From Actinomycetota bacterium (GTDB lineage: Bacteria; Actinomycetota; UBA4738; HRBIN12): a DNA stretch of 35,092 bases. Both the position numbers and the translations under genes were made by a program. Of the stretch, positions 1 to 35,092 are shown in pieces. The notes below the pieces were generated by a model that was not told where the DNA came from, searched no databases, and saw nothing but the letters and a program-made list of their open reading frames with translations. The stretch lies in contig JACQDK010000070.1 in NCBI GenBank assembly GCA_016201135.1, positions 1 through 35,092 of the forward strand, in the 5' to 3' direction. How positions within the stretch are numbered: the first letter of the stretch is position 1; every line of letters starts with the position of its first letter.

Positions 1-859
1 ATCCGCTCCGCGAAGGCGCGGTCCGAGGAACTTCCGGCGGAGCCCTCCCGGACGCGGGCTCGGGCTTGCCGGGGCCTGCGCGGTGAGCGGCGCAGCGCGG
101 GGGATCGACTCCGCCTCCCACCAGGGCGCGCTCTCGGTGAGCGGGGCGACGATCGCGGTGCTGGGTTCCGGGATCGATGTCGCGTACCCCGCGAGCAGCA
201 GGGAGCTGATCGAACGCATAGCGCGAAAGGGCACGGTGGTGAGCGAGTACCCGCCGGGGGTTCCTGCTGCGCCCTACCGCTTTCCGGCGCGCAACCGCAT
301 CGTGGTGGCGCTCGCCCGCGCGCTCGTCGTGGTGGAGGGGGCGGAGAGGAGCGGATCGATGATCTCCGTCGCGCACGCGCTGGACATCGGGCGCGAGGTG
401 TTCGCGGTTCCCGGACCGGTCTCGAGCCCTCTTGCCGCCGTCCCCCTCCGCCTGATCCGCGAGGGGGCCACGATGATCCGCGGGGCCGCCGACCTGCTCG
501 CGGATCTCGGGGTGGACCCTGGGGCGGCGGCGGCCGGTGCAGTGCAGCGCCTCTCGGACCCCGACCGACGGATCCTCCGTGTGCTCGCAGGGCCATCGCT
601 GCCCGAGGCGATCGCCGGCGCGGCTGGGATGACCATGACCGAGGTCGTGGCGGCCCTGATGCGGATGGAGCTGATCGGCCTGGTGAGGAGCGTGGGCGGC
701 CGCTACGAGGCAACGCTCGCGGCCACCGAGGCAACGCTCGCGGTCACCGAGGCGACGCTCGTGGCTCACACGTCGGCGCCCGCATCCGCACCCGATGCCG
801 AACCGGTGCGCGCCGGCGAGCCCGCCGCCGCGCAGCTTGAACCGTCCCCCTCCCGCTGA
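1..859 (+). CDS. dprA: DNA-processing protein DprA (5' end outside window)
   Basis: DprA/Smf loads RecA onto incoming single-stranded DNA during natural transformation; in non-competent bacteria its role is less clear. The frame is open from base 2, and codons before the ORF-track start at 83 still read like DprA (GRGLGLAGACAVSGAARGID), so the gene enters from the left and 83 is not the start. Visible are the Rossmann-like core with SGAARGIDSASHQGAL, GSGIDVAYP, SEYPPG, FPARNRIV, EGAERSGSMISVAHAL and REVFAVPGP, then a DprA-type winged helix (LSDPDRRILRVL...GLVRSVGGRYEA). The last 50 residues are Ala/Thr/Glu/Pro-rich and contain a 21-bp in-frame repeat. xerC follows 36 nt downstream. Family identity is secure; competence is not implied by this gene alone. 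Confidence 0.93.
   Translation, partial: SAPRRRGPRNFRRSPPGRGLGLAGACAVSGAARGIDSASHQGALSVSGATIAVLGSGIDVAYPASSRELIERIARKGTVVSEYPPGVPAAPYRFPARNRIVVALARALVVVEGAERSGSMISVAHALDIGREVFAVPGPVSSPLAAVPLRLIREGATMIRGAADLLADLGVDPGAAAAGAVQRLSDPDRRILRVLAGPSLPEAIAGAAGMTMTEVVAALMRMELIGLVRSVGGRYEATLAATEATLAVTEATLVAHTSAPASAPDAEPVRAGEPAAAQLEPSPSR
707..769 (+). repeat. 21-bp in-frame tandem repeat in the dprA tail
   Basis: Three consecutive 21-nt units (gaggcaacgctcgcggycacc and a diverged third copy) encode EATLAAT-EATLAVT-EATLVAH. The repeat lies after the winged-helix domain, in a tail that is not part of the conserved DprA fold. It looks like slippage or duplication in a tolerant linker. Confidence 0.85.
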
Positions 860-895
860 TAGACAGAGGGCGCTCCCGGACCCGAAAGGCAGGCG

Positions 896-1885
896 GTGAC
901 CCCCAAGGGCGAGCTTCCCCCGTCCGATGTCGAGCTGCTCGAGGACTTCGAGGCCCATCTGGGCCTCGAGCGGCATCTGTCGCGCAACACCGTTCTCGCC
1001 TACCGGCGTGACCTGAGCCAGCTCGCGGAGTTCCTGCTTCGGGGGGGAGCTTCGCTCGCATCGGCCGAACCCGAGCGGCTCCGGCGGTTCCTCGCCCAGC
1101 AGACGACCCTCGGCTACGCGCGGGCCTCGATCGCGCGGCGCGTGGCCTCGATCCGGGCGTTCTACCGGTGGGCCTCGACGCGAGGGCGTCTCGGGGACGA
1201 CCCGTCCGCGCTGCTCGGCAGTCCCAAGGTGATGAACCGGCTGCCGACCGTCCTGCGCCCCAAGGAGGCCGCGGCCCTCGCCGAGGCGCCCGCAGATCCT
1301 GACGCGGCCGCGGCGCCCGGAGAAGGCGACAAGGGGGAACGGGGAAAACCGGGCTCGGAGGGTCCGATCCGGCGTGCGATCGCCCTGCGCGACCGGGCCT
1401 GCCTCGAGCTCATGTATGGGTCGGGGCTTCGGGTGGGGGAGGTGGCCGGCCTGACCCTCGACCGCGTGGACCTGGACCGGCGCAGCGTTCTCGTGCTCGG
1501 CAAGGGCTCCAAGGAGCGTGAGGTCCCGATGTCGGACCACGCGGCGGATGCCCTTTCGGCTTACCTCGTGGCCGGACGGCCGACGATGGTCCCCGTCGAT
1601 CGTTCCTCCGCCGCCCTGTTCTTCAATCGCCGAAAGAAGCCCTTCAGCGATCGTGACATCCGTGCGATGGTAGAACAATACGTGCAACGCGTGCTCCCGG
1701 GGAGGCGGGTGACCCCGCACACCCTGCGGCACTCGTACGCGACCCACCTGCTCGAAGGAGGAGCCGACATCCGCGCGGTACAGGAGCTCTTGGGCCACGC
1801 CACAGTGGCCACGACGCAGCGCTACACGCACGTGTCGCGCCGGCGCCTATTCGAGGCCTACGAACAGGCGCACCCCCGGGCATGA
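896..1885 (+). CDS. xerC: Tyrosine recombinase XerC/XerD family
   Basis: Site-specific recombinase that resolves chromosome dimers at dif with its partner and FtsK. It has an N-terminal SAM-like core-binding domain (about residues 12-95, SRNTVLAYRRDL) and a C-terminal catalytic domain. The full catalytic set is visible: R179 (SGLRVGEV), K203 (LGKGSKE), H275 and R278 (PHTLRH), H301 (LLGHATV) and nucleophile Y310 (RYTHV). A linker of about 25 residues rich in Ala, Gly, Glu and Lys (AAAPGEGDKGERGKPG) separates the domains and makes the 329-residue protein slightly longer than the roughly 300 usual for the family. Start is GTG at 896 with a weak GAAAGG upstream. The stop overlaps the sigma-factor ATG (ATGA). 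XerC is preferred over XerD because of this locus, but the two are hard to separate by sequence. Confidence 0.93.
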   Translation: MTPKGELPPSDVELLEDFEAHLGLERHLSRNTVLAYRRDLSQLAEFLLRGGASLASAEPERLRRFLAQQTTLGYARASIARRVASIRAFYRWASTRGRLGDDPSALLGSPKVMNRLPTVLRPKEAAALAEAPADPDAAAAPGEGDKGERGKPGSEGPIRRAIALRDRACLELMYGSGLRVGEVAGLTLDRVDLDRRSVLVLGKGSKEREVPMSDHAADALSAYLVAGRPTMVPVDRSSAALFFNRRKKPFSDRDIRAMVEQYVQRVLPGRRVTPHTLRHSYATHLLEGGADIRAVQELLGHATVATTQRYTHVSRRRLFEAYEQAHPRA

Positions 1886-2976
1886 GCGCGACCAAGCCCA
1901 TCCGCACCGCGACCGCCAAGGTCGCGAAGGTCGTGAAGATCCAGGAGCCCTCGAAGTCCTCGGCGAGCGCCTCCGCGAAGAAGGCCTCGTCCGCGAGGGA
2001 CCTCGGGAAGAAGATCACCACGAAGACGACCTCGGTCAAGAAGGCCGTCACCGTCAAGGCGGTCCCGAGCAAGCGCGCGGTGGCAAGAGGCGGGGCGAAG
2101 GCGGCTCATGCCGCCAAGGGTCGTTCGTCGAAGGCGTCGGCCACGTCGAAGGCGTCGGCCACGTCGAAGGCGTCGGGTAAGAAGGGTTCCGCTTCCGTCG
2201 TCACCATCCCGCCGCAGGTGGACGACGAGCTCGGCCGGCTCTGGGACGGGTTCAAGGGCTCGCGCTCCCCGGACGCCCGTGAGCGGCTGATCCTGCACTA
2301 CGCGCCTCTCGTGAAGTACGTCGCGAGCAGGGTGGCGGTGGGGCTGCCCGCGAGCGTGGAGCAGGCGGACCTAGTCTCGTACGGCATGTTCGGCCTGATC
2401 GATGCCCTCGCGAAGTTCGAGCCGGGTCGCGGGAACAAGTTCGAGACCTACGCGATCCCCCGCATCAAGGGCGCGATCATCGACGAGCTGCGGGCGATGG
2501 ATTGGGTGCCACGCTCGGTTCGGTTCAAGGCACGTGAGATCGAGAAGGCTCACGCCGACCTGGAGTCGATGCTGAAGCGGCAGCCGACCGAGACGGAGCT
2601 CGCCGGCCGCCTCGGCATGACCCGCCGGGAGCTCCACGACGTCGTGACGCAGATCTCATTCGTGTCGGTGCTGGCGCTCGACGAGATGGTGTCGGTGGGG
2701 GCCGATCGAGGAGAGCAGGTGTCGCTGCTGGACACCCTCGCCGATCGGACCCTCGATCCGACGTCGGGCATGGAGGGTCAGGAGACGCGCGGGCTCCTGG
2801 CGGCGGCGATCAACTCGCTCTCCGAGCGCGAGAAGATCGTCGTCACCCTCTACTACTTCGAGGGCCTCACGCTCGCCGAGATCGGCGAGATCCTGGGCGT
2901 CACAGAGTCTCGCGTGTGCCAGATCCACACCAAGGCCGTCGGGGGGCTCCGGGGCCAGCTCTCCGAGTTCGACTGA
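1882..2976 (+). CDS. whiG: FliA/WhiG-family sigma factor with basic N-terminal extension
   Basis: Alternative sigma-70 factor of the sigma-28 (FliA/WhiG) group. Residues from about 119 contain region 2 ([64 protein letters not shown], a motif highly typical of FliA/WhiG), region 3 (QPTETELAGRLGMT) and region 4 (LSEREKIVVTLYYFEGLTLAEIGEILGVTESRVCQIH). The first 110 or so residues are unusual: rich in Lys, Ala, Ser and Thr with AKKAS and TSKASA repeats, resembling the histone H1-like tails of some bacterial nucleoid proteins. Usual family length is about 240-280 residues against 364 here. The ATG overlaps the xerC stop, so translation is coupled. A downstream start giving a normal-length protein is possible but I see no good ribosome site for one. 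Its position between xerC and an M23 gene before rpsB matches the whiG locus of Streptomyces (from memory). The regulon is unknown. Confidence 0.9.
   Translation: MSATKPIRTATAKVAKVVKIQEPSKSSASASAKKASSARDLGKKITTKTTSVKKAVTVKAVPSKRAVARGGAKAAHAAKGRSSKASATSKASATSKASGKKGSASVVTIPPQVDDELGRLWDGFKGSRSPDARERLILHYAPLVKYVASRVAVGLPASVEQADLVSYGMFGLIDALAKFEPGRGNKFETYAIPRIKGAIIDELRAMDWVPRSVRFKAREIEKAHADLESMLKRQPTETELAGRLGMTRRELHDVVTQISFVSVLALDEMVSVGADRGEQVSLLDTLADRTLDPTSGMEGQETRGLLAAAINSLSEREKIVVTLYYFEGLTLAEIGEILGVTESRVCQIHTKAVGGLRGQLSEFD
2128..2176 (+). repeat. 18-bp tandem repeat in the sigma-factor N-terminus
   Basis: The unit tcgaaggcgtcggccacg occurs twice perfectly (2128-2145, 2146-2163) followed by 13 bp of a third copy. 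It encodes SKASAT-SKASAT-SKAS in the basic low-complexity extension, so copy-number change would stay in frame. Confidence 0.9.
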
Positions 2977-3035
2977 TCCACCGGATCTCGGCGGGATGTG
3001 TGACGCGCTTCACTGCGAGGCGCTCGCCGAGCCGG

Positions 3036-3041
3036 TAGCGT
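3036..3041 (+). promoter_or_regulatory. -10 box TAGCGT, leaderless promoter of the M23 gene
   Basis: TAGCGT fits the actinobacterial TANNNT -10 consensus and ends 7 nt before the ATG at 3049, which places transcription start at or next to the start codon. No Shine-Dalgarno sequence precedes the ATG. No convincing -35 is seen. Confidence 0.5.
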
Positions 3042-3048
3042 CGCTGGC

Positions 3049-3540
3049 ATGAGGAAGACGGTCCTGGCCCTCGTCCTGCTGTCGGTCGCGGTCGCGACGG
3101 CGACTCCGGCTCGCGCGTCGGGTGATTGGGTCTGGCCGGTCGTGGGGCCGATCATCCGTGGCTACGACCCGCCGGACTCACCGTACGGCTCGGGACACCT
3201 CGGCATCGACATCGCGACTCCCTTCGGCACGCCGGTGCGCTCGGTCGCCGCCGGAACCGTCACGTTCGCCGGCAAGGTGGGCGGTCACCTCTTCGTGACC
3301 GTCAACCACGGCGGGGGCCTCGCATCCACGTATTCGTGGGTCTCGGAGCTCCTCGTGCGCAAGGGCGATGTGGTGACGGTGGGCCAGGCGATCGCGCTCT
3401 CGGGGACCGGTCATCCGGACGTGTTCCCGTCGCACCTGCATCTCGGCGCGAAGCTGAACGGCGAGTATGTCGATCCCCTCGACTACCTGTCAGAGGGAAG
3501 CGTCGTCGACCTGATCCGCCTCGCGCCGCTCGTCACGTGA
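3049..3540 (+). CDS. Secreted M23 (LytM-type) peptidase-like protein
   Basis: Predicted exported peptidoglycan endopeptidase-like protein of 163 residues. An N-terminal signal peptide (MRKTVLALVLLSVAVATATPARAS) is followed directly by one M23 domain. The zinc ligands are present: H50 and D54 in GHLGID and H131 in SHLHLG, with H129 as the first His of the HxH pair. The other His expected in the domain, usually in a YxH motif, is replaced (TYSW, W97), so catalytic competence is uncertain; the protein may be a degenerate, scaffold-like or activator-type M23. The C-terminal KLNGEYVDPLDYL matches the family. It stands alone with its own predicted leaderless promoter between the sigma gene and the PQQ gene. 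Members of this family next to whiG and rpsB are common in actinobacteria (from memory). Confidence 0.88.
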   Translation: MRKTVLALVLLSVAVATATPARASGDWVWPVVGPIIRGYDPPDSPYGSGHLGIDIATPFGTPVRSVAAGTVTFAGKVGGHLFVTVNHGGGLASTYSWVSELLVRKGDVVTVGQAIALSGTGHPDVFPSHLHLGAKLNGEYVDPLDYLSEGSVVDLIRLAPLVT

Positions 3541-3568
3541 GCGTCGATCGGCCCCTCAGCCCGCCGAG

Positions 3569-3574
3569 TAGGAT
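3569..3574 (+). promoter_or_regulatory. -10 box TAGGAT, decides TTG start at 3583
   Basis: TAGGAT ends 8 nt before TTG at 3583, the same geometry as at the M23, dxr and ispG genes. The ORF-track start at 3574 would lie inside this box, so 3583 is preferred. Confidence 0.45.
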
Positions 3575-3582
3575 TGGTCGTC

Positions 3583-5043
3583 TTGCGCGACCCGATCCCA
3601 GTCCCGCACGCCCCGCGACCGCTCACCGAGCTCGCCCGCCGCCTCTGGGCAGCCTCGCTGGTGGCGCTCCTGGCCCTGGCTCCGGCCGGGGTCTCCTCGG
3701 CGAAGGAGACGCCCGCACCCGGCCCGTGGCCCCAATTCCAGGGCGATCCGGGTCACTCCGGAGTCGCTCCGGATGGTCCGGCGCCGCCGTACCGGCAGGT
3801 TTGGAAGTTCTCGTTCACCCCCAAGAAGGGTGAGGGGCTGTCGGCGCCAGTGATCGACGGGACGACCGTGATCTCGGTCGGGCCCGACGCCGTCTACGGG
3901 GTGGATCTCGAGACCGGCACTCAGTTGTGGTCCGTCCCGAGGGACGGCCCGCCGGCGCCCGCCGCCGTCGCGGAGGCAGGAGGGACGACCCTGCTCCTGT
4001 TCACCGACGGAGGGGATGCCGAAACGTCGAAGCTCCGGGCGATCGATCTCGCGACCCGGAAGGAAGCCTGGGACGTTCCTCTCGATTCGGTGAGCCGCAG
4101 CGGGGTCACGGTCGATGGCGACCACGCGTTCGTCGGCGACGCCGGCGGCAACGTCTCGGCGATCGACGTGGTAGCCGGAGCTCTGGACTGGAGCGTTGCC
4201 GTAGGCGGCGAAGCGAAGGGTCCGCTCGCGGCGGCCGGGGGCAAGGTCTTCGTGGTGCCTCTCTCCCACGAGTTCAAGGACTCCGTGACCGCGACGGTCG
4301 TCGCCCTGGATGCAGCGACCGGGGAGCGTGTGTGGAGCTACGCTCCGCGGCCGCCCTCGTCCTTCGCCTCGCTCGCGAGCGCCGCGGACGGCGAGGTCGT
4401 GGTGGCGTCCCCCGGGTCGATCGGAGACTCCCAGGTGCGGGGGCTATCGGCCGACTCCGGCTCTGAGCTCTGGTCGGGCAGGATAGGTTCGGTCGTGTTC
4501 CCCTTCGTGGCCCCCGCGGTCGCGGGCGAGGCGGTGTACGTCGCGGACGGCACCGGCGGTGTCCACGCGATCGACCGGTCCACGGGCCGGCAGGCGTGGC
4601 TGTTCCAGCTCAACGAGCGAGTCGTTCGGGGCTCGCCGGTCGTGGTGGGGGATCACGTGCTGCTCGGGCTCTCCGACGGGACCCTCGCCGCCGTGGACGC
4701 GACGACCGGCCACCTGGTGTGGCGGAGCCCTCCAGCCCCCGGGCTGATCGGGCCGCTGGCCGTGACGGCGGACACCATCGTGGCGCTGCAGGGTGGAGGC
4801 AAGGGCGGGCTGGTCGCGTTCGCTCACGATGATGCCGGGACGCTCGTCGACTTGGAGTCGCCCACCGTACCGAGGTACGGCGCCATCATCGGCCGCTTCG
4901 CCCTGGCGTTCGTGGCCGTGGGCGCCGCGATCCTCGTTCCCCTCACCTTGGTCGCGCGCCGCGTCGGCCCGACCGACTTCGGTGAGCCGGACGGCGACGA
5001 TGAGGACGACGCGCTCGCCGACGACGACGGAGACGAGCCGTGA
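3583..5043 (+). CDS. Membrane-anchored PQQ-type beta-propeller protein
   Basis: Extracytoplasmic repeat protein of the PQQ/BamB-like propeller superfamily. An N-terminal hydrophobic signal or anchor (LWAASLVALLALAPAGVSSA) is followed by PWPQFQGDPGHSGVAP, the usual opening of these propellers, then about seven blades, each with the A-x-D-x-x-T-G-x-x-x-W signature (VDLETGTQLW, IDLATRKEAW, IDVVAGALDW, LDAATGERVW, LSADSGSELW, IDRSTGRQAW, VDATTGHLVW). A single C-terminal membrane helix (FALAFVAVGAAILVPLTLVA) precedes a very acidic cytoplasmic tail (DGDDEDDALADDDGDE). No enzymatic residues can be assigned, so a binding or scaffold role is likely. The stop overlaps the GTG of the next gene, so the two are co-expressed. 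The start is taken as TTG 3583 from the -10 position; the ORF track uses 3574, three codons longer. Confidence 0.85.
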   Translation: MRDPIPVPHAPRPLTELARRLWAASLVALLALAPAGVSSAKETPAPGPWPQFQGDPGHSGVAPDGPAPPYRQVWKFSFTPKKGEGLSAPVIDGTTVISVGPDAVYGVDLETGTQLWSVPRDGPPAPAAVAEAGGTTLLLFTDGGDAETSKLRAIDLATRKEAWDVPLDSVSRSGVTVDGDHAFVGDAGGNVSAIDVVAGALDWSVAVGGEAKGPLAAAGGKVFVVPLSHEFKDSVTATVVALDAATGERVWSYAPRPPSSFASLASAADGEVVVASPGSIGDSQVRGLSADSGSELWSGRIGSVVFPFVAPAVAGEAVYVADGTGGVHAIDRSTGRQAWLFQLNERVVRGSPVVVGDHVLLGLSDGTLAAVDATTGHLVWRSPPAPGLIGPLAVTADTIVALQGGGKGGLVAFAHDDAGTLVDLESPTVPRYGAIIGRFALAFVAVGAAILVPLTLVARRVGPTDFGEPDGDDEDDALADDDGDEP

Positions 5044-5981
5044 GCAACAAGAAGAAGCGGAGGCAGGGGGCTCCTCGTCAGGTTGCCGAGCGCCGCGGGC
5101 CCCCGCGAGCGAGCGCAGAGCCCGAACAGAGGCCGGGTCTTTTCGGGGGCCTCTTCGGCAATCCGGTCCCGGCCTCGCTCTCGGCGATGCCGAACTTCCG
5201 CCGGTCTCTCGGTCGGGGTTTCCTGCTGGTGGGCTCGGTCCCCGTGCTCCTCCTGGCGCCGTTCCTGTGGACGCTCGTCACCTGGCTCGGCATGCTCGCC
5301 CTCGGCTACGTCGGCCCGCCTTCCCTCCCTCTCAACCAGGCATCGTCGATCCCGCCCCTCTCGGTCGGTGCCGACCTGCAGGGCTCGCTGGTCCTCTTCG
5401 GTCAGCCGGCAGGGATCGTCGCCGTGCTGCCCCTCTTGGTCCTGCGCGCGCTCGTCGTGGCGGTGCTCGCGGGCCTCATCGTCGAGGGATTCGAGCGGGG
5501 GTCGGTCTCGGTCACCGGGGTGCTGCGGGGGCTCCGAGCGCTCCCGATCGTGCTCGGCGGGGTGATCCTGAACCTCCTGTTCGTGATACTCCTGGTCTAC
5601 GCGGCGGCCTTCGGTCCGGGGCTGGGGACCCTGGTGCAGGTGCTCCTGCCGGCAGCCGCGCTGTGGCTTCTCGGGTTCCTGCCCTTCGTGGCGGTCACCG
5701 AGCGCCGCAGCCTGCCGGCGGCTCTCTCGCGCTCGGCGGCAGGGGGCAGGACGCCCGGCGGCCGTCAGTTCCTGTTCTCGATGATGTACCTCTTGCTCCT
5801 CACCGTCCTGCAGGCGTTCACGCCTCCCGCCGGGGTCACCGCTAACCCGCCCCTCAGGACCTGGATCTTCGCGCTGGTCGTGAACTTCCTGCACGTTGGC
5901 TTCTTCGCCTCCTTCGGGTTCCGGTGGCTCGTGATCCGTGGTTCGGTCCCCGAGCCTGCGCACCAACCGGTGCGCCGGTGA
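5040..5981 (+). CDS. Polytopic membrane protein of unknown function
   Basis: I do not recognise a family. The protein has a basic, charged N-terminus of about 60 residues (SNKKKRRQGAPRQ) followed by about six hydrophobic segments, including FLLVGSVPVLLLAPFLWTLVTWLGMLAL, GIVAVLPLLVLRALVVAVLAGLIV, IVLGGVILNLLFVILLVYAAAF, LVQVLLPAAALWLLGFLPFVAV, LFSMMYLLLLTVLQAF and WIFALVVNFLHVGFFASFGF. Start is GTG at 5040, overlapping the stop of the propeller gene, so the pair probably forms a two-gene operon whose products could interact at the membrane. No transport or catalytic motif is evident. The short cytoplasmic C-terminus ends HQPVRR. Confidence 0.8.
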   Translation: MSNKKKRRQGAPRQVAERRGPPRASAEPEQRPGLFGGLFGNPVPASLSAMPNFRRSLGRGFLLVGSVPVLLLAPFLWTLVTWLGMLALGYVGPPSLPLNQASSIPPLSVGADLQGSLVLFGQPAGIVAVLPLLVLRALVVAVLAGLIVEGFERGSVSVTGVLRGLRALPIVLGGVILNLLFVILLVYAAAFGPGLGTLVQVLLPAAALWLLGFLPFVAVTERRSLPAALSRSAAGGRTPGGRQFLFSMMYLLLLTVLQAFTPPAGVTANPPLRTWIFALVVNFLHVGFFASFGFRWLVIRGSVPEPAHQPVRR

Positions 5982-5995
5982 CCAAGCCCCGCTGC

Positions 5996-6001
5996 TAGAC
6001 T
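5996..6001 (+). promoter_or_regulatory. -10 box TAGACT upstream of rpsB
   Basis: TAGACT lies in the gap after the membrane-protein gene and would start a transcript with a leader of about 145 nt before rpsB. The leader is GC-rich with inverted repeats (for example GGGACC...GGTCCC near 6038-6059, and GCCCGC...GCGGGC near 6082-6103). An S2-responsive leader is possible, but no known motif was recognised. Confidence 0.4.
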
Positions 6002-6152
6002 CCCCGCGCCGGCGTGATCGCGCCGAGCACACACGTCCGGGGACCGGATCCGGGGTCCCGCGCGCCGAGCGAGCCGAGAGGCCCGCGCGAGCGGAGCGGG
6101 CCGGACGCCGGGGCGAACCGGGCGGAGGAGGACAACCGAAAGGAGAAGCACC

Positions 6153-7055
6153 GTGCCTGTCGTAACCAGGCGGGAGCTCCTCGAAGCAGGAGTGCACTTC
6201 GGCCACCAGACCCGCAGGTGGAACCCGAAGATGGGCCGCTACCTCTACGGGGAGCGCTCCGGCATCTACATCATCGACCTGGAGAAGTCCCTCGCGGGTC
6301 TCGAGGAGACCCATGCCTTCGTCCGGGACCTCGGCCGGCGCGGCGGCATCGTCCTGTTCATCGGGACCAAGAAGCAGGCCCAGGAGCCGATCGAGCAGCA
6401 CGCGGGCCGCGTCGGGATGCCGTTCGTGACCCACCGCTGGCTCGGCGGGATGCTCACCAACTTCACGACGATCCGCCAGCGGCTGATGCGCCTCCGCGAG
6501 CTCCGCGAGATGGAGCGTTCCGGCGCGATGGACTACCTCCCGAAGAAGGAAGCGATCCGACTGCGCCACGAGGAGGAGAAGCTCGAGCGGAACCTGGGCG
6601 GCATCCAGGACCTCGAACGCCTTCCCGACGCCGTCTTCGTGATCGACACGAAGAAGGAGCACATCGCGGTTGGTGAAGCCCGCAAGCTCAACATCCCGGT
6701 GATCGCCATCGTCGACACGAACTGCGACCCCGACGAGGTCGACTACGTGATCCCGGGCAACGACGACGCTATCCGCGCCGTCTCCCTCGTCACGCGCGTG
6801 ATCGCCGACGCTCTCACGGAAGGGCGGGGCATCGCGCAGGACGAGATGACCCGTCGCGCCTCGGGCGCGGCGGAGCCGGAGGTCGAGCCCGAGCCCGAGG
6901 TGAGCGAGGAACGCGCGGCCGAGATCGCTGCCACCACGGTATTCGAGCCCGACGCTTCGACCCCTGCCGCTCCACCGGCCTGGACCGAACCCGCAGCCCG
7001 GTCCGAGCCCGAGGTGGTAGTCGACGCCCCCGCCTCCGAGGATGCGCCGGCATGA
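6153..7055 (+). CDS. rpsB: 30S ribosomal protein S2
   Basis: Structural protein of the small ribosomal subunit, bound late in assembly near S1. Start is GTG at 6153 with a strong GAAAGGAG at 6138-6145, 7 nt upstream. The N-terminus [45 protein letters not shown] is diagnostic, and later blocks [13 protein letters not shown] and [24 protein letters not shown] fit. After about residue 225 there is an extra 70-residue tail rich in Glu, Pro and Ala ([15 protein letters not shown]...), longer than E. coli S2. The stop overlaps the tsf ATG (ATGA). First gene of rpsB-tsf-pyrH-frr-cdsA. Confidence 0.98.
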
Positions 7056-7663
7056 GCGACATCACCGCGAGCCAGGTGAAAGCGCTTCGCGACGCCACCG
7101 GCGCCGGAATGATGGATTGCAAGCGAGCCCTCATCGAGGCCGACGGCGACACGGCTCGCGCGACCGAGATCCTTCGGGAGAAGGGTCTTGCGAGCGCCGC
7201 CAAGCGCGCCGGCCGCAGCGCGGATCAGGGGCTGGTCGAGAGCTACATCCACTTCAACAACACCGTGGGTGTCCTGATCGAGGTGAACTGCGAGACGGAC
7301 TTCGTCGCGAACACCGATGAGTTCCGGCGCCTCGCGAAGGATCTGGCCCTTCACGTGGCCAGCCCCTCCACTCCGCGCTGGATCAGCCGCGACGATGTGC
7401 CCACGGAGGTGCTCGAGCGCGAGCGCCGGATCTTCGAGGCTCAGGCGGCGACCTCCGGCAAGCCGGAAGATGTCCTACAGAAGATCGTCGAGGGCAAGTT
7501 GGAAGCCTTCATGAAGGACAATGTCCTGCTCGACCAGGCTTTCGTGAAGGACGACTCGAAGACCGTGCAGCAACTCCTGGACGAGGTGGGCGCCATGGTC
7601 GGGGAGAAGGTTGCGGTCCGGCGGTTCGTTCGGTACAAGCTCGGTGAGACGGAAGAGGAGTAG
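7052..7663 (+). CDS. tsf: Translation elongation factor Ts, short form
   Basis: Nucleotide-exchange factor that releases GDP from EF-Tu. The N-terminal UBA-like domain ([28 protein letters not shown]) and the signature block [14 protein letters not shown] are intact. At 203 residues it is clearly shorter than the roughly 270-285 residues of most bacterial EF-Ts and resembles the compact form with one reduced dimerisation region known from Thermus. The C-terminus [14 protein letters not shown] is typical, so this is not a frameshift or truncation. ATG overlaps the rpsB stop; pyrH starts 9 nt after the stop. Confidence 0.97.
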
Positions 7664-7672
7664 GCGGCGCGG

Positions 7673-8413
7673 ATGACGGACGCCGGAGCGAGCCAGAGGC
7701 CCATCTACCACCGGGTCCTGTTGAAGCTCTCCGGCGACTCCTTCGCTTCTCTGGACACCGGGTACGGGATCTCCTCGGACGCCACGGGGCTCATCGCGCG
7801 GCAGCTTGCGGACGTCGTCGACCTCGGGGTGCAGCCCGCGGTCGTGGTCGGCGGCGGCAACATATGGCGCGGCCGCCAGGCTCCGACGATCGAGCGGGCC
7901 CGAGCGGACTACATGGGCATGCTCGCCACCGTCATGAACGCGCTCGCCCTTCAGGACGCGCTCGAGAAGATTCACGTCACGACGAGGGTGCAGACCGCGA
8001 TCCAGATGGCGCAGATCGCCGAGCCGTACGTGCCGCTCCGGGCCGCTCGCCACCTGGAGAAGGGTCGCGTCGTGATCTTCGCGGCGGGCCTGGGCGCCCC
8101 GTACTTCTCCACCGACACGGCGGCGGCCCAGCGAGCCCTCGAGATCGGCGCGGACGCCCTGCTGAAGGGCACGAAGGTCGACGGCGTGTACACGGCCGAT
8201 CCTCACGCCGACGCGAGCGCCGTTCGCTTCGAGACGATCGAGTACGTCGACGTGCTTCGCGGGGGTTACCAGGTGATGGATGCCACCGCGATCTCTCTCT
8301 GCATGGAGAACGAGCTGCCCATCCTGGTCTTCGACCTCCGCGAGGAGGGGAACATCCGCCGCGCGGTGCTCGGCGAGCAGATCGGAACCCTCGTGCACGG
8401 AGGAACCGGATGA
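7673..8413 (+). CDS. pyrH: UMP kinase
   Basis: Phosphorylates UMP to UDP using ATP in pyrimidine nucleotide synthesis; a hexamer of the amino-acid-kinase fold. Motifs in order: [13 protein letters not shown] (phosphate binding), [57 protein letters not shown] and [22 protein letters not shown]. Length of 246 residues is normal. Start is ATG at 7673. The stop overlaps the frr ATG by 4 nt, so translation is coupled. Confidence 0.98.
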
Positions 8414-8970
8414 CGGTCCAGTCGAGCCTGGCGGATGCCGCCGACAAGATGGACAAGGCGATCGCGCACCTGAAGGACGAGCTCGCCGCGATCCGGACGG
8501 GGCGGGCCTCGCCGGCGGTTCTCAACCGGATCTCGGTCGACTACTACGGCGCCACGGTCCCTTTGAACCAGCTGTCCTCCTTCAGCGTGCCGGAGCCCCG
8601 GCAGCTGCTCGTGCAGCCCTTCGACAGGAACGCGATAGGTGCGATCGAGAAGGCCATCCAGGCGAGCGACCTCGGCATCGCCCCCTCGAACGACGGGAAC
8701 GTGATCCGATTGAGCTTTCCCCCTCTCACCGAGGAGCGCCGCAAGGATCTCGTGAAGGTGGTGCACCAGCGGACGGAGGACGGTCGGGTGGCCATCCGCA
8801 ACGTCCGCCGCCATCACAAAGAGGAGCTCGAGAAGCTTGAGCGTGAGGCCACCATCTCGGAAGATGACCTCAAGCGGGCGGAGAAGGAGCTCCAGAAGCT
8901 GACGGACCACCACGTGGCGGAGATCGACGAGATGCAACGCCACAAGGAGCAGGAGTTGATGGAGGTCTGA
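8410..8970 (+). CDS. frr: Ribosome recycling factor
   Basis: Splits the post-termination ribosome together with EF-G. The product [47 protein letters not shown] is diagnostic, as are the downstream [30 protein letters not shown] and the central coiled-coil helices. The true start is ATG 8410, overlapping the pyrH stop. The ORF track extends this frame to 7864, but that part is the shadow of pyrH. 186 residues is the normal size. It ends in TGATG, shared with the cdsA start. Confidence 0.97.
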
Positions 8971-10544
8971 TGGGCGAAGGCGAGAAGCCCGAAGGCGGGG
9001 ACGACCTGTTCGAGGACCTCGACAAGTTCTTCGCCCCGATCAGGGACGTCGACTGGCCCGAGCCCGAGGAGCCGGCTCCGGCCGCCCCCGGGTCCGCCGA
9101 GGGCCACGTCGCCGTTCACGCGCCCGGCCCCGGGTCCGAGCCCGAGGCCGAGCCCGGAGGCGCCGAGCCCGAAGGCGCCGAGCCGGAGGCCGCCGAGCCG
9201 GAGGCCGCCGAGCCCGTCTGGTACGACACCGCCGTGATCGAGCCCGTGCCTGACGAGGGTGAGCCGATCGTGATCTCGGACGTGCCTCCTCCGGAGGTCC
9301 CTGGACAGTCGGATCTGTTCGCCGGCGAGGGCGAAGACGTACCTACGGGCGAGGAGGAGACGGCGCGCGAGCCCTGGCCCCTCGAGACGCCCTCGGATCA
9401 AGACGTCGAAGCCGCGGCCGAACACTTCGCGGAGGCGATCCGCTCCGAGGAGCAGGCGCCGATCACGGAGCGGGCCCCGGAGCGGGAGCCGGCCCCGGAG
9501 CCGGTCCCTGAGCCGTTCGCCGAATCCCCGGCCGACGCGTTCGCGGGCCCCGGAGAAGTGGGCGGCGGGGGGGTCGAGGAGGACATCCTCTCCGACCTCG
9601 AGGAGCCGCCGGGTGGCCGGCGCACGGTGAAGGTCGGCGCGGAAGGCCTCGGGGGACCGAGCTGGCAGGAGCCCGCATCGATCGAGGTGGGCGCCGACCT
9701 GGATAGGCAGGGAGGTCGCGATGTCCCGGCCGCGTTCGTCACCGGCCTGGTTCTGGCCGCCCTTGCTTTCGGCGGCCTCGTCGTCGCTCCGGTGGCGTTC
9801 GCGCTCGTCGCGGGGCTGATCGTTCTGGTCGCGCAGGGGGAGCTGTACGGCGTGATGCACAGGCACCACAGGCAGCCGGCCACCGCGGTGGGGCTGGTGA
9901 CCGGAGCCCTGATCCTGTGGGGTGCCTACGGCGAAGGCGAGGGGGCCGTGCTCGGGATGCTCGCGCTCGGGATGATCGCCACTCTGCTCTGGTTCCTGGC
10001 GGTCCCCGGGAGGCACCGCAAGGACACGCTGGTGAACGTCGGGCTCACCGTGCTGAACGTCGCGTACATCCCGGTGCTGGGGTCGTTCCTGCTGCTCACG
10101 ATGGCCTTCGGGGGCAGCCAGGGGCGGGCCCTGGTCGCGGCCGTCATCGCGCTCACGTTCGTGTTCGACACGGTCGCCTTCCTGGCCGGGGCCACCTTCG
10201 GCGGCTCGTCCATCCAGCGACCGCTCGCGCCGGATACGAGCCCGAAGAAGTCCTGGGAGGGCGTGCTGCTGGCGTCGCTCGTGACGGTGATCGTCTCGGT
10301 GGGCTTCGTCGGGTCGTTCGTGAAGCCTTTCGAGAACCATCAGGTCCAGTCGTTCCTGCTGGCGATAGTGATCAGCCTGGCCGCCACCTTCGGGGATCTC
10401 GCGGAGTCTCTCATCAAGCGGGACCTCGGGATAAAGGACATGGGGAGCATCCTCCCGGGCCACGGAGGAGTGCTGGACCGGATCGATTCCCTCCTGTTCA
10501 CGGCGCCTGCTGCGTACCTGTTGTTCCGCGTCCTCTTCTCGTGA
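8970..10544 (+). CDS. cdsA: Phosphatidate cytidylyltransferase with long acidic N-terminal extension
   Basis: Makes CDP-diacylglycerol from phosphatidate and CTP, the branch point of phospholipid synthesis, in the membrane. The C-terminal half (from about residue 245) holds about eight hydrophobic segments and the CDP-diglyceride synthase signature at about 480-506 (SLIKRDLGIKDMGSILPGHGGVLDRID). The first 240 or so residues are not part of the enzyme: predicted disordered, very rich in Glu, Pro and Ala, with AEPEG/AEPEA repeats. The family usually has about 270-300 residues; this has 524. It is one open frame with ATG overlapping the frr stop, so it is not a missed gene boundary. uppS, often between frr and cdsA, is absent. 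Confidence 0.95.
   Translation: MGEGEKPEGGDDLFEDLDKFFAPIRDVDWPEPEEPAPAAPGSAEGHVAVHAPGPGSEPEAEPGGAEPEGAEPEAAEPEAAEPVWYDTAVIEPVPDEGEPIVISDVPPPEVPGQSDLFAGEGEDVPTGEEETAREPWPLETPSDQDVEAAAEHFAEAIRSEEQAPITERAPEREPAPEPVPEPFAESPADAFAGPGEVGGGGVEEDILSDLEEPPGGRRTVKVGAEGLGGPSWQEPASIEVGADLDRQGGRDVPAAFVTGLVLAALAFGGLVVAPVAFALVAGLIVLVAQGELYGVMHRHHRQPATAVGLVTGALILWGAYGEGEGAVLGMLALGMIATLLWFLAVPGRHRKDTLVNVGLTVLNVAYIPVLGSFLLLTMAFGGSQGRALVAAVIALTFVFDTVAFLAGATFGGSSIQRPLAPDTSPKKSWEGVLLASLVTVIVSVGFVGSFVKPFENHQVQSFLLAIVISLAATFGDLAESLIKRDLGIKDMGSILPGHGGVLDRIDSLLFTAPAAYLLFRVLFS
9147..9215 (+). repeat. 15-bp tandem repeat encoding AEPEA in CdsA
   Basis: Four 15-nt units (gccgagccsgarg(g/c)c) plus a partial fifth encode AEPGG-AEPEG-AEPEA-AEPEA-AEP in the acidic extension of CdsA. 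Units three and four are identical at the DNA level. Confidence 0.85.
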
Positions 10545-10567
10545 CCAGCTTCCGGCCCCGGTCGGGG

Positions 10568-10573
10568 TACCCT
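10568..10573 (+). promoter_or_regulatory. -10 box TACCCT, leaderless promoter of dxr
   Basis: TACCCT ends 7 nt before the dxr ATG at 10581 and no Shine-Dalgarno sequence is present, the same arrangement as at the M23 gene. It makes dxr-rseP a separate unit from rpsB-cdsA. Confidence 0.5.
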
Positions 10574-10580
10574 TGACCAC

Positions 10581-11738
10581 ATGAGATCTCTGGTGATCCT
10601 CGGGTCGACGGGGTCCGTCGGGACCCAGGCCCTCGACGTGGTCCGCCACCATCCGGACCGGTTCAAGGTGGTCGGCCTCTCCGCCGCCGGCGCCAACCAG
10701 GATCTCCTGGCGGGTCAGATCAGGGAATTCCTCCCGCCCGTCGTGGCGATCGCCGACGAGGAAGCCGCGGAGGATCTCAAGGGCAAGCTCGGAGCGGTTC
10801 GCGGGGTGGACATCTTGGTGGGGCCTGAGGCCGCCGAGACCATCGCGGCCGACCTCGAGGCGGACGTGGTGCTGAACGCGCTGGTGGGATCGGCGGGCTT
10901 GGCGCCGACGATCGCGACGCTCACGAGCGGCAAGACGCTCGCCCTGGCGAACAAGGAGTCACTGGTCGTCGGGGGGGAGCTCGTGATGGACCTGATCAAG
11001 GGGGAGCCCGAGCGGCTGCGGCCTGTGGACTCCGAGCACGCGGCTCTCGCGCAGGCCCTGCGCGGGGAGCGGCGGGACGACCTGAAGCGCGTGGTGATCA
11101 CGGGCTCGGGCGGACCCTTCCGTGGCTGGACGCGCTCTGAGCTACAGAAGGCCTCGGTGAAGGAGGCCCTCACCCACCCCGTGTGGACGATGGGCCCGAA
11201 GATCACGATCGACTCGGCCACCCTCATGCACAAGTGGCTCGAGGTGATCGAGGCGCACTACCTGTTCGACCTCGAGTACTCCCAGATCCACGTGGTGATC
11301 CACCCGGAGAGCATCGTGCATGCGATCGCCGAGTTCCGCGACGGCTCCATGCGCGCCGAGATGGCGACCCCCGACATGAAGCTGCCGATCCAGCTGGCGC
11401 TCGCTTGGCCCGAGCGCCTCCAGACCGGGGTCGAACCTGTGCCGCTCACGGACCGATCGCCCACGTTCGAGCCGGTCGACCACGAGGCGTTCCCCGCGAT
11501 CGATCTCGCGTACAGGGTGGGCGGCCTGGGGCTCACGTTCCCCGCGGTGATGAACGCCGCGAACGAGGTGGCGGTGATGGCCTTCCTGGAGGGGAAGATC
11601 CCACTCACGCGCATCACCGAGGTTTCGCAGCACGTCGTCGACGAGCACGAGCCCGCGTCCGTCGTCTCCATCGTGAACATAGAGCGCGCCGACACTTGGG
11701 CGCGAAAGCGCGCGGCCGAGATCATCGAGGAGCGCTGA
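10581..11738 (+). CDS. dxr: 1-deoxy-D-xylulose-5-phosphate reductoisomerase
   Basis: Second step of the MEP isoprenoid pathway: converts DXP to MEP with NADPH and a divalent metal. Visible are the NADPH-binding GSTGSVGTQALDVV at the N-terminus, NKESLVVGGELV, the metal and substrate motif PVDSEHAALAQAL, ITGSGGPFRG, HPVWTMGPKITIDSATLMHKWLEVIEAHYLF and the HPESIVHAI block. 385 residues is normal. Start is ATG at 10581. rseP follows 9 nt after the stop. ispG of the same pathway lies about 3.7 kb downstream. Confidence 0.98.
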   Translation: MRSLVILGSTGSVGTQALDVVRHHPDRFKVVGLSAAGANQDLLAGQIREFLPPVVAIADEEAAEDLKGKLGAVRGVDILVGPEAAETIAADLEADVVLNALVGSAGLAPTIATLTSGKTLALANKESLVVGGELVMDLIKGEPERLRPVDSEHAALAQALRGERRDDLKRVVITGSGGPFRGWTRSELQKASVKEALTHPVWTMGPKITIDSATLMHKWLEVIEAHYLFDLEYSQIHVVIHPESIVHAIAEFRDGSMRAEMATPDMKLPIQLALAWPERLQTGVEPVPLTDRSPTFEPVDHEAFPAIDLAYRVGGLGLTFPAVMNAANEVAVMAFLEGKIPLTRITEVSQHVVDEHEPASVVSIVNIERADTWARKRAAEIIEER

Positions 11739-11747
11739 GGCGCCGCT

Positions 11748-12860
11748 GTGTCCACGTTCGGCATAGTCCTCTTCTTCGTCGGTCTCCTGCTGGTGATCCT
11801 GATCCATGAGGCCGGGCATTACGCAGTGGCGCGCGGGCTCGGGTTCAAGGTCGAGGAGTACTTCTTGGGGTTCGGTCCGAAGCTCTGGTCGTTCCGCAGG
11901 GGCGAGATCGAGTACGGCGTCAAGGCCCTGCCACTGGGCGGCTACGTGAAGATCGCCGGCATGAACCCGTACCAGGAGGTCTCGCCCGAGGATCTGCCCC
12001 GCGCGTACGGATCGAAGCCTCGCTGGCAGCGTGCGATTGTGATCGCGGCGGGCCCGTTCACCCACTTCTTCGTCGGGTTCATTCTCTTCGCGGGCGTGAT
12101 AGCCATCAGCGGCGATCCCGAGACCGCCGTGCCGGTCGTGCAGTCGGTGGTGCCGACGCTCAACGGGGTGCCCTCCCCGGCCGCGCAGGCCGGCCTTCTG
12201 CCGGGCGACGTGATCGTGGGGCTAGGCGACCTCCAGAACCCGACACGCGCACAGCTCGGCGAGTACCAGTCGAAGCACGTGGGCGAGACGATCGACTTCA
12301 CGATCGAGCGTGCCGGGCGGACGCTCACGCTCCAGATGGCCCCGGTGCAGACGATGTTCCAGGGCCAGAAGATCGTGAGGATCGGGATCGTGCTGGGGCC
12401 CGGACGCCCGAGCACGTGGTCCTCGATCGGGCTGGGGGCGGAGCGGGTGGTGCGCTCGATCGGTCAGTCGGTGGTGCAGATCACGCATGTGTTCGGGCCC
12501 GAGGGAGTCGGGCGGGTCTTCAGGGCCCTTTTCACCGGCGCCCCGCGGAGCCCCTCGGACCCCACGAGCGTGGTGGGCGTGGGCAGGGCGGTGGGTCAGG
12601 TCGGGGAGCGCGGTGGGATGGCATCGGTCCTGTACCTCCTCGCCTTCGTGGCGGTGTTCATCGGTCTGCTCAACCTGATGCCGCTGCCGCCGTTCGACGG
12701 CGGCCACCTGGCCGTTCTCGTGATCGAGAAGGTCCGGGGCTCCGCCGTGGACATGAAGAAGCTGATACCGGTCTCGGTGGCCGTGATGGCCTACCTCGTC
12801 GTGTTCGTGGGGGCGACGATCGTGCTCGACATCATGAAGCCGCTCCCGCTCGCTCCCTGA
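11748..12860 (+). CDS. rseP: RseP/RIP-type site-2 metalloprotease
   Basis: Intramembrane zinc protease (M50) that cleaves transmembrane substrates such as anti-sigma factors or signal-peptide remnants. Zinc site HEAGH at residues 20-24 in the first membrane helix; LGGYVKIAGM follows. One PDZ domain (about 130-205, AQAGLLPGDVIVGLGD) lies outside the membrane. The third zinc ligand motif is NLMPLPPFDGGHL in the penultimate helix, with a final C-terminal helix. Start is GTG at 11748 with GAGG 7 nt upstream. The family in this dxr-linked position is standard. Substrates in this organism are unknown; the flanking sensor kinase gene is not itself evidence of a link. Confidence 0.96.
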   Translation: MSTFGIVLFFVGLLLVILIHEAGHYAVARGLGFKVEEYFLGFGPKLWSFRRGEIEYGVKALPLGGYVKIAGMNPYQEVSPEDLPRAYGSKPRWQRAIVIAAGPFTHFFVGFILFAGVIAISGDPETAVPVVQSVVPTLNGVPSPAAQAGLLPGDVIVGLGDLQNPTRAQLGEYQSKHVGETIDFTIERAGRTLTLQMAPVQTMFQGQKIVRIGIVLGPGRPSTWSSIGLGAERVVRSIGQSVVQITHVFGPEGVGRVFRALFTGAPRSPSDPTSVVGVGRAVGQVGERGGMASVLYLLAFVAVFIGLLNLMPLPPFDGGHLAVLVIEKVRGSAVDMKKLIPVSVAVMAYLVVFVGATIVLDIMKPLPLAP

Positions 12861-12925
12861 GCGACGAGATCGCCTTCGCCACAAGTTCTCAACGCGGCCG
12901 GATCGAGGCGTTCACGCGCCGCGCG

Positions 12926-12931
12926 TACGAT
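12926..12931 (+). promoter_or_regulatory. -10 box TACGAT, leaderless promoter of the response regulator
   Basis: TACGAT ends 6 nt before the GTG at 12938. This supports GTG 12938 as the start rather than the far-upstream start in the ORF track, which lies inside rseP. Confidence 0.5.
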
Positions 12932-12937
12932 GGAGCC

Positions 12938-13633
12938 GTGTCCGAGCAGACCGTGCTTGTCGTCGACGACGAGGAGGCCATCGCCGACGCCGTCAGGAAC
13001 CGTCTCGAGGCCGAGGGCTTCCGCGTGGTCGTCGCCTACGACGGCCCACAGGCGATCGAGAAGCACGCCGAGTGCCGGCCGGATCTGGTGGTCCTGGACC
13101 TGATGCTCCCGGGCATGGATGGGCTGGAGGTCTGCAAGGAGATCCAGAAGACCGGGTGGACCCCGGTGCTGATGCTCACCGCGCGGACCGAGGAGGCCGA
13201 CAAGGTAGCCGGGTTCGCGGTGGGGGCCGACGACTACCTCACGAAGCCGTTCAGCCTGCGGGAGCTCTCCGCCCGGGTGAAGGCGATCCTTCGCAGGATG
13301 GACAGGATCCGATCGAGCCGGAGCGAGGGCCCGATCGAGCTGGGCGGCCTGATGATCGATCCGGAGCGGCGGCGCGTGACCGTCGACGGCAAGGACGTCC
13401 AGCTCACGCCTCTCGAGTTCGAGATACTGTTCGCGCTCGCGCGCGACCCGGGCGTCGTGCTCAGCCGCGACCAGCTGATGGACCGGGTCTGGGGCTACCG
13501 CGACTACGCCGGGGGTAGGGTGGTCGATTCCCACGTCGCGCGGATCCGCCGCAAGCTCGGCGAGGACGGCGTCGAGCCCAGGTTCGTCCGGACCGTGCAC
13601 GGCGTGGGGTACTCCTTTCAGGAGGGGCGGTGA
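12938..13633 (+). CDS. OmpR-family response regulator
   Basis: Two-component response regulator of 231 residues. The receiver domain has acidic residues in VVDDEEAIADAV, phosphoacceptor D54 (VVLDLMLPGMDG), a conserved Thr in LTAR and K103 (DDYLTKPFSLREL). The C-terminal OmpR/PhoB winged helix (about 130-228) has LTPLEFEILFALARDPGVVLSRDQLMDRVWGY and VVDSHVARIRRKLGED...VRTVHGVGYSF. The start GTG 12938 is set by homology and by the -10 box. The stop overlaps the kinase GTG by 4 nt. The target genes cannot be read from the sequence. Confidence 0.95.
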   Translation: MSEQTVLVVDDEEAIADAVRNRLEAEGFRVVVAYDGPQAIEKHAECRPDLVVLDLMLPGMDGLEVCKEIQKTGWTPVLMLTARTEEADKVAGFAVGADDYLTKPFSLRELSARVKAILRRMDRIRSSRSEGPIELGGLMIDPERRRVTVDGKDVQLTPLEFEILFALARDPGVVLSRDQLMDRVWGYRDYAGGRVVDSHVARIRRKLGEDGVEPRFVRTVHGVGYSFQEGR

Positions 13634-14985
13634 GCTCGCGCCCGCTCGAGAGGCTGCCGACGATCCGAGCCAAGCTCGGTTCCACGATCGTGTTCGCGGT
13701 CGTCGTCACGATCCTGCTGTCGTACGTGCTGATCGCCTTCCAGCTGCGCAACACGCCGCGGGCCTCGGAGGCGATCGACACGCTCGCGGCCGCCCGCCGG
13801 GTGATCCAGGGGCGCCCCATCCCGGAGAACATGATGGTCGTCACCCGAGCGCCCGACGGAACCGTCACGATCCGAGGGAACGACCTCGGCGTGCTTCCAC
13901 CCAAGTACACCGACGGCGTCCCGCACTGGGGCGTGGTCGGAGCCAACTCCTACGCGGTCGTTCCGACCGCCGACGGAGGATCCGTCTCGGTGCTCGAGCC
14001 GTCGCCCTCGCGAGGGTTCCTCGGAAGGATGTCCGCGACGCTCGGCTTCCTGCAGAGCCTCTGGTGGCAGCTGCTCCTGACGGCGCTCGTCTCCGCCGCG
14101 ATAGCGCTGGTCCTCTCGAGGCTGCTCGCCCGGGGGATGACGCAGCCGCTCCGCGACATGGCAAGGGCCGCTCGCCGGATGGAGACCGGGGACTACTCCG
14201 TGCGCGTTCACACGAGGTCGCGCGACGAGGTGGGCCAGCTCGCGGACGCCTTCAACAAGATGTCGACCGAGCTGCAACAGCTCGAGCAGCTCCGTCGCGA
14301 CCTTGTGGCGAACGTCTCTCACGAGCTGAAGACCCCGATAACGGCGCTGCGAGCGCACCTCGAGAACCTCCTCGACGGCGTGGAGGAGCCAGATCCCGCC
14401 ACCTTGCAGGTCATGCTCGCGCAGTCCGAGCGGCTCGGGCGGCTTGTGGAGCAGCTCCTGGACCTGTCCCGGCTGGAGTCCGGCGACGTGCCCCTGGAGC
14501 GCGAGCCGGTGCTGCTCGCCCCGATCGTCGCCCAGGTGCTCTCCGAGATCGAGATGGCGCGCGCGGGCCGCGGAGTGACCGTGACGAGTGACCTCCCGCC
14601 CGACCTTCCTCCGGTCTACGCCGATCGCGAGCGCATCCACCAGGTCCTGTTCAACCTGTTGGACAACGCGGTGCGGTTCACGGCCGGCGGAGGACGGGTC
14701 GAGGTCAAAGCGACGAGGGTGAACGGCAGTTGCGAGGTGCGGGTGGAGGACACCGGCACGGGGATCGCAGCCGAGCACCTGCCCAGGCTGTTCGAGCGCT
14801 TCTACCGCATCGACCCGGCCCGCTCGCGCGAGGACGGGGGGACCGGGATAGGCCTGGCCATCGCCCGCTCGGTGGTGGAGGCGCACGGCGGCCACATCAC
14901 GGCCGAGAGCGAGATCGGGAAGGGCAGCACATTCACGTTCGACCTGCCGGTGGCATCGGCAGACGACCACAGGAGGACCGCGTGA
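13630..14985 (+). CDS. Sensor histidine kinase (HAMP, HisKA, HATPase)
   Basis: Membrane sensor partner of the upstream regulator. Order: TM1 (STIVFAVVVTILLSYVLIAFQL), an extracytoplasmic sensing segment of about 100 residues with no recognised fold, TM2 (LLLTALVSAAIALVLSRLLA), HAMP (RGMTQPLRDMARAARRMETGDYSVRV), HisKA with H231 (VANVSHELKTPI), N-box (LFNLLDNAVRFTAGGG), G1 (VEDTGTGIAAEHLPRLFERFYR) and G2 (GGTGIGLAIARSVVEAHGG). All kinase motifs are intact. GTG start overlaps the regulator stop, and the stop overlaps yjbQ. The ligand is unknown. Confidence 0.95.
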   Translation: MSSRPLERLPTIRAKLGSTIVFAVVVTILLSYVLIAFQLRNTPRASEAIDTLAAARRVIQGRPIPENMMVVTRAPDGTVTIRGNDLGVLPPKYTDGVPHWGVVGANSYAVVPTADGGSVSVLEPSPSRGFLGRMSATLGFLQSLWWQLLLTALVSAAIALVLSRLLARGMTQPLRDMARAARRMETGDYSVRVHTRSRDEVGQLADAFNKMSTELQQLEQLRRDLVANVSHELKTPITALRAHLENLLDGVEEPDPATLQVMLAQSERLGRLVEQLLDLSRLESGDVPLEREPVLLAPIVAQVLSEIEMARAGRGVTVTSDLPPDLPPVYADRERIHQVLFNLLDNAVRFTAGGGRVEVKATRVNGSCEVRVEDTGTGIAAEHLPRLFERFYRIDPARSREDGGTGIGLAIARSVVEAHGGHITAESEIGKGSTFTFDLPVASADDHRRTA

Positions 14986-15431
14986 AGTCGAACATGACGT
15001 CGATCGAGGTGGCGGCGCCGGTACGCTACGCCTTCCTGGACCTGACCGAGGACCTGCAGCGCGCGATCAAGGACTCCGGGATCACGGAGGGCGCGGCGAT
15101 CGCCTTCTGCGCCCACACCACCTGCGCCCTGTTGATCAACGAGTGGGAGGAGGGCGCCCTCGAGGACTTCCGGCGACACCTCACCGGCCTCGTCCCGCAC
15201 GAGGGCGTCTACTACGCCCACGACGACTTCGACATCCGGACCCAGAACATGCACGATGACGAGCGCAAGAACGGCCACGCGCACGTCAAGGCGATGCTGC
15301 TCTCGGCCACGTCGCACGCGATCCCGGTGAGCGGCGGGGCGCCGGTCTTCGGTACCTGGCAGCGGCTGATCTTCTTCGAGATGGACGAGCCGAAGCCCCG
15401 CACGGTCACGTTCCACGTCTTCGGGGAGTAG
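14982..15431 (+). CDS. yjbQ: YjbQ/UPF0047 family protein
   Basis: Small single-domain protein of the YjbQ (UPF0047, secondary thiamine-phosphate synthase-like) family; weak thiamin-phosphate synthase activity is reported for members, but the physiological role is unsettled. Family motifs: FCAHTTCALLINEWEEG, NGHAHVKAMLLSATSHAIPVSGGAPVFGTWQRLIFFEMDEP, with conserved His residues that form the metal-binding pocket. 149 residues is close to the usual 130-140. The start GTG 14982 is supported by AGGAGG at 14971-14976, 5 nt upstream; ATG 14994 is the alternative. It overlaps the kinase stop, so it is the third gene of that operon. Confidence 0.92.
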   Translation: MKSNMTSIEVAAPVRYAFLDLTEDLQRAIKDSGITEGAAIAFCAHTTCALLINEWEEGALEDFRRHLTGLVPHEGVYYAHDDFDIRTQNMHDDERKNGHAHVKAMLLSATSHAIPVSGGAPVFGTWQRLIFFEMDEPKPRTVTFHVFGE

Positions 15432-15445
15432 GCGCGGTCGCGCCT
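15430..15445 (+). terminator. Short hairpin after yjbQ, overlapping the ispG -10
   Basis: AGGCGC-GGTC-GCGCCT forms a perfect 6-bp GC stem over the yjbQ stop codon. There is no T-run, so termination is doubtful. Its last base is the first base of the ispG -10 box. Confidence 0.3.
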
Positions 15446-15450
15446 AGACT
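15445..15450 (+). promoter_or_regulatory. -10 box TAGACT, leaderless promoter of ispG
   Basis: TAGACT ends 8 nt before the ispG ATG at 15459, with no Shine-Dalgarno sequence. The identical hexamer lies upstream of rpsB. Confidence 0.5.
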
Positions 15451-15458
15451 GGACGTCG

Positions 15459-16550
15459 ATGCGAGAGCGGCGGAAGACGCGGCAGATCCAGGTCGGCACG
15501 GTCGCCGTCGGCGGCGGCGCACCGATCAGCGTGCAGTCGATGACGACCACGAAGACCGCCGACATCGACGCGACCTTGCAGCAGATCGCCTCGCTGGTTG
15601 CCGCCGGGGTCGACATCGTCCGCGTGGCGGTGCCGCACTGGGAGGACGCTCGCGCCCTGACGGCGATCGCGGCGAAGTCGACCGTGCCGGTCGTGGCCGA
15701 CATCCATTTCCAGTGGAAGTACGCGATGGCCGCCCTCGAGGCCGGGGTGCAGGGGCTGCGCATCAACCCCGGCAACATCAAGTACCAGGACAAGGTGCGC
15801 CTGATCGCGCGGGAGGCCGCCGCGCGCGGCGTCCCGATCCGGATCGGCGTGAACGCCGGCTCCCTCGAGAAGCAGCTGCTCGAGAAGCACGGGGCGCCCA
15901 CGCCAGAGGCGCTCGTAGAGTCCGCTCTGAACGAGGCCCGGATCCTCGAGGACGAGGACTTCTTCGACATCAAGATCTCGGTGAAGCACTCGAACCCGCT
16001 CACGATGATCGAGGCGTACCGGCAGCTCGCCGAGGAGTGCGACTACCCCCTGCACCTGGGAGTCACCGAGGCCGGCCCGATGCCGATGGGCGGCGTGAAG
16101 AGCGCCGTGGGGATCGGCGCCCTGCTCGCGGACGGGATAGGCGACACGATCCGCGTGTCGCTCACGGACGATCCCGTCGAGGAGGTGAAGGTCGGCTCGA
16201 AGATCCTCGAGTCGCTCGGTCTTCGCACCCGCGGCCTCGACCTCGTCGCGTGCCCGTCGTGCGGCCGCGCGGAGGTGAACGTGCTGGAGCTCACGAGGAA
16301 GGTGAACGAGGCGCTCGAGGAGGCCAAGCTCCAGGTACCGCTCCGTATCGCGGTGATGGGCTGCGTGGTGAACGGCCCCGGAGAGGCACGCGAGGCCGAC
16401 CTCGGGATCGCGTCCGGGAACGGCTTCGGCCACCTGATAGTGAAGGGCCAGGTGGTCGGGAAGGTTCCCGAGGATCGGATCGTCGAGGCGCTGATGATCG
16501 AGGCCCGAAAGCTCGCCGCCCGGAAGGATCCGGAACCCGCGGGGGGTTGA
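15459..16550 (+). CDS. ispG: (E)-4-hydroxy-3-methylbut-2-enyl-diphosphate synthase
   Basis: GcpE, the penultimate MEP-pathway enzyme; a [4Fe-4S] protein that reduces MEcPP to HMBPP. The TIM-barrel N-terminus has [42 protein letters not shown] and [10 protein letters not shown]. Cluster ligands are C265 and C268 (ACPSCGR) and C302 plus E309 (GCVVNGPGE). 363 residues is the compact form without the central insertion found in plants. It is monocistronic here and converges on trpG. Confidence 0.97.
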
Positions 16551-16555
16551 GCCGG

Positions 16556-16569
16556 CCCGGATCTCCGGG
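16556..16569. terminator. Small inverted repeat between convergent ispG and trpG
   Basis: CCCGG-ATCT-CCGGG sits exactly in the 19-nt gap between the two convergent stop codons. The stem is only 5 bp without a clear T-run, so a bidirectional terminator is a suggestion only. Confidence 0.35.
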
Positions 16570-17139
16570 TCAGCCCGAGAGGGCCAGGAAGTTCTCCACG
16601 ATCTTGGGGCCTTCGGGCGTGAGGATCGACTCCGGGTGGAACTGCACGCCGAACCTCGGGAGCGCCCGGTGCTGCGCCGCCATCACCAAGCCGTCCTCGG
16701 TCCACGCCGTGAGCTCGAGCTCGGCCGGGAGCTCGTCTCGGAGCACGACGAGCGAGTGGTAGCGCCCCGCCTCGAACGGGTTCGAGACGCCCGCGAGGAT
16801 CCCCTTGCCCTCATGGAACACGGACGAGGCCTTCCCATGGACCGGCGCCGGCCCGCGATCGACCCTGCCCCCGCACGCGACGCCGAGAGCCTGGTGACCG
16901 AGGCACACCCCGAGCACCGGGGTCGACTCCGGCAGGATGCGGAGCAGGTCGGCGAAGACCTGAACCTCGCTCGGATGGCCCGGACCGGGGGAGAGCAGCA
17001 CCGCTTCGGGTCGGCGCGCCGCGAGCACGTCTGCCGGTTCCGCGTCGGTCTTCACGACCTCGGTCTTGCGCCCAAGGCTCTCGATCAGCTGCACGAGGTT
17101 GTACGTGAACGAGTCGTAGTGGTCGACGACCAGGATCAT
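16570..17139 (-). CDS. trpG: Anthranilate synthase glutamine amidotransferase component
   Basis: Supplies ammonia from glutamine to TrpE for anthranilate synthesis. A class I glutamine amidotransferase with catalytic C79 (GVCLGHQ), H168 and E170 (HPES). The N-terminus MILVVDHYDSFTYNLVQLIESLG is diagnostic. The start ATG 17139 overlaps the trpE stop; the ORF-track extension upstream is the trpE shadow. A dual role as PabA for folate synthesis is common in actinobacteria and cannot be excluded. 189 residues is normal. Confidence 0.96.
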   Translation of the reverse strand: MILVVDHYDSFTYNLVQLIESLGRKTEVVKTDAEPADVLAARRPEAVLLSPGPGHPSEVQVFADLLRILPESTPVLGVCLGHQALGVACGGRVDRGPAPVHGKASSVFHEGKGILAGVSNPFEAGRYHSLVVLRDELPAELELTAWTEDGLVMAAQHRALPRFGVQFHPESILTPEGPKIVENFLALSG

Positions 17140-18686
17140 CGGGGCGTCTCCTCTCCGAACGCGCCCAGCGTACCGCCCTCGCCGGCCACCGCCGGCAGTA
17201 GCGCCGCAGCCTTCGCCTTCGTCTCGGCGAGCTCGGCCTCCGGATCGGAGTCGGCGACGATCCCGGCTCCGGTCTGGACGTGCGCCAGGCCTCCGGCCAC
17301 GACCACCGTCCTGATCGTGATGCAGAAGTCGAGGTCGCCCGCGAACGTGAGGTAGCCAACCGCGCCCGCGTACGGGCCCCGGGCGGTCGGCTCGTGCTCG
17401 GCGATCAGCTCCATCGCGCGGCGCTTCGGCGCGCCGGTCACGGTCCCGGCCGGGAACGTGACCGCAAGCGCGTCCAGAGGCTCCATGTCGTAACGGAGGT
17501 CGCCTTCCACGGTCGAGACGATGTGCATCACCTTCGAGAACCGCTCCACCTGCATCAGCTCGGTGGTGCGGACCGTGCCCGGCGCGCACACCCGTCCGAT
17601 GTCGTTGCGTGCCAGGTCCACGAGCATCGCGTGCTCGGCCTGCTCCTTGGGGTCCGCGAGCAGCTCGTGCTCGAGGAGCCGGTCGCGCACCTCGGTGGCG
17701 CCGCGTGGTCGGGTTCCGGCGATGGGCCGGGTCGAGACGCGCCGGCCCTCCACACGGACGAGCGGCTCGGGAGACGAGCCCGCGAGCTCCATCCCCAGCA
17801 TCCGCAGGAAGAACATGTAGGGCGCGGGGTTCGTCACGCGGAGACGGCGGTATATCGGATACCCGCCATCGGGCGCTGGGAAGGAGACGCGCCGCGAGGG
17901 CACGGCCTGGTAGATGTCACCCGCCAGGATGTGCTCCTTGAAGGTCGAAACGACCTCCCGGTAGCGCTGGTCCTGCATGTTCGACTCCCCGGCCGGGCCG
18001 ACCGGGTCGGCCCGCCCGGGCGGGGGCCGGGCGGGTGTGGCGTCCTGAACCGTCGGCGCGAGCGGTACGGGGGGCGCACCGGCGATCTTGGCGGCGAGCT
18101 CCTCCAGCGCGGCGACGCCGGAGTCGTAACCGCCCCGGGCCATGTGCGCCACCAGCAGGAGCCGCTGCCGCCAATGGTCGAACACGACCGCGCGGTCGAC
18201 CACGAGCAGCCCGACGGGGGGACAGGGCGCCGAGTCCGGCGCGGGCGCGGGATGCCCGTCGAGCAGGTCGGCAGCCTCGTAGGCGAGGTACCCCATCAGC
18301 CCGCCCGTGAGCGGAGGGAGCCCGTCCACCCGGGGCGCGCGTAGGTTCCGGGCGATCACCTTCAGGGCCTCCCGCGGGGACAGGCGCCTAGAGGGCTCGC
18401 CGAGGGGAAGCTCCGGCCTCGCCACCTGGCTCACGCGCACGCCGGCACGGTCGACCACGACCACCGCCGCCGGATCGCCCGCCACGAAGGAGTACCTCCC
18501 CCAGCGCTCGGACCGCTCCACCGATTCCAGCACCAGCCCCGGGCCCTCCCCGGCGAGGGCGGGGAAGAGGCCGACCGGCGTGGACACGTCTGCCAGCAGC
18601 TCGGCCCAGACGGGCACGAGGGGCCAGTCGGCCGCGAGCGCGTCGAACGTCGCTCGATCTGGCCGGACCCTCAGATGCGTGCTCAC
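17136..18686 (-). CDS. trpE: Anthranilate synthase component I
   Basis: Converts chorismate to anthranilate with TrpG, the first committed step of tryptophan synthesis. The N-terminal domain carries the feedback-type motif LESVERSERWGRYSFV, similar to the LLES tryptophan-binding motif. The C-terminal chorismate-binding domain has DIYQAVPSRR, RPIAGTRPRG, HAMLVDLARNDIGRV, VMHIVSTVEGDL, FPAGTVTGAPKRRAMELI, GPYAGAVGYL and GAGIVADSDPEAE. 516 residues from GTG 18686. This start is chosen because AGGAGG (18692-18697) sits 5 nt upstream and the family N-terminus begins about there; the ORF-track start at 18866 runs through the leader. An Ala/Pro-rich linker lies around the middle. Controlled by the upstream attenuator. 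Confidence 0.96.
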   Translation of the reverse strand: MSTHLRVRPDRATFDALAADWPLVPVWAELLADVSTPVGLFPALAGEGPGLVLESVERSERWGRYSFVAGDPAAVVVVDRAGVRVSQVARPELPLGEPSRRLSPREALKVIARNLRAPRVDGLPPLTGGLMGYLAYEAADLLDGHPAPAPDSAPCPPVGLLVVDRAVVFDHWRQRLLLVAHMARGGYDSGVAALEELAAKIAGAPPVPLAPTVQDATPARPPPGRADPVGPAGESNMQDQRYREVVSTFKEHILAGDIYQAVPSRRVSFPAPDGGYPIYRRLRVTNPAPYMFFLRMLGMELAGSSPEPLVRVEGRRVSTRPIAGTRPRGATEVRDRLLEHELLADPKEQAEHAMLVDLARNDIGRVCAPGTVRTTELMQVERFSKVMHIVSTVEGDLRYDMEPLDALAVTFPAGTVTGAPKRRAMELIAEHEPTARGPYAGAVGYLTFAGDLDFCITIRTVVVAGGLAHVQTGAGIVADSDPEAELAETKAKAAALLPAVAGEGGTLGAFGEETPR

Positions 18687-18691
18687 TCGTG

Positions 18692-18697
18692 CCTCCT
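18692..18697 (-). promoter_or_regulatory. Ribosome binding site of trpE (AGGAGG)
   Basis: A perfect AGGAGG 5 nt before GTG 18686 fixes the trpE start. It lies only 10 nt after the leader hairpin, so the hairpin could affect ribosome access as well as transcription. Confidence 0.8.
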
Positions 18698-18701
18698 GAT
18701 G

Positions 18702-18728
18702 GGAAAGCCCCGGGCCTTCGGCCCGGGG
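18702..18728 (-). terminator. Attenuator hairpin of the trp leader
   Basis: On the minus strand CCCCGGGCC-GAA-GGCCCGGGG forms a perfect 9-bp GC stem, followed by CTTTCCC. The T-run is short. It lies between the leader peptide and trpE. Upstream GAGCCCGG can pair with CCGGGC of its 5' arm and could act as an antiterminator. Confidence 0.75.
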
Positions 18729-18754
18729 CACCTGCGCCTGGTCCCTGTTCCGAC

Positions 18755-18823
18755 CTATGCGCGCGGCGACGCCGGGCTCCGGGAGCCCGCGCGCCAGGAC
18801 CAGTTCTCGCCGCGGTGGATCAC
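18755..18823 (-). CDS. trpL: trp operon leader peptide (Trp-Ser-Trp)
   Basis: A 22-codon ORF, GTG to TAG, encoding VIHRGENWSWRAGSRSPASPRA. Two Trp codons within three positions (NWSW) in a high-GC random background, just upstream of a strong hairpin and trpE, indicate a ribosome-mediated attenuation leader. The NW-W-A context recalls the NWWW leaders of Streptomyces and Corynebacterium trp genes (from memory). The Trp-codon segment CTGGTCC (18803-18797) is perfectly complementary to GGACCAG (18744-18738) downstream, as expected for mutually exclusive leader structures. It is too short for the ORF track. The start is probably leaderless: the -10 box ends 6 nt before the GTG. Confidence 0.85.
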   Translation of the reverse strand: MIHRGENWSWRAGSRSPASPRA

Positions 18824-18829
18824 GCGCAG

Positions 18830-18859
18830 ATTGTGGCGGCTGGGTGGAAGGCTCGTCAA
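18830..18859 (-). promoter_or_regulatory. trp leader promoter (TTGACG-18-CACAAT)
   Basis: On the minus strand TTGACG (18859-18854) and CACAAT (18835-18830) are separated by 18 nt. The -10 ends 6 nt before the leader-peptide GTG, so transcription starts at or next to that codon. It is the best -35 in the window. Confidence 0.65.
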
Positions 18860-18907
18860 ACCTCACGCACCTTCACGCGGTTGCACCGATGGGGCAAGCG
18901 CCCGTGC

Positions 18908-18913
18908 TACCTT
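18908..18913 (+). promoter_or_regulatory. Possible -10 box TACCTT of the divergent secreted-protein gene
   Basis: TACCTT lies between the divergent trp promoter and the gene at 18972 and would give a leader of about 52 nt containing AGGAGGG. No matching -35 at normal spacing is seen. Confidence 0.3.
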
Positions 18914-18956
18914 TCGTCAACCGGGCGGTCCGCCGCCCGGCCCGAACGACCATCGC

Positions 18957-18963
18957 AGGAGGG
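18957..18963 (+). promoter_or_regulatory. Ribosome binding site AGGAGGG, decides GTG 18972
   Basis: AGGAGGG lies 8 nt before GTG 18972, the codon from which a signal peptide begins. The longer ORF-track start at 18675 would overlap trpE and is rejected. Confidence 0.75.
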
Positions 18964-18971
18964 AATCTCGA

Positions 18972-20600
18972 GTGTTCCGCAAGACCCGTCGCCTGATCCC
19001 CATCGTCACGCTGCTCGTGTTCGCCGCCTCGCTCAATGCGGCGGCCGGAGGTCGGGAGGCCACTCGGCCCGGCAGGTTCACCGGAAGTGCCCATGCCGGA
19101 GTGCCCGCGGAGCGGCGCACCACGCCTCTTCGCAGCGACATCCCGCCCGGCCGCCTCGATCGCCTCCACCGGCAGGCCGAGGGGACCTCCCGCTCGGTCG
19201 CGTCCAGGACCTCTCCGAGGCGGAGCACCGCCACGGTGGGGACGAGCTTCGCGGGGGTCGCCAACATGAACCCGGTCGCCTCGCCGTCCGACTCCACCGG
19301 CGCTGCGGGCCCCGACTTCGTGATGGCGGCGGTCAACGTCCACGTCCAGGTGTTCGACCGGACGGGCGCGACGCAGGCCGGCCCGTTCCGCCTCAAGTCG
19401 CTCTTCAACAACCTGCCCGCGGGCACGGACACGGACCCGAAGGTCGTCTACGACACGTACAGCGACACCTTCGTTCTCGCCTACCTCCTGTACAACAACC
19501 ACGAGGACTACATCGTGATCGTCACGATCCCCGGTGCGACCGCCGACAAGAAGAGCACGTGGTGCCCGCTCGTGCTGAACGGCGACCAGATCGCGGGAGA
19601 CGGACATCAGTTCGCGGACTATCCGGGCCTGGGCTTCACCGCCGATCGCGTCACGATCACCACCAACAACTTCCCGTTCTCGGGTCCGGGCTTCGACTAC
19701 GTTCAGATCCTCTCGTTCAAGAAGTCGAAGCTCTACGACTGCAGCCTGAGTACCGTGCCTTTCACGGTTCTAGGGGGGAAGCAGACACGCGACCCCGACG
19801 GTTCGAAGGCGTTCACGATCCAGCCGGCAGAGACGATCGGGGGATCGTCGCCGAAGGTCCAGTACATGGCCTCCTTCGACCACAGCGGGTCGGGCCCGAG
19901 CCACGTCGTGCTGTGGCGTCTCAAGTTCCTCAACCACAACCCGAGACTGGCGAGGACGGCGATCGGCGTTGGAAGCGTGAGCATCCCGCCGTACGGGCGC
20001 CAGTGTGGCACGACGAGCATCGACACGAGGTGGGATACGGGAGACATGCGTCTCATCAACGCCTACTTCGACGCAGACACCGGGTTCTTGTACACGGCGC
20101 ACGCCGTTTCGCACGTGTGGGCGCCGGCCGTGAACAGGCAGTCGGCCGCCCGCTGGTACGAGATCCGCGTGGTCGGAAATCTCTACAACTCGGCGATCCC
20201 CCGGAACGGCTACGTCGGCGGGGACGGCTACGACGTGGCCTGGCCCTCCGTGGCGACCAACTCGGCTGGGGTGCTGTTCGTGAACTTCACGGAGGGCAGC
20301 TCCACGCTGGCCGCGCCCGGCGGGGTCGCCTCCACCGAGTGCCTGTCGTTGCTGGCCACTACCGTCCTGCCCGGGCAGGAGGCCGACACGGGTCCCGTCC
20401 TGGTCAAGGAGGGCGAGGCCCGGTACGACTTCGGGACCGGAGTCGAGAGGTGGGGGGATTACAGCGCCATCAACCGCGATCCCCTCGACGGGACTCAGAT
20501 GGTCGCCTTCGGCGCCTATGCGTTCAACGCCGGCACGATCGACGCGACCGCCACGACGTACCTGTGGAACGAGTGGGTCGCCTCACTGAGCGACGTCTGA
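18972..20600 (+). CDS. Secreted protein of unknown function
   Basis: I do not recognise a named family. A signal peptide (MFRKTRRLIPIVTLLVFAASLNAAAG) is followed by a Pro/Arg-rich stretch of about 60 residues and then a long Tyr/Phe/Asp-rich domain with repeated patterns such as DSTGAAGPDFVMAAVN, DPKVVYDTYSDTFVLAY, FADYPGLGFTADRVTITTN, YDVAWPSVATNSAGVLFVNF and RWGDYSAINRDPLDGTQMVAFG. These read like blades of a sialidase-type or other beta-propeller, an inference from pattern only. A few cysteines (WCPLV, DCSL, RQCGTT, ECLS) could form disulfides. 542 residues from GTG 18972. It is divergent from trpLEG and transcribed alone. No catalytic residues can be named. Confidence 0.8.
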   Translation: MFRKTRRLIPIVTLLVFAASLNAAAGGREATRPGRFTGSAHAGVPAERRTTPLRSDIPPGRLDRLHRQAEGTSRSVASRTSPRRSTATVGTSFAGVANMNPVASPSDSTGAAGPDFVMAAVNVHVQVFDRTGATQAGPFRLKSLFNNLPAGTDTDPKVVYDTYSDTFVLAYLLYNNHEDYIVIVTIPGATADKKSTWCPLVLNGDQIAGDGHQFADYPGLGFTADRVTITTNNFPFSGPGFDYVQILSFKKSKLYDCSLSTVPFTVLGGKQTRDPDGSKAFTIQPAETIGGSSPKVQYMASFDHSGSGPSHVVLWRLKFLNHNPRLARTAIGVGSVSIPPYGRQCGTTSIDTRWDTGDMRLINAYFDADTGFLYTAHAVSHVWAPAVNRQSAARWYEIRVVGNLYNSAIPRNGYVGGDGYDVAWPSVATNSAGVLFVNFTEGSSTLAAPGGVASTECLSLLATTVLPGQEADTGPVLVKEGEARYDFGTGVERWGDYSAINRDPLDGTQMVAFGAYAFNAGTIDATATTYLWNEWVASLSDV

Positions 20601-20620
20601 GCCGGGGCGGGCCCAGCCGC

Positions 20621-20626
20621 TATCCT
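20621..20626 (+). promoter_or_regulatory. -10 box TATCCT of proS
   Basis: TATCCT ends 10 nt before the proS ATG at 20637, with no Shine-Dalgarno sequence. The predicted transcript has no leader, or only a few nucleotides. Confidence 0.5.
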
Positions 20627-20636
20627 GGGTGACCAC

Positions 20637-22346
20637 ATGCGGCTCTCCCGGCTGTTCGCGCCCACCCTGCGAGAGGACCCCGCCGAAGCCGAGGCCCCCT
20701 CGCACAGGCTGCTCTTGCGCGCCGGGTTCATCCGGCAGGTCGCGGCGGGCATCTACACGACCTTGCCGCTCGGCCTTCGCATCGTGCGCAGGATCGAGGC
20801 CATCGTTCGCGAGGAGATGGACGCCTCCGGCGCGCAGGAGATCCGCATGCCGATCACGCTTCCCGCAGAGCCATGGAAGGCGACCGGCCGGTGGCAGCTC
20901 TACGGAGACCTGCTCTTCCGTCTGACGGACCGCCACGGCCGGGAGTTGCTGCTCGGCCCCACCCAGGAGGAGGTCGTAACCCCGCTCGTCGCTGGCGAGC
21001 TGCCTTCGTACCGGGACCTGCCCGTGAACCTCTACCAGATCGAGTGGAAGTACCGGGACGAGTTCCGCCCGCGCTACGGGCTCCTGCGGGGCCGCGAGTT
21101 CCTGATGAAGGACGCGTACTCCTTCGATCGCGACGTGGAGAACATGCGCGGTTCTTATCAGTTGATGTTCGATGCCTATCGTCGGGTGTTCGACCGGTGC
21201 GGGCTCCGCTACGTGATCGTCGAGGCCGACCCGGGTCAGATCGGCGGCGGCGTGAACCATGAGTTCATGGCCCGCGCCGAGGTCGGCGAGGACCTGTTCG
21301 TGGAGTGCGAGAACGGCGACTACCTCGCCGATACGGAGGCGGCCACGCCGCGGCCGCCCGAGCCGGCCGACCGGAGCGACCTCGCGCCGCTCGAGGTCCT
21401 CGACACCCCCGGCACGCCCACGATCGAGGCGCTCGCGTCGCTGCTCGCGATCCCCGAGGAGCGAACCCTCAAGTGCATCCTCTTCGAAGCGGGCGGCGCG
21501 ACCCTCGCGGTCCTTGTCCCCGGGGACCGCGAGGTGAACGAGCCCAAGCTCGAGCGGCTCTTCTTCCCGACCCCGGTCCGGCGTTTCGAGGACGAGGACT
21601 TCGCCCGGCACGGCTTCGTCAAGGGCTACGTCGGGCCTCAGGGGCTCGCGGGGGACGCGGTCGTCCTGGCCGACCACTCGGTGCTCGGTGGGAAGGACTG
21701 GGTCACCGGGGCGAACGAGGCGGATCGCCACGTGAGCGGGGCCAACGCGGGGCGCGACTTCCGGGTGGATCGCTTCGAGGACCTGGCGCGGATCCGCGAG
21801 GGCGACCGCTGCCCGGTCGACGGGGGAGTGCTGCGGATCGGCCGCTCGATAGTCGTGGGCCACATCTACCAGCTGGGAACGAAGTACTCGGAGCCCCTGG
21901 AGGCGACCTTCATCGACGAGGACGGCGGCGCGCGGCCGTACGAGATGGGGTGCTACGGCATCGGGATCTCCCGGATCGTCGCGGCCGCGGCCGAGCAACA
22001 TCACGACGACGCCGGGCTCGTGTGGCCGAAGGCCCTCGCCCCCTTCCAGGCGGTCGTGATCCTCGCGAACCACGACGACGAGCGGGCCAGGACCGAGGCC
22101 GAGCGGATCTACGAGGAGCTCCGGCAGCTGGGCGTCGAGGCGCTGCTGGACGACCGTGAGGTTCGCGGCGGCGTGAAGTTCGCCGACTCGGATCTGATCG
22201 GCTACCCGGTACAGGTCGTGGTGGGGAAGAAGGGCGTCGCCACCGGCACGGCCGACCTGAAGTTGCGATCGACGGGCGAACGCAGCTCGGCACCGCTGGC
22301 CCAGGTCGCACAGGCCGCGCTCGACCTGCTGGGCGCCGCGCCGTAA
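20637..22346 (+). CDS. proS: Prolyl-tRNA synthetase (bacterial type, with editing domain)
   Basis: Charges tRNA-Pro; class II synthetase. The N-terminus MRLSRLFAPTLREDPAEAEAPSHRLLLRAGFIRQVAAGIYTTLPLG is typical. Motif 2 is IEWKYRDEFRPRYGLLRGREFLMKDAYSFD. The bacterial insertion (editing) domain that deacylates Ala-tRNA-Pro occupies about 225-385 (TIEALASLLAIPEERTLKCILFEA...VLADHSVLGGKDWVTGANEADRHVSGANAGRDF). Motif 3 is YGIGISRIVAAAAEQHHDDAGLVWP, followed by the anticodon-binding domain (FQAVVI...LLDDREVRGGVKFADSDLIGYPVQVVVG). 569 residues is normal. The gene starts from its own predicted leaderless promoter. Confidence 0.98.
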   Translation: MRLSRLFAPTLREDPAEAEAPSHRLLLRAGFIRQVAAGIYTTLPLGLRIVRRIEAIVREEMDASGAQEIRMPITLPAEPWKATGRWQLYGDLLFRLTDRHGRELLLGPTQEEVVTPLVAGELPSYRDLPVNLYQIEWKYRDEFRPRYGLLRGREFLMKDAYSFDRDVENMRGSYQLMFDAYRRVFDRCGLRYVIVEADPGQIGGGVNHEFMARAEVGEDLFVECENGDYLADTEAATPRPPEPADRSDLAPLEVLDTPGTPTIEALASLLAIPEERTLKCILFEAGGATLAVLVPGDREVNEPKLERLFFPTPVRRFEDEDFARHGFVKGYVGPQGLAGDAVVLADHSVLGGKDWVTGANEADRHVSGANAGRDFRVDRFEDLARIREGDRCPVDGGVLRIGRSIVVGHIYQLGTKYSEPLEATFIDEDGGARPYEMGCYGIGISRIVAAAAEQHHDDAGLVWPKALAPFQAVVILANHDDERARTEAERIYEELRQLGVEALLDDREVRGGVKFADSDLIGYPVQVVVGKKGVATGTADLKLRSTGERSSAPLAQVAQAALDLLGAAP

Positions 22347-22349
22347 GCT
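22344..22349 (+). promoter_or_regulatory. -10 box TAAGCT overlapping the proS stop codon
   Basis: TAAGCT includes the proS TAA stop and ends 7 nt before GTG 22357, the window's common leaderless geometry. Confidence 0.4.
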
Positions 22350-22356
22350 CGGCCCC

Positions 22357-22632
22357 GTGAAAGCCTCCTCGCGCCTCCGCGGATTCGTGAAGCTCCGCCC
22401 CGAGGTCGAGGGCGTCCTCCAGCGCGTGGGCCTGGACACCTGGGACCTGCTGCTCGTCGACGTGACGGGCCTGTGGGTGCGCGACGAGTTCCGGAGCGAG
22501 GAGGAGGCTCGCGAGGCCTGCCGCAGCCTCGGGGTGCCTTGCCACGATGGATGGGACGATCCCCGGATGGCGCGGAGGATGAACGGCCGCGACCACTGGG
22601 GGACGGCCGAAGGCCAGCGCCGCGCGCTGTAG
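22357..22632 (+). CDS. Small conserved-looking protein of unknown function (91 aa)
   Basis: I do not recognise this family. The soluble 91-residue product begins KASSRLRGFVKLRPEVEGVLQRVGLDTWDLLLVDVTGLWVRDEF and ends with a Trp/His/Arg-rich block (PCHDGWDDPRMARRMNGRDHWGTAEGQRRAL). The frame is independent of neighbouring frames, has normal high-GC third positions and a GTG start with a predicted leaderless promoter, so it is probably real. It lies 10 nt after proS and 9 nt before a small membrane-protein gene. Two cysteines (ACRSLGVPC) seven residues apart and several His residues could bind metal, but this is speculation. Confidence 0.7.
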   Translation: MKASSRLRGFVKLRPEVEGVLQRVGLDTWDLLLVDVTGLWVRDEFRSEEEAREACRSLGVPCHDGWDDPRMARRMNGRDHWGTAEGQRRAL

Positions 22633-22641
22633 GGGTGGACC

Positions 22642-23025
22642 GTGCGGAACCTCCCGGGGGAACGCGACCGGACCCGGCTCCTCCTCTGGCCGCTCGCGGG
22701 CGGGGCCGTCTCTTTCGTGGGGCTCGTGTTCCCCACGGGCCTGGTCGTCCTCGGCCCGCTCGTCTGGCTCATGGCGCGTCGCACGGGGTCGGTCCCGGGC
22801 TGGGGCGCTTTCGCGGCGGGGATCGGCGTGACGCTCCTTCTCGTCGGCATCGGGAACCTGGGATCCGCGCCGTGCCCGAACTCCGGTCACGCTCTCACCC
22901 TGTCGCCTTTCGGCCCAGCCTCGGTTGAGTGCGGGGGAGCGGATCCGTTGCCGTGGCTCGTCTGCGGGGTACTCCTCCTCGTGGCGGGAGGAGCCCTGGC
23001 AGCGGTTTCCCGGCATCGCGCCTGA
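22642..23025 (+). CDS. Small membrane protein of unknown function
   Basis: A 127-residue product with three or four hydrophobic segments: LLLWPLAGGAVSFVGLVFPTGLVVLGPLVWLMA (probably two helices), WGAFAAGIGVTLLLVGIGNLG and PWLVCGVLLLVAGGALAAVS. The loop between the last helices has two Cys (APCPNSGH and VECGGADP) that could be paired outside the cell. Start is GTG at 22642, preceded by AGGGGTGG as a possible ribosome site. No family recognised. Probably in one unit with the 91-aa gene. Confidence 0.7.
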   Translation: MRNLPGERDRTRLLLWPLAGGAVSFVGLVFPTGLVVLGPLVWLMARRTGSVPGWGAFAAGIGVTLLLVGIGNLGSAPCPNSGHALTLSPFGPASVECGGADPLPWLVCGVLLLVAGGALAAVSRHRA

Positions 23026-23063
23026 CCGGGCCTGCTCCCCGAGCCGCCGCCCCCGACCTGGGC

Positions 23064-23069
23064 TATACT
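23064..23069 (+). promoter_or_regulatory. -10 box TATACT of the rimP-nusA-infB operon
   Basis: TATACT is the closest match to TATAAT in the window. It gives a leader of about 70 nt that contains the terminator hairpin at 23100-23126. A -35 at normal distance is not obvious. Confidence 0.6.
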
Positions 23070-23099
23070 GAGCGCGTCACGGAACCGGAGCACGGTCGG

Positions 23100-23126
23100 A
23101 AGTGGGCTCGCGCCCACTTTCTTTTT
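23100..23126 (+). terminator. Leader terminator/attenuator upstream of rimP
   Basis: AAGTGGGC-TCGC-GCCCACTT is a perfect 8-bp stem with a 4-nt loop followed immediately by TCTTTTT, the clearest intrinsic terminator in the window. It lies between the operon's -10 box and the rimP start, so it must be read through or regulated. Similar leader hairpins before rimP-nusA are frequent in actinobacteria (from memory), and NusA autoregulation is a plausible cause. Confidence 0.8.
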
Positions 23127-23145
23127 CGAGGGGGTCCGTCTCGCG

Positions 23146-23613
23146 ATGGACGCAGAGGAGCTGGTGAGGCCGGTGGTCGAGGCCGCGGGGCTCGAGCTGG
23201 TGGATGTGACGTTCCGCCGGGAATCGGGACGAAGGATCCTCAAGATCACCGTCGACAGGCCGGGCGGGGTCGACCTCGACACGATCTCCGAGACCTCGGA
23301 GCGCGTGTCGCGCCGGCTCGACCTGGAGGGATTCGCCCCCGGCCCGTACGCGCTCGAGGTGACGTCTCCGGGGATCGAGCGGCCCCTGCGGCGCCCGGAC
23401 GACTTCCGGCGCCGCGTGGGCGATCGTGTGAAGGTGAAGACGACAGAGCCGCTGGAGGGATCGAAGGTGCACGAGGGCGAGCTGGTCTCGGCTGGCGGCG
23501 AGGCGATCGTGATCGCCGCCGCCGGCGGAGAGCTGCGCGTCCCGTACGACGCGATCATCTCGGCGCGAACGGTCGCCGACTGGGACGCAGAGTTGAAGAG
23601 GAGCAGCACATGA
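23146..23613 (+). CDS. rimP: Ribosome maturation factor RimP
   Basis: Needed for 30S assembly (binding of S12 and pseudoknot formation). The N-terminal domain has EELVRPVVEAAGLELVDVTFRRESGRRILKITVDRPGGVDLDTISETSERVSRRLD, then YALEVTSPGIERPLRRPDDF and the C-terminal SH3-like part GDRVKVKT...IVIAAAGGELRVPYDAIISAR. 155 residues is normal. ATG at 23146 follows a GAGGGGG run. Its stop overlaps the nusA ATG (ATGA). First gene of the operon. Confidence 0.96.
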   Translation: MDAEELVRPVVEAAGLELVDVTFRRESGRRILKITVDRPGGVDLDTISETSERVSRRLDLEGFAPGPYALEVTSPGIERPLRRPDDFRRRVGDRVKVKTTEPLEGSKVHEGELVSAGGEAIVIAAAGGELRVPYDAIISARTVADWDAELKRSST

Positions 23614-24797
23614 ATCCAGAGGTCATCGCAGCGCTCCGCGAGCTGGAACGGGAAAAGGGCATCGCCTTCGAGACCATCCTCCACGGCCTGGAGGAGGCGA
23701 TGGCGTCCGCCTACAAGACCTGGTGGAAGCAGGAGAACCCAACCGCCGACGACGAATTCGCCGGCTTCCGCGCCGAGATCGACCCCGTCTCCGGAGACCT
23801 GCGGATCTGGCAGCAGGAGCTGAACGAGATCGAGGGCGAGGAGGGCGAGCTGCACATGGAGGTGGCCTCCGAGAAGGAGGTCGTGCCGGTCCCCGAGGAG
23901 TTCAAGGGGCGGATCGGCGCCCAGACCGCGAAGCAGGTGATCTTCCAGAAGCTCCGCGACGCCGAGCGCGAGATGACGTACGAGGAGTTCGCGGGTCGCG
24001 AGGGAGATGTCGTCACCGGCATCGTGCAGCAGCAGGAGCGCCGGTACACGTTGCTCGATCTGGGGAAGGTCGAGGCGCTGCTGCCGCAGGCCGAGCAGGT
24101 TCCCTCCGAGCCGTACCGGCACGGCGAGCGGCTGAAGGCCTACATCACCGAGGTCCGAAGGGGCACGAAGGGGCCGCAGATCGTCGTATCGCGGTCGCAC
24201 CCCGGGCTGCTGAAGGCGCTGTTCGCGCTGGAGGTTCCCGAGATAGAAGAGGGCATCGTCGAGATCAAGGCTGTGGCGAGGGAACCCGGTCACCGCTCGA
24301 AGATGGCTGTGTCCTCGAACGAGCCGGCGGTCGATCCGGTGGGCGCTTGCGTCGGGCCGAAGGGGTCCCGGGTGCGCATGGTGGTCAACGAGCTCCGCGG
24401 GGAGAAGATCGACGTGGTGCCCTGGTCGCCGAAGGCCGAGGACTTCGTCGCGAACGCTCTCCAGCCCGCGAAGGTCAAGGAGGTCAGGATCGACACCGAC
24501 ACGCAGACGGCGCTGGTGGTCGTGCCCGACTACCAGCTCTCGCTCGCGATCGGCAAGGAGGGACAGAACGCCCGGCTGGCGGCGCGGCTCACCGGGTGGA
24601 GGATCGACATCAAGTCCGAGACGCAGGTGGGCGACGAGGCGCGGTCCTCGGCTCGGGCGGCGGCCGAAGCACCGCTCGTCGAAGAGGCTCCGGTCGAGGA
24701 GGCCCCCGCGGTCAAGGAGCCCGAAGCCCCCGCGGTCGAGGAGGCCCCCGCGGTCAAGGAGCCCGAAGCCCCCGCGGAGGCTCCGTCGCAGGAGTAG
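23610..24797 (+). CDS. nusA: Transcription termination/antitermination factor NusA
   Basis: Binds RNA polymerase and modulates pausing, termination and antitermination. The N-terminal polymerase-binding domain (1-125, NPEVIAALRELEREKGIAFETILHGLEEAMASAYK), an S1 domain (about 130-200, GDVVTGIVQQQERRYTLLDLGKVEALLP) and two KH domains (EPAVDPVGACVGPKGSRVRMVVNELRGEKIDVV and LSLAIGKEGQNARLAARLTGWRIDI) are intact. The last 45 residues are an acidic Glu/Ala/Pro tail with a perfect duplication; the E. coli-type acidic repeat domains are absent. Start ATG 23610 with GAGGAG upstream; the ORF-track start at 22929 is a shadow extension. 395 residues. Confidence 0.97.
   Translation: MNPEVIAALRELEREKGIAFETILHGLEEAMASAYKTWWKQENPTADDEFAGFRAEIDPVSGDLRIWQQELNEIEGEEGELHMEVASEKEVVPVPEEFKGRIGAQTAKQVIFQKLRDAEREMTYEEFAGREGDVVTGIVQQQERRYTLLDLGKVEALLPQAEQVPSEPYRHGERLKAYITEVRRGTKGPQIVVSRSHPGLLKALFALEVPEIEEGIVEIKAVAREPGHRSKMAVSSNEPAVDPVGACVGPKGSRVRMVVNELRGEKIDVVPWSPKAEDFVANALQPAKVKEVRIDTDTQTALVVVPDYQLSLAIGKEGQNARLAARLTGWRIDIKSETQVGDEARSSARAAAEAPLVEEAPVEEAPAVKEPEAPAVEEAPAVKEPEAPAEAPSQE
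24693..24776 (+). repeat. Perfect 42-bp tandem duplication in the nusA tail
   Basis: Two identical 42-nt units (24693-24734, 24735-24776) each encode VEEAPAVKEPEAPA. Identity at every synonymous site points to a recent duplication, and the unit length keeps the frame. Confidence 0.95.
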
Positions 24798-24799
24798 CC

Positions 24800-25069
24800 G
24801 TGGGGCTTCAAGCGGAACCGGAGCGGACCTGCGTGGCCTGCCGGGGGAGGGCGCCGAGGCGGGAGCTGCTGCGCCTGGCCGGCTCGGCCGCAGGGGTCGT
24901 GGTGGATCCCGCGGGCCGTGAGCCGGGCCGGGGGGCGTACCTGCACCGCGATCCGGCCTGCGTCGAGGCCGCGTTCCGGAAGGGCTCGCTCGCGCGCGCT
25001 CTCAAGAGGGGCCTCACGCCCGAAGAAGCAGCTAGGCTAAGGATCCACATCGGGAGGGAGCTGGGTTGA
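24800..25069 (+). CDS. ylxR: YlxR family RNA-binding protein
   Basis: Small basic protein of the YlxR (DUF448) family encoded between nusA and infB; reported as a nucleoid- or RNase P-associated regulator in some species. The motif ERTCVACRGRAPRRELLRLA and GRGAYLHRDPACVEAAFRKGSLARAL are diagnostic. 89 residues. Start is GTG at 24800, with AGGAG 5 nt upstream overlapping the nusA end. The stop overlaps the infB TTG. The longer ORF-track frame from 23723 is a nusA shadow. Confidence 0.93.
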   Translation: MGLQAEPERTCVACRGRAPRRELLRLAGSAAGVVVDPAGREPGRGAYLHRDPACVEAAFRKGSLARALKRGLTPEEAARLRIHIGRELG

Positions 25070-27282
25070 GGGTCCACGAGCTGGCCAAGGAGCTGGGCGT
25101 CACGAGCAAGGAACTGCTCGCGGCGCTCGAGCAGATGGGTGTGGCGGGCCGGTCCGCCAGCTCCAGTGTGCCCGAGGACATGGTGCCCCGCCTGCGCGCC
25201 TCCGGCGGCAAGGCGACGGCCGCTGCGCCCAAGCGCCGCGAGGTTCTCGAGCCGGCGCCCACCCCCCGCAAGGCCAGGGCGAGGGCTGCCAAGCCCGTCG
25301 AGGCCGCGGCGGGAACCAAGCGGCCATCGGAGCGTGCCGCTCGGGCGGCCTCACCCGCGACGAAGAAGAAGGGGTCGGTGCGGCCGGTCGAACCGGCGGT
25401 CGCCGCCCCGGAAAGCCCTGCGGCGCCGATGCCCTCGTCCGCCGGCGCAGCGGCAGGCACGCCTGCGGCTCCCGTGGACATGGCGCCGAGACCCGTTCCC
25501 CCCAGGCCCGCGGAGCCGCCGAAGCCGACCCTACCCGTCCTGCAGCTGGTTCGCGGCGCAACCCCGCAGACGATCGCCGAGAAGGTGGACAGGTCGCCGG
25601 CGGACATCGTGAAGATCCTCTTCATGGCCGGCGAGATGGCGACCGCCACCACCTCGTTGTCGGACCAGGCGATCGGGCTCGTCGTCGACGACCTCGGGTA
25701 CACCGCGGAGATCGTCGGCATCGAGGAGGAGGACCAGGGGCCGGAGGAGGACCTGGTCGACGAGAGCAAGCTCACGACCCGCTCGCCGGTCGTCACGGTG
25801 ATGGGCCACGTCGACCACGGCAAGACCAAGCTGCTCGATGCGATCCGCAGCACGAACGTGGTTGCCGGCGAGTTCGGCGGCATCACGCAGCACATCGGCG
25901 CCTACCAGGCCCACGTCGACGGGAGAGACATCACCTTCATCGACACTCCTGGCCACGAGGCGTTCACGGCCATGCGTGCGCGGGGGGCGCAGGTCACCGA
26001 CATCGTCGTCCTCGTCGTCGCGGCCGACGACGGCGTGATGCCGCAGACCGTCGAGGCGCTCGACCACGCGAAGGCGGCCGGGGTGCCGATCATCGTGGCC
26101 GTCAACAAGATCGACAAGGATGAGGCCGACCCCCAGCGGGTCCGAACGCAGATGGTGGAGCTGGGCATCGTGCCGTCCGAGTGGGGAGGCACCAACGAGT
26201 TCGTCGACGTGTCTGCGAAGGCCGGCATCAACCTCGGTGGGCTCCTGGAAACGATCCTGCTCGTCGCCGACCTCGAGGAGCTGAAGGGCGATGCCACCGG
26301 CCGCGCGCGAGGCACCGTGATCGAGGCTCACCTGGACAAGGGCCGGGGCCCGGTCGCGACGATGCTCGTGCGGAAGGGCACCCTGAAGGTCGGCGACGCT
26401 CTCGTCTGCGGAACCGCCTACGCGAAGGTGCGGGCGATGCTGGACGAGAACGGCGGCGTAGTCGAGACCGCCGGTCCGTCCAAGCCAGCGCAGATCCTCG
26501 GATGGAGCCACGTGCCCTCCTCTGGTGACGAGTTCCGCGAGGTTCAGGACGAGCGCGAGGCGCGCCACATCGCTGCCGAGCGTGAGGCGAAGACTCGCGC
26601 TGCCGAGCTGGTCGCCACCCGCCCGCCGACCCTGCAGGACCTGATGCGCCGGGCCGAACGGCAGGAGATCCCGGAGCTGAACCTGATCGTGAAAGCCGAC
26701 GTCCAGGGGTCCCTCGGCGCCCTCTCCGACGCCCTCCTCAAGCTCCCGCAGGACGAGGTGCGGGTGAACCTCGTGCACAGCGCTGCCGGCGGCATCACCG
26801 AGAACGACATCCGGCTCGCGATGGCCTCCAACGCGATCGTCGTTGGCTTCAACGTGAGGCCGGACAAGCAGGCCCGCGGGATCGCGGACAAGGAGGGCGT
26901 CGACATCCGTCTCTACCGGGTGATCTACGACGCGATCGACGACATCAAGGCCGCTCTGTCCGGCATGCTGAAGCCGGAGGAGCGCGAGGTCGAGCTCGGC
27001 CGCGCCGAGGTCCGAGCGCTGTTCCGCGTGCCGAGGATAGGCGTGGTCGCCGGGTCCTACGTGACCGACGGCAAGATCGAACGCGACGCGCGCGCCCGCC
27101 TCGTTCGCGACGGCGTCGTCATCTACGAGGGCAAGGTCGGGTCGCTCCGCCGTTTCAAGGAGGACGTCAAGGAGGTGGCCCAGGGCTACGAGTGCGGCAT
27201 CGGGATCGAGGGCTACCAGGACGTCAAGGAAGGCGACCTGATCGAGGCCTTCGAGGTGCACGAGGTGGCGCGTTCGATCTGA
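25066..27282 (+). CDS. infB: Translation initiation factor IF-2
   Basis: GTPase that recruits fMet-tRNA to the 30S subunit and promotes subunit joining. The N-terminal IF2N domain ([23 protein letters not shown]) is followed by an Ala/Pro/Lys-rich linker (about 45-150), a second IF2N-like segment ([27 protein letters not shown]), then the G domain: G1 GHVDHGKT near residue 247, [18 protein letters not shown] and NKID. Domains II-IV follow, ending [24 protein letters not shown]. 738 residues. The start TTG 25066 overlaps the ylxR stop, with GGGAGGGAG upstream. The stop shares TGATG with the next gene. Confidence 0.98.
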
Positions 27283-27575
27283 TGCTGGTCGCGCTCGAGC
27301 GGTTCGACCTTCGGATCCCCGGGTGTGCTTCGCTGAAGCAGAAGCGCCACGTCGTGAAGTCGCTCACGGCCGCGCTCAGGCAGCGCTTCAACGTCAGCGT
27401 GGCGGAGGTCGACCATCAGGACCTGTGGCAGCGGACCGCCGTGGCGGTGGCGGCGGCGGACGCGGAGACGTTCCACGCGAGGAAGGTCATGCACGAGGTG
27501 GAGAAGTTCATCGAGCGGTGGCCCGGGGTCGAGGTCATCGACGCCGAGCTCACGCTCCACGGGCCGGAGGACTGA
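27282..27575 (+). CDS. ylxP: YlxP (DUF503) family protein
   Basis: Small protein conserved between infB and rbfA, with a proposed role in ribosome assembly that is not settled. The product [59 protein letters not shown] matches the DUF503 pattern (SLKxKR, FNVSVAE, DxWQ). 97 residues. Start is ATG 27282, coupled to infB through TGATG; the ORF-track start at 27192 is within infB. rbfA begins 1 nt after its stop. Confidence 0.94.
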   Translation: MLVALERFDLRIPGCASLKQKRHVVKSLTAALRQRFNVSVAEVDHQDLWQRTAVAVAAADAETFHARKVMHEVEKFIERWPGVEVIDAELTLHGPED

Positions 27576-27576
27576 G

Positions 27577-27936
27577 ATGACCCAGGGCGCGCGGACGGAT
27601 CGCGTCGGTGAGGAGTTCCGCGAGATCCTCGCGGAGGAGATCCTGAAGCTGAAGGACCCTCGGGTGGGGTTCGTGACCGTGACGGCCGTCAAGGTCACGG
27701 CGGATCTGCGGCGGGCGCGCGTCTTCTACACGGCCATGGGAGACGAGCGTGAGCGAGCCGCCACGCGCGCCGGGCTCCGCTCGGCCGCGGCGCACCTGCG
27801 AGCCGCGATCGGCAAGCAGGTCCGACTGAAGTTCCTGCCCGAGCTCGAGTTCGAGGAGGACGCCACGATCGAACAGGGCGAGCGGATCGATAGGCTGATC
27901 GAGAGGTTGCACACGCAGGAGCCCGGCGATGCTTGA
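27577..27936 (+). CDS. rbfA: Ribosome-binding factor A
   Basis: KH-like factor needed for late 30S maturation near the 5' helix of 16S rRNA. Motifs: RTDRVGEEFREILAEEILKLKDPRVGFVTVTAVKVTADLRRARVFYT and LRAAIGKQVRLKFLPELEFEEDATIEQGERIDRLI. 119 residues, normal size. Start is ATG 27577; its end overlaps the nrnA start by 8 nt. Confidence 0.96.
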   Translation: MTQGARTDRVGEEFREILAEEILKLKDPRVGFVTVTAVKVTADLRRARVFYTAMGDERERAATRAGLRSAAAHLRAAIGKQVRLKFLPELEFEEDATIEQGERIDRLIERLHTQEPGDA

Positions 27937-28906
27937 CTTCGCGCGCGCGGCGCAAGTCCTTCGCGACGCACCCGAGGTGGCCATCACGTGCCACGTGAAC
28001 CCTGATGCCGACGCGCTCGGCGCGATGCTGGGGCTCGCGGCGTTCCTTCGCGAGCGAGGCACGTCGACCACGTGCGCGTTCCCCAACGAGCCGCCGGACG
28101 CGCCGCGCTGGGCCCGCATGCTGCCCGGCTCGTCGGCGCTCGTGGCGGTGAAGGAGTTCCCGAAGGCCCCGGCGGTGATGGTGACCTGCGACTGCGCCTC
28201 GAGCGACCGGCTGGGGCCGCTGCTCGGCGCTGCGAACAGGGCGGGCGAGCTGATCTGGATCGACCATCACCGCTCGAATGAGGGACTGGGGACGATCCCC
28301 CTCATCGACCCTGAGGCCTCCTCCTCGTGCGAGCTCGTGTGGCGGCTGATCGGCGAGATCGGGGGGAAGGTTCCCACCGACACGGCGATCTGCCTGTACG
28401 CGGGACTCGTCACGGATACGGGCCGGTTCCAGTACGAGGCGGTGCGTCCCGAGACGCTCCGGCTGGCGGCCGAGCTCCGGGAGTTCGACTTCGACCACGC
28501 TCGCCTCGTGCAGGCGCTGTACGAGGACAACGGGCGGAGATACCTCCAGCTGGTCGGGCTGGCCCTCGGGCGGCTCGCCTTCGTTCCCGAAGCCGACCTC
28601 GTGTGGACGTACCTGACGCAGGCGGACCTCCGCGAGGCCGGGGTGCACCCCGGCGAGACCGACGATCTGATCGACGTGATCCGCACCGATCGCGACGCCG
28701 ACGTGGCGGCCCTCGTGAAGCAGCAGAAGGACGGAAGGTTCAAGGTGAGCGTGCGCTCGCGAGGAGGGCACGACCTCGCGAAGGTCGCGGCGGTGTTCGG
28801 GGGCGGTGGCCATCGCCTGGCGGCCGGATACACCTCCAAGCATGGACCCGCCGAGACGGTCGACCAGCTCGCCGCGGCTCTGCGGGGGGAACCGGTCGTG
28901 CCGTGA
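27929..28906 (+). CDS. nrnA: DHH-family phosphoesterase, NrnA-like
   Basis: Degrades short oligoribonucleotides (nanoRNA) and/or 3'-phosphoadenosine 5'-phosphate; cyclic dinucleotide breakdown products are a further possibility. The DHH domain has ITCHVNPDADALGAMLGLAAFLRERG, TCDCASSDRLG and the name motif WIDHHRSN, all metal-binding. The C-terminal DHHA1 domain ends in the substrate-binding GGGGHRLAAGY. 325 residues. ATG 27929 overlaps rbfA; the stop overlaps the truB GTG. Placement between rbfA and truB is standard for this family. Confidence 0.93.
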   Translation: MLDFARAAQVLRDAPEVAITCHVNPDADALGAMLGLAAFLRERGTSTTCAFPNEPPDAPRWARMLPGSSALVAVKEFPKAPAVMVTCDCASSDRLGPLLGAANRAGELIWIDHHRSNEGLGTIPLIDPEASSSCELVWRLIGEIGGKVPTDTAICLYAGLVTDTGRFQYEAVRPETLRLAAELREFDFDHARLVQALYEDNGRRYLQLVGLALGRLAFVPEADLVWTYLTQADLREAGVHPGETDDLIDVIRTDRDADVAALVKQQKDGRFKVSVRSRGGHDLAKVAAVFGGGGHRLAAGYTSKHGPAETVDQLAAALRGEPVVP

Positions 28907-29748
28907 ACGGGCCCGAGGGCCTGCTGCTCGTCGACAAGCCTAAGGGCGTCACGTCGCACGACGTCGTTGACGTCGTGCGACGTGCTCTCTCCACGAGGAA
29001 GGTCGGCCATGCCGGAACCCTCGATCCGATGGCAACGGGCCTGTTGATCCTGGGGGTCGGCAGGGCCACGCGCCTGCTCCGGTTCCTGGGCGATCTGCCG
29101 AAGACGTACGCGGGCCGCGCCCTCCTGGGGGTGGAGACCACCACCCTCGACGCCGACGGCGACGTCGTTCGCAGATCGCCCGTGGAGATCGGCGAGGTGC
29201 GGGTTCGCGAGGCCATGGCCGCGCTCGTGGGGGACTCGACGCAGCGGCCGCCGGCCTACAGCGCCGTGAAGGTCGGCGGGCGCAAGCTCTACGAGGCGGC
29301 CCGCAAGGGGGAGCGCCTGGAGGCTGCGCCTCGGCCGATACGCGTTGACCGGTTCGAGCTGACCGGCTTCGATCCCCCCGACGCCGACTTCGACGTGACC
29401 TGCTCGGGCGGCACCTACGTGCGCGTCCTCGCCGCGGACGTTGGAGCGGCGCTCGGGTGCGGTGCCCACCTCACGGCGCTGCGGCGCACTTCGATAGGTC
29501 CGTTCGACGTCCGGGAGGCGGTCCTGCCCGAAGACGTCCGGAACCCCCTGCCGATCGAGCGCGCCGTCGCCCACCTGCCGCGGGTGGAGCTCGACCCCGA
29601 GGAGGCCGCAGCCGCCCGGAACGGACGGATCCTGGGGCCCATGGGTTTCGGCGGTCCCTATGCCGTCTTCGACCCCGATGGGCCCCTCATCGGCGTGTAC
29701 CTCGACGAGGGAACCAAGGGAAGGCCGCAGGTTATCCTCGCGTCGTGA
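28903..29748 (+). CDS. truB: tRNA pseudouridine-55 synthase
   Basis: Converts U55 to pseudouridine in the T loop of tRNAs. Catalytic D41 lies in KVGHAGTLDPMATGLL. Other motifs: GLLLVDKPKGVTSHDVV, RATRLLRFLGDLPKTYAGRALLGVETTTLDADG, QRPPAYSAVKVGGRKLYEAARKGE and CSGGTYVRVLAADVG. The C-terminal part is shortened with an actinobacterial-style domain. 281 residues from GTG 28903, overlapping the nrnA stop. Its end contains the -10-like box of the next gene. Confidence 0.97.
   Translation: MNGPEGLLLVDKPKGVTSHDVVDVVRRALSTRKVGHAGTLDPMATGLLILGVGRATRLLRFLGDLPKTYAGRALLGVETTTLDADGDVVRRSPVEIGEVRVREAMAALVGDSTQRPPAYSAVKVGGRKLYEAARKGERLEAAPRPIRVDRFELTGFDPPDADFDVTCSGGTYVRVLAADVGAALGCGAHLTALRRTSIGPFDVREAVLPEDVRNPLPIERAVAHLPRVELDPEEAAAARNGRILGPMGFGGPYAVFDPDGPLIGVYLDEGTKGRPQVILAS
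29733..29738 (+). promoter_or_regulatory. -10 box TATCCT inside the truB end
   Basis: TATCCT ends 6 nt before GTG 29745. It could give an internal leaderless transcript for the YbhN-like gene in addition to read-through from the operon. Confidence 0.4.
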
Positions 29749-30839
29749 GCGCGCCCCGCCCCGCCCCGCGCAGCCACCCCGCGTGGCGAGCGTTGCAGAT
29801 CCTGGTCTCGGTCCTCGTCGTCGGCGGGATCTTCGCGTTCGCGATCCCCAACGTGGCGGACTACGGCGCCGTGTGGAGGGCGATCGTCGCCATGAGGGGG
29901 CTCGAGATCTCCTCGCTCGTGCTCGTGACGTTGATGAACCTCGTGACGTACTGGCCCCAGCAGACGGCGGCGATGCCCGGCCTCAAGATCTCGCAGGCGG
30001 CGGTGAACAACCAGTCCTCGACGTCGATCGCGAACACGCTGCCGGGCGGGGGCGCGATCGCGGTCGGCGTGAGCTACGCGATGTACCGCTCGTGGGGCTT
30101 CCCCAACTCCGCCATCGCCCTCTCCGTGTTGGTGACCGGGATCTGGAACATGTTCATGAAGCTCGGGCTCCCGATCGTGGCCATCGCGATCCTCGCGGTG
30201 CAGGGGGGCTCGACCGCCGGACTGCTCCTCGCCGCCCTGATCGGATTCGCGGTGCTGCTCGCGGCCGTCGTGCTCTTCGCGCTCATGCTGCGGAAAGAAG
30301 CCTTCGCGGAGCGGATCGGCGACGCGCTGTCGGCGCCGGTGAACACCGCTCGGAGGCTGGTGCGAAGGGTGCCGGTGGATGGCTGGGGTACTAGGGCCGT
30401 CCGGCTCCGGAGGCAGGTCGTCGACCTGGTCGAGGATCGGTGGCTGAAGCTCACGGTCTCGACCGTGGTGAGCCACCTTTGCCTGTGGCTGGTGCTGCTG
30501 CTCGCGACCCGCGCCGTGGGCATCTCCGCGCGTGAGATCACCACCGCGGAGGTGCTGGCCGTGTTCGCGTTCGGCCGGCTGATCAGCGCACTGCCGATCA
30601 CGCCGGGCGGGGTCGGCATCGTGGAGCTCGGGTACATCGGGGGTCTGGTTCTGGCGGGACGCGGGGCGACCGACGTGCCACCGGATGTGTTCCGCGCGCA
30701 GGTGACGGCGGCGGTCCTCGTCTTCCGGGCTCTCACGTACGGCTTCCAGATCCCGCTTGGCGGCCTCACGTACCTGATCTGGCGCGCCAAGAAGAGCTGG
30801 CTGAAACCGGTGCCGCCCGAGGAGGGGGCGCCGGGGTAG
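29745..30839 (+). CDS. YbhN/LPG-synthase-TM-like membrane protein
   Basis: Polytopic membrane protein resembling the lysylphosphatidylglycerol synthase transmembrane region family (UPF0104/YbhN/AglD group), whose members are linked to lipid handling or flipping. About eight hydrophobic segments include ILVSVLVVGGIFAFAI, ISSLVLVTLMNLVTYW, LLLAALIGFAVLLAAVVLFALML and VSHLCLWLVLLLATRAVGI. The family motifs PGGGAIAVGVSYAM and LPITPGGVGIVELGYIGGLVLAG are present. No aminoacyl-transferase domain follows, so it is not a complete MprF. 364 residues from GTG 29745 (GTGA overlap with truB). Together with the PAP2 gene it separates truB from ribF, which usually follows truB closely. Confidence 0.87.
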   Translation: MSAPRPAPRSHPAWRALQILVSVLVVGGIFAFAIPNVADYGAVWRAIVAMRGLEISSLVLVTLMNLVTYWPQQTAAMPGLKISQAAVNNQSSTSIANTLPGGGAIAVGVSYAMYRSWGFPNSAIALSVLVTGIWNMFMKLGLPIVAIAILAVQGGSTAGLLLAALIGFAVLLAAVVLFALMLRKEAFAERIGDALSAPVNTARRLVRRVPVDGWGTRAVRLRRQVVDLVEDRWLKLTVSTVVSHLCLWLVLLLATRAVGISAREITTAEVLAVFAFGRLISALPITPGGVGIVELGYIGGLVLAGRGATDVPPDVFRAQVTAAVLVFRALTYGFQIPLGGLTYLIWRAKKSWLKPVPPEEGAPG

Positions 30840-31382
30840 TCAGTCCGCGGGCGCCGCGTGTGCCTCGCGCCCCTGCGCATGCCCCTGCTCGCGCCCCAGC
30901 AGCATCCAGATCTCCGTCGCGAGCGCGGCTGAGCCGATCGCGATGCCCGCGCCCAGCAGCACCCCCGCCACGACGTCGGAGAGCCAGTGCGCGACCAGGT
31001 AGACGCGCGAGAAGGCCATGACGAACGAGAAGGCGACCGCGATCCACTCCCACTTCCTGCGCCGAGGTCCCGAGGGGATGAACGCGAGCACGAGAGCGAC
31101 CGCCATCGCTGCCCCCGCCACGGCATGACCGGACGGGAATGAGTAGCCCCTCACGGCAACGAGCGGCCCCGGCGGCCGCCCCCGGTGGAAGTAGGCCTTC
31201 ATCGCCGTGAGCAGAACCTCCGAGGACACCCAGGTGAGGACGAACGCAGCGAACCGGTGCCACCTTCGGCGGACGGCGAGCACGACGGATGCGGCGCCGC
31301 GCAAGGGGATCGTCACGTATCCGCTGCCGGCGACGTTCAAGAACGCGAAGAGCCAAGTCACGACGGCGTTCACCTGGGGCAT
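30840..31382 (-). CDS. PAP2-family phosphatase, probably N-terminally shortened
   Basis: Membrane phosphatase of the PAP2 superfamily (lipid phosphate or undecaprenyl-diphosphate type). The three motifs are complete: KAYFHRGRP (K-x6-RP), YSFPSGH and SRVYLVAHWLSD (SR-x5-H-x3-D). Four or five hydrophobic segments remain. The recognisable family sequence begins right at ATG 31382 ([23 protein letters not shown]), without the first helix and its upstream segment that most members have. A GGAG lies 9 nt before this ATG. Upstream codons in the same frame are antisense of ribF and do not look like PAP2. It converges on the YbhN-like gene with directly abutting stop codons. Activity is plausible but the shortened start is suspicious. 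Confidence 0.85.
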   Translation of the reverse strand: MPQVNAVVTWLFAFLNVAGSGYVTIPLRGAASVVLAVRRRWHRFAAFVLTWVSSEVLLTAMKAYFHRGRPPGPLVAVRGYSFPSGHAVAGAAMAVALVLAFIPSGPRRRKWEWIAVAFSFVMAFSRVYLVAHWLSDVVAGVLLGAGIAIGSAALATEIWMLLGREQGHAQGREAHAAPAD

Positions 31383-32231
31383 CGAGAGGTGCTCCGGCGC
31401 ACGGTCGAGGCCGCCGGCGAGCGGGGCACGCGGAGCGTCGCCGTCACGTTCGACCGCCACCCGCGTGAGGTGCTGACGCCCTCCGACGTGCCGCGGCTGC
31501 TCACGACGGTGGAGCGGAAGGCGTCGATGATCGAGACGACCGGTATCGACCTGCTGGTCGTGCTCGAGTTCACCCCGGCCTTCTCGAAGGTCACGGCAGA
31601 GGACTTCGTGCACGACGTGCTGATCGGGGGCCTCCACGCCGCGCACGCGCGGATGGGCGTGAACTTCACGTTCGGTCACAAGGCCATGGGGAACGTCGAG
31701 ACCCTGAGGGAGATGGGAGCGCGTCACGGCCTCACGGCGGAGGCCGTGCCACTGGTCCAGGTCGGGAACAAGACCGTCTCCTCGTCGTCGGTGCGGGCTG
31801 CGCTCGCGGCCGGCGACCTCGCATGGCCCGTCACGGCCCTCGGCCGGCGTTTCGTGCTCGACGGAGAGGTGGTTGCCGGCTCGGGCCGCGGCCACGACCT
31901 GGGCTACCCCACGGCGAACCTTCGCACCCGGCCCCGGCTCCTGCTTCCCGGGCCGGGTGTCTACGCCGGCGCGGCCGAGCTGTCCGGAGGCCGCAGGTAC
32001 CTCGCCGCGATCGACGTGGGCACGAACCCGACCTTCGGGGTCGAGCCCCTCCACGTCGAGGCGTTCCTGCTCGACTACGACGGGCACGACCTGCATGGTC
32101 AGCCGCTCGCCGTGGAGTTCTGGGAGCGACTCCGCGACGAGATCAGGTTCGACAGCGCGGAGGATCTCGTGAGGGCGATCGCAGGCGACGTCGAGCGGAC
32201 CCGCCAGATCGTCAGGTCTCCCGACCGGTAG
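31185..32231 (+). CDS. ribF: Bifunctional riboflavin kinase/FAD synthetase with disrupted N-terminus
   Basis: RibF phosphorylates riboflavin to FMN and adenylylates it to FAD. Family similarity starts abruptly at [19 protein letters not shown] (31362) and continues intact: [40 protein letters not shown], then the kinase domain [29 protein letters not shown] and [29 protein letters not shown]. The expected first strand (a VVTIGNF-type segment before DGVHLGH) is missing. The codons from ATG 31185, or GTG 31257, are antisense of the PAP2 gene and give a Gly/Asp/Glu-rich stretch unlike RibF. The start is therefore uncertain. Either the adenylyltransferase half is damaged, or the junction at about 31360-31382 is an assembly error. 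The riboflavin-kinase half looks complete. Confidence 0.75.
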
Positions 32232-32288
32232 ACGGGCGCGGCCCACTTCGCCGCCGTGCCCCGGAGACGGCGGGAGCACCCCCTCTGG

Positions 32289-32294
32289 TAACCT
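32289..32294 (+). promoter_or_regulatory. -10 box TAACCT of rpsO
   Basis: TAACCT ends 11 nt before ATG 32306, with no Shine-Dalgarno sequence, implying a very short or absent leader for rpsO. Confidence 0.45.
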
Positions 32295-32305
32295 TTCCCC
32301 TGGTT

Positions 32306-32575
32306 ATGGCGCTCACCACGGAAGACAAGACCCAGATCATCAGGGAGCACGCCCGTTCCACGGGCGACACAGGCTCCACCGAGGTGCAGATCGCGGTGCT
32401 CTCGCGCCGCATCGCCGACCTGACCGAGCATCTGAAGATGCACAAGGGCGACCATCACTCCAGGCGCGGCCTGCTCCAGATGGTCGGGCGTCGTCGCAGG
32501 CTGCTCGAGTACCTGAAGAACGAGGACATCGATCGGTACCGGGCGCTGATCGCGAAGCTCGGTCTCCGTCGATAG
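32306..32575 (+). CDS. rpsO: 30S ribosomal protein S15
   Basis: Primary 16S rRNA-binding protein of the platform. The product [89 protein letters not shown] is a complete 89-residue S15. Start is ATG 32306; the ORF-track extension to 31823 is a ribF shadow. pnp follows after a 217-nt structured gap, as in many bacteria. Confidence 0.98.
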
Positions 32576-32584
32576 CAAGACCCG

Positions 32585-32689
32585 GAAGGGCCCCGAGGGG
32601 TACCTTCTCGTGAGGAGGGATGTTTCAGGAACCACCGACCGTCCCGGAGGCGGAAGCCCGCGGTCGGTTCTCAGTCGCGGACCCCTGAA
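32585..32689 (+). ncRNA. Structured leader between rpsO and pnp (candidate Actino-pnp motif)
   Basis: The gap holds nested inverted repeats: GAAGG-gCCCCgaGGGGta-CCTTC (32585-32607); TTCAGG (32624-32629) with CCTGAA (32684-32689), enclosing ACCGACCG (32634-32641) with CGGTCGGT (32661-32668), which is capped by GGC-GGAA-GCC with a GNRA-type loop. A conserved Actino-pnp RNA motif is known in the 5' UTR of actinobacterial pnp, and RNase III cleaves the rpsO-pnp hairpin in Streptomyces and E. coli (from memory). I could not test the match to the motif. Confidence 0.6.
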
Positions 32690-32776
32690 CCCCGAGTTCG
32701 GAGGCCCACCACTGACAACCGGCCGGCCCGTCTCCTGAAGCTGCGCGAGGCGCACGAGCGCCCGCGCCCGTTCCCC

Positions 32777-32783
32777 AAGGAGG
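32777..32783 (+). promoter_or_regulatory. Ribosome binding site of pnp (AAGGAGG)
   Basis: A perfect AAGGAGG lies 9 nt before ATG 32793 and fixes the pnp start, which the ORF track lacks because the frame leaves the window open. Confidence 0.8.
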
Positions 32784-32792
32784 AACCGGCCC

Positions 32793-35092
<2,300 letters not shown>

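Follow-up and report, generated by a model that had tools for sequence, protein, structure and literature searches.

A predicted trp attenuator with a leaderless or near-leaderless leader mRNA upstream of trpEG in an uncultured actinobacterial class

Introduction

The 35,092-nucleotide contig analyzed here (JACQDK010000070.1 of assembly GCA_016201135.1, an Actinomycetota bacterium; hereafter the window) carries trpE behind a short Trp-containing ORF and a GC-rich hairpin. A reading of the sequence alone had proposed that these form a complete trp attenuator and that the leader peptide is translated from a leaderless mRNA. Does the region have the anatomy of a ribosome-mediated attenuator, and would its transcript begin at the start codon of the leader itself? 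The layout proved to be conserved in 13 relatives and was recovered by covariance models, bearing out much of the proposal. We conclude from these comparisons that the trpEG operon is very probably controlled by ribosome-mediated transcription attenuation, acting on a leaderless or near-leaderless mRNA.

Results

Organization of the trpEG locus

The operon and the elements at the 5′ end of its predicted transcript are as follows.

18854-18859, minus strand: -35 box TTGACG (TTGAC in 14 of 14 leaders)
18830-18835, minus strand: -10 box CACAAT, separated from the leader start codon by 6 nt
18755-18823, minus strand: leader ORF VIHRGENWSWRAGSRSPASPRA, GTG start, 22 codons, stop codon TAG at 18757-18755; Trp-x-Trp conserved
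18794-18802, minus strand: Trp-Ser-Trp sensing codons TGG TCC TGG, the two TGG codons conserved in the class (the first except in L012)
18692-18697, minus strand: Shine-Dalgarno sequence AGGAGG of trpE, outside the hairpin
17136-18686, minus strand: trpE, anthranilate synthase component I, 516 aa, GTG start (Pfam PF00425, 3.3e-91; PF04715)
16570-17139, minus strand: trpG-type glutamine amidotransferase (Pfam PF00117, 3.7e-51)

TrpE carries the Chorismate_bind and Anth_synt_I_N domains (Pfam) and matches TIGR00564 at 1.4e-143, below the curated cut-off; trpE and trpG overlap by ATGA. A 576-aa ORF opening at GTG 18866 was considered as trpE with a long N-terminal extension and rejected, since AGGAGG and the start of TrpE homology lie near GTG 18686. 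Neighboring genes on the plus strand occupy 12416-13633, 15459-16550, 18972-20600 and 20637-22346, and genes identified near trpE are ispG (GcpE), a proline-tRNA ligase gene and one for an MtrA-like response regulator. No Pfam match was obtained for the 542-aa ORF at 18972-20600 (plus strand), which is divergent from trpE, and a plasmid search gave no match.

The leader start codon lies within a few nucleotides of the predicted 5′ end

The promoter described earlier, TTGACG and CACAAT with an 18-nt spacer and GTG 6 nt further on, is present on the minus strand in all its elements. It is the only sigma-70-type promoter match within 18600-19050 (shuffle mean 0.0), and the seventh base after CACAAT is the G of GTG 18823. 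No Shine-Dalgarno-like match was detected upstream of the leader start in the window, nor for most of the 14 leaders compared below; in L014, GGAGG directly abuts the leader ATG. Taking a distance of about 6-7 nt from -10 box to start codon and lack of a Shine-Dalgarno sequence as the signature of a leaderless mRNA, the window agrees at 6 nt and its relatives lie at 6-10 nt. In S. lividans, -10 box and start site lie 6.3 nt apart on average, and leaderless mRNAs account for 17% of transcripts, 32% of them with a GTG start (PMC8079986). A leaderless or near-leaderless leader mRNA, with its predicted 5′ end at or near GTG 18823, is well supported by sequence.

The same attenuator logic could instead operate on a leader that is not leaderless, with transcription starting further upstream and another mode of initiation. 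Nine of the 14 leaders place the start codon 9-10 nt past the -10 box, implying a short 5′ extension; it would comprise a few nucleotides, too short for a ribosome site. We regard this alternative as quite improbable, given that the distance is 6, 9 or 10 nt in every leader, that neither a clear Shine-Dalgarno sequence nor another promoter match is found nearby, that leaders at DAHP synthase genes share the layout and that trpL is leaderless in S. lividans (PMC8079986).

The layout is conserved upstream of trpE in relatives

Among 27 genomes of the window's class, 17 yielded TrpE, and 12 of these 17 trpE genes (the window and 11 others) share the upstream layout, as do two trpE genes of Dormibacterota (L046 and L047). 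The shared layout consists of a promoter (TTGAC -35 box, 17-18 nt, [CG]A[CG]NAT -10 box, start codon 6-10 nt on), Trp-x-Trp codons, an intra-ORF hairpin in most leaders (GGCTC followed by a GAGCCCGG-like element) and a CCCCGGG...CCCGGGG terminator hairpin before trpE. The comparison of relatives that the sequence-only reading had called for therefore found Trp codons, pairing, promoter distance and terminator all conserved.

The Trp codons of the window (18802-18800 and 18796-18794, minus strand) belong to a Trp-x-Trp motif near codons 8-12 of the class leaders, so that a short ORF with clustered Trp codons precedes a trp gene. The second TGG is invariant and the first occurs in all 12 class members except L012, which has lost it. 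That the leader holds only two Trp codons had been remarked upon; two are indeed present, but this is not unusual, Trp-x-Trp being found in nearly all relatives.

With three leaders as input, a covariance model recovered seven further class leaders (E 1.3e-18 to 4e-8) and both Dormibacterota leaders (E 1.8e-6 and 5.4e-5), each of them located before trpE. The match was marginal for L014 (0.0012) and weak for L008 (0.024). A second model, built from 12 leaders and run on whole class genomes, gave one strong match per genome, at trpE. Of the weak phylum-wide model matches, those inspected proved to be coding-like sequence or a second attenuator family at DAHP synthase. Rfam searches gave no gathering match for the window (families including Trp_leader and T-box) and only chance-level matches to unrelated families for the leader.

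Five of the 17 class trpE genes have no leader. L004 and L005, the sister lineage of the window on the TrpE tree, retain the promoter and a GC hairpin near the 5′ end and have lost the leader ORF; L010 retains the promoter alone upstream of trpE; upstream of trpE in L011 and L019 no element of the layout was found. Presence of the attenuator is strongly clustered across the TrpE tree (4 changes versus a shuffled mean of 11.6), a distribution that fits an early gain followed by several losses. The Dormibacterota TrpE sequences fall inside the actinobacterial class clade with support 100/100, which suggests that trpE and its leader were transferred together between the class and Dormibacterota, in either direction.

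Region 2 can pair with either of two partners

Four regions of the leader RNA, and a fifth element proposed earlier, bear on its folding.

18783-18788, minus strand: region 1, GGGCTC, 5′ arm of the intra-ORF hairpin (1:2 helix 95% paired)
18772-18779, minus strand: region 2, GAGCCCGG, pairing with region 1 or, as antiterminator, region 3 (2:3 register; stalled-ribosome folds)
18720-18729, minus strand: region 3, GCCCCGGGCC, predicted terminator 5′ arm (folding; 3:4 pair counts)
18707-18716, minus strand: region 4, GGCCCGGGGC, predicted terminator 3′ arm (folding; 3:4 pair counts)
18738-18744, minus strand: GGACCAG, suggested to pair with the Trp codons; not conserved among 13 relatives and probably without function

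The region 2 core GCCCGG lies directly past the Trp codons and has two possible partners, GGGCTC in region 1 and CCGGGC in the terminator 5′ arm. Pairs were counted on a model-fitted alignment, which leans towards the fitted structure, because MAFFT alignments misplaced the terminator 3′ arm. On this alignment helices 1:2 and 3:4 were paired in 95.6% of cells, falling to 63-68% after a shift of one position; three pairs had two-sided changes, and one 1:2 pair showed UA/CG/GC changes across leaders. The 2:3 register was paired in 98.6% of cells versus 60-67% after a shift of one position; its changes are one-sided only, and two-sided covariation is absent. Mutually exclusive 1:2, 2:3 and 3:4 helices are thus kept in relatives, the 2:3 helix by register.

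When the RNA was folded around a ribosome halted on the Trp codons, before synthesis of the 3′ arm, most leaders placed region 2 on region 3; a ribosome at the stop codon masked region 2. Sequestration of the terminator 5′ arm exceeded shuffles in the stalled state (Stouffer z -4.6 across 14 leaders, which are related, so that independence is overstated) and did not in the ribosome-at-stop state (z -0.04, 14 leaders). For the window alone, antiterminator stability did not exceed shuffles (fraction 0.26). Together with the 2:3 register, the stalled-ribosome folds uphold the earlier suggestion that GAGCCCGG competes for the terminator 5′ arm. In thermodynamic terms nearly every leader favors the terminator over the antiterminator, so that switching must depend on kinetics.

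Folding of the leader had been proposed earlier as a check. The whole leader of the window folds only modestly better than shuffles (z -1.83), so the case for an attenuator rests on conservation. This modest value in a GC-rich genome, and the five class members that do without a leader, are what could be expected if Trp codons and hairpin had arisen by chance and trpE merely had a GC-rich 5′ UTR. The conserved Trp-x-Trp, the helix covariation and the strong model matches upstream of trpE make this explanation close to negligible.

The sequence-only reading had also paired the Trp codons themselves, CTGGTCC with GGACCAG. The 7-base match is real in the window, but it is absent from 13 of 13 relatives and length-matched pairing occurs in 5% of shuffles. 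We rejected it as a switch helix; the match is probably due to chance.

The hairpin before trpE as a probable terminator

The hairpin GCCCCGGGCC-gaa-GGCCCGGGGC (18729-18707, minus strand) is GC-paired and comprises 10 bp; its position before the trpE ribosome site had been given correctly, its length as 9 bp. A short T run (18706-18704) follows region 4, within the sequence CTTTCCC. The window tail holds 4 T in 15 nt (p 0.13), and a terminator consensus scan of the window found no terminator. Across the 14 leaders together, the 15-nt tails past the hairpin contain 87 T of 210 versus 29.8 expected, with runs of six T in the Dormibacterota tails. By kinship with these T-rich tails, intrinsic termination is likely in the window's organism.

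The poor U-tract of the window, and the short distance of about 10 nt from the hairpin end to the Shine-Dalgarno sequence, would also suit translational control. In that case leader ribosomes would reinitiate at trpE or make its ribosome site accessible, and the hairpin would have no terminator function; translational attenuation of mycobacterial cysteine genes, as cited in PMC13236596, offers a precedent. However, no conserved helix includes AGGAGG, about 70 nt with the 10-bp hairpin separate the leader stop codon from trpE, and relatives have T-rich tails, with the six-T runs of Dormibacterota. Translational control is therefore unlikely.

For the preferred reading, transcription attenuation, the anatomy, its conservation and the pairing alternatives lead us to infer the following course, in which 5′ end, translation, termination and Trp response are predicted. 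RNA polymerase would start at or within a few nucleotides of GTG 18823, and ribosomes would load directly on the mRNA 5′ end. When Trp-tRNA is scarce, the ribosome would stall at TGG-TCC-TGG and cover region 1 (GGGCTC), leaving region 2 (GCCCGG) free for region 3 (CCGGGC); the terminator would be delayed and trpEG transcribed. When Trp-tRNA is plentiful, the ribosome would reach the stop codon and mask region 2, which after ribosome release may pair with region 1 instead. With region 2 masked or held on region 1, the 3:4 hairpin would form and transcription would end.

Companion leaders at DAHP synthase and in other families

A second leader family lies upstream of DAHP synthase at 16 class loci, the window's own genome included. 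The leader of that genome (L138, G000:C131), MQRFFGYRVFFGGACPA, is upstream of the gene at 3675-4682; the others are L129-L134, L136, L137 and L139-L145. These leaders have a TTGCCA-like -35 box, a start codon 7-11 nt past the -10 box (near-leaderless), Phe/Tyr(/Trp)-rich peptides, a CCCCGGG...CCCGGGG hairpin and a T-rich tail. Their known counterpart is the aroR leader of C. glutamicum, with Phe-Tyr-Phe before aroF (PMC11802643).

Because both trpE and DAHP synthase leaders start within a few nucleotides of the predicted 5′ end, leaderless initiation might be a deliberate part of the sensor in this class, integrating charged-tRNA level with 70S/leaderless capacity, for example under stress; we consider this a long shot.

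When upstream regions were compared for six further families of the phylum, one had a Trp leader (L155) and five had none. A pattern search for Trp-Trp-Trp leaders near a promoter matched 14 of 397 genomes; one family, in which the leader is clear, contributed six. In Actinomycetota family f18 (L155, L162-L167) the leaders are Trp-Trp-Trp and near-leaderless, with ATG 6-10 nt past a TACAAT, TAGAAT or TAAAAT -10 box.

Discussion

These results extend leaderless ribosome-mediated attenuation to an uncultured Actinomycetota class, document leader losses among close relatives and make available a covariance model for leaders that have no Rfam family. The principle of attenuation is unchanged by the trpE leader. 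In the Escherichia coli trp attenuator (Rfam Trp_leader), 1:2, 2:3 and 3:4 pairing follows the same logic, with the Trp codons beside region 1; the E. coli leader has its own ribosome site, whereas that of the window lacks one and matches no Rfam family.

A leader peptide on a leaderless mRNA had been taken as an unusual variant, which it is not: leaderless trpL has been reported in S. lividans (PMC8079986) and S. meliloti (PMC7298713). In the Sinorhizobium meliloti trpLE(G) system (peTrpL/rnTrpL), trpE(G) is likewise controlled by attenuation and the 5′ end of trpL RNA is the trpL AUG, as predicted here for the window; that system is alphaproteobacterial, and its leader products also act in trans (PMC7298713). 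Mycobacterial leaderless cysteine leaders (Canestrari et al. 2020, as cited in PMC13236596) are similar as short leaderless ORFs that monitor an amino acid upstream of the operon for its synthesis; they carry Cys rather than Trp codons and are described there as translational attenuation.

Streptomyces offers a further counterpart. A 2005 study predicted trp attenuators for Streptomyces and Corynebacterium (PMC1262725), and S. lividans trpL1 (MFAHSTRNWWWTAHPAAH) before trpE was reported to be leaderless, as were trpL2, ilvL, leuL, metL and thrL (PMC8079986). Like the window, trpL1 combines a position upstream of trpE, a leaderless ORF and hairpins before trpE, and Asn-Trp opens the sensing codons early in the peptide. 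It differs in having three tandem Trp codons where the window has Trp-x-Trp, a uridine-enriched stretch where the window has CTTTCCC, and a monocistronic trpE where the window has trpEG. The leaderless trp attenuator design is thus already known from Streptomyces, and the window adds an uncultured lineage to it.

Follow-up and report, generated by a model that had tools for sequence, protein, structure and literature searches.

The junction between a gene for a PAP2-superfamily phosphatase and a divergent ribF raises the question of whether an actinobacterium can have discarded the starts of both genes, one of them for an essential enzyme, or whether the loss exists only in the assembled sequence. 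The window, that is, the whole stretch of 35,092 nucleotides analysed here, is an entire contig (G000:C109) of a draft genome of 132 contigs and 2.24 Mb that is 89.8% complete. It was compared with metagenome-assembled Actinobacteria/Actinomycetota, and from these relatives we infer that G000 was also assembled from a metagenome. Gene order in the window is truB, an LPG-flippase-like gene, PAP2 on the minus strand, ribF, rpsO and pnp (Table 1). The evidence set out below indicates that the ribF/PAP2 junction is most likely no real biological feature.

Table 1. Features at and around the ribF/PAP2 junction, in window coordinates.
Feature	Position	Strand	Basis
truB	28903..29748	+	conserved neighbour; tblastn synteny
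LPG-synthase/flippase-like membrane protein gene	29745..30839	+	adjoins PAP2 in relatives too; tblastn synteny
PAP2-superfamily phosphatase gene lacking its first ~60 codons	30840..31382	-	PF01569 match; alignment with seven orthologues
Open frame 5' of ribF, merely PAP2 antisense	31185..31361	+	in-frame GTG at 31185 and 31257; low-confidence model
Join, CGACGGCGTTC, longest stretch fitting both PAP2 (-) and ribF (+)	31361..31371	.	invariant R beyond it (PAP2 orthologues), F before it (ribF relatives)
ribF lacking its first ~24 codons	31362..32231	+	PF06574 and PF01687 profile matches; alignment A1
rpsO	32306..32575	+	conserved, downstream of ribF; tblastn synteny

Both genes are cut short at their 5' ends and are otherwise well preserved. 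An earlier note on this DNA had observed that RibF similarity starts abruptly at DGVHLGH (31362), with no VVTIGNF-type strand before it, and both profile matches and an alignment with relatives bear this out. The window RibF matches Pfam FAD_syn (PF06574) at profile positions 15-157 only, and its match to TIGR00083, a profile of 290 positions, begins at position 7. Its riboflavin kinase domain is complete (PF01687, profile positions 1-123 of 124, E 1.8e-34). The RibF proteins of relatives typically carry 24 extra residues before DGVHLGH, of the type MEVVRGLDALPL..PSVVT(V/I)GFF and ending V(V/A)T(V/I)GFF. The family motif is Phi-G-x-F-D-G-Phi-H-x-G-H (PMC2573891), of which the window protein has DGVHLGH alone, the G and F being replaced (EPSH) and the strand that precedes the motif being absent. 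In the proposed mode of ATP binding, the alpha phosphate is contacted by main-chain atoms of G22, F24 and D25 (PMC2573891), and the equivalents of G22 and F24 are lost together with that first strand; were the join real, the protein would, judged from the sequence, be severely affected.

From DGVHLGH to its end the window copy is an ordinary RibF, including HxGH, TFDRHP, NFTFG, SSS and the kinase domain, with 54-69% identity over the alignment to those of family and order members, but it differs from them in lacking the first ~24 residues. The remaining adenylyltransferase motifs (TFDRHP, GxNFTFG and SSS.R in alignment A1) are present, in this part the window protein agrees with 19 relatives at every column that is invariant among them, and the FMNAT/RFK identity ratio of 0.912 falls among those of other relatives (0.85-1.0). 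Every relative with a whole locus retains the normal ribF start; the other incomplete copies in the order either run off contig ends (G011, G015) or contain a run of N (G019).

On the minus strand, the window PAP2 retains all three parts of the catalytic motif of these membrane phosphatases (KxxxxxxRP, PSGH and SRxxxxxHxxxD) in an alignment with seven orthologues, and the orthologue of G003 is 63-64% identical to it over the common part. The window copy differs in lacking the first ~60 residues, including the first predicted helix; the orthologues extend further at the N-terminus and share the conserved start L.(D/N)HRR(A/T). The earlier note had placed the beginning of PAP2 similarity at MPQVNAVV (31382), without the first helix. 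The truncation stands, but the starting point does not: similarity stops at the N of MPQVNAVV (codon 31370-31368), at the next residue the orthologues have an invariant R and the window has V, and MPQV is the antisense of the ribF residues HLGH. The ATG of MPQV, which happens to have GGAG nine bases upstream, is at most a putative start codon.

Upstream of each gene, the frame that stays open consists of the other gene read in antisense, as had been noted before, although the further claim that the same 21 bp (31362-31382) is common to both families is not borne out. The PAP2-derived sequence can extend no further than 31371, and the earliest ribF-derived position is 31361. The overlap is thus 0 to 11 bp, because the invariant R of the PAP2 orthologues is V here and the F codon of ribF is lost. 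Across random breakpoints of similar spacing within the window, runs of at least 9 bp occur at a frequency of about 3e-4, so short homology is likely, from the sequence, to have guided the join.

Relatives show what has been lost at this point. Two members of the same family, both of genus g4 (G003 and G013), match the window in gene order and strand, and their PAP2 and ribF, likewise divergent, are both whole; the positions that touch in the window lie 425-432 bp apart in them, as computed from their positions. Since both genes are whole at this spacing, at least ~433 bp would be missing from the window relative to this shortest arrangement, comprising ~24 ribF codons, ~60 PAP2 codons, both start codons and the intergenic region. 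The PAP2-ribF spacing is ~820 bp in G016 and ~3.5 kb in G006, G014 and G010, the last because a PAP2-kinase fusion gene sits between the two genes. No same-genus genome was found with which to compare the join.

The fusion gene itself, found in several members of the family (L146, L147, L148, L149, L154), encodes a large protein in which a conserved RRPSGEPPPLP segment close to the N-terminus accompanies a divergent PAP2-like membrane domain and a kinase-like domain (HRDIKPANL). G009, like G006, G014 and G010, carries the gene in the interval from PAP2 to ribF.

What is directly observed is that sequence is missing, that gene order is conserved and that the remaining domains are intact; the join is probably false, a deletion artefact of the draft assembly. 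The chimeric assembly join that the earlier note offered as its alternative is therefore the reading preferred here, as relatives keep both 5' ends and the remaining domains show no decay. The true genome very probably resembles G003 and G013, both of which keep the skipped sequence in place, and holds a whole PAP2 and a whole ribF, divergent and separated by a common intergenic region. In the contig, a point within PAP2 would be linked to a point within ribF through a common sequence of no more than 11 bp. The stretch skipped would be at least ~433 bp long, or ~3.5 kb should the ancestor have resembled G006 in carrying the PAP2-kinase gene between the two. A chimeric read, a template switch or an assembler shortcut may have been the cause. 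The absence of decay in the adenylyltransferase part of ribF and in the PAP2 motifs implies that the join arose very recently, if it is present in the cells at all.

Some observations sit less easily with a false join. The common sequence, 11 bp at the longest, is short against the overlap that a de Bruijn assembler usually works with. When the missing 5' pieces were sought in G000 with the N-termini of relatives' PAP2 and RibF proteins, only the window copies and unrelated weak matches were returned, and no other contig of this genome carries the pieces; short contigs are, however, often left unbinned. Lastly, no other gene in the remainder of the 35-kb contig proved to be broken on comparison with G008 and G003, and the contig as a whole is therefore sound.

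That comparison yielded two observations apart from the junction. The ~1.7 kb between a trpE-like gene and proS (18873-20600) is matchless in G008 and G003 and holds a long plus-strand frame and a short minus-strand frame, neither with a Pfam or NCBIfam match. A nusA-like gene of G008 (L157, G008:C1) matches the window in two frames and that of G003 in one, perhaps owing to a frameshift in G008.

Damage of a comparable kind occurs in assemblies of this sort, and favours a false join in the window. In G016 (L151, G016:C169), scored against the ~94% identical G013, PAP2 has a deletion of ~124 bp near 3551 and ribF one of ~84-88 bp near 4551; both cause frameshifts, and the deletion ends share little or no sequence. 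In G000 itself, contig C53 ends in a PAP2-kinase gene (L168, minus strand, 47-1768) whose reading frame continues into the C-terminus of an aldo/keto reductase (Pfam E 1.8e-4, just under Pfam's cut-off). GC drops there from ~68% to 53-62%, and the relatives' versions of the gene lack this end; it appears to be a further false join of the same assembly, although its place at a contig end means that it may have another cause. In these cases, as in the window, homology breaks off abruptly within conserved genes whose sequence is otherwise intact, but the deletions of G016 are short, internal and frameshifting, whereas the C53 join brings together two unrelated genes at the end of a contig. C53 was also considered as the missing loop, for it carries a PAP2-kinase relative, and was rejected: it has other neighbours and neither a ribF nor a PAP2 5' end.

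It is possible, if doubtful, that the deletion is real but very recent, having arisen in the sequenced cells or a minority strain by slippage or end joining at the short common sequence and leaving that strain impaired or doomed. The common stretch at the join, with the rarity of such runs by chance, would suit this origin, as would the natural variation of PAP2-ribF spacing among family members, from 0.43 to 3.5 kb, and the absence of the missing pieces from other G000 contigs. Yet neither gene has decayed, and such a deletion would remove the sole known FAD synthase of G000, and ribF is essential in mycobacteria. In Mycobacterium tuberculosis, silencing of ribF is bactericidal and the addition of FMN or FAD gives no rescue (PMC11302143), which also favours a false join.

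A fixed deletion with function retained, whether because another enzyme, as yet unknown, makes FAD or because RibF works with an N-terminus read from PAP2 antisense, is very unlikely. The open frame does continue upstream of ribF with two in-frame GTG codons, and a genome of this completeness could be missing a gene. A search of the genome for a second RibF or a RibL-like enzyme, however, found no RibF and returned only two CTP_transf_like matches, a count that nadD plus coaD would account for. In an AlphaFold2 model of the window ribF frame, residues 11-59 have pLDDT below 50 and the only strand at least three residues long before DGVH is an isolated one at residues 2-6, whereas in the full-length RibF of G007, modelled as a control, a strand lies at residues 17-21, within blocks that average pLDDT 91-95; the antisense-derived N-terminus is thus predicted to give no replacement for the lost strand. 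The motif's G and F and the first strand would still be gone, against a normal start in every relative with a whole locus. Moreover, an old deletion with FAD supplied by another protein should have let the adenylyltransferase part decay, and none is seen. The suggestions of FAD from another protein or of a working new N-terminus thus find nothing in their support, and the search of G000 for another ribF and for the missing 5' fragments, which had been proposed alongside them, returned neither.

The earlier note had also named inversion, insertion or deletion at a short shared sequence as the origin of the junction; synteny with G003 and G013 agrees with the deletion, real or false, but inversion or insertion of foreign DNA is hardly conceivable, the two divergent genes being all that speaks for it beyond that suggestion, since truB, the LPG gene, PAP2, ribF and rpsO keep the order and strands of G003 and G013, nothing is inverted, and no extra or foreign sequence lies between PAP2 and ribF.

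For draft genomes the locus is a warning that one short-homology join can silently delete the starts of two genes. Gene callers at such joins would give an odd N-terminus or a shortened protein, but the joins are recognisable by the conserved neighbours in relatives and by the absence of decay in what remains. A real junction would mean that half of the ATP-binding motif of an essential enzyme had gone, and would call for a hidden route to FAD; if the deletion were fixed, an actinobacterial lineage would have lost ordinary RibF-based FAD synthesis. As it stands, we infer that living cells still possess the missing part.
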